Shown here: positions 1 to 59,932 of the stretch, in pieces
Position numbering within the stretch: the stretch's first letter is position 1
How the letters are laid out: the number at the start of each line of letters is the position of its first letter
Origin: Chloroflexota bacterium
Lineage (GTDB): Bacteria > Chloroflexota > Dehalococcoidia > Bin125
Assembly (NCBI GenBank): GCA_028875225.1
Contig: JAPPFB010000024.1
Location: forward strand, 1-59,932
Reading direction: 5' to 3'
Length of the DNA: 59,932 nucleotides
Made by a program: the position numbers and the translations under genes
Notes under the pieces: model-generated
The model's input: only the letters and a program-made list of their open reading frames with translations
What the model was told of the DNA's origin: nothing
The model's database searches: none

Positions 1-91
1 TCCGAACGGCTCCCCCTCATGATCCTTGACCACGCCGACTTACGCAAGGGTCTCCGAAGGCGGGGGCGCTACCCCTACGCGGGTATCGCAG

Positions 92-111
92 GGCCCCGCC
101 TGCGCGGGGCC
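92..111. terminator. GC-rich hairpin downstream of the formyl-hydrolase-like gene
   Basis: Perfect 8-bp inverted repeat (92-99 with 104-111) with a 4-base loop, about 65 bases past the stop of the minus-strand gene at 175. There is no T-run, so it is not a classical Rho-independent terminator. Just left of it, 72-88 looks like a decayed copy of the palindromic repeat found at 10448, 24206 and 30944. The rest of 1-174 shows no gene. Confidence 0.4.
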
Positions 112-174
112 GACCTCATTTGCCGTGTGTCCGGCGCACCCACGCGGGCGACCGCTGCAGTGACAGCTCCGCCT

Positions 175-1119
175 CTAATCTGTCGCGGCCGGCGCAAACA
201 CCGCCCCAACGTCGACGCCATTCGCCGACGCCCACTCCTGCGCCGGCTGGCGATCTCGTCCGACGGCCAAGGTGCTGACCCGCACCGACTCGCCGTCGCC
301 GCAGACGATCGTCATGCCGGCGCCGCCAATCGCAGCGACCTCACCCGCTGCGCCGCCGGAGTGATCCGACCTCGATGAACCCAATAGCGTGACCCGCTGA
401 CCGCCGATCTCGCTCCAGGCCCCAGGCGCACGGTCGGAACCGCGGATGAAGTTATGTACAGTCTGCGCGTCCTGCGACCAGTCGATCCGCGCGATGTCGC
501 CCTCCCAAGGGCCCTCGTAGGTCATATCGGCTTCGTTCTGGACGTGGCGCGGCGCCTGGCCCGCCTCAACCAGCTTGACGGCCTCCGACATCGTCTCGAC
601 GCCGAGTGGGAAGAGGTACTCGCGGTAGACGTCGTTGAGCGTCGTGTCCGGACCGATCGGGCAGGCGCGCTGCAGCAGGATCGGCCCGGTGTCGATCCCT
701 TCGTCGACCCAGAAGATCGTGACGCCGGTCATCGTGTCGCCTTGCAGGATCGAGTGGTTGATCGCCGATCGGCCTCGATGCTTCGGCAAAATCGACGGGT
801 GGTACTGGATCGTGTTCATTGGCGGGAAATCCAGGACCCTCGACGGAATGATCTGCGTGACGAAGGCCATCACGTTGAGTTCAGGATTCGTCGCCTCGTA
901 CTGCGCGACCACGTCCTCGTCGACAACGCCGCGTCGCTGCCAGCGCCTCGGCTGCACCAGCGTGATACTCGCGTCGCGAGCGGCTTGAGCCAGTGGGTCG
1001 GGACGGCCGCCTTCACGCTCGGGCGGCGTAAACACGCCGACGATCTCATGACCGTCCTCGACCAGTCGCTCGAAGACGGCCGCTCCAAACGGCGCCTGTC
1101 CAATCAGTGCGATACGCAT
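175..1119 (-). CDS. 10-formyltetrahydrofolate hydrolase-like formyltransferase-fold protein
   Basis: A 314-residue formyltransferase-fold protein. It matches the N-terminal hydrolase domain of 10-formyl-THF dehydrogenase (ALDH1L1) better than classical Fmt. The N-terminus has IGQAPFG and VVGVFT-like segments, followed by ELNVMAFVTQIIP and YHPSILPKHRG. His107 and Asp143 (in DEGIDTG) fall where that domain has its catalytic His and Asp. The usual aldehyde dehydrogenase part is absent, so the likely role is cleavage or transfer of formyl from 10-formyl-THF, or formylation of another substrate. A GGAGG ribosome site lies 8 bases before the ATG. It follows the PPOX gene by 41 bases on the same strand. 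Family is fairly certain; substrate is inferred. Confidence 0.8.
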   Translation of the reverse strand: MRIALIGQAPFGAAVFERLVEDGHEIVGVFTPPEREGGRPDPLAQAARDASITLVQPRRWQRRGVVDEDVVAQYEATNPELNVMAFVTQIIPSRVLDFPPMNTIQYHPSILPKHRGRSAINHSILQGDTMTGVTIFWVDEGIDTGPILLQRACPIGPDTTLNDVYREYLFPLGVETMSEAVKLVEAGQAPRHVQNEADMTYEGPWEGDIARIDWSQDAQTVHNFIRGSDRAPGAWSEIGGQRVTLLGSSRSDHSGGAAGEVAAIGGAGMTIVCGDGESVRVSTLAVGRDRQPAQEWASANGVDVGAVFAPAATD

Positions 1120-1160
1120 GTGGCGTCCTCCCCTGTTTCAGTATGGCCGGAACAGGCCGG

Positions 1161-1631
1161 TCAGTCCGTTGCGCGCCAGATTCGCGGCCGTTTACTGGCA
1201 ATGATGTCGTCGAACGTGGTGATCGAGATTCGTTTCAGGGCAATCGTGATTAGCGCGGGAGCGCGCAAGTCCGGGCCAAAGAAATCGTCAACGGCATAAG
1301 GAAAATGCGCCGCGACGGCGGCGATTTCGGCTTCGTCCTCAGTGACGTCGGCGACGCCGGTGAGATTGAGATGGTGAAAGTCCACGCTCCAGTGGAGCAG
1401 TTCGACGCGTTCGTTGGCGCGTATCTGTTTCAGCTTCGGCGTCTGCACGGAGGTGAGCACGTAGGCATGCAATCCCACGTAGGCGGGCGCTACGGGGCGT
1501 ACATGAGGCTGTCGGCCCTCGGTGGTTGCCAACAGCCCGATCGGCGCGCTCTTGATGATTTCCTGCGCCTCCGGCCAGAAGTCGGGCAAGCCGGAGACTG
1601 CCTCGACCGGCCGATCCAGTTCTTGCGTCAC
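1161..1631 (-). CDS. PPOX-class (FMN-binding split-barrel) flavoprotein
   Basis: A 156-residue protein of the pyridoxamine-5'-phosphate-oxidase-like family. The N-terminal half reads IGLLATTEGRQPHVRPVAP, the typical first strands of the split barrel. This is followed by a PKLKQIRANERVELLHW segment, which resembles the flavin-contact region. The ending RISITTFDD also fits the family. These proteins bind FMN or F420 and reduce varied substrates or act in haem and pyridoxal metabolism; no substrate can be read from the sequence. The start is GTG with GGAGG six bases upstream. It is probably co-transcribed with the formyl-hydrolase-like gene downstream. Confidence 0.72.
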   Translation of the reverse strand: MTQELDRPVEAVSGLPDFWPEAQEIIKSAPIGLLATTEGRQPHVRPVAPAYVGLHAYVLTSVQTPKLKQIRANERVELLHWSVDFHHLNLTGVADVTEDEAEIAAVAAHFPYAVDDFFGPDLRAPALITIALKRISITTFDDIIASKRPRIWRATD

Positions 1632-1688
1632 GTGGCCTCCGAAATGCGCACGATCGCGAGCGCGACAATACTGCTCGCAGGGTAACTG

Positions 1689-2435
1689 CTAGTCCAGGGA
1701 TCTCGGATCGCCGGGATCGACCTCGTCGATCCGGCCGTCGCGCATCAGGAACAGCCGGCCTGCGCGACGCGCGATTTCCAGGTTGTGCGTGACCATGACG
1801 ATGGTCTGACCGGCCCGGTTGAGATCTTCGAGCAGGTTGACGATCTCCCGGCCGGTTTGTGAATCGAGGTTGCCGGTCGGTTCATCGGCCAGGATGACAT
1901 CCGGTTCGTTCGCCAGGGCGCGGGCAATCGCCACGCGCTGACGCTCGCCGCCGGACAGCTGCAGCGGTCGGTGTTCCAGGCGTTCAGCCAGGCCAACCGC
2001 GGACAACAGCTCCTCAGCGCGCGCCCGTCGTTTTCGTCGAGGGAACCCCGCCAGCGCGAGCGCGATCTCCACGTTCTGGCGAGCGGTCAGCATTTGCAAC
2101 AGGTTGAACGCCTGGAAGACGAAGCCCAGCGTCCGCAGTCGCAACGCCGCACGCTGTTCCTGCCCGAGGTCCTGAGCCACTCGGCTTCGGACGCGCACCT
2201 CGCCGGCAGTCGGTGAATCGACCAGGCCTAGCAGTTGCAGCAGCGTCGACTTGCCCGACCCGGACGGTCCGGCGATGGCGATGAAGTCGCCCTGGTGGAT
2301 GTCCAGATTGAGCGGCCGTAGGGCGTGAATCGTCTGCTCGCCGAGTCGGTAGATGCGCTCCAGATTCCTCACGGAGAGCAGCGGCACACAGTCTGTACGC
2401 TCAATAGGTGGTGCTTCTCCTGGCGCGTCGCTCAC
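1689..2435 (-). CDS. ABC transporter ATP-binding protein, MacB/LolD type
   Basis: A 248-residue ATPase with Walker [10 protein letters not shown], the Q-loop in FVFQAFNLL, signature LSGGERQ, Walker [11 protein letters not shown] and the H-loop VTHN. The [17 protein letters not shown] block is typical of the MacB/LolD/FtsE branch that partners FtsX-type permeases. It sits 10 bases after the permease gene at 2446-3657 and should pair with it. The start is GTG with a GAGGA ribosome site. Whether the pair exports a molecule or performs mechanotransmission is not visible. No adaptor gene accompanies this first pair. Confidence 0.9.
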
Positions 2436-2445
2436 CTGACGGTCC

Positions 2446-3657
2446 TCATTCGTAACGCAGGGCGATGATTGGGTCGACCTGCACCGCTCGCCAGGCCGGC
2501 ATCAGCGCCGCCACCATCGAGCACAGGCTCAGAATCCCCGCCGCGCCCCACTCGATCTCTCGTGAGCGCAACCCCGCCGCATCGGGTCCGAGCGCTCTGC
2601 TGATCACGACTCGCGACATCGGGACTCCGACCATTGATCCGGCGACGGCAAAGCCCGCCGACTCCGACAGGATCAATGACAGCAACGCTCGTCGCGGCGC
2701 GCCAATCGCCCGGAGCGTGCCGAGTTCGCGGGTCCGTTCGAGCACGGACACGAACATTACGATCGCGATCAGCAACGCGGCGACCGAGACCGAGGTCCAG
2801 CGAACCACGTCGAAGAGCTGGTTCACCCGATCAAGCAGCTTGCGCGCATTCTCGGCCAGTTGCCGGTCCGAGATGACCATCAGCTCCTCGTGTTCCGACT
2901 CGATCACCTCCTGAAGCGGATCGATGTCGGACGCTCGTTTGGGCGAAACCAGCAGCGCCGTGACCGAATCGGGAGACTGCAGCACGCATTGCGCGTCCTC
3001 TAGGGGAACGAGCACGGCCGAGCGCAGGAGCTGGTTCGTTTCCGGCTCGATGATGCCCTGAACCTCGAACTCCGTGCCCCGCACCGAAATCCGGCTGCCC
3101 AGCGCGGCCAATGCGAGTGGTCCGACCGGCGTGGGCACCTCTGTGGTCGCGCTGGCGGCCCTTGCGAAATGACGCGCGGCCAGGACGCCCAGGATCGCCG
3201 GTGGTGCGTTACCAGTTCCGTTCTGCGAAGGAAACCGGCAGCGGCCGGTGATGGCGTCGGCGCCGTTGAGGAAGACGTCCTCTTTTCCAGGTTCGATGCC
3301 AACCAGCAGCGCCTCGGGCGGCGCCGTCGGGTACGGCGGCGGCGCCAGCGCGGCAAACGACACCCTGGTCGACCGCTCCTGGTCCACCGCCGGGCGCGAG
3401 ATCACGTCGTTCGCCTCGGACATCGAGATCGTCGATGAAATCGGCGGCCACTCAATCCCTGAGAGTCCGGTTAGGCCGCGCGACTGCACGAACAGCACGC
3501 CGGTGAATCGCTGCACCTGGAGATCGAGATCCTCGGTGATAAACCGCATCACCGTGGTCACCACGATGTAGAGATTGACGCACACGCCGAATCCGAGCAC
3601 GGTGAGCGCCGAGCGTAGCTTCTTGGTCAGCAGCTGCTGGACGGCGAGCGTGAACAT
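2446..3657 (-). CDS. FtsX/MacB-type ABC permease
   Basis: About 403 residues starting MFTLAVQQLLTKKLRSALTV. The frame stays open upstream to 3795, but that stretch overlaps the SDR gene and has no permease character, so the ATG at 3657 is chosen. Topology is one N-terminal membrane helix, a large extracytoplasmic domain, then three helices with the FtsX motif ERTRELGTLRAIGA. The C-terminus is PAWRAVQVDPIIALRYE, the usual MacB-family ending. It lies 43 bases after the SDR stop and is translated just ahead of its ATPase. The extracytoplasmic domain is divergent from canonical MacB. Confidence 0.85.
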   Translation of the reverse strand: MFTLAVQQLLTKKLRSALTVLGFGVCVNLYIVVTTVMRFITEDLDLQVQRFTGVLFVQSRGLTGLSGIEWPPISSTISMSEANDVISRPAVDQERSTRVSFAALAPPPYPTAPPEALLVGIEPGKEDVFLNGADAITGRCRFPSQNGTGNAPPAILGVLAARHFARAASATTEVPTPVGPLALAALGSRISVRGTEFEVQGIIEPETNQLLRSAVLVPLEDAQCVLQSPDSVTALLVSPKRASDIDPLQEVIESEHEELMVISDRQLAENARKLLDRVNQLFDVVRWTSVSVAALLIAIVMFVSVLERTRELGTLRAIGAPRRALLSLILSESAGFAVAGSMVGVPMSRVVISRALGPDAAGLRSREIEWGAAGILSLCSMVAALMPAWRAVQVDPIIALRYE

Positions 3658-3700
3658 CGAGGACAGCGTATCGCGCGACTGCGCGCGAGCTTCTGCAAGC

Positions 3701-4540
3701 TCAGCTGCCGACGAAGATGCCGCCGTCGGGATGGAGGATTTGGCCGGTGATGTAGCCGGCCTGGTCGCTGAGCAGGAACAGGGCCGCCTCGGCAATGTCC
3801 GCCGGCTCGCCCAGTCGATTCAGCGGGATCGCCTCGATTCGGCGTTGGCGTCGCTCTTCATCGGTGGTGACAGCGAGCGTCATTGGCGTGTCGATCAGTC
3901 CCGGAGCAACGGTGTTCACGCGGATGTTGGACGGAGCAAGTTCGAGCGCGATGCAGCGCGTCATCATCCAGACGCCGGCCTTGGAGACGCAGTAGTCCGC
4001 CATCCCGCGGATCGGCGCCTTGGCCGCTCCCGAGGAGATGTTGACGATCGATCCGCCCTCGCCCTGGGCCAGCATCACCCGGGCGACCGCTCTGTTGGTC
4101 AGCATCACGCCGGTCAGATTGACGGCCAGGACTTTCTCCCAGTACTCGACCGGCTTGTGAATCACATATCGCTGCGCCCCGCCGAGCAGCGGTTCGCCTT
4201 CGGTCACCTCGCCCGACACATATCCCGCGTGAGAAATGCCCGCAGCTGCAATGCACAGATCGAGCCGGCCGAAGTGGTCCAGAGCGGCCTGGGCCATGGC
4301 GTCGCAATCGGCCTCTCTGGTCACGTCGACTCCGACGTACACCGCCTGCCCACCGGCCGCCTCGACCAGGGCCACGGTTTCCTCGCCGCGCTCGTCTTCG
4401 GGCAGTCCGGCGACGACCACCGACGCGCCTTCGCGCGCCAGCCGAATCGAAGATTCGCGGCCCATCCCGCTCGCCCCGCCGGTGATGACGGCGACCTTGC
4501 CCTGGAAGCGATCCATCGACTCTTCGGGTGGCACCGGCAT
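3701..4540 (-). CDS. Short-chain dehydrogenase/reductase (SDR), paralogue 1
   Basis: A 279-residue classical SDR. It has the cofactor motif TGGASGMG near residue 20, NAG-like AAAGI, catalytic Ser in NISSGAAK, and Tyr/Lys in DYCVSKAG. The C-terminal segment GYITGQILHPDGGIF is family typical. It is a close paralogue of the SDR at 9578-10405, sharing long near-identical blocks such as KPVEYWEKVL and VNLTGVMLTNRAVAR. Both have an insertion after the AAAGI region (about residues 110-135) not present in most SDRs. GAGGAG precedes the ATG. It is sandwiched between two ABC modules on the same strand. Substrate unknown. Confidence 0.88.
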   Translation of the reverse strand: MPVPPEESMDRFQGKVAVITGGASGMGRESSIRLAREGASVVVAGLPEDERGEETVALVEAAGGQAVYVGVDVTREADCDAMAQAALDHFGRLDLCIAAAGISHAGYVSGEVTEGEPLLGGAQRYVIHKPVEYWEKVLAVNLTGVMLTNRAVARVMLAQGEGGSIVNISSGAAKAPIRGMADYCVSKAGVWMMTRCIALELAPSNIRVNTVAPGLIDTPMTLAVTTDEERRQRRIEAIPLNRLGEPADIAEAALFLLSDQAGYITGQILHPDGGIFVGS

Positions 4541-4621
4541 GGGTACGCTCCTCGTCCTGTGCCGAGCCAGATGACTCGGACGTCGCGATTGACTCTGACG
4601 GCGACAAGATAACCGCTGCCG

Positions 4622-5872
4622 TTACTCGTTCCTGAGTGCGGCAATCGGATCGACCACCGTGGCGCGCCAGGCCGGATAGATGCCGCTGATCAAGCCCACC
4701 CCGGCGGAGACGCCGAATGCAGCGGCGATCGACCAGGCCTGGATCACGGTCGTCATTTCCTGATCGCCCACGGTCTGGCCGTCAACCAGTAGCGAGGCCA
4801 CGACTCCGATGACAATCCCGATGATGCCACCCAGCACGCTGAGCGCCAGCGCCTCCGTCACGAACTGATTCACGATGTCGCCGGCTGTGGCTCCGACCGC
4901 GCGGCGGATCCCGATCTCTCGCGTCCGTTCCGTGACCGAGACCAGCATGATGTTCATCACGCCAATCCCACCCACCAACAACGAGATTCCGCCGATCACC
5001 CCCAACAGGATTGAGAGCGTGTTCGCGACCTCAGACGCAGCGTCCAGCAGGTCGTCCTGGCTCTCGATGGTGAAGTCCGGATCGCTGCGGTTGTGACGGA
5101 ACAGCAGCAGATCGCTGACCTGCTGCTTGACCTCTTCGGTGTCGGCGCCGGGCGTGGTCTGAACGTCGATCTGGGTCACGCGCAAGTCGCCGGTGGGCGT
5201 GTAGAGGAAGCGGAACCGGTTGGCGAGGCCGGTGATCGGCACAAAGACCTGGTCGTTGGCGTCGGCAGCGCCCCCGACCTCCCGAACCACGCCGATCACT
5301 GTGAACGCGAACACGACCCGGCCGGCGAGGAAGGACAAACGAATCTCCTGGCCGATCGGGTCGATACCCGGGTACAGGGTCTCCGCGACACGCGAGCCCA
5401 GTACTGCGACCAAGCTGCCGGCATCGTCGTGAGAAGGGGCGATGAACGAGCCCAGGGCGATTTCGAGGTCGCGGACTTCTGCGTAGTTCGAGGACGTGAA
5501 GACCGACTCGGCGCCGACGTTGTTCGCACCCGCGATTGCCTGGGTCTCGCCGGTGATGTGCGCCGAGACGGCCTGAATCGCCGGATTGCCGTTGGCCGCG
5601 ATTGCCAGCGCATCGGCCTGGGTCAGCGTCGTCGTCGTCAACGCGCCGGCGCCCTGCTGCGTCGTCGCGGCGGCTGATGGCTCGATGAAGATCAGGTCAG
5701 TACCCAGGCCGCGAATCTGATCGCTGACGCCCTTTTGCGTCCCCTGCCCAACTGCGATCAGCGCAATCACCGAGCTGACGCCGATCACCAGGCCGAGCAG
5801 TGTCAGCAGACTGCGCAATCGATTCGCAACAATCGCCCGAACCGCGATCCGTAACGAATCGAACACGCTCAC
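4622..5872 (-). CDS. MacB-like ABC transporter permease
   Basis: A 416-residue permease with the canonical MacB layout: N-terminal helix in LRSLLTLLGLVIGVSSVIAL, a periplasmic-type domain (residues about 45-280), and three C-terminal helices. The FtsX core carries GGIGVMNIMLVSVTERTREI followed by GIRRAVGA. It ends AWRATVVDPIAALRNE. The GTG start overlaps the ATPase stop by four bases (GTGA), so it is translationally coupled to the ATPase, which is coupled in turn to the adaptor. The three genes form a MacA-MacB-like tripartite exporter. No outer-membrane TolC partner is present in the window. Confidence 0.92.
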   Translation of the reverse strand: MSVFDSLRIAVRAIVANRLRSLLTLLGLVIGVSSVIALIAVGQGTQKGVSDQIRGLGTDLIFIEPSAAATTQQGAGALTTTTLTQADALAIAANGNPAIQAVSAHITGETQAIAGANNVGAESVFTSSNYAEVRDLEIALGSFIAPSHDDAGSLVAVLGSRVAETLYPGIDPIGQEIRLSFLAGRVVFAFTVIGVVREVGGAADANDQVFVPITGLANRFRFLYTPTGDLRVTQIDVQTTPGADTEEVKQQVSDLLLFRHNRSDPDFTIESQDDLLDAASEVANTLSILLGVIGGISLLVGGIGVMNIMLVSVTERTREIGIRRAVGATAGDIVNQFVTEALALSVLGGIIGIVIGVVASLLVDGQTVGDQEMTTVIQAWSIAAAFGVSAGVGLISGIYPAWRATVVDPIAALRNE

Positions 5873-6579
5873 GGTGACGAGCCCGCATTCGCTTCATTCG
5901 CGGTGGGCTGGTGGCCCGTGTCCTCAACGATCTTGCCGTCCCGCATCCGCACGGTTCGCTGTGCGAATGCGGCGACTTCCGGCTCGTGCGTCACGAGAAT
6001 GATCGTCATCCCGTGCTGATCGACGAGGTCGCTGAGCAGGGTCATCACCTCGTGGCCGGTCGCAGTATCGAGCGCGCCAGTCGGCTCATCAGCGAGGACG
6101 ACGAGCGGATCGACGACCAGTGACCGGGCAATCGCGACACGTTGCTGCTCGCCGCCCGAGAGCTGGGTCGGTCGATGTCCGATGCGATCGGCCAGACCAA
6201 CTCGCACCAGGGCCTCGGCTGCGCGCCGGCGCCGATCGCGGACACCCTGGTAGATCAGCGGCAGCTCGACCTGTTCCAGCGCGCTCATGCGCGGCAGCAG
6301 GGAATAGGACTGAAAGACAAATCCGAACGCGGTGCCTCGCAATCGCGCACGCGCGTGCTCGCTGAGTCCGGCGACATCCTGACCGGACAGCAGATAGGCG
6401 CCGTCGTCGGGGCGGTCCAGCAGGCCGATGATGTTCATCATCGTGCTCTTGCCCGAGCCCGACTGACCCATGATCGCCACGAACTCGCCCCGTTCGATCT
6501 CCAGGCTCACGCCGTCGAGCGCGTGAATCTGGGTGTCGCCGGCGGTGAAGGTCTTGCGAACGCCCTCGAGCCGGATCAT
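5869..6579 (-). CDS. MacB-type ABC transporter ATP-binding protein
   Basis: A 236-residue ATPase with Walker [30 protein letters not shown], signature LSGGEQQ, Walker [14 protein letters not shown] and VTHE. It overlaps the adaptor gene upstream (ATGA) and the permease downstream (GTGA), giving a tightly coupled adaptor-ATPase-permease operon. The separate ATPase and permease polypeptides contrast with proteobacterial MacB, where they are fused. Confidence 0.93.
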
Positions 6580-9422
6580 CTCTGGCCTCCGCCTCCCGGC
6601 GGACTACCTCCGCCCGAACCTCCTTGCGGCCCGCCGCCGCCTAGTCCTGCACCACCTGCGCCGCCGCCGGGCAGCTGAGTGGCGCTGTAGGCGATGCCTT
6701 CGGAGTCGGCGCCCACCAGCACTGTCTCCCCGTCCAACAGGCCCGAGAGAATCTCAACGTTGGTCCCGTCAGTCTCTCCGATTTGCACGGCCAACCGCTC
6801 CCAGCCGCCATCCTCGGTTGGCACGGCGACGTAGAACGCTCCATCGATCTGGCGTACAGCGGAACTCGAGACCAAGACGGCCTCGTCTCTGACAGCGGTC
6901 AAAATCACGACAGTCGCGCTCATGCCGTGGACCGGAAGCTGGCGGTCGTCCGACACCGCTGCCTGTCCGCCGGCCGCGCCACCTCTACCGCCGCTGAATC
7001 GGGCGATCAGGGCGCGAAGCTGGTCTCGCTGTTCATCCGTGATTTCGAAGTCCTCGGGCAGTTCAACGCCTGCTGGCAGCGGTTCGTCATTGGCGATCGC
7101 CGTGACGACCTGAATGACGGTGACCCCTTCGGGCAAGTCGAGTGATTCCAGCCAGGCTCTGAATCTGGCGGCTTGTTGAGGATCGACTCCAGCAGCTCCC
7201 CCGCCGCGCTGTTCACCCGCCTGCTGACGCTCGGGCACGGTAACGCCAAGCGCCTGGAGTTCGTCGCGCACGGCCTGGATTGCCAGCGGGGACAAGACGG
7301 CCGCCTCAACCGAATAGGTGACGACCCCCTGTTCGACATCCGGCACTCGACTGATCGAAGTGATCCGGACCGGATACTGCGCCCCTTCGATCGCATCGAA
7401 CGACGCCACACCGACCTGCAGTTCCTCGAGGTCGAATATCTCGGCCTCTGTGACCGTGAGCTCAACCACAATCTGATTCCTCGTGCTGAGCACGAGCGCC
7501 GCAGCTCCCGAGCCGATCCGATCGCCGGGTTCGACGTTGACCTCTTCAATCACGCCGTCGAACGGCGCCGTGATTACAAGATCGTCCATGGCGGCGATCG
7601 CTTGCTCCACCGCAATCTCGGCCAGGCGAACATTCTGTTCCTGCTGCGCGATCGTGTTCGCGTCGGCGCCGGCTAGCAACTCGTCGTGCCGTGCCTGCGC
7701 TTCCTGGAGTGACGACTCCGCGCTGGCGAGCGCCAGTTCGGCTTCGAGGATGTCATCGTCGGTCGGCGGTTCCAGCAATTCGGTCAGACGAGATTCCGCT
7801 GCATCGCGATTGGCCAGCGCCGCGGCGACCGCTTGCTCGGCCTGAAAGAGGTCACTAGGATCGACATCGCCAAGCAATTCGCTCAGCGACGACCGGGCGG
7901 CGCGCAGGCCCGCCTCGGCGGCAGCGACCGCCTGCTGGGCCTGAAAGATGTCGTCCGGATCCGGCTCTTCGAACAACTCCTGACGTCGCGATTCCGCAGA
8001 GATCAACCCCGCAGTCGCGGCGACGACCGCCTGCTCGGCCTGGAAGATGTCCTCTGCAGTGGCGGGAGTCAGCAGATCGTCGAGCCGCGCCCGGGCAGCC
8101 TCATGGGCCGCCTCGGCGGCGCTGAGCGCCTCGGTAGCGTGTTCGATTTCCTCGGTATCAGGTTCGCCAGCGAGGTCGTCGAGCCGCGCTTCCGCCGCAG
8201 CCAGTGACGAGACGGCAGCGTCGTAAGTGTTGACCGATTGTTCCCAGGCCCTCTGGGCGTCGATCAGGTCCCGCGAACGCCGTTCCAGCGTCGAGCCGCT
8301 GTTCTCGGTCTTCGTTTCCAGCAGCTCGATCTCGGACTGCGGCAGAGGAGGCGCGGCGTCGCAGATCTCGGGGAGCACCACGATGTCGTCGCAGAATCGT
8401 TCGTGCGCGAGTTCCAACGCGTCTTCCGCGCTGTCTACGGCCTGCTCCGCGCTGCTGACAGGATTTCGGGCCTGGATCGCTGCTGATCGGGCATTCTCGA
8501 TCTCGGCGACGCTGGATTCCTCCGTCAGTCGTTCCAATGCCTGCTGTGCGCTCGCCAACTGCGATGCAGCCGATGCAACTGCCTGCTCCGCCGACGCCCG
8601 GTCGGCGGCTGTTGGCTCGCTGGTCAACAGGTCCAGCGACTCTCGGGCGTTGGAGAGCTGGATCGCCGCATTGGCGATTGCCTGGTCGGCGTTGGCGATC
8701 TCCGTGGAGCTGGGCTCTTCCGTGAGATCGTCCAACAGCTCCTGCGCAGTGGACAGTTGCGAAGCAGAGTTGGCGACGTCCTGTTGCGCCCTGGCCAACT
8801 GGACGGGATCGACGGCGTCGGTCAGCTCCGCCAGCGCTTGCTCGGCGCTGGACAATTGATTGCGGGCATTGGCCAGCGCCTGTTCGGCGGCGTCGATGGC
8901 GCTGGCGTCGGGTGGATCATCGATCTGCTCAAGCTCCAGCGTCGCGCTGACGACTTGCGCGTAAGCAGTGGCCAGCGCGCGTTCCGAGGCGGCGATCTCG
9001 GAGGCGGCCGCGCTTTCGAGCAACTCTTCTAGTCTGAGCTTCGCAATCTCCAGCTGCACCCGAGCGGTTTCCAGTTGCCGCTCGGCGTCGCTGCTATCCA
9101 GTCGCGCCAGCACCTCGCCAGTCGTGACTTCGACGCCGATTTCGACTGCTACGGAGTCGATCTGGCCTCCGGCGCCGAAACTCAGTGTTGAAGTCTGCGC
9201 CGCGCTCGCCGAGCCCGACAGCTCCACTGTCGTCGTGAGCTGACCCATGCTGGCAGTCACCCGCTGCGGCTCGAACACCACCTCTTCTTCAGTGTCCCGG
9301 GAGAAGTACCAGCCGGCCACAACGGCCGCGGCGATGACAATGGCCAGCAACAGCAACACCCAGCGTCGCGGGCGGCGTTGGCTTCGGATCAGGGCGTCAA
9401 TGTCGACGTCTTGGGTGCTCAC
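6576..9422 (-). CDS. Giant MacA/HlyD-type membrane-fusion (adaptor) protein with 33-residue repeats
   Basis: A 948-residue adaptor, more than twice the usual MacA length. The order is a cytoplasmic start rich in Arg, a membrane helix (residues 21-40), the first half of the biotinyl-lipoyl domain (about 50-110), a coiled-coil region (about 112-612), the second lipoyl half with DLVITAPFDGVIEEV (614-628), a beta-barrel and proximal domain, and a Gly-rich tail. The coiled coil holds six repeats of 33 residues beginning at 142, 175, 208, 241, 274 and 307, and six more at 425, 458, 491, 524, 557 and 590. Between them is a tip segment with Cys344 and Cys354. The start is GTG with GGAG upstream. It is the first gene of the exporter operon. 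Confidence 0.9.
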   Translation of the reverse strand: MSTQDVDIDALIRSQRRPRRWVLLLLAIVIAAAVVAGWYFSRDTEEEVVFEPQRVTASMGQLTTTVELSGSASAAQTSTLSFGAGGQIDSVAVEIGVEVTTGEVLARLDSSDAERQLETARVQLEIAKLRLEELLESAAASEIAASERALATAYAQVVSATLELEQIDDPPDASAIDAAEQALANARNQLSSAEQALAELTDAVDPVQLARAQQDVANSASQLSTAQELLDDLTEEPSSTEIANADQAIANAAIQLSNARESLDLLTSEPTAADRASAEQAVASAASQLASAQQALERLTEESSVAEIENARSAAIQARNPVSSAEQAVDSAEDALELAHERFCDDIVVLPEICDAAPPLPQSEIELLETKTENSGSTLERRSRDLIDAQRAWEQSVNTYDAAVSSLAAAEARLDDLAGEPDTEEIEHATEALSAAEAAHEAARARLDDLLTPATAEDIFQAEQAVVAATAGLISAESRRQELFEEPDPDDIFQAQQAVAAAEAGLRAARSSLSELLGDVDPSDLFQAEQAVAAALANRDAAESRLTELLEPPTDDDILEAELALASAESSLQEAQARHDELLAGADANTIAQQEQNVRLAEIAVEQAIAAMDDLVITAPFDGVIEEVNVEPGDRIGSGAAALVLSTRNQIVVELTVTEAEIFDLEELQVGVASFDAIEGAQYPVRITSISRVPDVEQGVVTYSVEAAVLSPLAIQAVRDELQALGVTVPERQQAGEQRGGGAAGVDPQQAARFRAWLESLDLPEGVTVIQVVTAIANDEPLPAGVELPEDFEITDEQRDQLRALIARFSGGRGGAAGGQAAVSDDRQLPVHGMSATVVILTAVRDEAVLVSSSAVRQIDGAFYVAVPTEDGGWERLAVQIGETDGTNVEILSGLLDGETVLVGADSEGIAYSATQLPGGGAGGAGLGGGGPQGGSGGGSPPGGGGQR
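7557..8999 (-). repeat. Twelve 33-residue coiled-coil repeats in two sets of six
   Basis: Coding repeat of 99 bases (33 codons) inside the adaptor gene. A typical unit is an Ala/Glu/Gln-rich helix of the form xIxxAEQALxxAxxxLxxA, followed by a short turn containing Pro and Asp. Set one covers residues 142-340 and set two residues 425-622, with exact 33-residue register within each set. The 84-residue gap between them is the probable hairpin tip. 33 equals three 11-residue (hendecad) periods. Confidence 0.85.
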
Positions 9423-9577
9423 AGGCGCTCCAGCTTTGCGCGGCGTTGTCGAGTGCGCTGAATCGGTGACCAGACACTGAGAGGACTGGTTTGCAAGCTA
9501 GAGCCAGTACGTAAATCGCAGGTCAACGCGCCGACATCTTCTGTCGAAGCAGTGAAACGTGTCCGTGCTCTGGCCGG

Positions 9578-10405
9578 TTAGCCGGTGAAGATGCCGCCGT
9601 CGGGGTGCAGGATCTGTCCGGTGATGTATCCGGCATGGTCGCTCAGCAGGAACAGTGACGCCTCGGCGATGTCTTCTGCCTCACCCAGTCTGCCCAGCGG
9701 CACGAATCGCTCAAATGCGGCGCGGCGTTCTTCGTTCTGCGAAAGACCCATCGCCATCGGGGTATCGATCACGCCTGGCGCAACCGTGTTGACCCGGATG
9801 TTGTGCGGCGCCAGCTCCAGTGCGATGCAGCGCGTGAGCATCCAGACGCCGGCCTTGGAGACGGAGTAGTCCGCGCCACCGGCCATCGGGATCTTGGCTG
9901 CGCCGGAGGAGATATTGACGATCGAACCGCCCTCGCCCTGGGCAATCATGCGCCGTGCAACGGCGCGGTTGGTCAGCATCACGCCGGTCAGATTGACCGA
10001 GAGCACCTTTTCCCAGTACTCGACCGGCTTGTTGATGACATGGCTGTCGCGGTTGTTGGGCGCGGGATCGTCTTCCGAGACTTCGCCCGACACATAGCGA
10101 GCATGGAGGATACCCGCTGCGGCGATGCACAGATCGAGTCGTCCGAACTCGTCAACGGCCGCCTGCGCGGCGGCGTCGCAGTCGGCCTCGCGAGACACGT
10201 CCGCTCCGACGTAGATGGCCTGCCCATCCGCGTCGGTGATCTGTGAGACGACGTCCTGGGCGCGCGGATCGTCGGGAAGTCCGACGACGGCGACCGCGGC
10301 GCCTTCACGCGCCAGCCGGATCGACGCCTCGGCGCCCATTCCGGATGCGCCCCCGGTGACCAGCGCCACCTTGCCCTGGAAGCGGTGGACTCGGCTGTCG
10401 GGCAT
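9578..10405 (-). CDS. Short-chain dehydrogenase/reductase (SDR), paralogue 2
   Basis: A 275-residue SDR starting MPDSRVHRFQGKVALVTGGA. The ATG at 10405 is preceded by GAGGG and is chosen over an upstream open frame that overlaps the DUF35 gene. It has the cofactor motif TGGASGMG, NISSGAAK with the catalytic Ser, and DYSVSKAG with Tyr and Lys. It is very close to the SDR at 3701-4540 along the whole length, including the unusual mid-protein insertion. It lies downstream of the DUF35 and thiolase-like genes, so it may act on the same CoA-linked or steroid-like substrates. Substrate unknown. Confidence 0.88.
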   Translation of the reverse strand: MPDSRVHRFQGKVALVTGGASGMGAEASIRLAREGAAVAVVGLPDDPRAQDVVSQITDADGQAIYVGADVSREADCDAAAQAAVDEFGRLDLCIAAAGILHARYVSGEVSEDDPAPNNRDSHVINKPVEYWEKVLSVNLTGVMLTNRAVARRMIAQGEGGSIVNISSGAAKIPMAGGADYSVSKAGVWMLTRCIALELAPHNIRVNTVAPGVIDTPMAMGLSQNEERRAAFERFVPLGRLGEAEDIAEASLFLLSDHAGYITGQILHPDGGIFTG

Positions 10406-10447
10406 CGGTCGATTCCCTCTGAACTTGCCGTCGGTTTTCGTAGCTGC

Positions 10448-10477
10448 GAGATACCCGCGGCAAGCGCGGGTATGACG
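10448..10477. repeat. Palindromic dispersed repeat, copy A
   Basis: A 30-base element with arms ATACCCGCG and CGCGGGTAT around a short centre, followed by GACG. The same element recurs at 24206-24235 and 30944-30973. It lies between the DUF35 stop and the SDR start. The hairpin could act on transcript ends or stability; mobility as a REP-like element is inferred. Confidence 0.8.
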
Positions 10478-10490
10478 ACACCAGTGTTGG

Positions 10491-11027
10491 CTATACGCCG
10501 TTGACCTCCTGCGGATAGCGCCACGGCGTATCGGGCTGAGCGGCGTCCTCGTCGAGCGTCCAGTGCGGCAAGGCCAGCCCGTCGGCCACATCGGCGAAGA
10601 CCATCCGCATACGCGACCCGATGCCGACCTGCTTGACCAGCTCAGGTCCGGCGAAGTTGCCGTCTGCGTCGACGAGGTTGCCGGCGACCCGCAGCGCCTC
10701 ATGCTCCGTCGGCACACCGGACTGCGTGTCGAGCTCGACCAGCAGGATCATGTACGGCGCACGCTCGCGAAATGCCGGCTGGATCGCGTGGTGGACTTCT
10801 CCGTATGAGTGGACTTCACCACGGGCATCGACCGGCACCCAGTTGAATTCGCGCTTTGAGCACCAGGGGCAGGCGGTGCCCGGCGGATAGCGGATCAGTC
10901 CGCAATCCGGGTCGGCGCATTGCTGCAGATGGAAGTCATGGTCGGCGCAGTGTTGGAAGTAGGCCAGGTTCTCGTTGTCCAGGTCGAGAACGGTGAGGGT
11001 CATTCCCAGGTATTCGCCCTGTGGCAT
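10491..11027 (-). CDS. DUF35 Zn-ribbon/OB-fold acyl-CoA-binding protein
   Basis: A 178-residue protein. The N-terminal rubredoxin-like zinc ribbon has Cys pairs in QQCADPDC and ACPWCS (residues about 36-56). This is followed by an OB-fold with GEVHSYGEVHHAI and the GSRMRMVFAD strand near the end. Such proteins partner thiolase-fold enzymes, as with ChsH2/Ltp2 in steroid side-chain cleavage or acyl-CoA C-acetyltransferases. The thiolase-like gene lies immediately upstream on the same strand (55-base gap), which supports a complex. An AGGAGC site precedes the ATG. Confidence 0.87.
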   Translation of the reverse strand: MPQGEYLGMTLTVLDLDNENLAYFQHCADHDFHLQQCADPDCGLIRYPPGTACPWCSKREFNWVPVDARGEVHSYGEVHHAIQPAFRERAPYMILLVELDTQSGVPTEHEALRVAGNLVDADGNFAGPELVKQVGIGSRMRMVFADVADGLALPHWTLDEDAAQPDTPWRYPQEVNGV

Positions 11028-11082
11028 GGTCGGCTCCTGTTCGGTATCGAAGTCTTCGGTCTCGTCCGCTCTAGCCCCTGAT

Positions 11083-12345
11083 TCAGCCCTTGCGCATGAT
11101 CAGGGATGAACCCGTGCCGGGCATCGCCCAGCCCAGGTTCTGGGTGATCTCGAGGTCGGGAACCTGGCGGCAGCCGCCGCCTTCTTCCGGCGGCGCGTAG
11201 TTGTAGCTGTGGATGCGCTTGCCCTGATCGTCTTGCGGACAGTAGCAGTCGACCTCGCCGCGCAGCTGGCGCACGTTTTCGATAATCATGTTCATCCCAT
11301 GCGTGTAGCCCTCGCAGAGATGGCCGCCCGACGTGTTGTTCGGCCGCTCGCCGCCGAGGCGCATGATCCCCGACGACACGTAGTCGCCGCCCTCGCCCTT
11401 CTTGCAGAAGCCGTAGTCCTCGAGCTGCAGCATCGAGGTAAAGGTGAAGGCGTCATAGGCACCGGTGCACTGGATGTCCTCGGGTCCGACGCCCGCGTTT
11501 CTGTAGATGATGTCCTTGATGTAATGGCCAGCAACCGTCGAGATCGGGCCGTGCTGGAAGTGCATGTCGATGCGCGGCTTGCAGACGCGGCCGGCCACGC
11601 CGAGGATGCGCGCCGGCGTGTTCCGGTAGTCGTAGGCCTTGTCGACGGAGGTCACGATCAGCGCCGTCGCGTTGTCCGTTTCGACGCAGCAGTCGAGCAG
11701 GTGCAGCGGCTTGCAGATCATCCGCGAGTTGACCACGTCCTCGACCGTCACGCGCTGCTTGTAGTAGGCCTTGGGATTGTTCGAGGCGTGCTCCGAGTGG
11801 ATCACCTTGACCATCGCCACCTGCTCGGGCGTGGTGCCGTAGTCGTACATGTGGCGCATGAAGGTCGGCGAGAAATTCTGACCGGCGCTAAACCAGCCGT
11901 AGGCGGCCGAGTGCAGCGCGTCGCCGCCGACCGGCACCGAGGCGCGCGCGCCGGTCCCGCCGATCCGGACCTGGGAAAAGCCGTTCATCGAGCGGAACAC
12001 GACGACGGTCTCGCACATCCCCGCCTCGATCGCACCGATTGCCAGACCGATCAACGCCTCCGAAGAGGAGCCGCCGCCCTGGACGTCCATGTAGAAGTTG
12101 AGCCGGATCCCGAGGTCGCCGGCGAGCATCGGGGACGCCGTCGAGTCGTTGCCGGAGTAGGACATCATCCCGTCGATCTCCGACGCCGGGATCCCGGCGT
12201 CGTCCATTGCGTTCTTGATCGCCCACGTGCCCAGGGCTCGCGTGGTCATGCCCGAGCCTCGGGTGTAGGTCGTCTCGCCGACGCCGATGATGGCGTACTT
12301 GTCGCGCAGGTACTTGCCTGCCGTCGCGTCAATGTCGGTCGTCAC
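11083..12345 (-). CDS. Thiolase-fold (SCP2/Ltp2-like) protein lacking the usual active-site Cys
   Basis: A 420-residue thiolase-superfamily protein. Near residue 85, where thiolases have the nucleophilic Cys (N-x-x-C-x-S-G), it reads DVQGGGSSSEAL with no Cys. Family features remain in GVGETTYTRGSGMTTRAL and in the GGHLCEGYTHGMN loop. The final Cys-Gly motif is replaced by AMPGTGSS. Loss of the Cys together with a DUF35 partner is characteristic of Ltp2-type retro-aldolases rather than true thiolases, so C-C cleavage of a beta-hydroxyacyl-CoA is the best guess. GAGAGGAG lies upstream of the GTG start. Confidence 0.83.
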   Translation of the reverse strand: MTTDIDATAGKYLRDKYAIIGVGETTYTRGSGMTTRALGTWAIKNAMDDAGIPASEIDGMMSYSGNDSTASPMLAGDLGIRLNFYMDVQGGGSSSEALIGLAIGAIEAGMCETVVVFRSMNGFSQVRIGGTGARASVPVGGDALHSAAYGWFSAGQNFSPTFMRHMYDYGTTPEQVAMVKVIHSEHASNNPKAYYKQRVTVEDVVNSRMICKPLHLLDCCVETDNATALIVTSVDKAYDYRNTPARILGVAGRVCKPRIDMHFQHGPISTVAGHYIKDIIYRNAGVGPEDIQCTGAYDAFTFTSMLQLEDYGFCKKGEGGDYVSSGIMRLGGERPNNTSGGHLCEGYTHGMNMIIENVRQLRGEVDCYCPQDDQGKRIHSYNYAPPEEGGGCRQVPDLEITQNLGWAMPGTGSSLIMRKG

Positions 12346-12437
12346 CGCCTGCTCCTCTCAAGGACGTCACGTCTGATCCGCGGATGCCGTCGACATCGCG
12401 CGGAACGTGGGCAGTCTAGGACAGGTGGGTGTGCCGG

Positions 12438-13025
12438 CTATGAACCGGCGGCAGCCTGCGCGGACTCGGATGGCTCGCGCGTAAAGACCTCGTCGTACAA
12501 CGCCTCGACCTCAGGGCCCAGCAGCTGCGCCATCTCGCGATACGCGACGCGCCGATAGCCCCAGCCGAACTCCGATCGCTCGACCTGTTCCAGCCAATCG
12601 AACAGGTGAACCGTGGCGAGGTCTCGTAGCTGATCGATGGTCAACTCGATCGGAGGATTGCCATCGCGGTCGGAAATCGCGAGGTCGATCTCGCCCGACA
12701 GCGCGGCCGACACCGCCGAGTCGAATGTGGAGCGGTCCATGATGCAGTTCAACCAGGCGATGCGCTCGGCGCGTTCGCCGATCAGGTCGCCCACCTGTTG
12801 CCGTCGATCGAGCGGCAGGCAGAAGTCCTGGAACCTCTCGGTGCCGTAGATCGAATGGAACAGGCCGGCTGCGGCGAGTTCGTCGCCGGCGTCATGCTCG
12901 GCGAGCAGGTCGTGAACAGCCCGGAGATGAGTGAGAAAGTCGTGACCGGTGTGATCGATCTCGGCTGTGCCGAGCGAGTAGAGGAAGTCCAGGAGTTCTG
13001 GCAGAGGTCGAGGCGTATCCGTCAT
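12438..13025 (-). CDS. DUF6817-like hypothetical protein (HD-like)
   Basis: A 195-residue soluble protein. The N-terminal part contains HTGHDFLTHLRAVHDLL and AAAGLFHSIYGTERF, a pattern I associate with the DUF6817 family, which resembles an HD-type metal-dependent helical fold (spaced His residues). No enzymatic function is known to me. It is the first gene of the minus-strand set leading into the thiolase-like gene (92-base gap) and is divergent from the hydratase-family gene at 13089. Confidence 0.55.
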   Translation of the reverse strand: MTDTPRPLPELLDFLYSLGTAEIDHTGHDFLTHLRAVHDLLAEHDAGDELAAAGLFHSIYGTERFQDFCLPLDRRQQVGDLIGERAERIAWLNCIMDRSTFDSAVSAALSGEIDLAISDRDGNPPIELTIDQLRDLATVHLFDWLEQVERSEFGWGYRRVAYREMAQLLGPEVEALYDEVFTREPSESAQAAAGS

Positions 13026-13088
13026 TACGCGAGCAGGCTAGCGTCCTATCCTGCTGACGCATCAACTGAGACGAATCAGGAGCCAATC

Positions 13089-13844
13089 ATGCCCGACGCT
13101 CTCACCGACGCCCAGGTCTCCGAGGCTGCAGACTTCCTCGACGAAGCGACTGCCAACGGCCTGCCGTTGCCGGCAATCCCCGAGTCATGCCGTCCCGAGA
13201 CCGCTGCCGACGGCGGTCGGATTTACTGGGAACGCTGGTCGCGCAACCCGACTCCGGCGATCGCCTGGAAGGCGGCAGTGATCGACAGCGACATGGTGCT
13301 CGCGCCGTTCTTCGAGGGCATGGTGATGGACTCGCCTGCAACGATTCCGGGCGACACGTTCGTCACCTGCATTCTCGAGGCGGAAGTGGCCTTCCGCCTG
13401 GCCCGGGACTTCGCCCCGGCTGACGGTGGGCACAGCGCCGATGACGTGCTCGGTGGCGTATCGAATGCCTACATCGTGATCGAGGCGCCCAACAGCCGAT
13501 TCTCCGAGCCGCCCGGCATGCCCGGCATGGCCGCCGACGGCGTCGGCAATCAGGCGCTGATCATTGGTCCCGAGATCGACGACTGGCAATCCAAGGACCT
13601 CGTCGCCCTGCCCTGCTCGATCATCGTCGATGGCGAGACCATCGCTGAAGGCCGCGACGGACGCCCCAATCCCACCGAAGTGCTGGTCGCAACCGTCAAC
13701 GAAATCAACAACCGCGGCATGACGGTCAAGGCCGGCGAAGTGATCACCACCGGCGCGGCTGCGGTGCAGCCCTTCCCCCGCGGACGCGGTGAAGTCACGA
13801 TCCACTTCCCCGGCATCGGCGACGTCGAGTTGAGCCTGACCTAA
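13089..13844 (+). CDS. Fumarylacetoacetase/2-keto-4-pentenoate hydratase family enzyme
   Basis: A 251-residue protein of the FAH superfamily, MhpD-like branch. The acidic metal-binding cluster is visible in EAEVAFRLARDF. It also has ADGVGNQALIIGP and VNEINNRGMTVKAGEVITTG, which match the hydratase/decarboxylase family ending. These enzymes hydrate 2-hydroxypenta-2,4-dienoate or decarboxylate 4-oxalocrotonate in ring-cleavage pathways. AGGAG lies six bases before the chosen ATG; the frame is open further upstream, but that part overlaps the divergent gene. Confidence 0.85.
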   Translation: MPDALTDAQVSEAADFLDEATANGLPLPAIPESCRPETAADGGRIYWERWSRNPTPAIAWKAAVIDSDMVLAPFFEGMVMDSPATIPGDTFVTCILEAEVAFRLARDFAPADGGHSADDVLGGVSNAYIVIEAPNSRFSEPPGMPGMAADGVGNQALIIGPEIDDWQSKDLVALPCSIIVDGETIAEGRDGRPNPTEVLVATVNEINNRGMTVKAGEVITTGAAAVQPFPRGRGEVTIHFPGIGDVELSLT

Positions 13845-13847
13845 CGC

Positions 13848-14150
13848 TCAGTCCACTCGGCCGATTGCGTCAACCTTCCAGAGTCCTTCGACCTCGACCC
13901 ACTGGGTGAAGATCGTGCCGTCGCCGCCGGCGCTCTCCGGGCCGCGGAAGGTGATGTGGAGCAGGTTGTCGCCCTGGTCTTCAATCTCGAAGCTCTCGGA
14001 GCCCTCGGCCGAGTCCGGCTGGGCCTGCAGCGCCATCGCCTGACCGATGCCGACCGGCGTGAACATCGGCATGAGGCCCGCGATGTTGTTTGCGATCAAG
14101 TCCTGGGCGAACTGGTCCGCTATTTCCAACAGGTCGGCGGTCGCGGTCAT
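13848..14150 (-). CDS. Small hypothetical protein, possibly NTF2/SnoaL-like
   Basis: About 100 residues starting [19 protein letters not shown]. An upstream ATG-like extension to 14234 is disfavoured because GGAG precedes the ATG at 14150. The pattern is an N-terminal helix, then [11 protein letters not shown] and a final strand [17 protein letters not shown], which resembles SnoaL/NTF2-fold or DUF4440-type small proteins. No catalytic residues can be assigned. It converges on the hydratase-family gene with three bases between stops. Confidence 0.55.
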
Positions 14151-14207
14151 TGAGCAGTCTCCAGGTTGGTGGTCAGGCAACGCTCCACGAAGGTAAGCGC
14201 GCGGTAT

Positions 14208-14220
14208 GCAGACGGTCTGC
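14208..14220. promoter_or_regulatory. Inverted repeat in the divergent 14151-14338 region
   Basis: GCAGAC and GTCTGC arms with a one-base centre form a 13-base palindrome. It lies between the minus-strand NTF2-like gene and the plus-strand ABC ATPase gene. A second pair of arms, AGCCTA at 14262-14267 and TAGGCT at 14281-14286, sits closer to the ABC gene. Either could be an operator; no regulator is adjacent. Confidence 0.3.
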
Positions 14221-14338
14221 GTTGTGTCGTGCATTCCGATTCTTCGACCGAATGGACACTCAGCCTAGCGCGGGGCGGGATAGGCTAAATCGGAGTTGCG
14301 CCGCGTCTCAGGCTTCCCGGCGGACACTGGAGAAGAAG

Positions 14339-15133
14339 ATGAGCAGTCGTTCAATCGAAGTCGACGCGGAGTCAGCGCCACAGAAGGCCGCCGGCGATGC
14401 GATCCAGGCTGGCCCAAATGGCCCGAATGGCGCAGAGCCAATCATTGCCGCCAGTGGCGTGCACAAGACGTACGCCGGAGCGGGCGAACCTGTTCACGCG
14501 CTGCGCGGGGTCACGCTCTCGGTGGCTCGCGGTGAGATGGTCACAATCATGGGGCCGTCCGGTTGTGGCAAGACGACGCTGCTGAACTGTCTGTCCGGTC
14601 TTGAGACGATTGAGCGGGGCGAAATCTTCGTCGAGGGCCGAAGTATCCACGACATGCCCGACAACGAGCGAACCGACCACCGCGCCAGGAGAATGGGCTT
14701 CGTCTTCCAGTTCTACAACCTGCTGCCGGTGCTGTCGGCCGTTGAAAACGTCGAATTGCCGCTGCTCCTCGCCGGACTCGGACAGGGCGAGGCCAGAGAT
14801 CGATCCATGGAGGCCCTGGAGCAGGTCGGGTTGCGCGACTGGTCCGGCCATCGGCCGGCGCAGCTATCGGGCGGCCAACGTCAGCGGGTGACGATCGCCC
14901 GCGCGCTGGTCAACGATCCGGCGATCGTCTGGGGTGACGAACCAACCGGCGACCTCGACTCGACCAACGCGAATCAAATCATGGAGTTGCTCGAGGACTT
15001 GAACCGGCGCAATCACCAGACGTTCGTCATCGTGACCCACGACGAGAACATTGGGCGGCGGGCCAACCGCACGATCCACATGCGTGACGGCTTGATCGAG
15101 GGTGAGACGATTCACCGTCAACTCGGGAGCTAG
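14339..15133 (+). CDS. ABC transporter ATP-binding protein, LolD/MacB type
   Basis: A 264-residue ATPase. A 30-residue polar N-terminal extension precedes the ATPase core. It has Walker [30 protein letters not shown], signature LSGGQRQ, Walker [14 protein letters not shown] and VTHD. GGAG nine bases upstream supports the ATG at 14339. The two-subunit-like permease gene begins 35 bases downstream, so the two form an FtsX-type export or lipoprotein-handling module. Confidence 0.9.
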
Positions 15134-15168
15134 GGCGGGCGCGGTACCCGGGCCGAGGAAAGGGCACC

Positions 15169-18100
15169 ATGGAAGAACTGTTTGGCCTCCCGACGATTCG
15201 CCTGATGTGGATCGTTGTCGCCATCGCCGGAGTCGCCGCCGCCGTCATCGCTTACATCTTCCTCAAGCGTCCGATTCTCGTCCGCATGGGTCTGCGCAAC
15301 ATTCCCCGACGGCGCGCGCAGACGGTGCTGGTCACGATGGGCCTGACCCTGGCGACGATCATCGTCACGATTGCATTCTCGACCGGCGATTCGTTAGCCG
15401 TCAGCGTCCGCAACCTGGCCCTCAACAGCCTCGAGCGAATCGACCACTTCATCACCGAGGAAGAGACTGACGATTCGGCCGAAGACGCCGGGACCGGCAT
15501 CCCCGACCAGGTGCTGCTCGACCTGCAATCGCACTTTGCCGACGACGATCGGGTCGAAGCCATCTTCGGTTCGCGATTCGACCTCGTCCCGATCGAACAT
15601 CCGGAGGCCGGTCAGATTGAGCCGCAGTTTTTCCTCGTCGGCGTCGACCCGCAGACCGTCGATCGGCTGAACGCCGTGCGCGACGAGGACGGTGACCTGC
15701 TTCGACTGAGCGAGCTCGACTCGGATGAAATCGTGATCAACGAGCGAGCCGCTCGCGAGCTGGACGCCGAGCCCGGCGATCAGGTCAGGCTCTATGTGCG
15801 GGGCAGTCCACGACAGTTCAGCGTGGCGGCCATCGGCCGGGATGCCGTCTTGACCGGCAATCTCGAGGCGGGTGGCTCTGGCGGTCTGCTCGCTCTGGAC
15901 GCGTACCAGAGCCTGTTGGGTCCGCAGCTGTCCCCGCCCGACCGCTGGGATTCCATCCTGTTCAGTGGCGCCGGCGGAGTTGAGGCGCCGTTGGAGTTCT
16001 CGGACGCGCTCGATGACGACATCAACGATGCGATCAGGGCGTTCGAGCGGCAGCACCCGGAACTGTATCTGAGCAACGGTCTGACGCGATTCGATTCAGA
16101 TCCGGTCAAGGCCGACAGCCTGGAAGACGCCGAGTTGATTGCCAGCGTCTTCACCACCCTGTTCCTGTTCATGGGCTCGTTCTCGGTCGCTGCGGGGATC
16201 CTGCTGATCTTCCTGATCTTCGCCATGCTGGCTGAGGAGCGAAAGCCGGAGATGGGCATCGCCCGCGCCGTGGGCATGCAGCGCAACGACCTGATCCAGA
16301 TGTTCATCTCGGAGGGCATGGTCTACAACATGGGCGCCGCGGTTGTGGGCGTGGTGCTGGGGCTGCTGTTTGCACTGGGCTTCATCGCCGCGCTCAACCA
16401 GGGATTCGAGAGCTTCGGGTTCGTCTTCACCTGGACGGTCACGATCAAGAGCCTGGTCATCTCGGCCTGCATCGGGATTGTCATCACGTTCATCACTGTT
16501 GTCTTCTCCAGCTTCCGAGCCTCGCGTTTGAACATCGTCGCCGCCATTCGCGATATTCCCGAAGCCCAATACGAGGAGACCTATCCGCTGACCCCCTGGC
16601 GGGTGGTCAGGAACGTGCTCGGGGTGTTCACAACGGCCATCGGTCTTGTGCTTCTGCTGACCACGCCGTTCACGCTTATTCTCGGAGCCCCGGTCGCACT
16701 GGTGTTGCAACTGATCGGAAGCCGTTGGTCGAGGCGGCTGACTCCCTGGGTGCTGCTCTTCGGTTGGCGTGTCCTGCGCTGGAATCCACAGTGGTGGGTG
16801 CTGTTCATCGTGGGCGGGCTCATGGTGCTCGAATTCGGTCTCGGCCAGGAAAGCTTCTTCCCCTACATGACCGGCGTTTCGCTGACTCCGCTGGGCATCG
16901 TCATGGGTCTGAACAGACTGCGGCTGGGAGGCCGGCGTCTGAACCAACGGTTGCTCTACACGCTTGGCGCAGGATTCGTGATGTTCCTCTGGTTCATTCC
17001 GAATGACTGGCATGAGAGCTTCTTTGACAACAATCTCAACGGTGGACCGGAACTGTTCGTACTCGCCGGGACCATGCTCACCGCGGCCGGCACGCTGCTG
17101 CTGGTCTTCAACCTCGATCTGATCGTCGGTGGAGTGCGTCGCGCCGTTGGCGGGATCGGACGAATGGCGCCCGTCATCCGCACCGCCGCCGCGTATCCGG
17201 CGGCGGCTCGGTACCGCACCGGCATGACGATCGCCATGATTGCGCTGATCACGTTCGCCCTCGTCAACTTCACCACGATCAACTCTTCCTTCAGCCAGGC
17301 CTTCACCGGCAACGACACTGCTGGCGGATTCGAGGTCCTGGCATTCAATACCGATGTCAACGCCGTGTCCGACATCCGGGCGGGCCTGGCCGACGCCGGA
17401 GCGACCGAAGTGATCGAGGACATCGAGAACGCGGGCCGGATCGAAGCCGGTCCTGAACGCGGCACCCGAGCCATCACGGTCTTGACAGAGCGCTGGGACG
17501 CCGTGACTGAGCGGCACATTCTCGATCGCGACGGTGGCATTCAACTTGTCGAGACCAATCTGGCAGATGTCCAAATCGATGACCGCGACGCGGTGGTGGT
17601 CGGTGGCATCGACAGTGAGTTCGTCGATGGTCAAGAGGTGAAGCTGCAGGCGATCTCGTACCGCTATGAGAACGAGCAGGCGGTGTGGAGCGCGCTTCGG
17701 AGCGAGGAGATGGTCGCGGTGGCGACGGTCGACGCCATTGATGGCGCATTTGGATTCGCCGACAGTGATCTTGATCCGTGGTCGGTGCCCGACACCGTCA
17801 CCGATGAGGCGACGCTGCTGCCTCGCATCGTCATTGAAGTCGGCCTGGGCGAGAATGCCAGGCAGGTCGAGGTGATTGCGATTCTTGAGCGGATCAGCGG
17901 GGCATTCGTCGACCTGGACGGCGAGAATGGCAGCCTGCCGACGCTGCTGCTGCCGGAATCGGTTGCATCCCAGGTGATTGGACAGTCCGAATCGACCCGC
18001 CACTACATTTCGACCAGAGCCGGGGCCGACACCCTCGACGTCGCCCAGGGAATTGAGCGGGAGCTGCGAATCTTCGCCGTCGATATCCAGGGCGAACTCA

Positions 18101-18519
18101 AGCGGCAACAGCAGACTCAGACCTCGATCCTGGCGCTGTTCCAGGGATTCATCGGGATCGGACTGGTGGCCGGACTGGCCGCGCTTGGCGTGATCGCGTT
18201 GCGCGCGGTGGTCGAACGGCGGCAGCAGATCGGCGTATTGCGCGCGATCGGATTCCAGTCTCGACTGGTGGGCTTCGAGCTGCTGATCGAGATGGGATTC
18301 ATTGCCCTGCTCGGCCTCGGGCTCGGCACGGCGCTGGCGCTGGGCCTCGCTTGGCGGCTGTTCGCCGAGGGCACCTTCGGCGAGATTTCGATGTACGTTC
18401 CGGTTGGCACCATTCTGCCGATATTGATCGGTGCGTTCGCAGCGTCGTTGATCCTGACATACTTCCCGGCCAGACAGGCGGCGCGCACCACCATCGCGGA
18501 GGCATTGAGATATGAGTAG
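15169..18519 (+). CDS. Large ABC permease with two FtsX domains
   Basis: A 1116-residue permease. An N-terminal helix in LMWIVVAIAGVAAAVIAYIF is followed by NIPRRRAQTVLVTMGLTLAT. An extracytoplasmic domain then leads to a first FtsX core with EERKPEMGIARAVGMQRND (about residues 350-370). A block of hydrophobic helices (residues about 480-660), a second extracytoplasmic domain (about 705-980) and a second FtsX core with ERRQQIGVLRAIGFQSR follow. It ends PARQAARTTIAEALRYE. It fits the large two-FtsX-domain permeases that work with one LolD-type ATPase. AGGAAAGG precedes the ATG; the hydrolase gene overlaps its 3' end by eight bases. Confidence 0.9.
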   Translation: MEELFGLPTIRLMWIVVAIAGVAAAVIAYIFLKRPILVRMGLRNIPRRRAQTVLVTMGLTLATIIVTIAFSTGDSLAVSVRNLALNSLERIDHFITEEETDDSAEDAGTGIPDQVLLDLQSHFADDDRVEAIFGSRFDLVPIEHPEAGQIEPQFFLVGVDPQTVDRLNAVRDEDGDLLRLSELDSDEIVINERAARELDAEPGDQVRLYVRGSPRQFSVAAIGRDAVLTGNLEAGGSGGLLALDAYQSLLGPQLSPPDRWDSILFSGAGGVEAPLEFSDALDDDINDAIRAFERQHPELYLSNGLTRFDSDPVKADSLEDAELIASVFTTLFLFMGSFSVAAGILLIFLIFAMLAEERKPEMGIARAVGMQRNDLIQMFISEGMVYNMGAAVVGVVLGLLFALGFIAALNQGFESFGFVFTWTVTIKSLVISACIGIVITFITVVFSSFRASRLNIVAAIRDIPEAQYEETYPLTPWRVVRNVLGVFTTAIGLVLLLTTPFTLILGAPVALVLQLIGSRWSRRLTPWVLLFGWRVLRWNPQWWVLFIVGGLMVLEFGLGQESFFPYMTGVSLTPLGIVMGLNRLRLGGRRLNQRLLYTLGAGFVMFLWFIPNDWHESFFDNNLNGGPELFVLAGTMLTAAGTLLLVFNLDLIVGGVRRAVGGIGRMAPVIRTAAAYPAAARYRTGMTIAMIALITFALVNFTTINSSFSQAFTGNDTAGGFEVLAFNTDVNAVSDIRAGLADAGATEVIEDIENAGRIEAGPERGTRAITVLTERWDAVTERHILDRDGGIQLVETNLADVQIDDRDAVVVGGIDSEFVDGQEVKLQAISYRYENEQAVWSALRSEEMVAVATVDAIDGAFGFADSDLDPWSVPDTVTDEATLLPRIVIEVGLGENARQVEVIAILERISGAFVDLDGENGSLPTLLLPESVASQVIGQSESTRHYISTRAGADTLDVAQGIERELRIFAVDIQGELKRQQQTQTSILALFQGFIGIGLVAGLAALGVIALRAVVERRQQIGVLRAIGFQSRLVGFELLIEMGFIALLGLGLGTALALGLAWRLFAEGTFGEISMYVPVGTILPILIGAFAASLILTYFPARQAARTTIAEALRYE

Positions 18520-19351
18520 CGAGAACGAGCAACTGCACCTGCTCCGCGAGCTGGCCTTCGGTTACGACCGGGATCTACCGTTCAACGCCGCCACGGCTCC
18601 CGCCGGGGATGGCCGGGGACTGACCGTTGAACGGTTCGAGATCACTTCGCGCTATGAAGATCGTGTTGGCGGATTGCTCTTGCAGTCGGTCGAGGCCGAG
18701 GGTCCGCGTCCGCTGATACTGGTCGGGCATCCGGGCACGCTGGACAAGTCCAGCGACTACGTCCTCTGGCCGGCCGAGCAGTGGATGGCCCGGGGCGCGA
18801 TCTGCGCCACGATCGACCAGGCCGGGCACGGCGAGCGCGCCCGGCGTCCGGTCTCGATGGAGGATTTCCAACGCTGGCCGATGCGCCGCCTGGATCAGTC
18901 GCTGCAGACGGTCGTCGACTGGATGCGCACGCTCGACTACCTCTCGGAACGGCCGGAGGTCGATGCCAGCCGTGTTGGATTTGTCGGCTTCTCGATGGGT
19001 GGCATGCGCGGGGCGCCGTTTGTCGGACTGGACGATCGAGTCAAGGCCGCGTCATTCTGCATCTCCGGCGCAAGCACGTTGTCGGGCCGCGGCGGCAGCG
19101 CCGGAGAGCTCGCCAATTCTCTGACTGACCCCGGCGTCTATGCGCCAATGATGGCGGGGCGAGCAGTCCAGGTGGTGGCCGGCGAGCATGATGACCTGAT
19201 CACGCCAGAGGCGACGCAGCGCTTCTACGATCTACTTGATGAACCTCGGGAGTTGGTCTGGCTGCCCTGTGGTCACTGGGATTTCATGCCGCAGGGGATC
19301 CAGCCGGTCGGGCCGTTTCTCGAGCGGCACCTGGGCTTCGGCGACGGTTAG
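18512..19351 (+). CDS. Alpha/beta hydrolase (dienelactone-hydrolase/acetyl-esterase type)
   Basis: A 279-residue alpha/beta hydrolase. The nucleophile elbow is VGFSMGG, the acid is probably Asp in EHDDLITPE, and the base is His in LPCGHWDF. An oxyanion-type segment LILVGHPG lies near residue 70. It has no signal peptide. It overlaps the permease gene by eight bases and so belongs to that operon, hinting at hydrolysis of an ester or lipid related to the exported substrate. It converges with the CaiB gene; the stops overlap by four bases. Confidence 0.82.
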   Translation: MSSENEQLHLLRELAFGYDRDLPFNAATAPAGDGRGLTVERFEITSRYEDRVGGLLLQSVEAEGPRPLILVGHPGTLDKSSDYVLWPAEQWMARGAICATIDQAGHGERARRPVSMEDFQRWPMRRLDQSLQTVVDWMRTLDYLSERPEVDASRVGFVGFSMGGMRGAPFVGLDDRVKAASFCISGASTLSGRGGSAGELANSLTDPGVYAPMMAGRAVQVVAGEHDDLITPEATQRFYDLLDEPRELVWLPCGHWDFMPQGIQPVGPFLERHLGFGDG

Positions 19352-20613
19352 CTCAACACGCCCGTCGAGGTCAGCTCCGCCACTTCATCCGCCGAGTAGC
19401 CCAGGACTTCCGTCGCCACTTCGTAGGTGTGCTGGCCGAAGAGCGGCGCTGGCGATGCCAGGTATCCCGGCGTCTCGTGCAGCTTGACGATTGGGCCGTC
19501 GTAGAGCGAGATGTCCGTCTCGGGATGGTCGAGGTACTCGTAGAACCCTCGGGCAGCGAGATGATCGTCGTGCTCGCACATGTCCTCGGCGTCCTGCACC
19601 AGGGCCGCGGCGACGCCGACCGACTGCAGCTGGATCGCCAGCGCGGCGGCGTCGAACGATGCGGTCCAGTCGGAAAGCATCGAGTTGAGTTCGTCTTCAT
19701 GGCGGCGTCGTCCGAGCAGGGTTGCGAAGCGATCATCCGAGGTGAACGCGGCGCCCTTAGCGACGGCGCGGAGCGATTCCCACTTGGCATCGTCGCCGAC
19801 TGCGATGGCGATCCAGCGCTCGCGTGCGGATGGATCGTCGGCGCAGCGGTAGATGCCGTGCGGACACATCCAGCTCGACTTGTTGCCGTTGCGGACCTGG
19901 TTGACGCCGTTGGCGGTGTAGTCGAGCAGCGAGGGGCCCATGGTGGCGGCGACCGACTCGACCTGGGCCAGCTCGATTCGCTGCCCCTGACCCGTCTTTC
20001 GACGGTGCCTGAGCGCCGCCAGGATGGCGATCACCGTGTGGCCCGGGTTGACAACGTAGTCGGGGTAGTTGGTGCCCACACCGACCGGCGCACGGTCCGG
20101 ATCGCCGGAGAGGTGCGAGATGCCCGTTGTCGGGGTCAGCACCGCGCCGAAGCCGAGGAAGTCGCGATGGGGGCCGCTGAGGCCCTGCATCGGCATGTAG
20201 GCGGCGATGATGTCGGGCTTGATTTCGCGGAGTTGCTCGTAGGTCAGATTCCAGCGTTCGAAGATGCGTGGCGTGAGGTTGGAGAGGAAGATGTCGGAGC
20301 GTTCGATCAGGCGGTAGGCGACTTCCTGCGAGCCCTCGGCCGACATGTTGAGCAGGAAGGACCGCTTGTCGGCATTGAAGTTGTTGAAGTAGGCGCAGAC
20401 GTTGTAGCCGGTCTTGCCGGGCTTGATCGGCTGGCCCAGGCGCAGTCCGTCGACTCGGGCTTCGGACTCGATCCGGATCACATCGGCGCCGAAGTCGGCC
20501 AGCGTCCGCGCGGCGATCGGTCCGACGCCGAACCAGGAGAAGTCGGCCACTCGGACACCATCAAGTGGGCGTCCCCGCCTTCGCGGGGATGACGGGGAGG
20601 AGGAATCTGTCAT
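19348..20613 (-). CDS. CaiB/BaiF (class III) CoA-transferase, gene 1
   Basis: A 421-residue family III CoA-transferase with LDGVRVADFSWFGVGPIAART, GADVIRIESEARVDG, NFNADKRSFLLNMS and the PGHTVIAILAALRHRRKTG core. The Asp in TNYPDYVVNPG is the probable catalytic residue. Such enzymes move CoA between carboxylic acids such as formyl, carnitine, bile-acid or aromatic acids. It overlaps the second CaiB gene by ATGA, so the two may form a heteromer or sequential enzymes. Residues 5-17 (about SSPSSPRRRGRPL) are encoded by a palindromic repeat, an unusual N-terminus. Confidence 0.9.
   Translation of the reverse strand: MTDSSSPSSPRRRGRPLDGVRVADFSWFGVGPIAARTLADFGADVIRIESEARVDGLRLGQPIKPGKTGYNVCAYFNNFNADKRSFLLNMSAEGSQEVAYRLIERSDIFLSNLTPRIFERWNLTYEQLREIKPDIIAAYMPMQGLSGPHRDFLGFGAVLTPTTGISHLSGDPDRAPVGVGTNYPDYVVNPGHTVIAILAALRHRRKTGQGQRIELAQVESVAATMGPSLLDYTANGVNQVRNGNKSSWMCPHGIYRCADDPSARERWIAIAVGDDAKWESLRAVAKGAAFTSDDRFATLLGRRRHEDELNSMLSDWTASFDAAALAIQLQSVGVAAALVQDAEDMCEHDDHLAARGFYEYLDHPETDISLYDGPIVKLHETPGYLASPAPLFGQHTYEVATEVLGYSADEVAELTSTGVLS
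20571..20594. repeat. Palindromic repeat inside the start of a CaiB/BaiF gene
   Basis: Arms CCCCGC and GCGGGG with the flank GATGACG; read on the minus strand it is the widespread form beginning CGTCATCCCCGCG. It shares its frame with the ATACCCGCG repeats at 10448, 24206 and 30944 (GTCAT, C-run, GCG, centre, CGC, G-run). Here it is in frame within codons 7-15 of the coding region. Confidence 0.75.
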
Positions 20614-21893
20614 ATCGCGCCCTCTCCGGCAAAGGCGATCAGGTCTTCGGCGGGAATGCCGACCTCGTCGACCCAGACCTCCTGATTATGTTCTCCGATT
20701 TGCGGGGCCGGACGCCGGACGCTGGCAGGCGTCTCGGACAGATGGTACGGAGGGCCGGGGTAGCGCAGTCCGGCGTCTTCGGAGCCGAGGCGGGTCGGCT
20801 GATTGAGCTCCAGCCACCACTCGCGCTCGGCCAGGTGCTCGCTGTCGGCGATGTCGGACGGCGTCGCGACCTGGCCGATCAGGAGCCGCCGCGACTGTCC
20901 TTCCTCGTAGGCCTCCATCGTCGTCTTGCTCGCGTAGAACCTGGTCAGAACCTCCTGCGCGCGAGCGAGGACCGGCGCGTGTTTGGCCTGTTCCTCTACG
21001 TCGAGCAGGATGCGCATGTTGAAGTTGGCGAAGGTGTTGGCGTACTCCGGCTCGGTCAGATCCTCGGCCATGCCGTTTTCTTCCATCCAGCCGATGACCT
21101 CGGTCCAGGGCGCGCCAAATCCGGGGACGCCGACCATCGAGAAGATGTAGCCGTCGCTGGTCTTGTACGTCCCGATGCCGGGCAGTCGATGACTCTCGCC
21201 GACCCGCTCGCGCGAGGTGCCCTGGAAATCCCATTGCAGATGGGCGGTCTCCTGGCAGATCGAAAGCGCCTCCTGGATCGACGTCTCGACGCGCTGTCCG
21301 CCGCCCGTCGCTTCGGCCTGTAAGAGCGCCAGCAGCGCGCCCTGGGCGGCGGATATGCCGGCCACGGCGTATGCCTGGTTGCCGGCGATGCGCATCGGGG
21401 AGCCGTCCGGGTATCCGGCCAGCGTCGCGATGCCGGCTGCCGCCTGGGCGACGATGTCGGTGACCTCCCAACCGGCTCTGGGGCCGTCGAGACCGAATCC
21501 CGTGATCGAGACCCAGATCAAGGCCGGTTGGGCCTCCATGTAGGCGTCGGGATCGACGTCGTGTTCGACCAGCTCGGCTCGTTCGGCGGCGGTCCAGGAC
21601 TCGATCACGATGTCGGCGGTCTTGACCAGTTCGCCGAACAGCCAGCGTCCGTCGTAATGGCCGAGATCGAGCGTGACTGAGCGCTTGTTGGCGTTGAAGT
21701 ACCAGAAGCGGAGCGACGTCTCGCGGCCGGGGATGCCCTGCCAGAACGGGGCGCGTCCGCGAGAGGGGTCGCCGCCGACGGGCTCGACCTTGATTACGTC
21801 GGCCCCAAGGTCCGCAAGCAGCTTGCCGCAGTACCAGCCCATCTCGGAGGTCAGGTCGAGGATGCGGACGCCGTCGAGTGCTGATTGAGTCAT
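20610..21893 (-). CDS. CaiB/BaiF (class III) CoA-transferase, gene 2
   Basis: A 427-residue CoA-transferase with LDGVRILDLTSEMGWYCGKLL, GADVIKVEPVGGDPSR, FNANKRSVTLDLG and the QAYAVAGISAAQGALLALL core. It ends with the family's typical hinge region YPGPPYHLSETPA. It is only moderately similar to its neighbour, so the two are not a recent duplication. It is the first gene of the pair, starting from a TACAAT box exactly six bases before the ATG and no clear Shine-Dalgarno sequence. Confidence 0.9.
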   Translation of the reverse strand: MTQSALDGVRILDLTSEMGWYCGKLLADLGADVIKVEPVGGDPSRGRAPFWQGIPGRETSLRFWYFNANKRSVTLDLGHYDGRWLFGELVKTADIVIESWTAAERAELVEHDVDPDAYMEAQPALIWVSITGFGLDGPRAGWEVTDIVAQAAAGIATLAGYPDGSPMRIAGNQAYAVAGISAAQGALLALLQAEATGGGQRVETSIQEALSICQETAHLQWDFQGTSRERVGESHRLPGIGTYKTSDGYIFSMVGVPGFGAPWTEVIGWMEENGMAEDLTEPEYANTFANFNMRILLDVEEQAKHAPVLARAQEVLTRFYASKTTMEAYEEGQSRRLLIGQVATPSDIADSEHLAEREWWLELNQPTRLGSEDAGLRYPGPPYHLSETPASVRRPAPQIGEHNQEVWVDEVGIPAEDLIAFAGEGAI

Positions 21894-21899
21894 GGTGGG

Positions 21900-21905
21900 A
21901 TTGTA
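21900..21905 (-). promoter_or_regulatory. TACAAT -10 box six bases before the CaiB start (leaderless)
   Basis: TACAAT on the minus strand ends six bases before the ATG of the gene at 21893, placing the predicted transcript start at or next to the start codon. No Shine-Dalgarno sequence is present. It is one of six genes in the window with the exact arrangement TANNNT, six bases, start codon. Confidence 0.55.
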
Positions 21906-22237
21906 GGAGGCGACTTGTGCGCATCAGGGTGGTTGGCAGAAATTTTTTCCTGGCGCCGGAAAAAGAACGGTCGGCGATGATCTCCAGTGTTTTACTGGGT
22001 TTCGTGGGAGACAGGGTGGTTGGAAGTGGTTGGTTTTGTTCGGCTGTGGTCGGTATGCGGTGTACGGATTTGTTCGATTCCGTTCGGATTTGGACGGATC
22101 TGTGCGGTTGTGGGTGGGTTTTGGCGGTCTGGGTTTGGGGTGTTCGGCGGGTGTTCGGGAGGGGTGTTGGAAGTACGGAGAGCGCCTGGAGGTTGACAGT
22201 ATCCATGGGTGTCCGTTCCTGCGGTCAGACGTGAGGC

Positions 22238-22254
22238 ATCCTGAAGTTCAGGAT
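22238..22254. promoter_or_regulatory. Palindromic operator candidate for the toxin-antitoxin pair
   Basis: ATCCTGAA and TTCAGGAT arms around one base give a 17-base palindrome, about 60 bases before the antitoxin ATG. Type II antitoxins normally repress their own operon through such a site. A TATGCT box at 22290-22295 could be the -10 element. Confidence 0.5.
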
Positions 22255-22313
22255 ATGCGTTCTAGTGAAGCAAGACTGAGCAGAGTGCGTATGCTGGATT
22301 GCAGGAGGCGGAA

Positions 22314-22673
22314 ATGGCGATCAGGAAAATGGAAGGCGAGCCGGTTCCAGACCGCGAAGTGATGCCGATGTCGGAGATCCGGCGTTGGAGGGGGATGCGG
22401 CTTGAGGAGTACGTGGAGCTGTATCCAGTCTGGGCCGACTGGATGAGCAATCACAGCCAACTGATGTACGACGAAGACGGTGGGGCGTGGGTCCCGCGGT
22501 GGGATCCTGAAGTCGGCGTGGGGATTGGCTGGGAAGACGACGAGGAGTTCACACCGGACATGGTCGAAGGGCTGATCGCAGAGTCGAAGCGAGCGCTGGA
22601 GGAGGTCAGAGCCGGAGGGGGTGTGGACTTTCGCGAGCTAGACGAGGACGAGTCGTTTTGGGCTGACGACTAG
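22314..22673 (+). CDS. Putative antitoxin partner of a RelE/ParE toxin
   Basis: A 119-residue acidic protein starting MAIRKMEGEPVPDREVM; AGGAGG lies five bases upstream. It has SEIRRWRGMRLEEYVELYPVW and a very acidic C-terminus ending in EDESFWADD. I do not recognise a standard ribbon-helix-helix, Phd or HTH antitoxin domain with certainty. The antitoxin call rests on position: the toxin gene starts two bases after its stop. The size and charge also fit. Confidence 0.55.
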   Translation: MAIRKMEGEPVPDREVMPMSEIRRWRGMRLEEYVELYPVWADWMSNHSQLMYDEDGGAWVPRWDPEVGVGIGWEDDEEFTPDMVEGLIAESKRALEEVRAGGGVDFRELDEDESFWADD

Positions 22674-22675
22674 TA

Positions 22676-22960
22676 GTGCGCTTCAAGGTCACCCTCAATG
22701 ATGAGGCGAGGGGGCAGTTGCGCGGGCTGGCTCCCGGCCCGAAGCGGCTCGTTCGCAGAGTCCTGCGCGAGATGGAAGATGATCCGTTCGCGCTGGATTT
22801 TCGTCAGTTGGATCGACCAGAGGTGGTGTACCGCATTCGCGAGGGAGATTATCGGATCGTGTTTGAGCCAGGTCCCGGGCATCGGGAGGTGACGGTGACG
22901 CGGATTGGTCATCGGGAGTCGGTGTATGAGGGGTTGGGGCGGCAGCCGGTTGACGAGTGA
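22676..22960 (+). CDS. RelE/ParE-family toxin
   Basis: A 94-residue basic protein with a GTG start. It has FKVTLNDEARGQLRGLAPGP, then VVYRIREGDYRIVFEPGPG and VTVTRIGHRESVYEGL, the classic RelE/ParE strand pattern (YRIRxGDYRIxF...GHRxxVY). RelE members cleave ribosome-bound mRNA and ParE members poison gyrase; sequence alone does not decide which. It follows the putative antitoxin gene by two bases, so the two are coupled. Confidence 0.82.
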   Translation: MRFKVTLNDEARGQLRGLAPGPKRLVRRVLREMEDDPFALDFRQLDRPEVVYRIREGDYRIVFEPGPGHREVTVTRIGHRESVYEGLGRQPVDE

Positions 22961-23000
22961 GGCTGTTGCTTTCCGTGCGGACGAACCAACGTCTAAATCA

Positions 23001-24065
23001 TCAGTAGTGACCGCAGTACTCGATGTTGGGCTGCACTCGCGTCCTGAACATTTGGCTCACGCCCTGGAAGGTCGCTGTCAGCGTCCGTTCGTAGAACGCT
23101 GCCCTAATGACGAGCCTGTTCGCGTTTCGCATCCTCTGAGCAAAGGTGTCGTCATCGTTTGTCAGGATTCCGTCGTCGCTTCCCGAGTAGTGGCTCCACC
23201 GCTCAGTTGTCACATCACCATCGTCGAAGCGATAGGACACGCTTACGGAGTAATCGCGTCGCTGATAAGGCAGGGAGTCCTCCCAGAAGAACACCTGAAA
23301 CTCGCCGGCGTAGCAACTGATCTGAAGCCTGATTGTGTCGTACAAGTCGTCGTCAGTGTTCGCGACCTTGATCACCCAAGTGTCGTATGTGTCGTCGAGA
23401 GGATCTTGGCGAACGCCGTAGTAGAAGGAAGGCTCATTGCCGTTGAAGGCCCAGCCGTCAAGGTCGGCGTATTCCAGAACAGCCTCGGCGACGATAGGCA
23501 CGCCAGGGGGCACGACGACCTCAGGAATCACGATCACCGTTGAGAGAGCGACTACTGAAGAATTGAGCCAGCGGTCGATGTGGGAAGTTCGATGATCGGC
23601 GGAGAGGAATCGACCGGAAGGAAGGATGTTCTCCCCCCAGTTCTCTCCGTCTAGCATTTGCTGTAGCGCGAACTCCGTCCTGCCGTCCTCATGACGACGT
23701 GCTCGAATCCTTGTCTCAACTTCACCCACCAGAATTGAAGGGCGTGAGGAGAGCCAAGTTCCGATGCTTGGCTCGGAGGGGAAATTGCGCCCTCGAGGCA
23801 AGAGACGTTCACCCCACTCGGCAGGAGTATCCACTTCTTCTTCCATCAGGTCGCCGGCTTGGCTCTCCAGCTGGAAGGCAAACTCTATCCGTCCGTCGTT
23901 CAAGGGGCGTGCATTGATTCGAGCTTTGATGTCACCAGTGGCGCTCTGAGCGTGCGCATCTGCGGCAAGTGCGGCGAGAACGAGAAGCGCGACACCTCCA
24001 ATGAGCACTTGGATGACTTTCACGGATTTCTCCAAACTCAACTCAAGGATTCGATCAATGCTCAT
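23001..24065 (-). CDS. Secreted repeat protein of unknown function
   Basis: A 354-residue protein. An N-terminal helix (about residues 18-36, VLIGGVALLVLAALAADAHA) looks like a signal peptide with an AHA cleavage site. Two related units follow. The first has RINARPLNDGRIEFAFQLE and WGERLLPRGRNFP; the second has RIRARRHEDGRTEFALQQM and WGENILPSGRFL. After RWLNSSVV comes a unique C-terminal domain of about 180 residues rich in Asp and Tyr, with two Cys. The DGRxEFALQ...WGxRxLP unit recurs in secreted proteins of marine Chloroflexota and Actinobacteria, from memory. The gene is visibly less GC-rich than its neighbours. No function is proposed. Confidence 0.6.
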   Translation of the reverse strand: MSIDRILELSLEKSVKVIQVLIGGVALLVLAALAADAHAQSATGDIKARINARPLNDGRIEFAFQLESQAGDLMEEEVDTPAEWGERLLPRGRNFPSEPSIGTWLSSRPSILVGEVETRIRARRHEDGRTEFALQQMLDGENWGENILPSGRFLSADHRTSHIDRWLNSSVVALSTVIVIPEVVVPPGVPIVAEAVLEYADLDGWAFNGNEPSFYYGVRQDPLDDTYDTWVIKVANTDDDLYDTIRLQISCYAGEFQVFFWEDSLPYQRRDYSVSVSYRFDDGDVTTERWSHYSGSDDGILTNDDDTFAQRMRNANRLVIRAAFYERTLTATFQGVSQMFRTRVQPNIEYCGHY

Positions 24066-24066
24066 T

Positions 24067-24081
24067 GCAAGTGTGACTTGC
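24067..24081. promoter_or_regulatory. Inverted repeat at the start of the secreted repeat protein gene
   Basis: GCAAGT and ACTTGC arms with a three-base centre lie immediately upstream of the minus-strand start codon at 24065. The location suits an operator or a leader hairpin that limits translation. No matching site was noticed elsewhere. Confidence 0.35.
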
Positions 24082-24205
24082 TAGCAGTCTCTTCTTGACC
24101 GTTTTTCGCACTCGCAGAGCATATCGCAGGCCCAGATTTAGGTGTCACCTTCCACACGGCCAGGTAGTCGTCGTAGCGGGTGGCGAAGTCCGTGCTGAAT
24201 TCGGC

Positions 24206-24235
24206 GAGATACCCGCGGCGAGCGCGGGTATGACG
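24206..24235. repeat. Palindromic dispersed repeat, copy B
   Basis: Same element as at 10448 with one centre change (GGCGAGC instead of GGCAAGC): arms ATACCCGCG and CGCGGGTAT, flanks GAG and GACG. It lies in the 252-base gap downstream of the nitronate monooxygenase gene and upstream of the secreted repeat protein gene, where it may shape the 3' end of the monooxygenase transcript. Confidence 0.8.
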
Positions 24236-24317
24236 AGTTGGGGTTTGGAGGTGACGGGGGAGGAGGCTGCGTTGGTTCCTGATTTGCGGGAATGGCACCG
24301 GGGGAGAGGATTTGGGG

Positions 24318-25469
24318 TCAGGCTCCGACGGCGACCTTGACGTTCGCCGGCAGCCGCGAGGTGAACACCTCGACCGCCTCGCGGACCATTTCTTCGAGGA
24401 CTTCGGCGGCGGGGCGGAGTTCGTTGAGGAGGCCGGAGATCTGGCCGGCGGCGTTCATCAGGAGGTCTTCTCGTTCGCCCTGCTTGGCGGCTTCGGCGAT
24501 GTCGGCGATGAGGAGCCCCTGGAGGCCCATGGGCAGGGCCTGGGTTCCGGAGTCTTCCCAGGCTTCGATGAGCTCGTTGGTGATGTTGCGCATCGTCTTG
24601 CCCGAGTAGAGGCGGGTGACGCGGGTGTCCTCGTCGTTGGCGGCGAGGATGCGGCGCTTGCGGAACTCGTCGAGGTTGGCTTCCTGGGTGGGGATGAAGA
24701 CGGTGCCGCACCAGACGCCGACGCAGCCCATGGCGAGGGCGGCGGCGAGACCGCGGCCGTCGCCGATGCCGCCGGCGGCGATCACCGGCTTGGGGGCAAC
24801 GGCGTCGAGCACCTGGGGGAGCAAGGCCATGGTGCCGATCCGGCCGGTGTGGCCGCCGGCCTCGTGTCCTTGGGCAACGACGATATCGGCGTTGCCCTCG
24901 TGGACGCGGCGGGCGTTCTTGACGTTGCCGACGAGCGAGATCACCTTCCCGCCTGATTCGTGGACCTGGTCGACGAAGGGGGCCGGGTTGCCCAGACCGG
25001 TGGCGAGGACTGGCACCTGCATGCCGGTGATCGTGTCGACCTGGTCCTGTGGGGTGAAGCGGGGCGTTCGGACGTCGGCGCGGGGCGCCTGGACGTCGGG
25101 CAGATCGAGGTTGGCGCGGATGCCGCCGATCACTTCCTTGTGGTCCTCGGGCAGCAGGTCGCGTGGGTCCGCGGGCCGCTGGCGGCCGCTGGGGCGCGCC
25201 GCGACGTTGGAGGGGACGAGAATGTCGACGCCGAAGGGACGGTCGGTGAGGTCCTGGATACGGCGAATCTGCGCCTCCAGCCGGTCGGGTGGGAAGCCGG
25301 CCGCGCCCAGCACGCCGAGTCCGCCGGCGTTGGAGATCGCTGCGACCAGTTCGGGTCCGGCGACACCGCCCTGTCCACCGCCAACGGTTGGCCCCATGCC
25401 GGCGAGGGCAATGGGGTACTCGATGTCCAGCAAATCGCACATGTCGGTGTGCAGGATGGGTCGTGTCAT
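24318..25469 (-). CDS. Nitronate monooxygenase (2-nitropropane dioxygenase family)
   Basis: A 383-residue FMN-dependent TIM-barrel enzyme. IEYPIALAGMGPTVGG and ELVAAISNAGGLGVLGAAG form the N-terminal flavin-binding part. DIVVAQGHEAGGHTG holds the family's catalytic His region, and PVIAAGGIGDGRGLAAALAMG is the phosphate-binding segment. These enzymes oxidise alkyl nitronates such as propionate-3-nitronate; some members act instead as enoyl-ACP reductases. It is a single gene on the minus strand with no clear partner. Confidence 0.87.
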   Translation of the reverse strand: MTRPILHTDMCDLLDIEYPIALAGMGPTVGGGQGGVAGPELVAAISNAGGLGVLGAAGFPPDRLEAQIRRIQDLTDRPFGVDILVPSNVAARPSGRQRPADPRDLLPEDHKEVIGGIRANLDLPDVQAPRADVRTPRFTPQDQVDTITGMQVPVLATGLGNPAPFVDQVHESGGKVISLVGNVKNARRVHEGNADIVVAQGHEAGGHTGRIGTMALLPQVLDAVAPKPVIAAGGIGDGRGLAAALAMGCVGVWCGTVFIPTQEANLDEFRKRRILAANDEDTRVTRLYSGKTMRNITNELIEAWEDSGTQALPMGLQGLLIADIAEAAKQGEREDLLMNAAGQISGLLNELRPAAEVLEEMVREAVEVFTSRLPANVKVAVGA

Positions 25470-25610
25470 GGGTTACTCACTTGCTCTGTCCGTGCATCGT
25501 CGCACATGTCAACAGTGAAGTGCGCGACAGCGTCGATTGGCTTCGCTTGCGCAGATCGCATTGTTGTCGTGGTCACGGACGTGGTCAACTGAGAGAGACA
25601 CAAACGCAGG

Positions 25611-25616
25611 TACCAT
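25611..25616 (+). promoter_or_regulatory. TACCAT box six bases before the 25623 start
   Basis: TACCAT followed by exactly six bases and the ATG at 25623. No Shine-Dalgarno sequence is seen, which fits leaderless transcription. The rest of 25470-25622 shows nothing else. Confidence 0.4.
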
Positions 25617-25622
25617 GAGCGC

Positions 25623-25871
25623 ATGCCGGACGTGATGAATCTTCGAGTCCTGAATGACCACCTCGCAGCCAATCTGACGGCGCTCTCGCGTCCGATCGTG
25701 AGATTGAGCGGACGGTTCGTTGCTCGAATGCGAAGGCCGCTGCTGATCGTGATTGGCGGCGTTGTGTTGCTGATGCTGCTGATCGTGATTCTGCAATCGG
25801 GCCTGGGCGTCGACAACGACGTGACGATCACCGACAGTCATCGACCGGAAATCGTGGGCGGGGGCGAATAG
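25623..25871 (+). CDS. Small single-pass membrane protein
   Basis: An 82-residue protein with a basic N-terminal half (RLSGRFVARMRRP), one hydrophobic helix LLIVIGGVVLLMLLIVIL at about residues 40-58, and a short acidic C-terminus. Charge distribution predicts the N-terminus inside. No family recognised. It precedes the next small gene by 35 bases on the same strand and may head a short operon through the ferredoxin. Confidence 0.55.
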   Translation: MPDVMNLRVLNDHLAANLTALSRPIVRLSGRFVARMRRPLLIVIGGVVLLMLLIVILQSGLGVDNDVTITDSHRPEIVGGGE

Positions 25872-25906
25872 TCCGCCGGCCGCAGCAGAAGGGAAGCGCG
25901 TTCACC

Positions 25907-26275
25907 ATGCCGAGACCGAGCGAAGCGCTGATGAACGAGGCCGGTGAATGGATCGCCGAGCAGCTGTCAGAAGAGGGTCTGATGGTGACCAGCGGCTTCG
26001 TCGACCTGGTGCTCGACATGGAGTGGACGTCGATCGAAGAGGGAGTCGATCCCGAAGCGCGGGCGTTGGTGGTTGACTCGGTGATGCAAAAGATGATCGA
26101 GGAGAACGTTCACGTGGGGCCTCCGCCGGACACGCTGTCGACGGACGGCATCGATACTTCGCAGATCCGCCCCGTACCTCGTCAGTTCGTGGAGCAGGTG
26201 TTGAGCTGGGAGGACGATTTTCTCGGATTTGCTGCGGTTCGGCGAGCGGATTATGCGTCGGACGTGCCGGGGTGA
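25907..26275 (+). CDS. Hypothetical acidic protein upstream of a ferredoxin
   Basis: A 122-residue soluble, acidic, largely helical protein beginning MPRPSEALMNEAGEWIAEQL. It has no Cys and no motif I recognise. GAAGGGAAG lies upstream of the ATG. It ends four bases before the ferredoxin start, so co-expression is likely; a role in the same redox system is only a suggestion. Confidence 0.55.
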   Translation: MPRPSEALMNEAGEWIAEQLSEEGLMVTSGFVDLVLDMEWTSIEEGVDPEARALVVDSVMQKMIEENVHVGPPPDTLSTDGIDTSQIRPVPRQFVEQVLSWEDDFLGFAAVRRADYASDVPG

Positions 26276-26279
26276 TGTG

Positions 26280-26600
26280 ATGTTTGGTCAGCGCCACACC
26301 GTCACGATTGAGCCTTCGGGGCTGACGGTTGAAGTGCCGGACGGTGAGCGGCTGATGCAGGCGGCGCGCGACGCGGGGTTCTGGTGGCCGAATCAATGCA
26401 ACATGGAGTGCCGCTGCACGGGGTGTTTCGTCACCGTCGTGTCGGGGACGGAGCACCTGTCGGAAATGGGACGGGCGGAGGAGGAGGCGCTGCTCAATCA
26501 GCGAGGGCGGCGCGCGCTTGAGGATCCGGTTCGCCTGGCGTGCCAGCTTGGCGTGTACGGCGATGTGACGGTTCGCAAGACCGGTGTTCGCTCGGGCTAA
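26280..26600 (+). CDS. [2Fe-2S] ferredoxin, adrenodoxin-type cysteine spacing
   Basis: A 106-residue ferredoxin. The cluster loop reads CNMECRCTGC, giving the Cys-x5-Cys-x2-Cys spacing of adrenodoxin/putidaredoxin-type ferredoxins. The fourth ligand is in RLACQL. An extra Cys sits inside the loop. The beta-grasp strands HTVTIEPSGLTVEVPDGERL and GDVTVRKTG fit the fold. It could donate electrons to a cytochrome P450 or oxygenase; none lies in the window. It starts four bases after the upstream gene's stop. Confidence 0.85.
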   Translation: MFGQRHTVTIEPSGLTVEVPDGERLMQAARDAGFWWPNQCNMECRCTGCFVTVVSGTEHLSEMGRAEEEALLNQRGRRALEDPVRLACQLGVYGDVTVRKTGVRSG

Positions 26601-26621
26601 TCGGCAGCGGGAGGCAGCACC

Positions 26622-27605
26622 ATGCAAGGCATTCACGGAATCGATCTGGCCAGACTGGAAGCGTTCGTCGAAGTGGCGACGGCGCGGTCCTTCTCTCGTG
26701 CTGCCGAACGGTTAAACCTGACCCAGCCGACGGTATCGGCTCGGATCGCCCAGATGGAGGCGCAACTGGGCGTCGGCCTGTTCGAGCGACTGGGACGTCG
26801 CGTGCGCCTGACTGACGCCGGTCGCGCCCTGCTGCCCCATGCACAGCGGACCCTGCAGGCCGCGCGAGACGCGGCCGAGGCAGTTCACGCTTTGCGGGCG
26901 GGCGGCGGCGGCAGCCTGGTAATCGGCACCGCGCCGACGGTCGGGACCTACGTATTGCCCGGTCTGCTCCAGCGTTACGCGGCGGCGCAGCCCAACGTGG
27001 AGATTTCGATCCGCACGGGCCGCAGCCAGGAAGTGTCGCAGATGGTGCTGGACGATGAAGTCCAGATTGGATTCGAGCGGGAGCTGGGACACGCGGAGAT
27101 CGAGTCGGTGCCGCTCTATGAGGACGACATCGTGCTGCTCGCCAGCCGGACGCATCCATTGGCAGTGCAAGGCATCGCGACGCCGGCGGAGATTGCGAAC
27201 GAGGCGGTGATCTTCTTCGATACCGGCAGCAGTTACCACTCGATCAGCCAGGCCGTGTTCCACAACTCGGGGGTGGCGCCCAGACATTCCATCGACGTGG
27301 ACAGCCTGGAGATGGCGAAGCGGCTCGTGCTGCGCGGTCTGGGGCTGGCGTTCCTGCCCAAGGTGGCGGTCGAGGAAGATCTCAAGCGAGGCGAGCTGGC
27401 GCCGATCGACATCGAGTCGGCGATGCCGATCCGGAGGAGCATCGCGGTGATTCGTCGGCGACGGCGGTCGCTGAGCGACGCGGCGCTGTCGTTCCTGAGC
27501 CTGGTTGGTCACGTGTTCAATGTCGAGGTGATGCCCGACGTCGGGCAACCGGGACGGGGGCTGAGCCGGCGGCTGCCGGCCGCTCCTTATTCGTCTGCGG
27601 GTTGA
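26622..27605 (+). CDS. LysR-family transcriptional regulator
   Basis: A 327-residue LTTR. The N-terminal winged HTH reads LEAFVEVATARSFSRAAERL then NLTQPTVSARIAQMEAQLG (residues about 10-48). The effector domain begins at GSLVIGTAPTVGTYVLPGLL. The C-terminal tail of about 35 residues after the effector domain is longer than usual. GGGAGG precedes the ATG. It lies 21 bases after the ferredoxin and overlaps the convergent endonuclease IV gene by 19 bases. Targets are unknown. Confidence 0.9.
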   Translation: MQGIHGIDLARLEAFVEVATARSFSRAAERLNLTQPTVSARIAQMEAQLGVGLFERLGRRVRLTDAGRALLPHAQRTLQAARDAAEAVHALRAGGGGSLVIGTAPTVGTYVLPGLLQRYAAAQPNVEISIRTGRSQEVSQMVLDDEVQIGFERELGHAEIESVPLYEDDIVLLASRTHPLAVQGIATPAEIANEAVIFFDTGSSYHSISQAVFHNSGVAPRHSIDVDSLEMAKRLVLRGLGLAFLPKVAVEEDLKRGELAPIDIESAMPIRRSIAVIRRRRRSLSDAALSFLSLVGHVFNVEVMPDVGQPGRGLSRRLPAAPYSSAG

Positions 27606-28477
27606 GGGACTTCCGGTACGTCGGACTCGTCGCGCAGTGCTTTGAGGATGTCGACATCGGCCTTGCCGGGTCCGCCGCCTTCGTAGCCGGGGACTTCGAG
27701 CAGCCAGGCGGCCTTGCGCAAGACTCGGTTCCTGACCATGCGGCGGAAGGCCTTGATTCCGATGCTGCCCTGCCCGATGTTTTCGTGGCGGTCCTTGCCC
27801 GAACCGAGTTCGGTCTTGGAGTCGTTGGCGTGGATTGCGGCCAGGTTTTCGGCGCCGATTTCGCGCTGGAACTCGTCCACGGTGTCTTTCAGTCCGGCGA
27901 TGGTGGCGACGTTGTAGCCGGCGGCGTGCGCGTGACAGGTGTCGAGGCAGATGCGAACGCGAGGGTTGTCGACGGCGTTCATGATCGCGGAGAGCTCGGC
28001 GAAAGTGGAGCCGACGGAGCGGCCGGCGCCAGCGTTGTTTTCGAGCAGCAGGAGCGCGTTGTCGGGGGTTCGATCGAGCGCTTCGGTCATCGAGGCGGCG
28101 ATCCTGGGCAGGGCGTGGTCGAATCCGGAGCCCATGTGCGAGCCGACGTGGAAGATCACGCCGTCGGCGCCGATTCGCGCGGCCAGATCGAGCTCGGCCG
28201 TCAGCGTGTCGGTGGATTTGCGCAGCAGTTCGTCGTCGGGGGATGCGAGATTGATCAGATAGACCGCGTGGATGAATGAAGATTTGAGTTTCGCCTGTTT
28301 GAACTTCTCGCGATAAGACTCGGTGTCTTCATCGGGGTGGTGCTTGCGACGCCACATCTGTGGCGCGGCGCCGAAGATTTGGAAGGATTCGGCGCCCAGG
28401 TCGACGGCTCGTTCGACGGCCTTGTCGATCCCTCCGGCGGAGGAGACGTGGGCGCCGAGGCTGGGGGTCCGCGCCAT
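27587..28477 (-). CDS. nfo: Endonuclease IV (AP endonuclease)
   Basis: A 296-residue TIM-barrel AP endonuclease. It has all the metal-ligand segments of the family: GAHVSSAGG, FIHAVYLINLAS, FHVGSH, LLLENNAG, CLDTCHAHAAGY, IHANDSK, KDRHENIGQG and LLEVPG. It incises DNA at abasic sites and handles damaged 3' ends in base-excision repair. It is the last gene of a minus-strand set, two bases after the HMA-domain gene. Confidence 0.94.
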   Translation of the reverse strand: MARTPSLGAHVSSAGGIDKAVERAVDLGAESFQIFGAAPQMWRRKHHPDEDTESYREKFKQAKLKSSFIHAVYLINLASPDDELLRKSTDTLTAELDLAARIGADGVIFHVGSHMGSGFDHALPRIAASMTEALDRTPDNALLLLENNAGAGRSVGSTFAELSAIMNAVDNPRVRICLDTCHAHAAGYNVATIAGLKDTVDEFQREIGAENLAAIHANDSKTELGSGKDRHENIGQGSIGIKAFRRMVRNRVLRKAAWLLEVPGYEGGGPGKADVDILKALRDESDVPEVPQPADE

Positions 28478-28479
28478 GG

Positions 28480-28788
28480 CTAGAGTCCGACGGCGCGGGC
28501 TGCGCGTTCGGCGACGCGGCGCAGGGGCTTGGCATAGGCGGCGTCGAGGACGGCCTGGCGGAGTTCGTCTTCGTCGATTGGACCACTGAGTTGGACGGTC
28601 GCGGTCGCGGTTTCGAGGTCGCAGGTGGCGGACTCGACAGCGTCGAGCCGATTGAGGGAGCTGCTCACGCGATTGGCGCAGACGGCGCAGAAGAGTCCGT
28701 CGATCTGCAGCGTGGCTCCAGTATCGTCCAGCGCGGTCACGCTGGAATCGGGGGCTCTGAGCATCCGTCGGGGCTTAATCCAGGGCAT
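28480..28788 (-). CDS. Heavy-metal-associated (HMA) domain-like small protein
   Basis: A 102-residue protein with an HMA-like ferredoxin fold. The metal loop is GLFCAVCANRVSSSL, a Cys-x2-Cys pair, followed by ESATCDLETATATVQLSG, the typical second and third strands. The Met usually before the first Cys is replaced by Leu-Phe. A basic 20-residue N-terminus precedes the domain. Copper or other metal binding is plausible. It sits between an acyl-CoA synthetase gene and nfo with very short gaps. Confidence 0.72.
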   Translation of the reverse strand: MPWIKPRRMLRAPDSSVTALDDTGATLQIDGLFCAVCANRVSSSLNRLDAVESATCDLETATATVQLSGPIDEDELRQAVLDAAYAKPLRRVAERAARAVGL

Positions 28789-28797
28789 GTCGACAGC

Positions 28798-30249
28798 CTA
28801 CCGATTCTGCCAGTCGAGGTAGCGCCGGACGGCGCGGGCGCAGGATTCGATGCTGTGATAGCAGGCGATCCCGTGGTCGTTGAGGCGGCTCTGGAGGTCG
28901 AGGGCTCGCTCGAATCCGACGTTGGTGCGGGGTTGTCGGATGACGACCGCGAGCGGTTTGCTCAGTTTGGGCGCGACGCTGGCGAGGTCGTTGGCCATCT
29001 GCTCTGCGAAGTTGCCGCGGCGCGAGCCGGGGCCGCCGCCGTCTGCGCCGGTGTGGACCATCAACCAGTCGATGCTCGGATCGTCGGCGACCGCGGTGAG
29101 CGCGGTCTCGATCTTGTCGCCCTCGAACATGAAGCCGGCGTCAAGCGGGTTGCGGATCGATGTTCCGGCGACCGGCGTGAACTCCCGAAGTACCTTCTGG
29201 GTCTGCTCGGCGAACCAGGGGACAGGGATGTCGTTGCGGTCGCAGATGTCGGCGGCGAGGACCGAGACGCCACCGCCGCCGCCCAGCACCGCGCAGCGTG
29301 GGCCGCTGACGCTTGGCATGCGCTCGATTGTGACGGCGAGGTCGAGCAGTTCCTCGACGCTTTGAGCCGGGATGAATCCGGCCTGGCGCTGGACGGCGTT
29401 CCAGATCTGAGCGGAACCGGCGAGCGATCCGGTGTGTGATGACGCCGCGCGGGAGCCGGCCTCAGTCAGGCCGCCTTTGAGCACGACCAGGGGCTTGCGC
29501 GCGCTGGCCATGTCGCGCGCGACGCGGAGAAAGTCGCGTCCGTTGCGAATGCCCTCGAGGTAGGCGAGAACGATGTCGGTGTCGGGATCGTGGGCGAGGA
29601 ACTCGAGGAAATCGGCCTCGTTGAGGTCGGAGGCGTTGCCGAAGGAGGCGACGTTGGAGAAGTTGATACTTCGGCGAACGCCTTCGCCGACGACCTCGGA
29701 AGCGTTCATGCCCGACTGCGAGAGCATGCCGACGCGTCCGGGGGTGGTAGAGCCGTCCTCCATCCAGGAGATGCCTCCTCTGGTCGAATGAACGCCCATA
29801 CAGTTGGGGCCGATCATGCGGATGCCGGCTTCACGCAGCTTGCGCAGCACCTCGGCTTCGAGGTCGGCGCGCTCGGCGCTGCCGGTCTCGCCGAATCCGG
29901 CCGTGAACAGGTGAACGACCTTGACGCCTTTGGCGATGGCGTCATCGATCAGGCCGAGGATCGCGGGGGCGGGGACTGCGGAGATCAGCGACTCGACGGG
30001 ACCAGGGACGTCGGCCAGCGACTGGTAGAGCGGTGTACCGTCGGACAGCTCGCCGCCGCGCGGGTTGAGGCAGTAGACGTCCGGGACACGGTCGAGATTG
30101 CGGATGCCGCGCAGGAACATCTGTCCGCCGCCCCAGCCGGTGGTCCGCGGTGAGACTCCGGCAATGGCGATGGAGTTCGGCGCGAACGCGGTGCGCAGCG
30201 CGGTCTGAGCGTCGGCCTGCGGTTCGGATTCCGAAGGAACAAAGGTCAT
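28798..30249 (-). CDS. ADP-forming acyl-CoA synthetase, alpha-type (CoA-binding/ligase domains)
   Basis: A 483-residue protein. The N-terminal CoA-binding Rossmann domain has SIAIAGVSPRTTGWGG and GIRMIGPNCMGVHS. The succinyl-CoA-ligase-like domains follow, with GMLSQSGMNASEVVGEG and the SSHTGSLAG segment that contains the phosphorylated His of NDP-forming synthetases. The ATP-grasp beta domain of fused homologues is absent, so a separate beta subunit is expected elsewhere. It would couple acyl-CoA hydrolysis to ADP phosphorylation, or activate acids. Divergent from the hydrolase at 30299. Confidence 0.85.
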   Translation of the reverse strand: MTFVPSESEPQADAQTALRTAFAPNSIAIAGVSPRTTGWGGGQMFLRGIRNLDRVPDVYCLNPRGGELSDGTPLYQSLADVPGPVESLISAVPAPAILGLIDDAIAKGVKVVHLFTAGFGETGSAERADLEAEVLRKLREAGIRMIGPNCMGVHSTRGGISWMEDGSTTPGRVGMLSQSGMNASEVVGEGVRRSINFSNVASFGNASDLNEADFLEFLAHDPDTDIVLAYLEGIRNGRDFLRVARDMASARKPLVVLKGGLTEAGSRAASSHTGSLAGSAQIWNAVQRQAGFIPAQSVEELLDLAVTIERMPSVSGPRCAVLGGGGGVSVLAADICDRNDIPVPWFAEQTQKVLREFTPVAGTSIRNPLDAGFMFEGDKIETALTAVADDPSIDWLMVHTGADGGGPGSRRGNFAEQMANDLASVAPKLSKPLAVVIRQPRTNVGFERALDLQSRLNDHGIACYHSIESCARAVRRYLDWQNR

Positions 30250-30298
30250 GTCGGGCCTTCCCAGTGGGCGCGCGAGTAGCGTATCAAGCGAGGTGCTG

Positions 30299-30931
30299 AT
30301 GACTGAAATCGTCGTTCCTTCGAGACTTGGACCGATCGGTGCGGAGTGGCATCGACCGTCGCACGAAGTGTCACGAGGCGCGGTGTTGTGCGTCGGCGGG
30401 TTTGACGGTGGCTTTGACGGTCCGGCTGAGGGGATCTACGGCGACCTTGGGGAGGCCATGCCGGAGCTTAGGATTGGCGTGCTGAGGTTGGACTTTCGGG
30501 TCAAGACGTCGCCAGGACCGATCGACGACGGGACCCTCGACGTACTGGCCGGGATCGACTGGCTGATTGAGCAAGGAATGGAACGGGTGGCGCTGATTGG
30601 TCATTCTTACGGCGGAGCAATCGTCGTCCGGGCGGCACATCGATCGGAGGCGGTAGCCGGGACGTGCGCGCTGTCGACACAGACGATGGGGATTGAACCG
30701 GATGAGGTGAAGGCGCTTGCGCCTCGTCCGCTCCTGTTGATTCATGGCGGCGCGGATTGGCGGCTGCCTCCCCGATTGTCGGAATGGGTGTACTCGCTGG
30801 CGGGCGAGGGTCGCGAGTTGCACATCCTGGACGGCGCGACGCATTCCTTACGTCAGCGCCGGGATGATCTGTGGGTGTTGCTGCTGGACTGGATCGACCG
30901 GGTGTTGCCGGTTACCGGACTTGAGCGATGA
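30299..30931 (+). CDS. Alpha/beta hydrolase
   Basis: A 210-residue hydrolase; GAGGTG precedes the chosen ATG. The nucleophile elbow is IGHSYGGA, the acid is probably in IHGGADWRLPP, and the base is His in DGATHSLRQR. DFRVKTSPGPIDDG follows the first strands. It is a compact family member with no lid domain insertion. Divergent from the acyl-CoA synthetase gene with about 50 bases between starts. Substrate unknown. Confidence 0.8.
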   Translation: MTEIVVPSRLGPIGAEWHRPSHEVSRGAVLCVGGFDGGFDGPAEGIYGDLGEAMPELRIGVLRLDFRVKTSPGPIDDGTLDVLAGIDWLIEQGMERVALIGHSYGGAIVVRAAHRSEAVAGTCALSTQTMGIEPDEVKALAPRPLLLIHGGADWRLPPRLSEWVYSLAGEGRELHILDGATHSLRQRRDDLWVLLLDWIDRVLPVTGLER

Positions 30932-30943
30932 ACCGAGCTTTGC

Positions 30944-30973
30944 GAGATACCCGCGGCAAGCGCGGGTATGACG
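30944..30973. repeat. Palindromic dispersed repeat, copy C
   Basis: Same 30-base element as at 10448, identical through GCGAGATACCCGCGGCAAGC. It fills the gap between the convergent stops of the hydrolase (30931) and the amidase (30983), where the hairpin could end transcription in both directions. Confidence 0.82.
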
Positions 30974-30982
30974 AATCTCGGA

Positions 30983-32371
30983 TCAGATCGGAGGCCGCTG
31001 CCAGCCGCCGAGGTCGGTTTCGAGGGCGGCGGCGAGAGCCAGCGTGACGTCCTCTCGCCAGGGGTGGGCGAGGACCTGGACTCCAATGGGGAGACCGTCG
31101 CTGGACTCTCCGCAGCGGAGGGCGGTGCCCGGCCAGCCGGCGATGTTGTAGGGGCCGGTGTAGAACATGGTGCGCAGTTCTTCGCTGTAGGTTTGACCGT
31201 GTTCCGGGGCCGGGCGGGCCGCGACCGGCGCGACGATGGCGTCGTAGGGCTGGATGAACTGCAGCATCTCGCTGCGGAAGCGGTCCTGGTACTCCAACGA
31301 CTCGGTGAAGACATCGGTGTCGGTCGGTTCGATCTGGTCGAAAGCTTTCTTGAGGAATTCCGACTCCTCGGTCGTGCCCCACTTGTCGAGCATGCGCTGA
31401 ACCCAGGCGCGGCCGTCTCCGCCGCCGACCCGCGGCCACATGTCGACATACTCGGCCAGCGGAGGCGGCGTGTCGTTCTCGACCGACCCCACGCGCTCGG
31501 CCAGGGCGGTCACGGCGGCGTCGAGGACGGCGCGGGTGTCGTCGTCTGCGTCGAGATAGCCGTCGACATCGCAGTACCAGGCGATGTTGAGGCTGGCCAG
31601 GTCGACGTCCGCCGGATCTCTCAGGGGAACCGGATGAATGAACGGATCGATCCCATCCGGGCCGGAGATAATCGGCAAGGAGAGGGCGAGATCCTCGACG
31701 TAGCGGCACATGGGACCGATCGTGGTCCAGGCGTCGAGCGCGCCCATGCCCCAGGGCACGATGTGCCCGGTGCGGGGCACGCGACCGGCCGTCGGCTTGA
31801 TCCCGCAGATGCCGCTGAAGTGCGAGGGCAGCCGGATGCTGCCGCCGGTATCGCTGCCGAGGTCGAGCGGCGATCCGCCGGCCGAGACAATCGCCGCCGC
31901 GCCGCCGCTGGAGCCGCCGGGCGTGCGCTCGGGATTGAACGGATTGCGAGACTGGCCGTAGATCAGGTTGTCGGTCTCGCCTGACAGGGTCAACTCGGGC
32001 GTGTTGGTCTTACCCATCAGGATCGCGCCGGCGTCGCGCAGGCGGGCGGTGACCGTGGAGTCAGCTTCGGGCACGAAGTCCTTGCGGCCGAGCGTGCCCC
32101 CGGTGGTGATCACACCTTCCGTGTCGTGCGAGTCCTTGAGCGTGATCGGGACGCCGTGCAGCGGCCCCAGCTCGTCGCCGCGAGCAATGGCGGCGTCGGC
32201 TTCGGCGGCTTCGGCTCGGGCCCGGTCGGCGCAGAGCTGGACAACCGCGTTCAAGGTCGGATTGACCTCGTCGATTCGGGCGAGGTGCGCCTCGAGCACT
32301 TCCGAGGCCGAAACCTCGTGCTCGCGGATGGCTCGGCTGATTTCGGTGAGGGAAGAGAAGGTGTCGACCAT
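30983..32371 (-). CDS. Amidase (amidase-signature family)
   Basis: A 462-residue amidase. It has the Ser-Ser-Lys triad: Lys in PITLKDSHDTEG, the cis-Ser in RTPGGSSGGAAA and the nucleophile Ser in GSDTGGSIRLPS. These enzymes hydrolyse amides or act like GatA; the isolated position with enoyl-CoA hydratase downstream argues for a catabolic amidase. GGAGG precedes the ATG. Confidence 0.9.
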   Translation of the reverse strand: MVDTFSSLTEISRAIREHEVSASEVLEAHLARIDEVNPTLNAVVQLCADRARAEAAEADAAIARGDELGPLHGVPITLKDSHDTEGVITTGGTLGRKDFVPEADSTVTARLRDAGAILMGKTNTPELTLSGETDNLIYGQSRNPFNPERTPGGSSGGAAAIVSAGGSPLDLGSDTGGSIRLPSHFSGICGIKPTAGRVPRTGHIVPWGMGALDAWTTIGPMCRYVEDLALSLPIISGPDGIDPFIHPVPLRDPADVDLASLNIAWYCDVDGYLDADDDTRAVLDAAVTALAERVGSVENDTPPPLAEYVDMWPRVGGGDGRAWVQRMLDKWGTTEESEFLKKAFDQIEPTDTDVFTESLEYQDRFRSEMLQFIQPYDAIVAPVAARPAPEHGQTYSEELRTMFYTGPYNIAGWPGTALRCGESSDGLPIGVQVLAHPWREDVTLALAAALETDLGGWQRPPI

Positions 32372-32412
32372 GAGGCGCCTCCGGGCGGTTGCCGCGAGAC
32401 GCCTCTGGGGCG

Positions 32413-33219
32413 TCAGCGGCCCTTGAACTGGGCGGGACGCTTCTCGGCGAAGGCGGTGGTGCCTTCGCGCGCGTCCTCGGTGACCATGATTTCAGAGTAG
32501 AGCTGAGATTCCAACGTCATCCCCTCCGCGAAGCCGGACTGGAGCAGCACGCCTTCATAGGCGGCGCGCTTGGACGCCCGAACGGCGAGCGGTCCGTTGG
32601 ACGCGATCTCTTCGGCCCATTCGCGTGCGGTGGGCAGCAGATCGTCGGGCGTCGTGACGGCATTGGCGAGGCCGATCCGGTGAGCTTCGTGCGCATCCAG
32701 GTGGTTGGCGCGCAGCAACAACTCGAGCGCTTTGCCAAAGGGCACATAGCGGGCCAGGCGCTGGACCTGTCCGCCGCCGGGCAGCAGACCTCGTTTCGGG
32801 GCCATGGAGCCAATTCGCGCCGCCTCGCTCATGATTCGCAGGTCGCAGGACAGCGCAAGGGCAAATCCACCAGCCAGGCACCAGCCGTTGATCGCCGCGA
32901 TGACCGGCTTCCAGGTGTTGTCGGGTCCCCAACTTGATAAACCGGCAGCATTGGAGGATTGCGCTTGACGACCGCTCGCGGAGCGGGCGGCGCGGTTGAT
33001 CTCATCGTCGTGGGCGTCGGGTCGGACCAGGTCGCGGCCGGCGCAGAATGCGCGTCCGGCGCCGGTGATGATCGCGACGTGCAAGTTGTCGTCGGCGTCG
33101 AAGTCGGACCAGAACCTGTCGAGCTCCCGAGACATTTCGGGATTGATGGCGTTCATCCGCTCGGGGCGATCGAGCGTGATCGTGGCGATCTTGCCGTCGG
33201 TGTCGATGCGGACAGTCAT
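32413..33219 (-). CDS. Enoyl-CoA hydratase/isomerase family protein
   Basis: A 268-residue crotonase-fold protein. It has ATITLDRPERMNAINPEMSR, the oxyanion segment GAGRAFCAGRDLV and a second loop INGWCLAGGFALALSCDLR. A stretch of about 25 residues after DLVRPDAHD (NRAARSASGRQAQSSNAAG) is longer than in typical members. The catalytic Glu pair cannot be assigned with confidence, so hydratase or isomerase is open. It follows the MoaD-like gene by six bases. Confidence 0.88.
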   Translation of the reverse strand: MTVRIDTDGKIATITLDRPERMNAINPEMSRELDRFWSDFDADDNLHVAIITGAGRAFCAGRDLVRPDAHDDEINRAARSASGRQAQSSNAAGLSSWGPDNTWKPVIAAINGWCLAGGFALALSCDLRIMSEAARIGSMAPKRGLLPGGGQVQRLARYVPFGKALELLLRANHLDAHEAHRIGLANAVTTPDDLLPTAREWAEEIASNGPLAVRASKRAAYEGVLLQSGFAEGMTLESQLYSEIMVTEDAREGTTAFAEKRPAQFKGR

Positions 33220-33225
33220 TGGCGT

Positions 33226-33501
33226 CTATCCGCCCGCGACTGCGGGGACGATTGAGACCTCGTCGCCCTGGCTGAGCGCGGTGTGGAGGCCGTCGAGGAA
33301 TCGCACGTCTTCGCCGTTGACGAAAAGGTTGACGAATCGCCGAATCTCGCCGTCTTCGTCGACGATTCGCTCGCCGATCCCGGGGAACTGGCGCTCGAGG
33401 TCGAGCACGAGGTGTTGCAGGGTCTCGCCGCCCGCCTCAACGACATCGCGATCGGAGGTGAGGGCGCGCAAGGGAGTGGGGATGCGCACGGAAACGCTCA
33501 T
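33226..33501 (-). CDS. MoaD/ThiS-family ubiquitin-like sulfur carrier
   Basis: A 91-residue beta-grasp protein starting MSVSVRIPTPLRAL and ending PAVAGG. The terminal Gly-Gly is the residue pair that is adenylated and thiocarboxylated in MoaD, ThiS and archaeal SAMP proteins. VNLFVNGEDVRFLDGL and GDEVSIVPAVAGG are the typical final strands. Close linkage to enoyl-CoA hydratase rather than molybdopterin genes leaves its role open: cofactor sulfur donor, or protein modifier. A TTG codon directly before the ATG extends the frame by one residue. Confidence 0.82.
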   Translation of the reverse strand: MSVSVRIPTPLRALTSDRDVVEAGGETLQHLVLDLERQFPGIGERIVDEDGEIRRFVNLFVNGEDVRFLDGLHTALSQGDEVSIVPAVAGG

Positions 33502-33635
33502 CAATGGAGCTCGATTCGTTTTGTAGTCGTCCTGATGGCATAGAGATTAGCGCGGGAATCGGGGGAGGTCTGCGCTCGCCGATGCAGTCCGATGCAGGAT
33601 GGCCAGTGACGGACCACGGGGCGCTAGTCGTCAGG

Positions 33636-33962
33636 CTAATCGTCAGGCTGATCGGGTTCCCAGAGAATCCGGCACGTGCCGCAGACCAGCGCGGATATCA
33701 CCTCGCGTCCACCGTCGCTCTCCAGGTCAAGGGTCTCGTATTCGATATCCGCTTCGGCGCCGCAATCCGGGCACAGCGGACGCAGCACATAGTCGAAGTC
33801 GCCCGAGGTCACAGAGCTGCGATGGACGAGCGTGTCGATGTCGACCCACTCGTCAAAGGGCACCGAGCGGACGGCAAAGCTGGCCAGGTCGGCGGAAGGA
33901 TCGGCCGACATGCCCTCACCGGGCGGGTCGCCAGGCGTGCGTCCGCCGCTGCGCGTACTCAT
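33636..33962 (-). CDS. Small putative zinc-ribbon protein
   Basis: A 108-residue protein. A Pro/Gly-rich N-terminus precedes WVDIDTLVHRSSVTSGDF. Two Cys pairs, RPLCPDCGAEAD and ALVCGTCRILW, sit about 35 residues apart and would bind one zinc. No family recognised. A TACAAT box lies exactly six bases before the ATG and no ribosome site is seen. Confidence 0.6.
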   Translation of the reverse strand: MSTRSGGRTPGDPPGEGMSADPSADLASFAVRSVPFDEWVDIDTLVHRSSVTSGDFDYVLRPLCPDCGAEADIEYETLDLESDGGREVISALVCGTCRILWEPDQPDD

Positions 33963-33968
33963 GCGTGC

Positions 33969-33974
33969 ATTGTA
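33969..33974 (-). promoter_or_regulatory. TACAAT -10 box six bases before the zinc-ribbon gene
   Basis: TACAAT on the minus strand, six bases, then ATG at 33962. This is the clearest leaderless-type promoter in the window together with the one at 21900. A -35 element is not obvious. Confidence 0.55.
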
Positions 33975-34000
33975 CGTTCGGGGTGCGGTTGCACGACCGA

Positions 34001-34255
34001 CTAGCGACGGTACATAGAACGGACGGCCGAATCGGCGTCGTCTTCGTTCCAGGTTTGCCGACTGCCGCCGCGGCGACCGGTGAAGATGTCGGAGTTGTTG
34101 ATCCGCTTGTCTTCTGGAATTGAATTGTAGAACTCACGTCGCGAGTTACAACGTACGCAATGTCCCACGGAGGTTGCACCGTCTGGCGTGTCGATCAGCC
34201 AGATGTGCGCACATTGCGGGGAGGCGACGGCGGCCTGGGTTACAGCAGTAACCAT
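34001..34255 (-). CDS. Small putative zinc-binding protein
   Basis: An 84-residue protein with QCAHIWLIDTPDGATS and VGHCVRCNSRREFYNS. One Cys-x2-His and one Cys-x2-Cys pair are placed for a zinc site. The second half is polar and probably disordered. Similar short proteins with CxHxWxI...PDG...CxxC are, from memory, frequent in Chloroflexota. GGAG precedes the ATG. Function unknown. Confidence 0.6.
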   Translation of the reverse strand: MVTAVTQAAVASPQCAHIWLIDTPDGATSVGHCVRCNSRREFYNSIPEDKRINNSDIFTGRRGGSRQTWNEDDADSAVRSMYRR

Positions 34256-34405
34256 GTCATATCTCCGAGGAGATTGGCCCGCCGCCTGGCGTCCTGTTCG
34301 CGGATTGTACTTGACGTAGTCGCCGCGACTCCCCTTACGTTCGCAAATTTGGTAAAGCGTGTCAACTCCAGTTAACAGTTGGCGTTATGTCGCTACACAG
34401 TACAA

Positions 34406-34435
34406 TTGACTCAAAAGGACGTTCGGGAATACAAT
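34406..34435 (+). promoter_or_regulatory. Sigma-70-like promoter on the plus strand without a plus-strand gene
   Basis: TTGACT (34406-34411), an 18-base spacer and TACAAT (34430-34435). The region 34256-34497 is the most AT-rich intergenic stretch of the window. A transcript starting near 34442 would run antisense into the 3' end of the peroxiredoxin gene. It could drive an antisense RNA or be chance. Confidence 0.4.
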
Positions 34436-34457
34436 GGTATAAGCGCTTAACCATTTT

Positions 34458-34489
34458 ACTCTTTGGCTCAACGGATCGCGGCAAAGAGT
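34458..34489. terminator. Inverted repeat just downstream of the peroxiredoxin stop
   Basis: ACTCTTTG and CAAAGAGT form perfect 8-base arms with a 16-base loop, nine bases past the stop of the minus-strand peroxiredoxin. No T-run follows on the minus strand, so termination efficiency is uncertain. A second palindrome, TAAGCGCTTA, lies at 34440-34449. Confidence 0.4.
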
Positions 34490-34497
34490 CGACGCAA

Positions 34498-34953
34498 CTA
34501 TGCCATGGACTTGAGGTACTCGAGCGCACCCTCGGGATGCGCGTTGAAGTCGCGGGGCGCGTCGATGATGTGCCGCACCACGCCGTCGGCGTCGATCACG
34601 TAGGTCATCCGGGCGGTGATGCCGCGCTCCTCATTGAGAATGCCCCAGGCCTTGCCCGTCCGGCCCCAGGGAAAGTCGCCGAGCAGCGGGAACTCGAGTC
34701 CCAACTCGATCGCGTACGCGCCATTGGCGAACGGGGAGTCGACGGAAATGCCCAGCACCTGGGCGCCGGCCTCCTGGAACTCGCTGTGCAGTTCCTGGAA
34801 GCGGCTCAGTTCGTTCGTTCAACCGCCGGTGAAGGCGAGCACGTACCAGGCGACCACGACCGTTTGACCGCGGTACTCGGAGAGCGTGTGTTCCTTGCGG
34901 TCGCCGTCCATCAACGTGAAGTCGGGGGCGACCTGACCGATTTCGACTGCCAT
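34498..34953 (-). CDS. Selenoprotein peroxiredoxin (AhpE/1-Cys type), TGA = Sec45
   Basis: A 151-residue AhpE-like peroxiredoxin. It starts MAVEIGQVAPDFTLMDG at 34953 and reads in one frame to TAG at 34498 except for one TGA at 34819-34821 (codon 45). Around it is VLAFTGG-U-TNELSRFQEL; AhpE has its peroxidatic Cys at position 45 in the same AFTGxC context. Downstream homology is strong: LGISVDSPFANGAYA, FPLLGDF, EERGITARMTYVIDADG. Thr42 and Arg115 fit the active-site Thr and Arg. The protein has no Cys at all, so a one-Sec mechanism with an external thiol is expected. A SECIS-type hairpin follows the TGA. A conventional gene call starts at the internal GTG at 34758 and loses the active site. 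Confidence 0.9.
34773..34798 (-). promoter_or_regulatory. Bacterial SECIS-type hairpin of the peroxiredoxin
   Basis: On the minus strand GGAACU pairs with AGUUCC around the 8-base loop GCACAGCG. Below an A-A mismatch, CC pairs with GG. The first loop base is G and 29 bases separate the UGA from the loop. The bacterial SECIS model asks for 16-37 bases and a G in the first two loop positions. It lies inside the coding region, as bacterial SECIS elements must. Confidence 0.8.
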
Positions 34954-35053
34954 GAGTTCGTTCCTGCCTGCGTTGCGCTCTTGCCTGCCGGGGCGCCTGT
35001 GCTCGTCAGCTGCGCGTGGGGGTCGTCGTTCTGTTCATATTCTAGTCGCTGGG

Positions 35054-35059
35054 TATACT
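35054..35059 (+). promoter_or_regulatory. TATACT -10 box six bases before the DUF3090 start
   Basis: TATACT, six bases, ATG at 35066. No Shine-Dalgarno sequence lies between, so the mRNA is probably leaderless. Confidence 0.5.
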
Positions 35060-35065
35060 TCGGCC

Positions 35066-35611
35066 ATGGCTAACGGCGCCGAGTATGACCTGGGTGCGGC
35101 GGAGGCTCTGGAAGCGGAAGCGATCGGCCCGCCCGGTCAGCGACGGTTCCGGTTGCGCGTGATCGCGGGCGATCAGACGGCCTCGATCTGGTGCGAGAAG
35201 ACGCAGGTCAGCGCGTTGGCTGAGGCGATCCAACAGGTGCTGGCGCGTCATCGACGGTCCGGAGAAGGACGACGCCCGGCATCACGCCCGTTGGAGCCGT
35301 TCCCGGACCGGGCAACGCACGATTTCCTGGCCGGGAGGATCGCGCTGGGGTACGACGAAGACGCCGATACGATCACGCTGTTCGCCACGGATGTCGAAGA
35401 GGGTGGAACGAATGCGACGCCGACCCTGCGGGTTGACATCGGCCGGCTCGCGGCGCGGCTATTCACGGTCCAGGCCGAGGAGACCGTTGCGGGCGGGCGC
35501 CCGACCTGTCCATTGTGCAAGCAACCGATCGAGGGTGCGGAGCACCTCTGCCCTCGGACCAACGGCCACGCCGAGGATGCACTTGCCGAAATCGGGCCGC
35601 CCGACTTCTAG
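35066..35611 (+). CDS. DUF3090 family protein
   Basis: A 181-residue protein. It starts MANGAEYDLGAAEALEAEAI and continues GPPGQRRFRLRVIAGDQTAS, IWCEKTQVSALAEAIQQVL and FLAGRIALGYDEDADTITLF, the DUF3090 pattern. The C-terminus has a zinc-ribbon-like RPTCPLCKQPIEG with a later LCPRTNG. In Actinobacteria and Chloroflexota this family often lies beside a histidine phosphatase gene; here an MFS transporter follows by 15 bases. Biochemical role unknown. Confidence 0.82.
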   Translation: MANGAEYDLGAAEALEAEAIGPPGQRRFRLRVIAGDQTASIWCEKTQVSALAEAIQQVLARHRRSGEGRRPASRPLEPFPDRATHDFLAGRIALGYDEDADTITLFATDVEEGGTNATPTLRVDIGRLAARLFTVQAEETVAGGRPTCPLCKQPIEGAEHLCPRTNGHAEDALAEIGPPDF

Positions 35612-35626
35612 GCCCGGAGGCGAGCG

Positions 35627-36943
35627 TTGTCGACGTACGAAGGCGCGCGGTCACGAGACTGGCTGACCGCGCGGCCGGCGCCACAGCACGCGGCGTTTCT
35701 ACGCACGGTGGCGCGCGCGGCCGCGGGAATTCCTCCACAGCGGCCTCCGCTGTGGACCCTTCAGTACGCGTTCTCGCTGCTGGGCACGGCGTCGTTTTTC
35801 GCCTGCTTCTTCTATCTGACGACGACGCTGCCGCGGGAAATGACCGACCTGGGATTCAATCTCTTCGAGATTGGTCTCGTGGTCGGCGGCTACGCCGCGA
35901 TTCCGATCTTCCTGCGCCCGCTCGTGGGACGCTGGAGCGACGGCGGTCATCGGATCCGGCAGATGCGGATCGCGCTCGTCGCGTTTATCGGATCGTTCAT
36001 CCTGATGATCTTCACCGACAATCTCTGGGCGCTGTTCGCGCTGCGCTGCGTGCAGGGCGTCGGCATGGCGTTCTATCCCACGTCGGCGGGATCGCTGGTG
36101 GCCGAGATCGTGCCGCCCATGCGCCGCGGTGAAGGGCTCGGGTTCTTCGGTCTGTCGACCAGTTTCGCCCAGACGCTCTCGCCGGTGGCCGGCGGGGCGA
36201 TCGCGGCGTTCGCCGGATTTGAGGGCGTGATGCTGCTCGGCGCGGCGACCGCCGTGCTCTCGTTGCTGGTCACGATCTTCCAGCGCGAACCGCCGGCGCC
36301 CGTTGCTCCGCCGCCGCCGATTTCGTTGAAGGCGCTGATCCCGGCGCGAGCCGTCTTCCCGATGCTCGTCTTCCTCAGTGTCACCCTGGGATTTTCGGTT
36401 GCCGCGGCGTTCCTTGAACCGCTGGCCGATCAGCCGCAGCGCAATCTGGGATTCGTGCCGTTGTTCTTCATGTTCTCAGGGCTCGGAGCCATGCTCTCGC
36501 GTCCGTTGGCCGGACGCATATCCGATCGCGTTGGCCGGGTGCCGGTGATCATTCCCGGTCTGATCGCCACATGCGCGGGGATGGCGTTGGTGGCACAATC
36601 AGAGACAGCGGCGATGCTCTGGCTCGCCGGCATTTTGACGGGGATTGGCATGGGCGGCGCGCACACCGGACTGCTGGCCCTAGCGGTGGATCGGGTTGCC
36701 GCGAATCAGCGCGGCGGCGCCACGGCGACGTTCCAACTGGCCTGGGATGTGGGCGGCTTCGCGTCGTTCCTGATTGGCATCGTGGGCGCCTTCTTCAATG
36801 TCGAGATGATCTTCTGGGTCGCTGCCTTGGGCGCCATCGTTGCGCTAAGCGGACTGATGCTGGGCCGCGTCATGGGCTGGACCCGGTCCGCGCCGCCGGC
36901 GATGGAGCCGCTGGGCGCCGGCGCGGCCGCGGGAGGCGGGTGA
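35627..36943 (+). CDS. MFS transporter
   Basis: A 438-residue major-facilitator protein with about 12 membrane helices. A 45-residue soluble N-terminus precedes the first helix (LQYAFSLLGTASFFACFFYL). The loop 2-3 motif is RPLVGRWSDGGHRIRQMRI and the half-repeat copy is RPLAGRISDRVGRVPVI, both close to the MFS signature. The start is TTG, with GGAGG seven bases upstream. Substrate unknown; drug or sugar-type efflux is typical for this subgroup. Confidence 0.86.
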   Translation: MSTYEGARSRDWLTARPAPQHAAFLRTVARAAAGIPPQRPPLWTLQYAFSLLGTASFFACFFYLTTTLPREMTDLGFNLFEIGLVVGGYAAIPIFLRPLVGRWSDGGHRIRQMRIALVAFIGSFILMIFTDNLWALFALRCVQGVGMAFYPTSAGSLVAEIVPPMRRGEGLGFFGLSTSFAQTLSPVAGGAIAAFAGFEGVMLLGAATAVLSLLVTIFQREPPAPVAPPPPISLKALIPARAVFPMLVFLSVTLGFSVAAAFLEPLADQPQRNLGFVPLFFMFSGLGAMLSRPLAGRISDRVGRVPVIIPGLIATCAGMALVAQSETAAMLWLAGILTGIGMGGAHTGLLALAVDRVAANQRGGATATFQLAWDVGGFASFLIGIVGAFFNVEMIFWVAALGAIVALSGLMLGRVMGWTRSAPPAMEPLGAGAAAGGG

Positions 36944-36949
36944 TGCCAG

Positions 36950-37495
36950 GTGTCGCACTGGACCCAACCCCCTGATCCACAGGAGTTGCAGGAACTCGCC
37001 CGGGAGTCCAGGCCGGCCGAGGCGTTCGATCGGCGCTGGTACGGCGCGGCGTTCCTGGCGGGCATCCTGATGGTCTGCATCCTGGGATTCGGCACTGATG
37101 TGTTCGACAGCGGTCCCAGCGAGGGTGATGTGAGCAGCGCATATCGAAGCGGCGTGGACCAGGGCGTGGCGTCGGCTGAGGCGTTCTGGGAGGACGAACT
37201 GGTTGATCGCTGGTGGGAGGGCTACAAGCGGGGCCAGGCCTCGGAGACCAGCATGGCGCCGGTCATTCTCAAGGCCATGCGCGACGGATTCAGCTGGGAG
37301 GCCGGTTTCGAGGCGGGCCTGGATTCGGAAGACGTCGACATCGATGCGAGCTACCGCGAAGGATGGATGCAGGGATACCGCGACGCCTGGACCCGGGTAA
37401 CCGGTGTGTCGTCGGGCGCCCGGTTTGTTCCTCATCCTCCCGGCCCGGGATACGCCAGCCGGGTGCGCTGGCAGGAAGGAGGGGGTGAGCCTTGA
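36950..37495 (+). CDS. Membrane-anchored protein with YxxG helical repeats, copy 1
   Basis: A 181-residue protein with a GTG start. One membrane helix (FLAGILMVCILGFGTDVF, residues about 36-53) is followed by an outside domain with recurrent aromatic-Gly motifs: AYRSGVDQGVASAE, GYKRGQAS, FEAGLDSE, YREGWMQGYRDAW. The Gly spacing suggests tightly packed helices. No family recognised. It follows the MFS gene by six bases and overlaps the next, related gene. Confidence 0.6.
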   Translation: MSHWTQPPDPQELQELARESRPAEAFDRRWYGAAFLAGILMVCILGFGTDVFDSGPSEGDVSSAYRSGVDQGVASAEAFWEDELVDRWWEGYKRGQASETSMAPVILKAMRDGFSWEAGFEAGLDSEDVDIDASYREGWMQGYRDAWTRVTGVSSGARFVPHPPGPGYASRVRWQEGGGEP

Positions 37496-37947
37496 AACGC
37501 AGGATCACACTTGCACTGGTCGTGTCTTTCGCCGGGGGCGTATTGCTGATGGCGGGCCTCGGCGGAGCGCTGGGGACCTTCGACCGCGGGCCCACCGACA
37601 TCGATGTCCGCGATGCGCGGCAGCGAGGCCTGGCCGACGGCCAGGCGGAAGTCGATGTGGGCAAAGAGGCGGCTGCCGAGGAGCAGGAGCGGCTTGGCTT
37701 CGAGCGCGGCCGCGAGGCGACGGAGTGGCTCTCGCTGGACCGGTTGCCCAATCCCGATGGCTGGTTTGCGGGCGTTGCCGCCGGGCGCAAACGCCTGAAT
37801 GAGATGGCGATCGAAGCCTTTCAGGCGGGCGTCGAAGACGGCGAACGCCTGGGCCGCGAAGAGGGGCTGATGTTCCTGCGAGAGCAGGAGGCGGGTGGTC
37901 GGACCTCGGAACCGGACGGGTCGAGCACTCAGACCGGGAGTCAGTAG
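37492..37947 (+). CDS. Membrane-anchored protein with Gly-rich helical repeats, copy 2
   Basis: A 151-residue protein starting at a TTG that overlaps the previous stop (TTGA); GGAAGGAGGGGG lies just upstream. It has a signal-anchor helix (LALVVSFAGGVLLMAGLGG) and an acidic helical domain. Motifs of the same type as the preceding protein appear in ARQRGLADGQAE, AGVAAGRKRLNE and FQAGVEDGERLGREEG. It ends in a Ser/Thr/Gln tail. The pair probably arose by duplication and may form a complex. Confidence 0.55.
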   Translation: MKRRITLALVVSFAGGVLLMAGLGGALGTFDRGPTDIDVRDARQRGLADGQAEVDVGKEAAAEEQERLGFERGREATEWLSLDRLPNPDGWFAGVAAGRKRLNEMAIEAFQAGVEDGERLGREEGLMFLREQEAGGRTSEPDGSSTQTGSQ

Positions 37948-37949
37948 GC

Positions 37950-38615
37950 TCAGCCGTCGGGAGTTCGTTGCCCCCACTCGTTCCAATGGATGATCTCGTC
38001 CAGGGGTACGCGTGGCGCGGGCTTGAAGTCGTCGCCGCTGAAATAGGCCATGGGCAACAGGACCGCCTGGGTGACGTCGTCGGGAATGCCCAGCAGTTCC
38101 TGCGAGAGCGACTCGTCGCGCAGGTGCAGGGTGGTCCAGGCCATGCCGATGCCGCGGGAACGGGCCGCCAGCATGAAGGACCAGGCGCCGGGGATGACGG
38201 AGCCGTAGGTCGCCGCCTGCGCCATCTGCCCGGCGTCTTCGACACGGCCGTTGATGCAGGCGATGAGCAATGCCGGACAGCGGTGCATCTCTCTCGCGAG
38301 ATACGTGGCGGATTTGGTCACGCCGGCTTCAGCCGCCGCGCGCGAGTCGCCAGCCGGCCAGCGCGGCCCGTCGTCCGCCCGGGCCTGGGCCAGCTCCTCG
38401 AAGCTGTCCCGGTAGATCCTGGCGACGCCGGCGATCTTCTCAGGGTCGGTCAGCACCATCCACTGCCATTGCTGTGAATTGGACGCCGTCGGCGCTTGCA
38501 GGGCAATCTCGAGACACTCCCGGATTACTTCTGGCTCGATCGCTCGATCAAAGTCGAGACGCAGCCTGACCGATCGAGTCGTCGTGAGGATGTAGTCGGA
38601 TTCGTAGCGACTCAT
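37950..38615 (-). CDS. Nitroreductase family protein
   Basis: A 221-residue FMN-dependent nitroreductase-fold protein. SVRLRLDFDRAIEPEVIREC and LQAPTASNSQQWQWMVLTDP form the N-terminal FMN phosphate-binding part. GSVIPGAWSFMLAARSRGIG and LLGIPDDVTQAVLLPMAY are the family's second-half motifs. Likely an NAD(P)H-dependent reductase of nitro or quinone compounds; the true substrate is unknown. AGGAGGG precedes the ATG. It converges on the preceding gene with two bases between stops. Confidence 0.88.
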   Translation of the reverse strand: MSRYESDYILTTTRSVRLRLDFDRAIEPEVIRECLEIALQAPTASNSQQWQWMVLTDPEKIAGVARIYRDSFEELAQARADDGPRWPAGDSRAAAEAGVTKSATYLAREMHRCPALLIACINGRVEDAGQMAQAATYGSVIPGAWSFMLAARSRGIGMAWTTLHLRDESLSQELLGIPDDVTQAVLLPMAYFSGDDFKPAPRVPLDEIIHWNEWGQRTPDG

Positions 38616-38651
38616 GGGCGTGTTCCCTCCTGATGGTCGAACGAATGCTAC

Positions 38652-39584
38652 TCACGATCGGAGCTGGCTCGTTCGCCGAATCTCGATTCGTTGCGGCAGC
38701 GTCTTGCCGTAGCGGCGCACCAGGCCGGCCATCACATTGCCCGGTCCCAGGGTCAGGTAGCGCCTGACGCCGAGCTCGTAGAGCGTGTTGAGCACCGACT
38801 GCCACTCGACGGCCCGGACGTATTGGGATCGAAGTTCCTCGCGCAGCTGCTCGGCAGACTTCACGATCTGACCGCTGTGGTTGCCGATGATCGGCGTGAA
38901 TCCGTTGGCGATCGGCAATGCATCGATCAACCCTCGGTTGAGCGCGTCGGAGCGCTCGAAGGCAGACGTGTGAAACGCGCCCGCGACGCGCAACTGCACG
39001 GGCTGTCCGCCAAATTCAGGGGCGATCGTGGTCGCCCGCGCCAGCGCGTCGTGCGCGCCGCCCAACACCGTCTGGTCGGGCGCGTTGTGATTGGCTAATG
39101 ACGCACCGGTCTGAGCCGCGATTGTCTCGGCCGCCGAGCGCCCCGCGCCGACGAGAGCGAGGAGCCCGCCGGGCCGCTCCTGGCAATCGCGATCCATGTT
39201 CCTGCCGCACTGCCAGGCGAACTCCAGGGCCGCTTCAAGATCCACCGCGCCGGACAGCACGAGCGCCGAATTCATCCCGCTGGAGTGCCCGGTCACAACG
39301 CTGAGCGGGCCGATCCGCTGAGCGATCGCCGCATACTCGGCAACCGCCCAGGCAACCAGGAACGGTTGCAAGAGCGACGGTTGGCGCAGTGCGGCCTCGT
39401 CGGCTTGCCTGGCGCTCAGGCCGAGCTGCCACAGATCGCAGCCGACGATCTCGGACGCCAGTCGAAACGTTGATTGGCCGGCTTCCGGCAGGTCATCGAA
39501 CGATTCGGCGAGATCGGTGACGCCGCCAGCGCGCTGCGCACCCTGTCCCGGACAGATCAGGACGGTGGCCGGATTCTGATTCAC
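38652..39584 (-). CDS. fabD: Malonyl-CoA:ACP transacylase-like (FabD family)
   Basis: A 310-residue acyltransferase. It has CPGQGAQRAGGVTDL at the N-terminus, RQPSLLQPFLVAWAV, the nucleophile GHSSGMNSALVL and the His of VAGAFHTSAF. The Arg of typical malonyl-specific enzymes is probably in the WQCGRNMDRDC segment. It loads malonyl onto ACP for fatty-acid or polyketide synthesis; no fab cluster is nearby, so a specialised role is possible. The start is GTG with a TACGCT box exactly six bases before it. Confidence 0.82.
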   Translation of the reverse strand: MNQNPATVLICPGQGAQRAGGVTDLAESFDDLPEAGQSTFRLASEIVGCDLWQLGLSARQADEAALRQPSLLQPFLVAWAVAEYAAIAQRIGPLSVVTGHSSGMNSALVLSGAVDLEAALEFAWQCGRNMDRDCQERPGGLLALVGAGRSAAETIAAQTGASLANHNAPDQTVLGGAHDALARATTIAPEFGGQPVQLRVAGAFHTSAFERSDALNRGLIDALPIANGFTPIIGNHSGQIVKSAEQLREELRSQYVRAVEWQSVLNTLYELGVRRYLTLGPGNVMAGLVRRYGKTLPQRIEIRRTSQLRS

Positions 39585-39590
39585 TGATTC

Positions 39591-39596
39591 AGCGTA
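39591..39596 (-). promoter_or_regulatory. TACGCT box six bases before the FabD-like start
   Basis: TACGCT on the minus strand, six bases, then GTG. No ribosome-binding site, consistent with the leaderless pattern of other genes here. Confidence 0.4.
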
Positions 39597-39667
39597 TGCG
39601 CAGCCGGCGAGTCGCCTGTGCGCCGATCGCCGGACCGGGCGTGAACATCAGTGCGTCGAGGAGCCGC

Positions 39668-40057
39668 CTACTTGTGGTGATCCGGCCCCATGTCGGTGAG
39701 CTCGATGATGTTGCCGTCCGGGTCCTTGCAGAAGGCGGCCCAGATGCCGTCGTTGTCACGCTGGTTCGGTTCGACCATGACGTCGACGCCGTCCCCCCGC
39801 AGCCGTTCAACCTCGGAGTGGAACTCGTCGGTGGGGATGTAGAGGGCAAAGTGCGGACCGATTCCCTCGACGGACTGATCCATCTCGCGCTGCATCAAGT
39901 GCAGCTGCAGCGACCCAACCTCGTACCAGGCGCCGGGGAATCCGAAGTCTGGCCGATCGATCTCTCCGAGCCCCAGCTGTTCCCCGTAGAAGTGCTTCGA
40001 CTCTTCAACATCGGAGACGCAGATCGCGACGTGGCTGTATCCGGCAACGGCTGGCAT
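39668..40057 (-). CDS. VOC-superfamily (glyoxalase/dioxygenase-like) protein
   Basis: A 129-residue metalloenzyme-fold protein starting MPAVAGYSHVAICVSDVEES; AGGAGG precedes the ATG, so the longer frame to 40144 is rejected. The two beta-alpha-beta modules carry His in YSHVAI, His in SLQLHLM or GPHFALYI, and Glu in GNIIELTDMG as probable metal ligands. PGAWYEVGSLQL also fits. Role could be a lyase, dioxygenase or resistance protein. Confidence 0.82.
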   Translation of the reverse strand: MPAVAGYSHVAICVSDVEESKHFYGEQLGLGEIDRPDFGFPGAWYEVGSLQLHLMQREMDQSVEGIGPHFALYIPTDEFHSEVERLRGDGVDVMVEPNQRDNDGIWAAFCKDPDGNIIELTDMGPDHHK

Positions 40058-40185
40058 GTTGGCCTCCTTCGAATGCTCCGGTATCCCTTGTACCGGGCGA
40101 TTCACTGTAATTTGAGTGCGATGATACAGACTCAATGGCGACACCGGCAGGCTGTGGTGACGTCGATGGAGAAGGGGCGGGGCTG

Positions 40186-41700
40186 ATGTCGGAATTGCGA
40201 TGGGAACCGCCGGCGGGCGGCTCCGGAAGCGACTCGGGTCGGCGCGCCGTCATGCCGGCGCGCCCGGACGGCCGGGATGGGCCCAGCCGCGGGTCGATCA
40301 CACTGTTGATCTTCGTGATGATCGGCGCGGCGTTCGCGCTGGGCATCGGTGTCATGCGCGTGATCGACGCCAGCGACGACTACGGGCGCGTCTTGCGCAG
40401 CGGCCGCGACGGCGGCTCGCCGGCAACGGTTCCGGCCGCGGTTCAGCCGTCGGATGACGACGACCAGGAAGTCGCGGTCGACACCGCGGGACGAGCCTCG
40501 CGGTTTGCGATCCTGGACGAGATCGTCGAGGTGTTGGACAAGGATTTCGTCGATCCGGCGAAGTTCAACTCGCTTGACACCCGCGAAGCAGCGATCAACG
40601 GCATCATCGACGCGCTCGACGATCCGCACACCGTCTTCATCGACGCCGAACGTTATCGGCTGGCGAGCGAGGATATCGGTGGATCGTTCGAGGGCATCGG
40701 CGCAACGGTCAACCAGGTCGACGGCGCGATCGTGATTGTGCGCCCGTTCCGGAACTCGCCCGCGCTGCAGGCGGGCATTCGCCCGGGCGACGTGATCCTC
40801 GAAGTCGATGGAGAATCGACCGAAGGCTGGAGCCTCGAACAGGCCGTCGCCGTGATTCGCGGTCCCAAGGGCACCGAGGTGGAGCTACTCGTTCGGCATA
40901 CCGACGGCGAGGAGGAGCTGATCGTCGTGACCCGTGACCGGATTGTGGTGCCCAGCGTCGAATCGCTGCCGATCACCGACCGGTCCGGCAATCCAGTCGC
41001 GGATATCGGCTACATCCTGATCACGCAGTTCACCGAGGACACCAAGGAAGAACTGCTGGAGCTGCTCGAGGGCGCCCGCAATGCGGGACTGACCCAGTTG
41101 ATCGTCGATGTGCGCGGCAATCCGGGCGGGCTGCTCGATGCGACGGTGGAAACGACCGGGGAATTCATGGATGAGGGCGTGGTGCTGCGCCAGATCGACC
41201 GCGAAGGCAATGAACGCGTCTTCAGCGACGAGCCCGGCGGCGCCGGAGTCGGCCTGGAACTGGTCGTGCTGATCAACGAACACAGCGCATCCGGCTCCGA
41301 GGTGATGGCGGCTGCGTTGCGGGACCACGGCCGCGCTGTCCTGATCGGTACCACGACCACCGGCAAGGGAACGGTCAACGTTCCGCGCCGGCTCTCCGAC
41401 GGCAGCGTGCTGTACGTGAGCATCGCCAGATACTTGACCCCGGAAAACGCGCCGGTTGAGGGCGTCGGCGTCGCCCCCGACATTGAAATCGCGATTCCCG
41501 ATACGGGATTCGAGGCGGGCCAGGACATCCAGCTCTTCGTGGCGATCGAGTATCTGCGCGGGGAGTACAACCCCGGCAGTGCCGACAGCGGCTCGACGGA
41601 GAGCGAGCCGGTGAACGTCGAGGAAGATGAGCAGCCAAACGAGCAGCAGGACTCCCAGTCGGACGGCGCCTCGGAGTCGCAGACCGAATCCGGGGAGTAG
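40186..41700 (+). CDS. S41-family C-terminal processing peptidase
   Basis: About 504 residues from the ATG at 40186 (an ATG at 40135 in the same frame is possible). A membrane anchor (TLLIFVMIGAAFALGIGVMR) is followed by a segment like DEIVEVLDKDFVDPAKFN, a PDZ domain (SFEGIGATVNQVDG to GDVILEVDGEST) and the S41 catalytic core. The nucleophile Ser is in NEHSASGSEVMAAAL and the general-base Lys in TTTGKGTVN. The acidic Gln/Ser-rich C-terminus resembles other secreted proteins here. It trims or degrades exported proteins. The rhodanese follows by 75 bases. Confidence 0.9.
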   Translation: MSELRWEPPAGGSGSDSGRRAVMPARPDGRDGPSRGSITLLIFVMIGAAFALGIGVMRVIDASDDYGRVLRSGRDGGSPATVPAAVQPSDDDDQEVAVDTAGRASRFAILDEIVEVLDKDFVDPAKFNSLDTREAAINGIIDALDDPHTVFIDAERYRLASEDIGGSFEGIGATVNQVDGAIVIVRPFRNSPALQAGIRPGDVILEVDGESTEGWSLEQAVAVIRGPKGTEVELLVRHTDGEEELIVVTRDRIVVPSVESLPITDRSGNPVADIGYILITQFTEDTKEELLELLEGARNAGLTQLIVDVRGNPGGLLDATVETTGEFMDEGVVLRQIDREGNERVFSDEPGGAGVGLELVVLINEHSASGSEVMAAALRDHGRAVLIGTTTTGKGTVNVPRRLSDGSVLYVSIARYLTPENAPVEGVGVAPDIEIAIPDTGFEAGQDIQLFVAIEYLRGEYNPGSADSGSTESEPVNVEEDEQPNEQQDSQSDGASESQTESGE

Positions 41701-41775
41701 CCTGCGCCGGACAGGGGCGCCTGCACCGGACGAGGGAGCGGGCAGCGAGATGGCTCGGTTGGAAAGGCATGAGCG

Positions 41776-42630
41776 ATGACTTCGAACGCTGACGGATGGG
41801 CCCGCCCGGAGCTGATCTGCGAGACCGACTGGCTGGCCGAGCACATCGACGACGACGATGTGGTGGTGCTCGACTGTGATCTGCTCGACGCCTACCTGCG
41901 GCTGCATATTCCCGGGGCGGTCTGGTCGCTGTCGCGCTACTGGAAGACCGACCCGCGTGATGACTCGCAGATCTACGGCATGTCGGATCCCCAGCAGTGG
42001 GCTCAACTGGTCGGACGGTTGGGGATCACGCCGGATACCACGGTCGTGGGCTACGACGGGTCAGGCTCGCTCTACGCGGCTCGGACCTGGTGGACGTTCG
42101 ATCGCTTCGGCCACACCAACTTCAAGATCCTGCACGGCGGGCTGGACAAGTGGTATGCCGAGGGACGTCCCCTGTCGCGTGAGAACCTGCGCCCGCGCGC
42201 GGTCGAGTATCCCGTTCCGTCTGCGCCGCACGATGATTCGATCTGCCGGCTCGACGATATTCCCGGCGCGATCGAGGATGACCATCACGTCTTCTGGGAC
42301 GTGCGCTCGGACGGTGAATGGACCGGTGCGAACAAGCGCGGCACGCAGCGCGGCGGGCGAATCCCTGGCGCCGTGCACCTGGAGTGGCTGGAGACGCTCG
42401 AGGAGCCGGTGCGCACGCTCAAGCCGCCGGCCGAGCTACGCCGGATGCTGGCCGACCTCGGGATTACGCCGGAGACGACGGTCACCACCTATTGACAGGG
42501 AGGCATCCGTGCGGCGCACGGATACTGGCTCCTGCAACTGCTTGGCTACAACCAGAGCCGCAACTACGACGCGTCCTGGCACGAGTACGGCAACGCGCTC
42601 GAGCATCCGATCGAGACGCCGGACGACTGA
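41776..42630 (+). CDS. Selenoprotein rhodanese (thiosulfate sulfurtransferase), TGA = Sec240
   Basis: A 284-residue two-domain rhodanese read through one in-frame TGA at 42493-42495 (codon 240) to the stop at 42628-42630. The N-terminal domain (residues about 14-130; AYLRLHIPGAVWSLSRYW, TVVGYDGSGSLYAARTWW) has Asp where the active-site Cys would be. The C-terminal domain has the RGGRIPGAVHLEW block. The catalytic loop is TVTTY-U-QGGIRAAHGY, where family members have Tyr-Cys in the same loop. The tail LLQLLGYNQSRNYDASWHEY then completes the domain. Without readthrough the protein ends exactly one residue before its nucleophile. A strong SECIS hairpin follows the TGA. Confidence 0.92.
42505..42523 (+). 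promoter_or_regulatory. Bacterial SECIS-type hairpin of the rhodanese
   Basis: AUCCGUGC pairs perfectly with GCACGGAU around GGC. Opening the top pairs gives a larger G-first loop. Seventeen bases separate the UGA from the loop, within the 16-37 base range of the bacterial SECIS model, and the first loop base is G. Confidence 0.82.
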
Positions 42631-42656
42631 CGCTCACGCGTTCACGGGTCGAGGAA

Positions 42657-43913
42657 TCAGCCTTCGAGCACCTCTGCGAGCGCGGCTTCGACCTCGTCCA
42701 GCGGAGCGAATGCTTCGAAACGGGCGGCGACGACGCCGTCGGCGTTGACGACGAAGGTCCACTCGCCGGTGTGCAGTCCCCACTCCTCCAGGATCGGCGT
42801 TTCGATTGGCTCTGCGCCGAGTTTCACTTCGGCCGGGTTCTCGTAGAGATCGACGTGGACGTAGTTGGCCGCGTCGCCGTAGATGCTTCTGATCTCGGAG
42901 AGGACTTCGGCCTGCGGACCGCAGAAGGCGTTGGTGCAGAAGCCGGGCGAGGCGAAGACGACGACCAGCGGTTTGCCGGCCTCAACTGCGTCGGCCAGCG
43001 AGACCAGGTAGAGACCCGGATCGGGTTCGTCGCCGGTCGAGAGATCTTCGATGTTCGCGACATCGATGAGGGTCCGGCTCTGTGATGCCGGCGCCGCGTC
43101 ACCGACGGATGGGGCTGCCGTGTCGTCGGGGATGTCGATGGCGATGCCGAGGTCTTCGAACCCGTCTTCTGACGGGATATGCAGGATCAGATTCCAGCGT
43201 CCGACGGTGGCGAACTCGACGTAGGTGACGTGGAAGCCGCGGACGCCGTCGGGGAAGCGAGCGAACCGCGCGACGACCTCTTGCATCTCACCGGGCGCGT
43301 CGTCAGGCAGTACCGTGACTCGCATCGCGGGCGTTTCAACGAGGCCGGCCGGACCTTCAATCACGAGCGAGATCCGGTGCCGGCCGGGCGCCAGATCGGG
43401 CGTGCCCAGTGCGATGGTGTAGCCATCGCCGCTGTCGTAGACCGGATAGCCCCAGTCGAGGAGCAGTTGCAGGCGCGGGCTCAGATCGTCATAGGCGGCG
43501 GCTTCGAGGATGCCGACCGACATGCCGCCTTCCATGCCGCCCATTCCGTCGTCTTCCTGCGACTGCGCCGGTTGCGGGTCGGGCTGGGCTTCCTGCTGGG
43601 TCTCGGCGGCGGCCTGGGGTTGCTCCTGAGCATCCTGATCAGCGGCGCGTACCGTCCCGATGCGTCCGCTGCTCGTTGAATCGGCTCGGGTTTGTGCGGT
43701 CGCTGGCTCACCGCCGGATGTGGAGTCGGCAGCCGTCTCGGCCCCCTCCTGCTGTTGCTGCGGTTGGGCCTGTTGCTGTTGTTGGTCGTCGTCGGAAGAG
43801 GTCGCGCAGGCGGACAGCACCAGCGCCGCCGCTGCCGCGACCATCAGGATCGACCAACGCCGACTTCCGGGCGCGCGCAGCCAGTTCAGTATTCCGATCA
43901 TGGACATCCTCAC
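42657..43913 (-). CDS. Thioredoxin-fold lipoprotein with Gln-rich linker
   Basis: Up to 418 residues. The GTG at 43913 and ATGs at residues 3 and 5 are all possible starts. A lipoprotein signal with lipobox VLSAC (Cys at about residue 36) is followed by a Gln/Ala/Ser-rich linker (about 40-120). A beta-rich domain then contains APGRHRISLVIEGPAG. The C-terminal thioredoxin-like domain has VVVFASPGFCTNAFCGPQ, where the Cys pair is C-x4-C rather than C-x2-C, and WTFVVNADGVVAARFEAF. Likely an extracytoplasmic redox or metal-transfer protein. It converges with the rhodanese gene. Confidence 0.8.
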   Translation of the reverse strand: MRMSMIGILNWLRAPGSRRWSILMVAAAAALVLSACATSSDDDQQQQQAQPQQQQEGAETAADSTSGGEPATAQTRADSTSSGRIGTVRAADQDAQEQPQAAAETQQEAQPDPQPAQSQEDDGMGGMEGGMSVGILEAAAYDDLSPRLQLLLDWGYPVYDSGDGYTIALGTPDLAPGRHRISLVIEGPAGLVETPAMRVTVLPDDAPGEMQEVVARFARFPDGVRGFHVTYVEFATVGRWNLILHIPSEDGFEDLGIAIDIPDDTAAPSVGDAAPASQSRTLIDVANIEDLSTGDEPDPGLYLVSLADAVEAGKPLVVVFASPGFCTNAFCGPQAEVLSEIRSIYGDAANYVHVDLYENPAEVKLGAEPIETPILEEWGLHTGEWTFVVNADGVVAARFEAFAPLDEVEAALAEVLEG

Positions 43914-43946
43914 TCGCTCAGCGGATACGGGCTCCGTGGTTCAACG

Positions 43947-45545
43947 CTACTCTCCGCCGACGTAGGAACCGAATGTGAAGGCGAACAGGCGGAACTGGTC
44001 AGAGTCGGAACTCAGTTTCAACTCATGCTCCGACCACTCCGGCAGGAACAACAGCCGGTAGAGGTCGTTCTCGGTCACGCGGATAAACGAGCGGCCCTGA
44101 TCATCCCAGCGGATGTGCGCTCCCGCTTCGTTGGGGAACAGCCAGCGGCCGTCGATCTCGACAAAGACGTCGTACGGCCGGCCATCGTCGGCGGCGGTGA
44201 GCACCAGGTTGACCGTGCGCCCGCGGATGATCAGCGCGACGTAGTCCTCAAGATTGTCCGTCTGCCTGGCGTGGACGATCGATTCCTCTTCGATCTGCCA
44301 GAACCCCTCGAGGTACCAGCGATTGTGCTCGCGCTGGGAAGTTGCGACATCGACGAACTGCGTGACCGCTCCAAGCGATGAGAGATAGTAGGCGTCCTGA
44401 CCGGCGTAGGGCCGGCCCGAGTTGCGCCGCCAGCCCATGTATAGCTCGCGCGTCTGACCGCTCGGCTGACCACGACGGCTGGGTTCCGCGACCTCGACGC
44501 CGAAGGGGACGTCGGACAGATCTCGCCCGTTCGCCTGCAGCGCTTCTCGAATGGCGACTTCCGTTTCCTGGTAGTCGCCTTCGCCGATGTGGTCGTAGAG
44601 CACGCCCATCGGCGATCCGTCGGGGGTCGGGCCGATCAAGTACTTGCGCGGCCAGAAGCGGCGGGCGCCCTGGAAGGTGCGGAAGCTGACGTGGTCGTTG
44701 TCGATGGCGACGAGATACTCAATCCCGTACTCGTCGATCGCGCCCTGTACGTTTTCGAGCCGCTCCTCGAAGGCGAACTCGGGCGAGTGGATGCCGATGA
44801 TCACCAGACCGTGGTCGCGATACTTCTCGTCCCAGGCGGTGAGGAAGGGCAGCGTGCGCACGCAGTTGATGCAGGTGTACGTCCAGAAATCGACGAGGAC
44901 GATGTTGCCCCTGGCCAACTCGAGGGCGATCGACGTTTCCGCGCCGTTGAGCCAGGCGTTGATGCCGACCACGTCGGTGACGGTTGCGTTGGCGCTGATC
45001 TCTTCGGCGCGCAGACGCAGGCGCTCGGCCTCGGCTGGGTCGATCTGTTCCTGTTCTTGCTGCTGCTCGGCCGCGTCAGCCTGCTCCCGCTCCGACGTCA
45101 TCTCGTCCTGCTGGGCGCCCGATTGTTGCGGCTGCGACTGTTCGACCTGGGCTTCGTCGGAGTCGGCGCCGTCAACCTGTTGCTGGGCTAACTCCTGAGC
45201 CTGTTCCTGATCCGTCTGTTCGGCAGCGTTCGGATCCGTTCGGTCCTGTTCGGCCTGATCGGTCGACTGGGACTGTTCGGCTTGTTCGGCGGCGTTCGAC
45301 GCCGTTCGGTCCTGTTCGGATTGTTCGGTCGACTGAAGCTGTTCGGACTGTTCGGCGGCGTTCGATTGCGTTCGGTCCTGTTCGGTCTGTTCGGTCGACT
45401 GGCGCTGTTCGGTCTGTGCGTCGGCGCTCGATTCCGTTCGGCTCTGTTCGGCCTGTGGTTGGGACGTCGGTTCGTCGTCCGAGGAACAGGCCACAAGCAA
45501 CGCGACGATCAAGACGAGGGCGGCGGCAAGCGTGAGATGTTTCAT
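43947..45545 (-). CDS. Thioredoxin-family lipoprotein with C-terminal DipZ-like domain and EQ repeats
   Basis: A 532-residue lipoprotein with lipobox LLVAC (Cys20). A linker of about 160 residues is almost entirely Glu, Gln, Ser and Thr, including a tandem 22-residue repeat. The redoxin domain has IVLVDFWTYTCINCVRTLPF with a Cys-x2-Cys redox pair. A C-terminal beta domain follows (about residues 385-530, VNLVLTAADDGRPYDVFVEI), as in the secreted part of DipZ-type proteins. It probably acts on thiols outside the membrane, with the linker spanning the cell wall. A TACGCT box lies seven bases before the ATG. Confidence 0.85.
   Translation of the reverse strand: MKHLTLAAALVLIVALLVACSSDDEPTSQPQAEQSRTESSADAQTEQRQSTEQTEQDRTQSNAAEQSEQLQSTEQSEQDRTASNAAEQAEQSQSTDQAEQDRTDPNAAEQTDQEQAQELAQQQVDGADSDEAQVEQSQPQQSGAQQDEMTSEREQADAAEQQQEQEQIDPAEAERLRLRAEEISANATVTDVVGINAWLNGAETSIALELARGNIVLVDFWTYTCINCVRTLPFLTAWDEKYRDHGLVIIGIHSPEFAFEERLENVQGAIDEYGIEYLVAIDNDHVSFRTFQGARRFWPRKYLIGPTPDGSPMGVLYDHIGEGDYQETEVAIREALQANGRDLSDVPFGVEVAEPSRRGQPSGQTRELYMGWRRNSGRPYAGQDAYYLSSLGAVTQFVDVATSQREHNRWYLEGFWQIEEESIVHARQTDNLEDYVALIIRGRTVNLVLTAADDGRPYDVFVEIDGRWLFPNEAGAHIRWDDQGRSFIRVTENDLYRLLFLPEWSEHELKLSSDSDQFRLFAFTFGSYVGGE
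45231..45432 (-). repeat. 66-base tandem repeat encoding the EQ-rich linker
   Basis: About three copies of a 66-base (22-codon) unit. The plus-strand marker GTTCGGTCCTGTTCGG occurs at 45238, 45304 and 45370, exactly 66 bases apart, and a degenerate fourth starts near 45438. The encoded unit contains TEQTEQDRT and SNAAEQSEQ. Copy number probably varies between strains. Confidence 0.85.
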
Positions 45546-45590
45546 TTGGGTGAGCGTATCCCGATCCGGCCCATTGGTCCGCCGAGCGGG

Positions 45591-46535
45591 TCAGACGGCG
45601 TCATTCGCCCAGGCCGTGATCAACGTGTGGGCGATGGCCATGGGTCCCGGCAGAGAGAGCGCGCCCTTGGGCAGACCGGGCTCGCCGAGTTGGGCGGCTG
45701 GTTGCTTGAGCGAGTGCAGGATCTCGGGGCGCGTGAACCAACGCACGTCGTCCATCTCCCACTCGTCGTAGTTGATGTCGGAACTGCCGGCGTCGGCGTG
45801 ACAGCCGATCATCAGAGAGGACGGGAAGGGCCAGGGCTGCGAGGAGTGGTAGCGCACGTTGACGGCGTCGATCCCAGACTCTTCGGCCACTTCACGGCGG
45901 ACCGCGTCTTCAATCGACTCGCCGTGATCGATGAATCCGGCCAATGCCGAGAACATGCCGGCCGGCCAGGACGCCTGGCGGCCCAGCAGGCAGCGGTCGC
46001 GCACGGTGTCGATCACGACCGTGATCACGACTGGGTCGGTGCGGGGAAAGTGCTCGGCCGGACAGACCGTGCACTTGCGATAGATGCCGCCCTGCACGTG
46101 TCGGGTGGGCTCGCCGCAGACGGCGCAGAACCCATGGCGCTGGTGCCAGTCGAGGAACGAGCGAGCCTGCGCGGCGATGCCGGCGTCGTCGGCGTCGAGC
46201 ACGGGCGCGGCGGCGCGCAGGTCCATGAAGGTGGCGTCGCCGGGCAGGTCGAAACGATCGGGCGCTGCCGCGGCGTCGATCGCGAAGCGGGCGACGCCTT
46301 CGTTGGTGCCGAGGAGCAAGGGTGGATGTCGCTCGACGTCGGCGTCGGGCGGCAGCGGCGACCAGGCGAGTCGCATGCCCGCGCCATCGCGACGCATGGG
46401 AAACGTCAGCTGGCGCAGCGGCAGAAAGACTGCCGAGGCGTCATCGAGCTGTTCCGTCACCCAGGACTCGTCTCGCCGCCGGGCGGCCTCGCGATCGAGC
46501 GGGTTTCCGGAGAAGGTGTTGCGAAACTCGGGCAT
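45591..46535 (-). CDS. nudC: NADH pyrophosphatase / NAD-capped RNA hydrolase (NudC)
   Basis: A 314-residue NudC. The zinc ribbon has CAVCGEPTRHV then YRKCTVC. The Nudix box reads GFIDHGESIEDAVRREVAEE followed by SGI. SSQPWPFPSSLM is the NudC-specific motif after the box. It hydrolyses NAD(H) to NMN(H) and AMP and removes NAD caps from RNA. It lies six bases after the fhs stop and is probably co-transcribed with it. Confidence 0.93.
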   Translation of the reverse strand: MPEFRNTFSGNPLDREAARRRDESWVTEQLDDASAVFLPLRQLTFPMRRDGAGMRLAWSPLPPDADVERHPPLLLGTNEGVARFAIDAAAAPDRFDLPGDATFMDLRAAAPVLDADDAGIAAQARSFLDWHQRHGFCAVCGEPTRHVQGGIYRKCTVCPAEHFPRTDPVVITVVIDTVRDRCLLGRQASWPAGMFSALAGFIDHGESIEDAVRREVAEESGIDAVNVRYHSSQPWPFPSSLMIGCHADAGSSDINYDEWEMDDVRWFTRPEILHSLKQPAAQLGEPGLPKGALSLPGPMAIAHTLITAWANDAV

Positions 46536-46541
46536 GGTGAT

Positions 46542-48173
46542 CTAACCGGTGTGCGTCTCGGCCGTGTGGTCGAAGTGGATAGCGGCCGGCGAGCGAGGTA
46601 GTCCCGGCATGGTCATGATTTCGCCGGAGATGATCACCACGAATCCCGCGCCGGCCGAGGGCCGCACGTCGCGGACCGTGAACTCGTGCTGCTGCGGGCG
46701 GCCGAGCAGTCCCGGGTCGTCGGAGAGCGAGTACTGAGTCTTGGCGATGCAGACCGGCCAGTCATCCTGGCCCAGCCGGCTGGCCCGGCGCAGGGTCAGC
46801 TCGGCGCGCCGCAGATAGGACACGGAACCGGCGCCGTAGACCTCGCGCGCGACCGTTTCGATCTTGTCCCTGAGCGGCGACTCGAGTTCGTAGAGGCGCT
46901 GAAACGAGGGACGGTCGCCGTCCAGCGCTTCGCGGACCTGGACGGCGAGATCGAGGCAGGCCTCGCCCCCGCCCCCGTAGGGATTGGCCACCGCAGCACG
47001 AACGCCTCTGGCCCTGCAGTGGGCGAGTACCGCATTCAGCTCCGCCTGCGTGTCCGAGGGGAACTGGTTGACGGCGACCACTGGAATCACGCCGTGCTGT
47101 TCCATGTTGTCGATATGCGCGTCGAGGTTCGGCAGCCCGGCCTCCAGCGCGGCCAGATCCTCGACCTCGAGCTCGCGCGCCGGACGACCCCCGTGACGCT
47201 TGATGGCGCGCGCGGTGGCGACGATCACGGCCGCCTGCGGTTCGAATCCGCCGAATCGCGAGACCACGTTGAAGAACTTCTCGGCGCCCAGATCGGAACC
47301 GAACCCGGCCTCGGTGACCGTGATGTCGGCGCACGCCAGCGCCGCGCGGGTGGCGGTGATCGAGTTGCAGCCGAGGGCGATGTTGGCGAACGGCCCACCG
47401 TGGACGAAGGCGGGACCGCCCTCGCCCATCTGCACCAGGTTGGGCCGAATTGCGTCCTTGAGCAATACCGTCATCGCACTGTCGACCTGCAGGTCGCGGC
47501 AGGTAATCGGCTGGATCGGCGTCGCGGCGGTGTAGCCGACGATGATGTCGCCCAGCCGCCGGTGCAAATCGTCGAGGTCACTGGCCACGGAGAGAATCGC
47601 CATCACCTCTGAGGCCGGGGTGATATCGAACGCTTCTTCCCTCGGGACGCCATCGGTGGTGCCGCCCATGCCAATCACCGCGCCGCGCAGCGCTCGATCG
47701 TTCATGTCGAGACAGCGCCGCCAGGTAATCCGCCGGGCGTCGAGGCTCAACGCGTTGCCGTGGAACAGCGAGTTGTCGATCGCCGCCGCGAGCAAGTTGT
47801 TGGCTGCGGTGACGGCGTGCAGATCGCCGGTGAAGTGCAGGTTGATGTCGTCGGCCGGCAGCACCTGCGACCCGCCGCCGCCGGTGCCTCCGCCCTTGAT
47901 CCCGAAGACCGGTCCCATGGAAGGTTCGCGCAACGCGACGACGGCGTTGGCGCCCGATTGGCGCAATGCCTGGGTCAGCCCGATCGCGGTGGTCGTCTTG
48001 CCTTCGCCGGCAGTCGTCGGGGTCATGCCGGTGACCAAGACCAGGTCGCCCTGGGGCCGCTGGCCCAGGCGCTCAAGCGCTTCGGCGGTCAGCTTGGCCT
48101 TGGAGCGTCCGTAGAGGTCGAGATCGTCTTCGCCCAGTCCCAGGTCGGCTGCCACATCGACGATCGGCCGCAT
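46542..48173 (-). CDS. fhs: Formate-tetrahydrofolate ligase
   Basis: A 543-residue enzyme. It has the P-loop TPTTAGEGKTTTAIG, the FTHFS signature MGPVFGIKGGGTGGG, HFTGDLHAVTAANNLLAA and VNQFPSDTQAEL. It makes 10-formyl-THF from formate, THF and ATP. This is the substrate expected for the formyl-hydrolase-like enzyme at 175-1119, so the window holds both a maker and a putative breaker of the same folate. The enzyme also serves the Wood-Ljungdahl methyl branch, but no other pathway genes are near. Length is normal for the family. Confidence 0.96.
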   Translation of the reverse strand: MRPIVDVAADLGLGEDDLDLYGRSKAKLTAEALERLGQRPQGDLVLVTGMTPTTAGEGKTTTAIGLTQALRQSGANAVVALREPSMGPVFGIKGGGTGGGGSQVLPADDINLHFTGDLHAVTAANNLLAAAIDNSLFHGNALSLDARRITWRRCLDMNDRALRGAVIGMGGTTDGVPREEAFDITPASEVMAILSVASDLDDLHRRLGDIIVGYTAATPIQPITCRDLQVDSAMTVLLKDAIRPNLVQMGEGGPAFVHGGPFANIALGCNSITATRAALACADITVTEAGFGSDLGAEKFFNVVSRFGGFEPQAAVIVATARAIKRHGGRPARELEVEDLAALEAGLPNLDAHIDNMEQHGVIPVVAVNQFPSDTQAELNAVLAHCRARGVRAAVANPYGGGGEACLDLAVQVREALDGDRPSFQRLYELESPLRDKIETVAREVYGAGSVSYLRRAELTLRRASRLGQDDWPVCIAKTQYSLSDDPGLLGRPQQHEFTVRDVRPSAGAGFVVIISGEIMTMPGLPRSPAAIHFDHTAETHTG

Positions 48174-48233
48174 ATCACTACCCCTCGCTCCGAAGGGCAG
48201 GTTAGCGCAGCACCGAACCCATTCCGTATCAGC

Positions 48234-48668
48234 TCAGTTTTCGACCGTGACCTTGACGTCGGTGACTTTGCGCGAGTTCACGATCAGGGCGATGTTGAAA
48301 TCCCCGTCGTCGGTCAGCGCCAGCGGAATCGCGGCGATCTTCCAGGGCGGCTCGACATCTTCAAAGCGAAGGTCGCGCAGCTCAAAGTATTCGCGCGCTC
48401 CCGCGTCATACTCCACGCGGACCACAATATGGTCCGCGTCGACCGGCTCGTTCATCTCCAGGCGCAACCAGAACGGCTCCTCCAACTTGAGCGGACGGCT
48501 GAGCGGCGTGAGCACCGCCTTGTCCTCGGCCTGTTCGTCGATGTGCAGCGCCGCCTCGGCGGAGCCGCCGACGCCGGAGAAGATCCCGCCTCGCGATGCG
48601 TTGCAGCCGGCGGCCGCGATCATCAGCACCGCAATCGCGAACAGGCCGGCGAGCCGATGAACGTCCAT
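48234..48668 (-). CDS. Small lipoprotein of unknown function
   Basis: A 144-residue lipoprotein starting MDVHRLAGLFAIAVLMIAAA, with lipobox AAAGC (Cys22). After a short Gly-rich linker comes a beta-rich domain of about 100 residues (PFWLRLEMNEPVDADHIVVR, EYFELRDLRFEDV) that resembles an immunoglobulin-like or carbohydrate-type sandwich. No family recognised. A frame extension to 48746 overlaps the divergent ABC gene and is rejected. A TACTCT box lies eight bases before the ATG. Confidence 0.65.
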   Translation of the reverse strand: MDVHRLAGLFAIAVLMIAAAGCNASRGGIFSGVGGSAEAALHIDEQAEDKAVLTPLSRPLKLEEPFWLRLEMNEPVDADHIVVRVEYDAGAREYFELRDLRFEDVEPPWKIAAIPLALTDDGDFNIALIVNSRKVTDVKVTVEN

Positions 48669-48714
48669 TGAGTCAAAGAGTAGTCTGCGGACCAGACCGA
48701 ACGGAGGCCGTGCA

Positions 48715-49794
48715 GTGACCGCGAACGGCGAACCGGCGCTCTCCATTCAGGGGCTGTACAAGCTGTTCGCCGACGACGGATCCGGTTTGCAGATGGCGCT
48801 TGAGGGCCTGTCCAAGGATGTGATCCAGGAACGTACCGGCGCGGTTGTCGGGTTGCGCGACGTCAACATCGAGATCGTGCGGGGCGAACTGTTCGTCGTG
48901 ATGGGCCTCTCCGGTTGCGGCAAGTCCACGCTGGTGCGTTGCATCAATCGTCTGATCGAACCCTCTGTTGGCCAGGTCTGGCTGAACGGCCGTGAGATCA
49001 CCGCGATGCGAGAGGACGAATTGCGCGAGGCTCGCCGCAACGATCTGGCGATGGTGTTTCAGCACTTCGGCCTGATGCCGCACCGCAATGTGCTCGACAA
49101 CGTGGCGCTGCCGCTCGAGGTCGCCGGCATAACCAAGCCGGCACGCCGCGAGCGCGCGGCGACGGCGTTGGAGTTGGTCGGTCTGGGCGAGTGGGGCGGA
49201 TCGATGCCGAACCAGCTCTCGGGCGGGATGAAACAGCGAGTGGGATTGGCGCGCGGGTTGGCCATGGAGACGCCGGTGCTGCTGATGGACGAACCGTTTT
49301 CGGCGCTCGATCCCGTCATCCGCCGCGACCTGCAGGACGAACTTCTGGCCTTGCAGGAGGCGGTGCAGAAGACCATTGTCTTCATCACCCACGATCTGAA
49401 TGAGGCGGTGCGCGTGGGCGATCGAATCGCGATTATGCGCGACGGCGAGATCGTCCAGGTCGGCGCGCCGAACGACGTCGTGCTCAATCCGGCCGACAGC
49501 TTTGTCCGTGAGTTCACTCAGGACGTGCGCCTGCATGGGATGGTCACGGCCGCATCGATCATGGATTCCAGCGAGGAAGCGCTGGCAGGCCAGACGGACG
49601 ACCGTTATGTCGTGCTGGAGGACGCGGTCCTCGACGAGCTGGTGCCCGCCGGTCTGTCGGCCACGCAGCCGTTGCAGGTGGTGAACCGTGCCGGCGCGCT
49701 GGTCGGCGTCATCCCGCTCGAGCGCCTCGCCCGGGCGATGGTCTCAGATGAGGCGGCGGTTGCGGCAACTGCGGAAGGCGAGCCGGCAGCTTGA
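48715..49794 (+). CDS. proV: Glycine betaine/proline-type ABC transporter ATP-binding protein
   Basis: A 359-residue ProV/OpuAA-type ATPase. The subfamily N-terminus IQGLYKLFADDGSG and ERTGAVVGLRDVNIEI is followed by Walker A GLSGCGKST, signature LSGGMKQ, Walker B PVLLMDEPFSALDP and ITHD. A divergent CBS-like C-terminal region (about 275-350) could sense osmotic state. The start is GTG with GGAGG upstream. It overlaps the permease gene by four bases (TTGA). Confidence 0.93.
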   Translation: MTANGEPALSIQGLYKLFADDGSGLQMALEGLSKDVIQERTGAVVGLRDVNIEIVRGELFVVMGLSGCGKSTLVRCINRLIEPSVGQVWLNGREITAMREDELREARRNDLAMVFQHFGLMPHRNVLDNVALPLEVAGITKPARRERAATALELVGLGEWGGSMPNQLSGGMKQRVGLARGLAMETPVLLMDEPFSALDPVIRRDLQDELLALQEAVQKTIVFITHDLNEAVRVGDRIAIMRDGEIVQVGAPNDVVLNPADSFVREFTQDVRLHGMVTAASIMDSSEEALAGQTDDRYVVLEDAVLDELVPAGLSATQPLQVVNRAGALVGVIPLERLARAMVSDEAAVAATAEGEPAA

Positions 49795-50804
49795 GCAGTC
49801 GACCATTGCCTCCCGCCGCAACGCGCCAGTTGCTGACCCAACTCCTGACCGGCAGGCTGCCGACGGGCGCCGGACGCTGGTGGTCGGCGCCGTTGGCGAT
49901 TCTTCTCGTTGGCGTGCTCTTCGTGATCGCCTACTTCGCCATCGCGGATGAGTTTCCGTTCGACGTCGGGCGCGACGTCGGTCACCGGATCGATGTCTGG
50001 CTGGACTGGCTCGAGGACAACCTCTCGCCGCTCTTCCAGGCGATCAAGGACGTGATCGTCTGGTTCCTGATCTCGCTCGAGGACATGATGCTCTGGCTGA
50101 CCTGGCCGGCCATGATCGGAGCGATCGCGCTCACCTCGTGGCTGCTGGTTTCCTTCCGGATGGCGCTGTTCTCCGCGTCTTCGCTGTTGCTGCTGGCCAC
50201 CTTTGGTCTCTGGGAATCGACGGTGGAAACCCTCGCGCTGATCATCGTCACGGTGACGCTGTCGATCATGATCGCCGTGCCGATGGGCGTCTGGGCCTCG
50301 CAGAGCGATCGACTGGACGCCATCCTGCGTCCGATCCTCGATGGCATGCAGACGATGCCGTCCTTCGTCTACCTGGTGCCGGCGATCGCGTTCTTCTCGC
50401 TGGGCAACACGCCGGCCGTTCTGGCCACATTGATCTACGCCGTGCCGCCTGCCGTGCGGTTGACCAACCTGGGTATCCGGCAGCTGCCCGCTGAGACGCT
50501 GGAAGCGGCCGAGTCGTTCGGCATGACCCGCAATCAGATGCTGCTCAAGGTCAAGATTCCGCTGGCCATCCCGACGATCATGGCCGGCGTCAACCAGACC
50601 ACGCTGATGGCGCTCTCAATGGTGGTGATCGCCTCACTGGTTGGCGCCGGCGGGCTGGGACTGGACGTCAACCGGGCGCTCGGCCGGATCGAACCGGGGA
50701 ACGGATTCCTGGCGGGGCTGGGGATCGTGTTCGTCGCGATCATCATCGATCGTGTGACCCAGGCCCTGACCAGACGCCAACAGGCGGCGTTGGGCTCCGA
50801 TTAA
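49791..50804 (+). CDS. proW: Glycine betaine/proline-type ABC permease
   Basis: A 337-residue ProW/OpuAB-type permease. The start is a TTG overlapping the ATPase stop. About seven membrane helices are present. The family core is LDGMQTMPSFVYLVPAIAFF then TPAVLATLIYAVPPAVRLTN, and the ATPase-contact loop is ETLEAAESFGMTRNQMLLKV. An 80-residue N-terminal part holds extra helices before the core, as in OpuAB-like proteins. Confidence 0.93.
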   Translation: MSSRPLPPAATRQLLTQLLTGRLPTGAGRWWSAPLAILLVGVLFVIAYFAIADEFPFDVGRDVGHRIDVWLDWLEDNLSPLFQAIKDVIVWFLISLEDMMLWLTWPAMIGAIALTSWLLVSFRMALFSASSLLLLATFGLWESTVETLALIIVTVTLSIMIAVPMGVWASQSDRLDAILRPILDGMQTMPSFVYLVPAIAFFSLGNTPAVLATLIYAVPPAVRLTNLGIRQLPAETLEAAESFGMTRNQMLLKVKIPLAIPTIMAGVNQTTLMALSMVVIASLVGAGGLGLDVNRALGRIEPGNGFLAGLGIVFVAIIIDRVTQALTRRQQAALGSD

Positions 50805-50877
50805 CGCCCCGGCCCCTGGTCGACCGCGCGGAACGCATGCGGTTCTGATGTGCAAGACTGCGATCTGGGAGCGATCT

Positions 50878-51093
50878 GTGAGCGATCTGATACAGCGCAT
50901 CGCACGGATTCCCGGACTGACCGTGGGCTGTCTCACCGTCCTCTGCTGGGTGCTGGCCGGATTCGCTCTGGCCGATCCTGACCTCTCGGACAAGGCGGCG
51001 CTGGGCGGCGCCAAGGCGTTGTTCGTCGTGCTGGCCGTGCTGATGACGCTGTTGACGATTTACAAGTCGCGAGTGTTCGCGAGCCGGGACTGA
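50878..51093 (+). CDS. Small two-helix membrane protein inside the betaine ABC operon
   Basis: About 71 residues from the GTG at 50878, with GGGAG seven bases upstream; an ATG at 50848 would give 81 residues. Two helices, LTVGCLTVLCWVLAGFALA and ALFVVLAVLMTLLTIY, are separated by an acidic loop. It lies between the permease and the substrate-binding protein genes on the same strand, so it may assist the transporter. No family recognised. Confidence 0.55.
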   Translation: MSDLIQRIARIPGLTVGCLTVLCWVLAGFALADPDLSDKAALGGAKALFVVLAVLMTLLTIYKSRVFASRD

Positions 51094-51152
51094 TCGCACT
51101 GATAGGCTCCATCGGACGTCGAAATCGATGCGATTGCCATTGGAGATAGGAG

Positions 51153-52160
51153 ATGAGTATGAGACTTGCCAACACACTGATGCGGACACGAACCTGGGCG
51201 TCCATCCTGGGCGCCTCGATCATCGCCCTGGCGGCGCTGCTGGCGGCCTGCGGCGGAGAGGAGGAGAAGACAACGGTTGTGTTCTCCGACCTCAACTGGA
51301 CCTCGTCCGAGATCCAGGTTCGCGCGGCCGCGTACATCGTCGAGCACGGCCTCGGATATCCGACCGAACTGGTCGCCGGAGACACGGTCTCGCTCTTTCA
51401 GGGCCTGATCAACGGCGACACCCAGGTGACGATGGAGATCTGGCCCGCCCAGCAGCCCTGGATCGACGAGCTGGAGGATCCCGACACGATCGCCCTGCTC
51501 GGCGATTCGCTGGACGAAAACTGGGAGGGCTGGGTCATCCCGCAATACGTCAAGGACGCCAACCCAGGCCTGGTCTCGGTTTCGGATCTGCCCGAATACA
51601 TGGACCTCTTCGTGACCGCGGACTCGCGCGGCAAAGCGCGCTTCATCGACTGCGTGCCCGGTTGGGCCTGTGAGCAGGTGAACGGCAACAAGGTGGTCGC
51701 GTACGGGCTCGAGGATGTGCTGGAGCTGGTCAAGCCGGGATCCGGCGCCGCCCTGTTTGAGGATCTGGAATCGACCTACGCGCGCGGCGAAGCCTGGCTG
51801 GGTTACATGTGGGGTCCGACCAAGCCAACGGCGACGCTTGACCTCTACCGCCTGGAGGAGCCGGAGTGGAGCGAGGACTGCTGGAACGGGGACCAGGGCT
51901 GCGCCTACCCGACCTCCGAGGTTCGCATCGCCGTCTTCCACACCCTGCTCGAGGACGCGCCCGACGTGGTCGAGTTCCTCCGCGCCTGGGACTTCTCGGC
52001 CGATGTCCAGGTCCAGTCGGAAATCTGGATGTCCGACAACAACGCCTCGCCCGACGAAGCCGCCATCTGGTACCTGAAGACGTATCCGGACACCTGGAGC
52101 GCGTTCGTCTCCAGTGACGTCGCCGAAGCCGTGCTGGAGGCGCTGGCCGAGGAGAGCTAG
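51153..52160 (+). CDS. Glycine betaine/quaternary-amine substrate-binding lipoprotein
   Basis: A 335-residue OpuAC/ProX-type binding protein. The lipoprotein signal ends in ALLAAC. NWTSSEIQVRAAAYIVEHGL, FQGLINGDTQVTMEIWPAQQ and LGYMWGPTKPTATLDLYRL are family segments. The many Trp residues would form an aromatic cage for a trimethylammonium group. Six Cys after the lipid Cys could form disulfides. It completes the ProV-ProW operon. The exact ligand (betaine, choline or carnitine) is not decided by sequence. Confidence 0.9.
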   Translation: MSMRLANTLMRTRTWASILGASIIALAALLAACGGEEEKTTVVFSDLNWTSSEIQVRAAAYIVEHGLGYPTELVAGDTVSLFQGLINGDTQVTMEIWPAQQPWIDELEDPDTIALLGDSLDENWEGWVIPQYVKDANPGLVSVSDLPEYMDLFVTADSRGKARFIDCVPGWACEQVNGNKVVAYGLEDVLELVKPGSGAALFEDLESTYARGEAWLGYMWGPTKPTATLDLYRLEEPEWSEDCWNGDQGCAYPTSEVRIAVFHTLLEDAPDVVEFLRAWDFSADVQVQSEIWMSDNNASPDEAAIWYLKTYPDTWSAFVSSDVAEAVLEALAEES

Positions 52161-52390
52161 CGCCCGCGTCCCCAAAGCAGCCAGTAGCCGGTCACGACGG
52201 AGACCAGTCCCACGGCCGCCAGCGGCGGCCACCAGGGGCGTAGCTCCGAAAACAGCGGCGGATGCACCAGGACCGCGGCGCCGACGGCCAGCGCCGCGGT
52301 CAATCCGCAGACCGCCAGCATTCCCAGCAACCACGGCCACCACGTCGGCCACCACGCCGTCCACAGCTCGCGCCGACCCGACAACTGCAT
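52157..52390 (-). CDS. Small Trp-rich membrane protein
   Basis: A 77-residue protein with two hydrophobic helices (WLLGMLAVCGLTAALAVGAA and LAAVGLVSVVTGYWLLW) and several Trp residues. It overlaps the stop of the substrate-binding gene by four bases on the opposite strand. Its start codon lies inside the palindrome GCATGCGCGCATGC at 52387-52400, which could be a regulatory site. Family unknown. Confidence 0.5.
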   Translation of the reverse strand: MQLSGRRELWTAWWPTWWPWLLGMLAVCGLTAALAVGAAVLVHPPLFSELRPWWPPLAAVGLVSVVTGYWLLWGRGR

Positions 52391-52435
52391 GCGCGCATGC
52401 TACGCCGCCGCCCGGCCTCGACGTTCCCGGCCGCC

Positions 52436-52441
52436 TAAGCT
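52436..52441 (+). promoter_or_regulatory. TAAGCT box six bases before the smpB start
   Basis: TAAGCT, six bases, ATG at 52448, with no Shine-Dalgarno sequence. It repeats the leaderless arrangement seen at five other genes. Confidence 0.4.
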
Positions 52442-52447
52442 CAGTTC

Positions 52448-52963
52448 ATGGCCAAGAAATCGAAATCGCGCCGAGGTGCGGCCGATGCCAACGGGGCGCG
52501 GCCCAACGACCGGGTGATCGCCCGCAACCGGCGGGCGCTCCATCAGTACGAGATCCTGCGCCGCTACGAGGCGGGCCTGAGCCTGACCGGTTCCGAGATC
52601 AAGAGCGTGCGCGCCGGCCGGGTCTCAATCCAGGAGGCCTACTGCCGGCCGCGCGACGGCGAGTTGTTGCTGATCGGCGCGCACATCGCCCGCTACGAGC
52701 CGTCCGGACAGGCCAACCACGAGCCCACCCGCGATCGGCGTCTGCTGTTGCATCGCCGGGAAATCGTCCAGCTCGAGCAGGCGTTCGCCCAGCGGGGGCT
52801 CGCGCTCGTGCCGCTCACGCTCTATCTAACCCGGGGGTTGGCCAAGCTGGAGATCGGCGTCGGTCGCGGCCGGCGGCAGCACGAAAAGCGGGATCAAGTC
52901 GCCAAACGCGATGCGCAGCGTCAGATCGAGCGAGCGCTGCGACGAACCACGCGCGCCGATTGA
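52448..52963 (+). CDS. smpB: SsrA-binding protein SmpB
   Basis: A 171-residue SmpB. RNRRALHQYEILRRYEAGLS and LTGSEIKSVRAGRVSIQEAY are the diagnostic motifs, with HEPTRDRRLLLHRREI and the basic tail GRRQHEKRDQVAKRDAQR. It carries tmRNA to stalled ribosomes. The ssrA gene follows 162 bases downstream, so both partners are together, as in many bacteria. Confidence 0.96.
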   Translation: MAKKSKSRRGAADANGARPNDRVIARNRRALHQYEILRRYEAGLSLTGSEIKSVRAGRVSIQEAYCRPRDGELLLIGAHIARYEPSGQANHEPTRDRRLLLHRREIVQLEQAFAQRGLALVPLTLYLTRGLAKLEIGVGRGRRQHEKRDQVAKRDAQRQIERALRRTTRAD

Positions 52964-53125
52964 GGGCCGAATGAACCCCGACGAGGCTCCGACCGGACGA
53001 AGTCGGGGTGAGATACGTATCGGAACATGCACAACTCGGCAGACTCCGAGACGGTATACCTGCAGAGTGCGCCCAGACCTGCTAGGATTGATTTCGACCG
53101 GTACTTTCCGGCGCAGAGACTTGAT

Positions 53126-53482
53126 GGGGACGAAAGGGTTCGACAGCGGTCTACTTCGAGCTGTTGCGTGTCGAGCTGGCGTCGCTCGTGAAACCGCGCC
53201 AACACTCCCTAACTGGCGAATCCAGGGAACTCGCCCTCGCCGCCTAACCGCGGTGACGTCGCCACTCAACCGCTGCCGAGTCGGAGAGCGTGCGGCGACG
53301 ACTAACTCGGATGCCCGTCGCGGACGGTGGGGACCGCGGCGGAAAGATTCACCCACTTACCTGTTCGTAACGGTCGGCCGACGCGCCGGCGAGCAGGGAC
53401 ACCTGAAGCGACGGCTACGCACGTAGATACAGCTCGCGGCGGCCGTCTGGACGGGGAGTTCGATTCTCCCCCGTCTCCACCA
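53126..53482 (+). ncRNA. ssrA: tmRNA (ssrA)
   Basis: A 357-base tmRNA. The 5' end GGGGACG pairs with CGTCTCC near the 3' end, and CCA is encoded (53480-53482). The 5' domain starts GGGGACGAAAGGGTTCGACA, the usual tmRNA opening. The T-arm is GGGGAG-TTCGATT-CTCCCC. The tag frame at 53215-53247 reads GESRELALAA and then TAA. It resumes at GGC rather than the common GCA or GCG. The tag resembles the Dehalococcoides GERELVLAG tag recalled from the literature. It rescues stalled ribosomes together with SmpB. Confidence 0.95.
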
Positions 53483-53574
53483 GCGCGCCCGAACTGCCCG
53501 CTCGGACGCCGAAGGTTCACGGCGGAGCGTCCTGGCGACGCGAAGCTGGGAGCGAGGCCGGAAGCGAGGCCGTC

Positions 53575-54102
53575 ATGTCGAGCAAGGCAAGCGAACAACA
53601 GGCGAGCGAACCACAGGCCGGCGACCAGGCGGCGAACGAACAGACCGCCGAACCTTCGGGTGCGCCCACGCCGGAACAGGAAGAGACGCTCGGTCAGCGG
53701 GTGCGCGCGCTGCGTCAGAAACAGAAACTGTCGCTTAACGATCTGGCGCGGCTGTCCGGCGTCTCCAAGGGCTACCTCTCGCAGGTCGAACGCTCGCTCA
53801 CCGTCCGGCCCTCGGCATTCACGATCTTCTCGATCGCCGAAGCGCTCGGCACCACGGTCGGCGAGCTGTTTGAGGGCCGCCGCGAGGGCGACGTCGAGGC
53901 GGCCAGCGACTTCGAGGTCCCCGAAGCGCTGCGGGCGTTTGCCGATGAAGCGGATCTGCCGCCCACCGACATCAACATGCTGGCCGCGATTCGGTTCCGC
54001 GGCGCCCAACCTCGGGAGAAAGAAGACTGGCGCTTCCTCTATGAATCGATCCGGCGCAGCATTCGCGGACCGGGCGGATCGGCCGCTCCGGCCGGCGAGT
54101 AA
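53575..54102 (+). CDS. XRE-family transcriptional regulator
   Basis: A 175-residue regulator. A disordered N-terminus rich in Gln, Glu and Ala (1-38) is followed by an HTH domain: LGQRVRALRQKQKLSLNDLA, RLSGVSKGYLSQVERSLTV and FSIAEALGTTVGELF. The C-terminal region (about 110-150) contains RAFADEADLPPTDINMLAAI, a pattern found in small regulators related to ImmA/SinR types. No cupin domain. It precedes the peptide ABC genes by 221 bases and could control them. Confidence 0.85.
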   Translation: MSSKASEQQASEPQAGDQAANEQTAEPSGAPTPEQEETLGQRVRALRQKQKLSLNDLARLSGVSKGYLSQVERSLTVRPSAFTIFSIAEALGTTVGELFEGRREGDVEAASDFEVPEALRAFADEADLPPTDINMLAAIRFRGAQPREKEDWRFLYESIRRSIRGPGGSAAPAGE

Positions 54103-54260
54103 CGCTGGGCCCGCATGGCGCCCCAGTCCTGTCGGACGGCGTGACGCCGACGGACGAGCGGGCCGACGATCCAGCGCGGACGGAATGTACGAGTTCGTGA
54201 ACTAACCGGCGATCGATAGCGAACGTTTCAGTGTTTCTGTTGTACTCTGCGCAGAACTGA

Positions 54261-54309
54261 CCCGACAGGACCAGTGTCGGGCGAGGAGTATCCGGCGGGA
54301 ACGTCCCGC
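54261..54309 (+). promoter_or_regulatory. Two hairpins in the leader of the peptide-binding protein gene
   Basis: CCCGACA/TGTCGGG (54261-54281, 7-base arms) and GCGGGA/TCCCGC (54295-54309, 6-base arms, 3-base loop), just before AGGAGGT and the ATG at 54324. They could stabilise the abundant transcript or act as an operator. The rest of the 54103-54323 gap shows no gene; TACTCT at 54243 is a weak -10 candidate. Confidence 0.4.
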
Positions 54310-54323
54310 TGCAGGAGGTACCA

Positions 54324-56471
54324 ATGAGCGAGCGAAACTATTGGCAACGGATGCGCCGGCGACAGATGTCACGCCGCGCGCTGCTCGGGGCGTCCGCCCG
54401 CGCTGGCGTCGGCGCCGCCGGTCTGGCCCTGGTCGGCTGCGGCGACGACGATGACGACGGTCAGGCTGCCGCCCAGGTCCAGCAGCAGCAACAGGCGATG
54501 CAGCAGGCCGCGCAGCAGCAACAGCAGCAGGCGATGCAGCAGCAGGCCGCGCAGCAGCAGGCCGATCAGGCCGATCAGCAAGAGGCGGCGCAGGAGCAGC
54601 AGGGCCAGCAGCAGATGGTCTCCGGCGCACCGGCCGGAATCATCAGCGGCGGCACCCGCACGGCGCCGTTCGTCGGCCCCTACTCGGGCGACCCACCGAC
54701 GCTGGACCCGTACGAGAACCTGACCTACCGCGCCCAGATCCCCTCCGGCTTCCACTACTCGAAGCTGATCCAGGCGATCAGCGGCGGCGACGGGATCAAC
54801 CCCGGCAACACGGCCCAGTACGAGAACGACCTGGCCGCCTCGATGCCGGAGATCCCGGACGACACGACCTACGTGTTCACCGTGCGCGAGGACGCCAACT
54901 GGCACGACGTTGACCCGCTCAACGGTCGCGCGATCACGCAGGCGGACATCGTCGCGACTCACGACCGGTTCCAGGAGCTGGAGACGGCCAACAACGCGAG
55001 TTGGAACGCCGTGATCGCCTCGATGACGCCGGGCGAAGACAACGCGCTGACCTTCAAGCTGCACGAGCCGCACGCGCCCTTCCTGACGCTGGCCGGCTCC
55101 TCCCAGCACCTCTGGATCATCCCGCAGGAGATCGTGGACGACGGCACGGTGGCTCAGCGCCCGGTCGGTTCCGGCCCCTGGGTGTTCGACAGCTTCGAGC
55201 CGGGCGTGGCGCTCAACTGGAGCCGCAACCCCAACTGGCACCGCAGCCGCGACTTCGTCAACGCCGCCATCAGCGCGGGCGCGGGCGGCTACAACGGCAT
55301 CGCCGGCGCCGACCCGCAACTCTTCCCGCTGATGGACGGCATCGTCGCGACGATGAACGGCGACACCAACGTGCTGATCCCGGCGCTCGGCGACGGCTCG
55401 CTGGACTACTCGCAGCTCTCGCCGGCGATCTTCAAGCAGGCCCAGGAGGCAGCGCCGCAGATCGGGGACGACGGCTACGTCTTCACCCTGAACACGGTGC
55501 CCGGCGGGTTCTACTTCAACTACTCGATCCCGCCCTGGAACGACGTCCGCGTGCGCCAGGCGCTGTCGCTGTCCATGGACCGCGACGGTGTGCTCGCCGC
55601 GACCGACGACACCGGGCGCGGCGGCTGGCACAGCCCGCTCTCGCAGATCGCGCCGTACTGGATCGACCCCAAGGATCTGGACACCTTCGGCGAGACCTTC
55701 GAGGGTGAAGACTCCGGTCTGCTGTTCCACCGCGACCTGGCCAAGGCGCGCCAGCTGCTCGACGCGGCCGGCTACCCGGATGGCGTCCGCGCGACGCTGC
55801 ACGGCACCGCCGACTACGGCGCGACCGTCGTCAACCTCTACGAGGCCTGCGCCGCGACCGCGGCCGAGGCCGGCTTCCAGTTCGAGTTCTTCTTCAAGGA
55901 GTACGCCGCCTACATCGCTTCGATCTTCCGCGGCAACTTCCCCGACGACTGGGACGGCGAGTCCAGCCACCTGGGCATCGGCCCGTTGTACGGCGGCGCG
56001 ACCGACCCGCACGACATCTGGGCCGCGGTCTACGACCGCTCCTCCGGTCGCCACAACTGGGGCTCCGGCGGACGCACCCCGGACGGCATCAGCGACGTCA
56101 TCCAGCTCGACACCGGCGGCAACGCCGAGACCTGGACGCACGCGAACGCCGTCTCCGGCGGCGGACCGGAACTCGACGAGCGCCTGCACGAGATGTTCAA
56201 GGTGCAGAAGGGTCTGCTCGACTTCGAAGAGCGCCTGGAATACACCAAGGACATTCAGCGCTACATGTCGACCAAGATGTACATGGTTCCCTACGTGGCG
56301 GGACCGGGCGTCTACTCCTTCAACCCCTGGATGAAGCAGGTCGACCCGCGCAACGGTCAGGTGATCGAGAACGCCGACGTGCGCATGTGGCCGAAGGCCA
56401 ACTACGCCTGGGGTTCCGAGGGCGAGCCGTTCTTCATGATCGACCCGGACATCAAGGCCGAGCACACCTAA
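54324..56471 (+). CDS. Peptide/oligopeptide-type ABC substrate-binding lipoprotein (SBP_bac_5), Tat-type signal
   Basis: A 715-residue binding protein. A Tat-type motif SRRALLGASA is followed by a lipobox ending ALVGC, so it should be exported folded and lipid-anchored. A linker (about residues 50-101) of nearly pure Gln/Ala with some Asp/Glu comes next. The family 5 solute-binding fold then has TYVFTVREDANWHDVDPLNG, SGPWVFDSFEPGVALNWSRN and NDVRVRQALSLSMDRDGVLA. AGGAGGT precedes the ATG. It is first in an operon with two permeases. Confidence 0.92.
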   Translation: MSERNYWQRMRRRQMSRRALLGASARAGVGAAGLALVGCGDDDDDGQAAAQVQQQQQAMQQAAQQQQQQAMQQQAAQQQADQADQQEAAQEQQGQQQMVSGAPAGIISGGTRTAPFVGPYSGDPPTLDPYENLTYRAQIPSGFHYSKLIQAISGGDGINPGNTAQYENDLAASMPEIPDDTTYVFTVREDANWHDVDPLNGRAITQADIVATHDRFQELETANNASWNAVIASMTPGEDNALTFKLHEPHAPFLTLAGSSQHLWIIPQEIVDDGTVAQRPVGSGPWVFDSFEPGVALNWSRNPNWHRSRDFVNAAISAGAGGYNGIAGADPQLFPLMDGIVATMNGDTNVLIPALGDGSLDYSQLSPAIFKQAQEAAPQIGDDGYVFTLNTVPGGFYFNYSIPPWNDVRVRQALSLSMDRDGVLAATDDTGRGGWHSPLSQIAPYWIDPKDLDTFGETFEGEDSGLLFHRDLAKARQLLDAAGYPDGVRATLHGTADYGATVVNLYEACAATAAEAGFQFEFFFKEYAAYIASIFRGNFPDDWDGESSHLGIGPLYGGATDPHDIWAAVYDRSSGRHNWGSGGRTPDGISDVIQLDTGGNAETWTHANAVSGGGPELDERLHEMFKVQKGLLDFEERLEYTKDIQRYMSTKMYMVPYVAGPGVYSFNPWMKQVDPRNGQVIENADVRMWPKANYAWGSEGEPFFMIDPDIKAEHT

Positions 56472-56490
56472 GGCGTCAGCCAACTCACCC

Positions 56491-56542
56491 ACGGGAGGCG
56501 CAGCCCGGACTGGTCTCGACCATCTGGTGCCGCGCCTCCCGT
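56491..56542 (+). terminator. Intercistronic hairpin between the binding protein and permease genes
   Basis: Arms ACGGGAGGCGC (56491-56501) and GCGCCTCCCGT (56532-56542) are perfectly complementary over 11 bases, with a 30-base loop that holds a smaller hairpin (TGGTC/GACCA). No T-run follows. It probably stabilises the upstream transcript end or partly terminates, giving more binding protein than permease. Confidence 0.6.
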
Positions 56543-56621
56543 TGGCGTATATTCCGCCCCAGCGGGCACAGCAGTTCATCCGCTCAGCCGCAGCGGACGG
56601 CGCGCCGAAGGACAAGCAGCG

Positions 56622-57587
56622 ATGCGACAGTACATCATCCGCCGAATCCTGTTGATCGTTCCGACGATGATCGGCGTGACCATGTTGGTCTCGCTGCTGA
56701 CCCAGTTGCTGCCCGGTGATTTCATCGACGTCATGCTGGCCGACCACGTCGGCTCGGGCGAAGACAAGGAAGAGTTCCGAGCCAAGCTCGAAGAGCAACT
56801 CGGCTGGAACGACCCCTGGATCGTGCAGTACGGCAACTGGCTCTGGGACGCCGTGCGCGGCGATCTCGGCACTTCCTTCATCGGCGGGTTCCAGACGGTC
56901 GTCGGTGAACTGCGCACCCGCATCCCGGTGACGCTGGAGTTGGGCATTCTCGCCATGATCGTGGGGATCGCCATCGCCCTGCCCGTGGGCATCATCTCGG
57001 CGGTGCGCCAGGACTCGGCCGTCGACTACGTGATGCGCGGCCTGGCGATTCTCGCGCTCTCGATCCCCGGCTTCTGGCTGGCGGTGCTGGTCATCCGTAT
57101 CGTGTTCCCCGAGCTCGGCTTACCCTCCTTACCGCTGATCTACAGCGACCCGACCGAGAATCTGGCCGAGAACCTGCGCCATATGTACGTGCCGGCGATC
57201 GTGCTCGGGATCGGCCTGGCCGGGCCCGTGATGCGGCTCACGCGCGGCGAAATGCTCGAGGTACTGCGCCAGGACTACGTGCGCACGGCGCGCGCCAAGG
57301 GGCTGCAGGAAAACTCGGTGATCATCCGGCACGGCATGCGCAACGCGCTGATTCCGGTGTTGACCCTGGTCGGGCTGCAGGCCAGCATCCTGGTCGGCGG
57401 TTCGGTGATCATGGAGTCGATCTTCACCCTGCCGGGCATCGGCCTGCGCATGATCGTGGCGCTCAAGGACCGTGATATCCCCGTGGTCATGGGCATCATG
57501 GTGCTCGTCGCGCTGGTCGTGATCGTCGCCAACCTGCTGGTCGACATCGCCTACTCGCTGGTCGACCCGCGGATCCGCTACAACTGA
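56622..57587 (+). CDS. DppB/OppB-type ABC permease
   Basis: A 321-residue permease with about six helices. It has the family start MRQYIIRRILLIVPTMIGVT, MLVSLLTQLLPGDFIDVM and the ATPase-contact loop RLTRGEMLEVLRQDYVRTAR followed by AKG. ESIFTLPGIGLRMIVAL fits the last helices. It pairs with the DppC-type gene 40 bases downstream. No ATPase gene follows in the window. Confidence 0.93.
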   Translation: MRQYIIRRILLIVPTMIGVTMLVSLLTQLLPGDFIDVMLADHVGSGEDKEEFRAKLEEQLGWNDPWIVQYGNWLWDAVRGDLGTSFIGGFQTVVGELRTRIPVTLELGILAMIVGIAIALPVGIISAVRQDSAVDYVMRGLAILALSIPGFWLAVLVIRIVFPELGLPSLPLIYSDPTENLAENLRHMYVPAIVLGIGLAGPVMRLTRGEMLEVLRQDYVRTARAKGLQENSVIIRHGMRNALIPVLTLVGLQASILVGGSVIMESIFTLPGIGLRMIVALKDRDIPVVMGIMVLVALVVIVANLLVDIAYSLVDPRIRYN

Positions 57588-57627
57588 CCGACTCAGACGG
57601 CGGCAGCGCCATGAAGAGAGAGTGCTG

Positions 57628-58989
57628 ATGTCTGAAGCTCAGGAACCGGTCTCCGGCTACGCGCTCCAGGACGAGGGCGGCTTCGCCAACTGGGTGCGCG
57701 ACCAGATGCAGCTGCTGATCGACCGTTCGGTCTCGGGACCGATCGGGTTCCTCTCGGCCGTGATCATCCTGATCCTGGCCGGCTCGGTCGGCTTCCTCGT
57801 CGGCGTCGTGGTGATGCCCTACTGGATGTACAAGCGCAAGAAGTACCTCGGCGCGTTCGGCGCCTTCATTCTCCTGGCCTGCGTCGTCGTGGCGGCGATC
57901 GCGCCGCTGATCCAGACGGTCGAGCAGGACCCCGAAGCGGTCCGCGTCGCGCCCTATACCAAGGCCGTGTTCTCCGACCGCTTCCTCTCGCCCAACGCCG
58001 ACCACGTGATGGGCACCGACAACCAGGGCCGCGACATCGTGTCGCGCATCGTCTACGGCTCCGAGGTCACGGTCCTGGTCGGGATCGGCTCGGTGCTGGT
58101 GACGGCGGTGCTCTCCACCGTGATCGGTCTGGTCTCCGGTTACTTCGCCGGCTCCGGCGCGTCCTGGTCGATGCGCGCGCCCAGATTCATCCTCGATCTG
58201 CCGATCCCGTTCGTCTGGTGGCTGTTGGCGCTGCCCTTCGCCACGCTCGTGCTGGGCGTGCAGATCCTGTTCAAGCTGGTCGACATGGTCACGCTCGGCT
58301 TATTCAGCAGCCAGCTCGATGCCTTACTCGATGATCTCACCCGAGATCTCCCTTCCAGGCGCGGTCCGGTGCCCGACGTGGACATCATGATCCAGCGGAT
58401 CGTCGACGTCTGGAACGCTTTCCCCGCAATCTTCCTGATCCTCGCCGTGATCGCGATCATCGGCGCCGGCGGGACCGGCTTCCTGGGGCTGGGCTTCGGA
58501 CCGGCCTTCGGCCCGCAGGCCGAGATCGGCGACGAATGGTTCTGGCAGGTCTTCCCGCGCACCACCACCGTGGTGCTGACCGTGGCGCTGGTGCTGGCCG
58601 CCGGCAACGCGCGCGTCGTGCGCGGCGCCGTCCTCGCCACCCGCGCCGCGCAGTATGTCGAAGCGGCGCGGACGCTGGGCGCCTCCAACATGCGGATCAT
58701 GGTCGCCCACATCGTGCCCAACATCATGGCCACGATCATCATTCTCGCCTCGCTCAACCTGGGCGCGGCCGTGCTGATCGAGGCGGCCATTTCCTTCCTC
58801 GGCTTCGGCATCCCTCCGCCCTTCCCGACCTGGGGCCGGGACCTCGGCCAGATCGCCCTGATCTACGCGACCGAGGCGCCCTGGATGGCGATCTTCCCCG
58901 GGCTCGCGATCATGATCGCCGTGTTCGGCTTCAACATGATGGGCGACGCTCTGCGCGACATCCTCGACCCGCGGCTGCGCGGCACCTAG
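57628..58989 (+). CDS. DppC/OppC-type ABC permease with enlarged N-terminus and insertion
   Basis: A 453-residue permease, about 150 residues longer than usual. An N-terminal region with an extra pair of helices (ILILAGSVGFLVGVVVMPYW and LGAFGAFILLACVVVAAIAP) precedes the DppC-like core FLSPNADHVMGTDNQGRDIV. A loop of about 60 residues (TLGLFSSQLDALLDDLTRDL and RRGPVPDVDIM) interrupts the usual helix order. The ATPase-contact loop is EAARTLGASNMRIMVAHIVP. The ATG at 57628 is chosen over a GTG two codons earlier. A strong terminator follows. Confidence 0.9.
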   Translation: MSEAQEPVSGYALQDEGGFANWVRDQMQLLIDRSVSGPIGFLSAVIILILAGSVGFLVGVVVMPYWMYKRKKYLGAFGAFILLACVVVAAIAPLIQTVEQDPEAVRVAPYTKAVFSDRFLSPNADHVMGTDNQGRDIVSRIVYGSEVTVLVGIGSVLVTAVLSTVIGLVSGYFAGSGASWSMRAPRFILDLPIPFVWWLLALPFATLVLGVQILFKLVDMVTLGLFSSQLDALLDDLTRDLPSRRGPVPDVDIMIQRIVDVWNAFPAIFLILAVIAIIGAGGTGFLGLGFGPAFGPQAEIGDEWFWQVFPRTTTVVLTVALVLAAGNARVVRGAVLATRAAQYVEAARTLGASNMRIMVAHIVPNIMATIIILASLNLGAAVLIEAAISFLGFGIPPPFPTWGRDLGQIALIYATEAPWMAIFPGLAIMIAVFGFNMMGDALRDILDPRLRGT

Positions 58990-59014
58990 ACCGAGGCCCG
59001 ACCCGCATACCAGC

Positions 59015-59038
59015 GAGGCCGCCCTTCGGGGCGGCTTC
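59015..59038. terminator. Rho-independent-type terminator with UUCG loop
   Basis: GAGGCCGCCC and GGGCGGCTTC pair (one G-U) around TTCG. The stable UUCG hairpin lies 26 bases after the permease stop and 32 bases before the convergent mutL stop, so it can serve both directions. A T-containing stretch (GTTCGTT) follows on the plus strand. Confidence 0.8.
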
Positions 59039-59069
59039 GTTCGTTGGGCGCGCGCATACCGGCGAACCG

Positions 59070-59932
59070 CTACTTGCGGCGAAACTCGCGGAGCACGTCG
59101 TCGGCCGAGATCTCGACCAGCGTCGGACGCCCGTGCGGGCAGGAATGCGGTTGATCGCAGCCCTCGAGATCGCGCAGGAGCGAGCTCATCGCGGCCGGAT
59201 CCAGCACCTGACCGCGGCGCACCGACCCGTGGCAGGCGGCCGAGGCCGCGGCCCGATCGAATCGCTCGGGCTCACGGAGGTCGGCGCTCAGATCGGCCAA
59301 CACCGCGCGGACCAGCGCCTCGGCGTCGTCGACCGTCACCGAACCGGGCAGCGCCCGCAGGCGCAGGGTGCGCGGACCGAACCGATCGGCCTCGAAGCCC
59401 AGTTCGAGCAGGCGCGCCGCCTCGGCCTCCCAGCGCGCCGATTCCTCGGCGTCGAGCGGTAGCAGGATCGGCTCCAGCAGCGGCTGACTGACGCCGGACC
59501 ACGGCCCGGCCGCGGCCGCCAGCAGCCGCTCGTAGACGACCCGTTCGTGCGCCCCGTGCTGGTCGATCAGGACCAGCCCGCCGGGACCCTCGGCGATGAT
59601 GAACGTGCGGTGCAGCTGTCCCACCATGCGCAGCGGCGGCAGGACGCGCTGCGGCGGGGATGCGGCGAACGCCGGCGAGAGCGAGGGCTCGGCCACCTCG
59701 GCGACGTAGCGCGGTTGACCGTTGGACGGCAGCGCCGCGCGCGGGAGCGGTGTGGCCCGCTCCGCGATCTGCGCCCGCTCGGGAGCGGACCGTCCGGCGC
59801 TCGGCTGGTCGGCCAGCTCCGGCTCGTCTCGCGGACGCCGGCCCGCTGCCAGCCCCAGCCGCCGGGCCCCGCGCCCCTCCGCCAGCGACTCGCGAATACT
59901 GCGCAGGACGAGCGAAAACGCGGCGTACGGAA
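59070..59932 (-). CDS. mutL: DNA mismatch repair protein MutL, C-terminal part (cut by window edge)
   Basis: The frame is open from the right edge to the stop at 59070; only the last 287 residues or so are visible. Near the edge, PYAAFSLVLRSIRESL is the end of the N-terminal region. A disordered linker rich in Pro, Arg and Ala follows. The C-terminal dimerisation domain has MVGQLHRTFIIAEGPGGLVL, DQHGAHERVVYERLL, SACHGSVRRGQVLD and CPHGRPTLVEIS. The DQHG-AHER-E and CPHGRP motifs are those of MutL proteins with endonuclease activity. It partners MutS in mismatch repair. Confidence 0.9.
   Translation of the reverse strand, partial: PYAAFSLVLRSIRESLAEGRGARRLGLAAGRRPRDEPELADQPSAGRSAPERAQIAERATPLPRAALPSNGQPRYVAEVAEPSLSPAFAASPPQRVLPPLRMVGQLHRTFIIAEGPGGLVLIDQHGAHERVVYERLLAAAAGPWSGVSQPLLEPILLPLDAEESARWEAEAARLLELGFEADRFGPRTLRLRALPGSVTVDDAEALVRAVLADLSADLREPERFDRAAASAACHGSVRRGQVLDPAAMSSLLRDLEGCDQPHSCPHGRPTLVEISADDVLREFRRK

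Follow-up and report, generated by a model that had tools for sequence, protein, structure and literature searches.

In the window (the whole 59,932-nucleotide stretch of DNA analysed here), a rhodanese reading frame opening at 41776 meets an in-frame TGA at 42493-42495 and then stays open for 44 more codons, exactly as stated in the preliminary description of this locus (Table 1). The question raised is whether this TGA ends the protein or is translated and, in the latter case, as which residue. Ordinary gene calling cuts the protein off just before its catalytic residue here, and would be expected to do likewise in many related genomes.

Table 1. Positions of the features discussed, numbered along the window
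Feature	Position	Strand	Basis or remark
Predicted tandem-domain (SseA/COG2897-like) rhodanese selenoprotein gene	41776..42630	+	284 residues including Sec240; true stop TGA 42628-42630
N-terminal rhodanese domain, residues 17-128	41824..42159	+	best PF00581 stretch
In-frame TGA, codon 240, at the rhodanese nucleophile position, predicted to be read as selenocysteine	42493..42495	+	frame, alignment, homologues
Six-residue active-site loop U-Q-G-G-I-R, U replacing C of CxxGx[R/T]	42493..42510	+	
44 post-TGA codons	42496..42627	+	protein-level conservation reaching other families
bSECIS hairpin, 8-bp stem ATCCGTGC/GCACGGAT, loop GGC (42513-42515)	42505..42523	+	folding, synonymous-codon null, covariation
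Conserved rhodanese neighbour, no Pfam match	42657-43913	-	
Thioredoxin-like protein, Thioredoxin_10 C-terminal domain	43947-45545	-	downstream of the Sec rhodanese, opposite strand
tmRNA gene, tag GESRELALAA	53126-53482	+	

The readthrough product matches the Pfam Rhodanese profile (PF00581) over two stretches (E 1e-31), and its best structural matches, 1uar (E 8e-42) and 3hwi (4e-40), span about 270-275 residues. It combines two rhodanese domains with a nucleophile position in the C-terminal one, the arrangement of tandem rhodaneses (SseA/COG2897). Residue 240 aligns in both 1uar and 3hwi with the Cys of the loop YCRI, the known catalytic Cys of rhodaneses, so that the proposed location of the TGA on the nucleophile is borne out. 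The six-residue loops of sulfurtransferases follow the pattern CxxGx[R/T]. The protein resembles the Cys tandem rhodaneses 1uar, 3hwi, 3aay and 3hzu SseA in its two domains and active-site loop (about 270 residues aligned), but these have a Cys nucleophile in loops reading CRIAER or CRIGER, compared with UQGGIR here. The corresponding loop position of the N-terminal domain reads GYDGSGS, without Cys; this domain is probably catalytically silent, which leaves Sec240 as the sole candidate nucleophile. The score against PRK11493, the 3-mercaptopyruvate sulfurtransferase equivalog (105.6 bits), is below the curated 250-bit cut-off. An AlphaFold2 model computed from a shallow alignment had a mean pLDDT of 52 and was set aside.

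A scan of GTDB species genomes detected 14 loci with 80-96% identity, all from MAGs labelled Chloroflexi, Chloroflexota or Dehalococcoidia, in agreement with the 'Chloroflexota-like' origin initially suggested. Both the TGA and the tail are kept in 14/14; the preliminary description had named as a danger close relatives with a normal stop and no downstream conservation, and this is not what these loci present. The TGA form is found in 19 of the 20 genomes of the family, four further genera being represented at identities as low as 62%. No orthologue was detected in the twentieth, G002, a member of the genus whose assembly is 88% complete in 290 contigs, and which is thus no counter-example. 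In a survey of the class (393 genomes), we found many more distant homologues with one in-frame TGA and others with none. Among 103 homologues and paralogues, the codon at position 240 is TGA in 71, which extend down to about 36-50% identity, TGC or TGT in 32, and no other codon in any. A smaller search of the phylum added three genomes from beyond the class in which one TGA falls somewhere within the match. Four of the TGA loci (L134, L135, L137 and L138) form a more distant TGA rhodanese group, and the second TGA copies present in genomes G097 and G275 fall within this group.

Across the genus, variation in the post-TGA codons is mostly at third positions, and these codons are under purifying selection at the protein level. 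The locus presents two of the features by which a bacterial selenoprotein gene is recognised, an in-frame UGA opposite the Cys of homologues and conservation downstream of it. A genuine stop would yield a 239-residue product ending at the active site, with a tail decayed or unused as a result of a nonsense mutation, pseudogenization or an assembly error. Mechanical ORF calling, which stops at 42495, agrees with this reading, but the same TGA recurs in 14/14 independent records and in 71 homologues, the tail is under purifying selection, and the truncated product would be deprived of its nucleophile and of the 44 residues that complete the fold, making a genuine stop extremely improbable.

All components of bacterial Sec decoding that the preliminary description had proposed to look for were detected in the same genome (3.2 Mb, 96% complete): selA (520.6 bits), selB (324.1 bits) and selD (353.8 bits), each above its curated cut-off, and a tRNA-Sec with a TCA anticodon (selC), detected by both Rfam and ARAGORN. 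The selD gene (L036, G000:C23:272746-273687) itself contains an in-frame TGA and reads LARCGGUGSK around it; since UxxK is the site of Sec-containing SelD (PMC13188914), the selenophosphate synthetase of this genome is a probable selenoprotein as well. Among the 69 genomes of the class sample that encode a TGA rhodanese, selA was found in 65, tRNA-Sec in 61 and at least one of the two in 68, against a background of 284 genomes with selA or tRNA-Sec among 393; the hypergeometric probability for 68/69 (4.6e-10) takes related genomes as independent, and is therefore overstated and only indicative. The sole TGA genome with no match to selA or tRNA-Sec, G277, is 72% complete.

These data also bear on the reading in which the whole genome uses TGA for Trp, Cys or Gly instead of Sec. 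The frame is indeed open once the TGA is read as a residue, as an altered code would predict, but the gene itself and three of its relatives (L004, L014 and L017) terminate in TGA where others use TAA or TAG, the genome has both Sec machinery and a SECIS element, and the position exchanges with Cys alone, so that we give an altered genetic code hardly any credence. Candidate readings of the TGA as a true stop, a pseudogene, an assembly error or an altered code were rejected on the combination of conservation and Sec machinery. Position 240 almost certainly encodes Sec.

The 8-bp stem described at 42505-42523 is exact, whereas the spacing of 17 nt from the TGA initially given for the hairpin is that of the apical loop, the stem beginning 9 nt past the TGA. 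The bSECIS model calls for a loop of 3-9 nt with a G in its first two positions, a stem of 4-16 bp, a spacing of 16-37 nt and an MFE of at most -7.5 kcal/mol (PMC13188914). The hairpin conforms to these rules, as claimed, with a loop of 3 nt (GGC), a stem of 8 bp, a spacing of 17 nt and -20.5 kcal/mol, the last value being that of the 45-nt stretch containing it (z -2.64). A hairpin this good is obtained in less than 1% of synonymous recodings of the rhodanese gene (p 0.007). Among the 103 homologues, the median hairpin score is 19 with TGA versus 5.5 with Cys, and the synonymous-codon null gives p < 0.05 for 55 of the 71 TGA genes, 16 missing this threshold, and for none of the 32 Cys genes; the search rule demands a perfect stem, and the TGA genes L096 and L137 fail it. 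The residues IRAAH are often identical in the TGA and Cys groups, and the difference in hairpins is therefore at the RNA level. For instance, Arg245 is encoded by CGT in 61/71 TGA genes versus 1/19 Cys orthologues, CGT making up 9.6% of the Arg codons of the same genes. At stem position 12-26, the pairs are C-G (56), G-C (6) and A-T (2), which are compensatory changes. Within the genus, third positions differ pairwise by 6.5% in the nine post-TGA codons that carry the hairpin, by 39.5% upstream of the TGA and by 22.5% beyond the hairpin codons. In some members of one related TGA group (L116, L120, L125, L127, L132 and L136), the SECIS-like hairpin is a different one: its loop has four bases, mostly GTT- (GTTC-type), and the spacing from the TGA is 20 nt. 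All of the initially proposed checks that could be made computationally being positive, the interpretation of the gene as a Sec rhodanese is supported as a whole.

Close Cys forms mostly retain the Q-x-G-I/V-R loop and have no hairpin. We placed the 103 proteins in a quick maximum-likelihood tree (LG+G4); this tree has long branches, so only exchanges forced by starred branches were counted, giving at least seven Sec/Cys exchanges on well-supported branches (eight by parsimony), a count that gives no direction. A broader scenario, in which Sec would be the old default of this rhodanese throughout one class of Chloroflexota, Cys would have been derived several times, and the selenol would perform an Se-S sulfur transfer unlike that of any characterised rhodanese, appears doubtful. 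The family nevertheless provides a natural experiment, one active site with Sec or Cys exchanged at least seven times and a SECIS gained or lost in step, and this set of swaps allows a direct test of what a sulfurtransferase gains from selenium.

Rhodanese-like selenoproteins were already known from marine metagenomes, as the preliminary description noted: a Sec 'rhodanese-related sulfurtransferase' (COG2897) was among the new selenoprotein families of the 2005 Sargasso Sea survey (PMC1088965), and related Sec rhodanese entries are present in a 2008 ocean survey. A 2022 review includes the Sec rhodanese as COG2897 (SseA), MQG53192.1 is a COG2897/SseA Sec rhodanese entry (PMC9312934), and a 2026 review lists a Sec rhodanese form 4 with the motif UxxG and MCY3690685.1 as representative (PMC13188914). 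The protein studied here is likewise of COG2897 type with Sec and a bSECIS just after the UGA, and its U-Q-G-G fits the UxxG of form 4; it very likely belongs to the same family, orthology being judged from family name and motif. Forms 1-3 and 5 also have Sec in a rhodanese domain, but PMC13188914 lists them as separate subfamilies that differ in motif or domain make-up. Passages of PMC1088965, PMC13188914 and PMC9312934 on the catalogued COG2897 Sec rhodanese make no mention of Chloroflexota, and our literature search returned no paper on a Sec rhodanese in Chloroflexota and none on selenoproteins of SAR202. Since Sec-containing COG2897 rhodaneses have already been catalogued, the novelty is modest; what is added is the lineage and how widely the gene occurs in it, together with the covariation of the SECIS and the swaps between Sec and Cys.

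From its domains and active-site motif, the protein is predicted to be a tandem-rhodanese (SseA/COG2897) selenoprotein of the sulfurtransferase type. By analogy with established bacterial Sec decoding, SelB with its Sec-tRNA would bind the hairpin and the ribosome would insert Sec240 at the TGA. Located in the C-terminal loop, Sec240 could then accept a sulfane sulfur, with thiosulfate, mercaptopyruvate or a persulfide as candidate donors, forming an enzyme Se-S(H) intermediate whose sulfur would be handed to a thiol acceptor, possibly thioredoxin-like. Rhodanese chemistry makes such a sulfurtransferase reaction likely.

The order of the rhodanese and its neighbours is preserved within the genus, and in another family homologues of the thioredoxin-like neighbour, which carries the Thioredoxin_10 domain, likewise lie beside Sec and Cys forms of the rhodanese; together, these observations suggest a functional link between the rhodanese and this neighbour. 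The proximity of thioredoxin-like proteins would also suit a protein in which Sec is inserted but serves mainly in redox catalysis, as a selenol peroxidase or a persulfide/sulfenate reductase. Redox catalysis is the presumed function of most selenoproteins catalogued so far (PMC13188914), and many Sec counterparts of thiol enzymes are likewise presumed to act in this way. We consider this role rather unlikely for a protein with a single Sec, no nearby resolving Cys and a standard six-residue rhodanese loop; moreover, Cys recurs in place of Sec within this loop, which suggests that the ordinary rhodanese reaction suffices. The product of the gene located between the Sec rhodanese and the Thioredoxin_10 protein contains FASPGFCTNAFCGPQ in its C-terminal part, which looks thioredoxin-like by eye.
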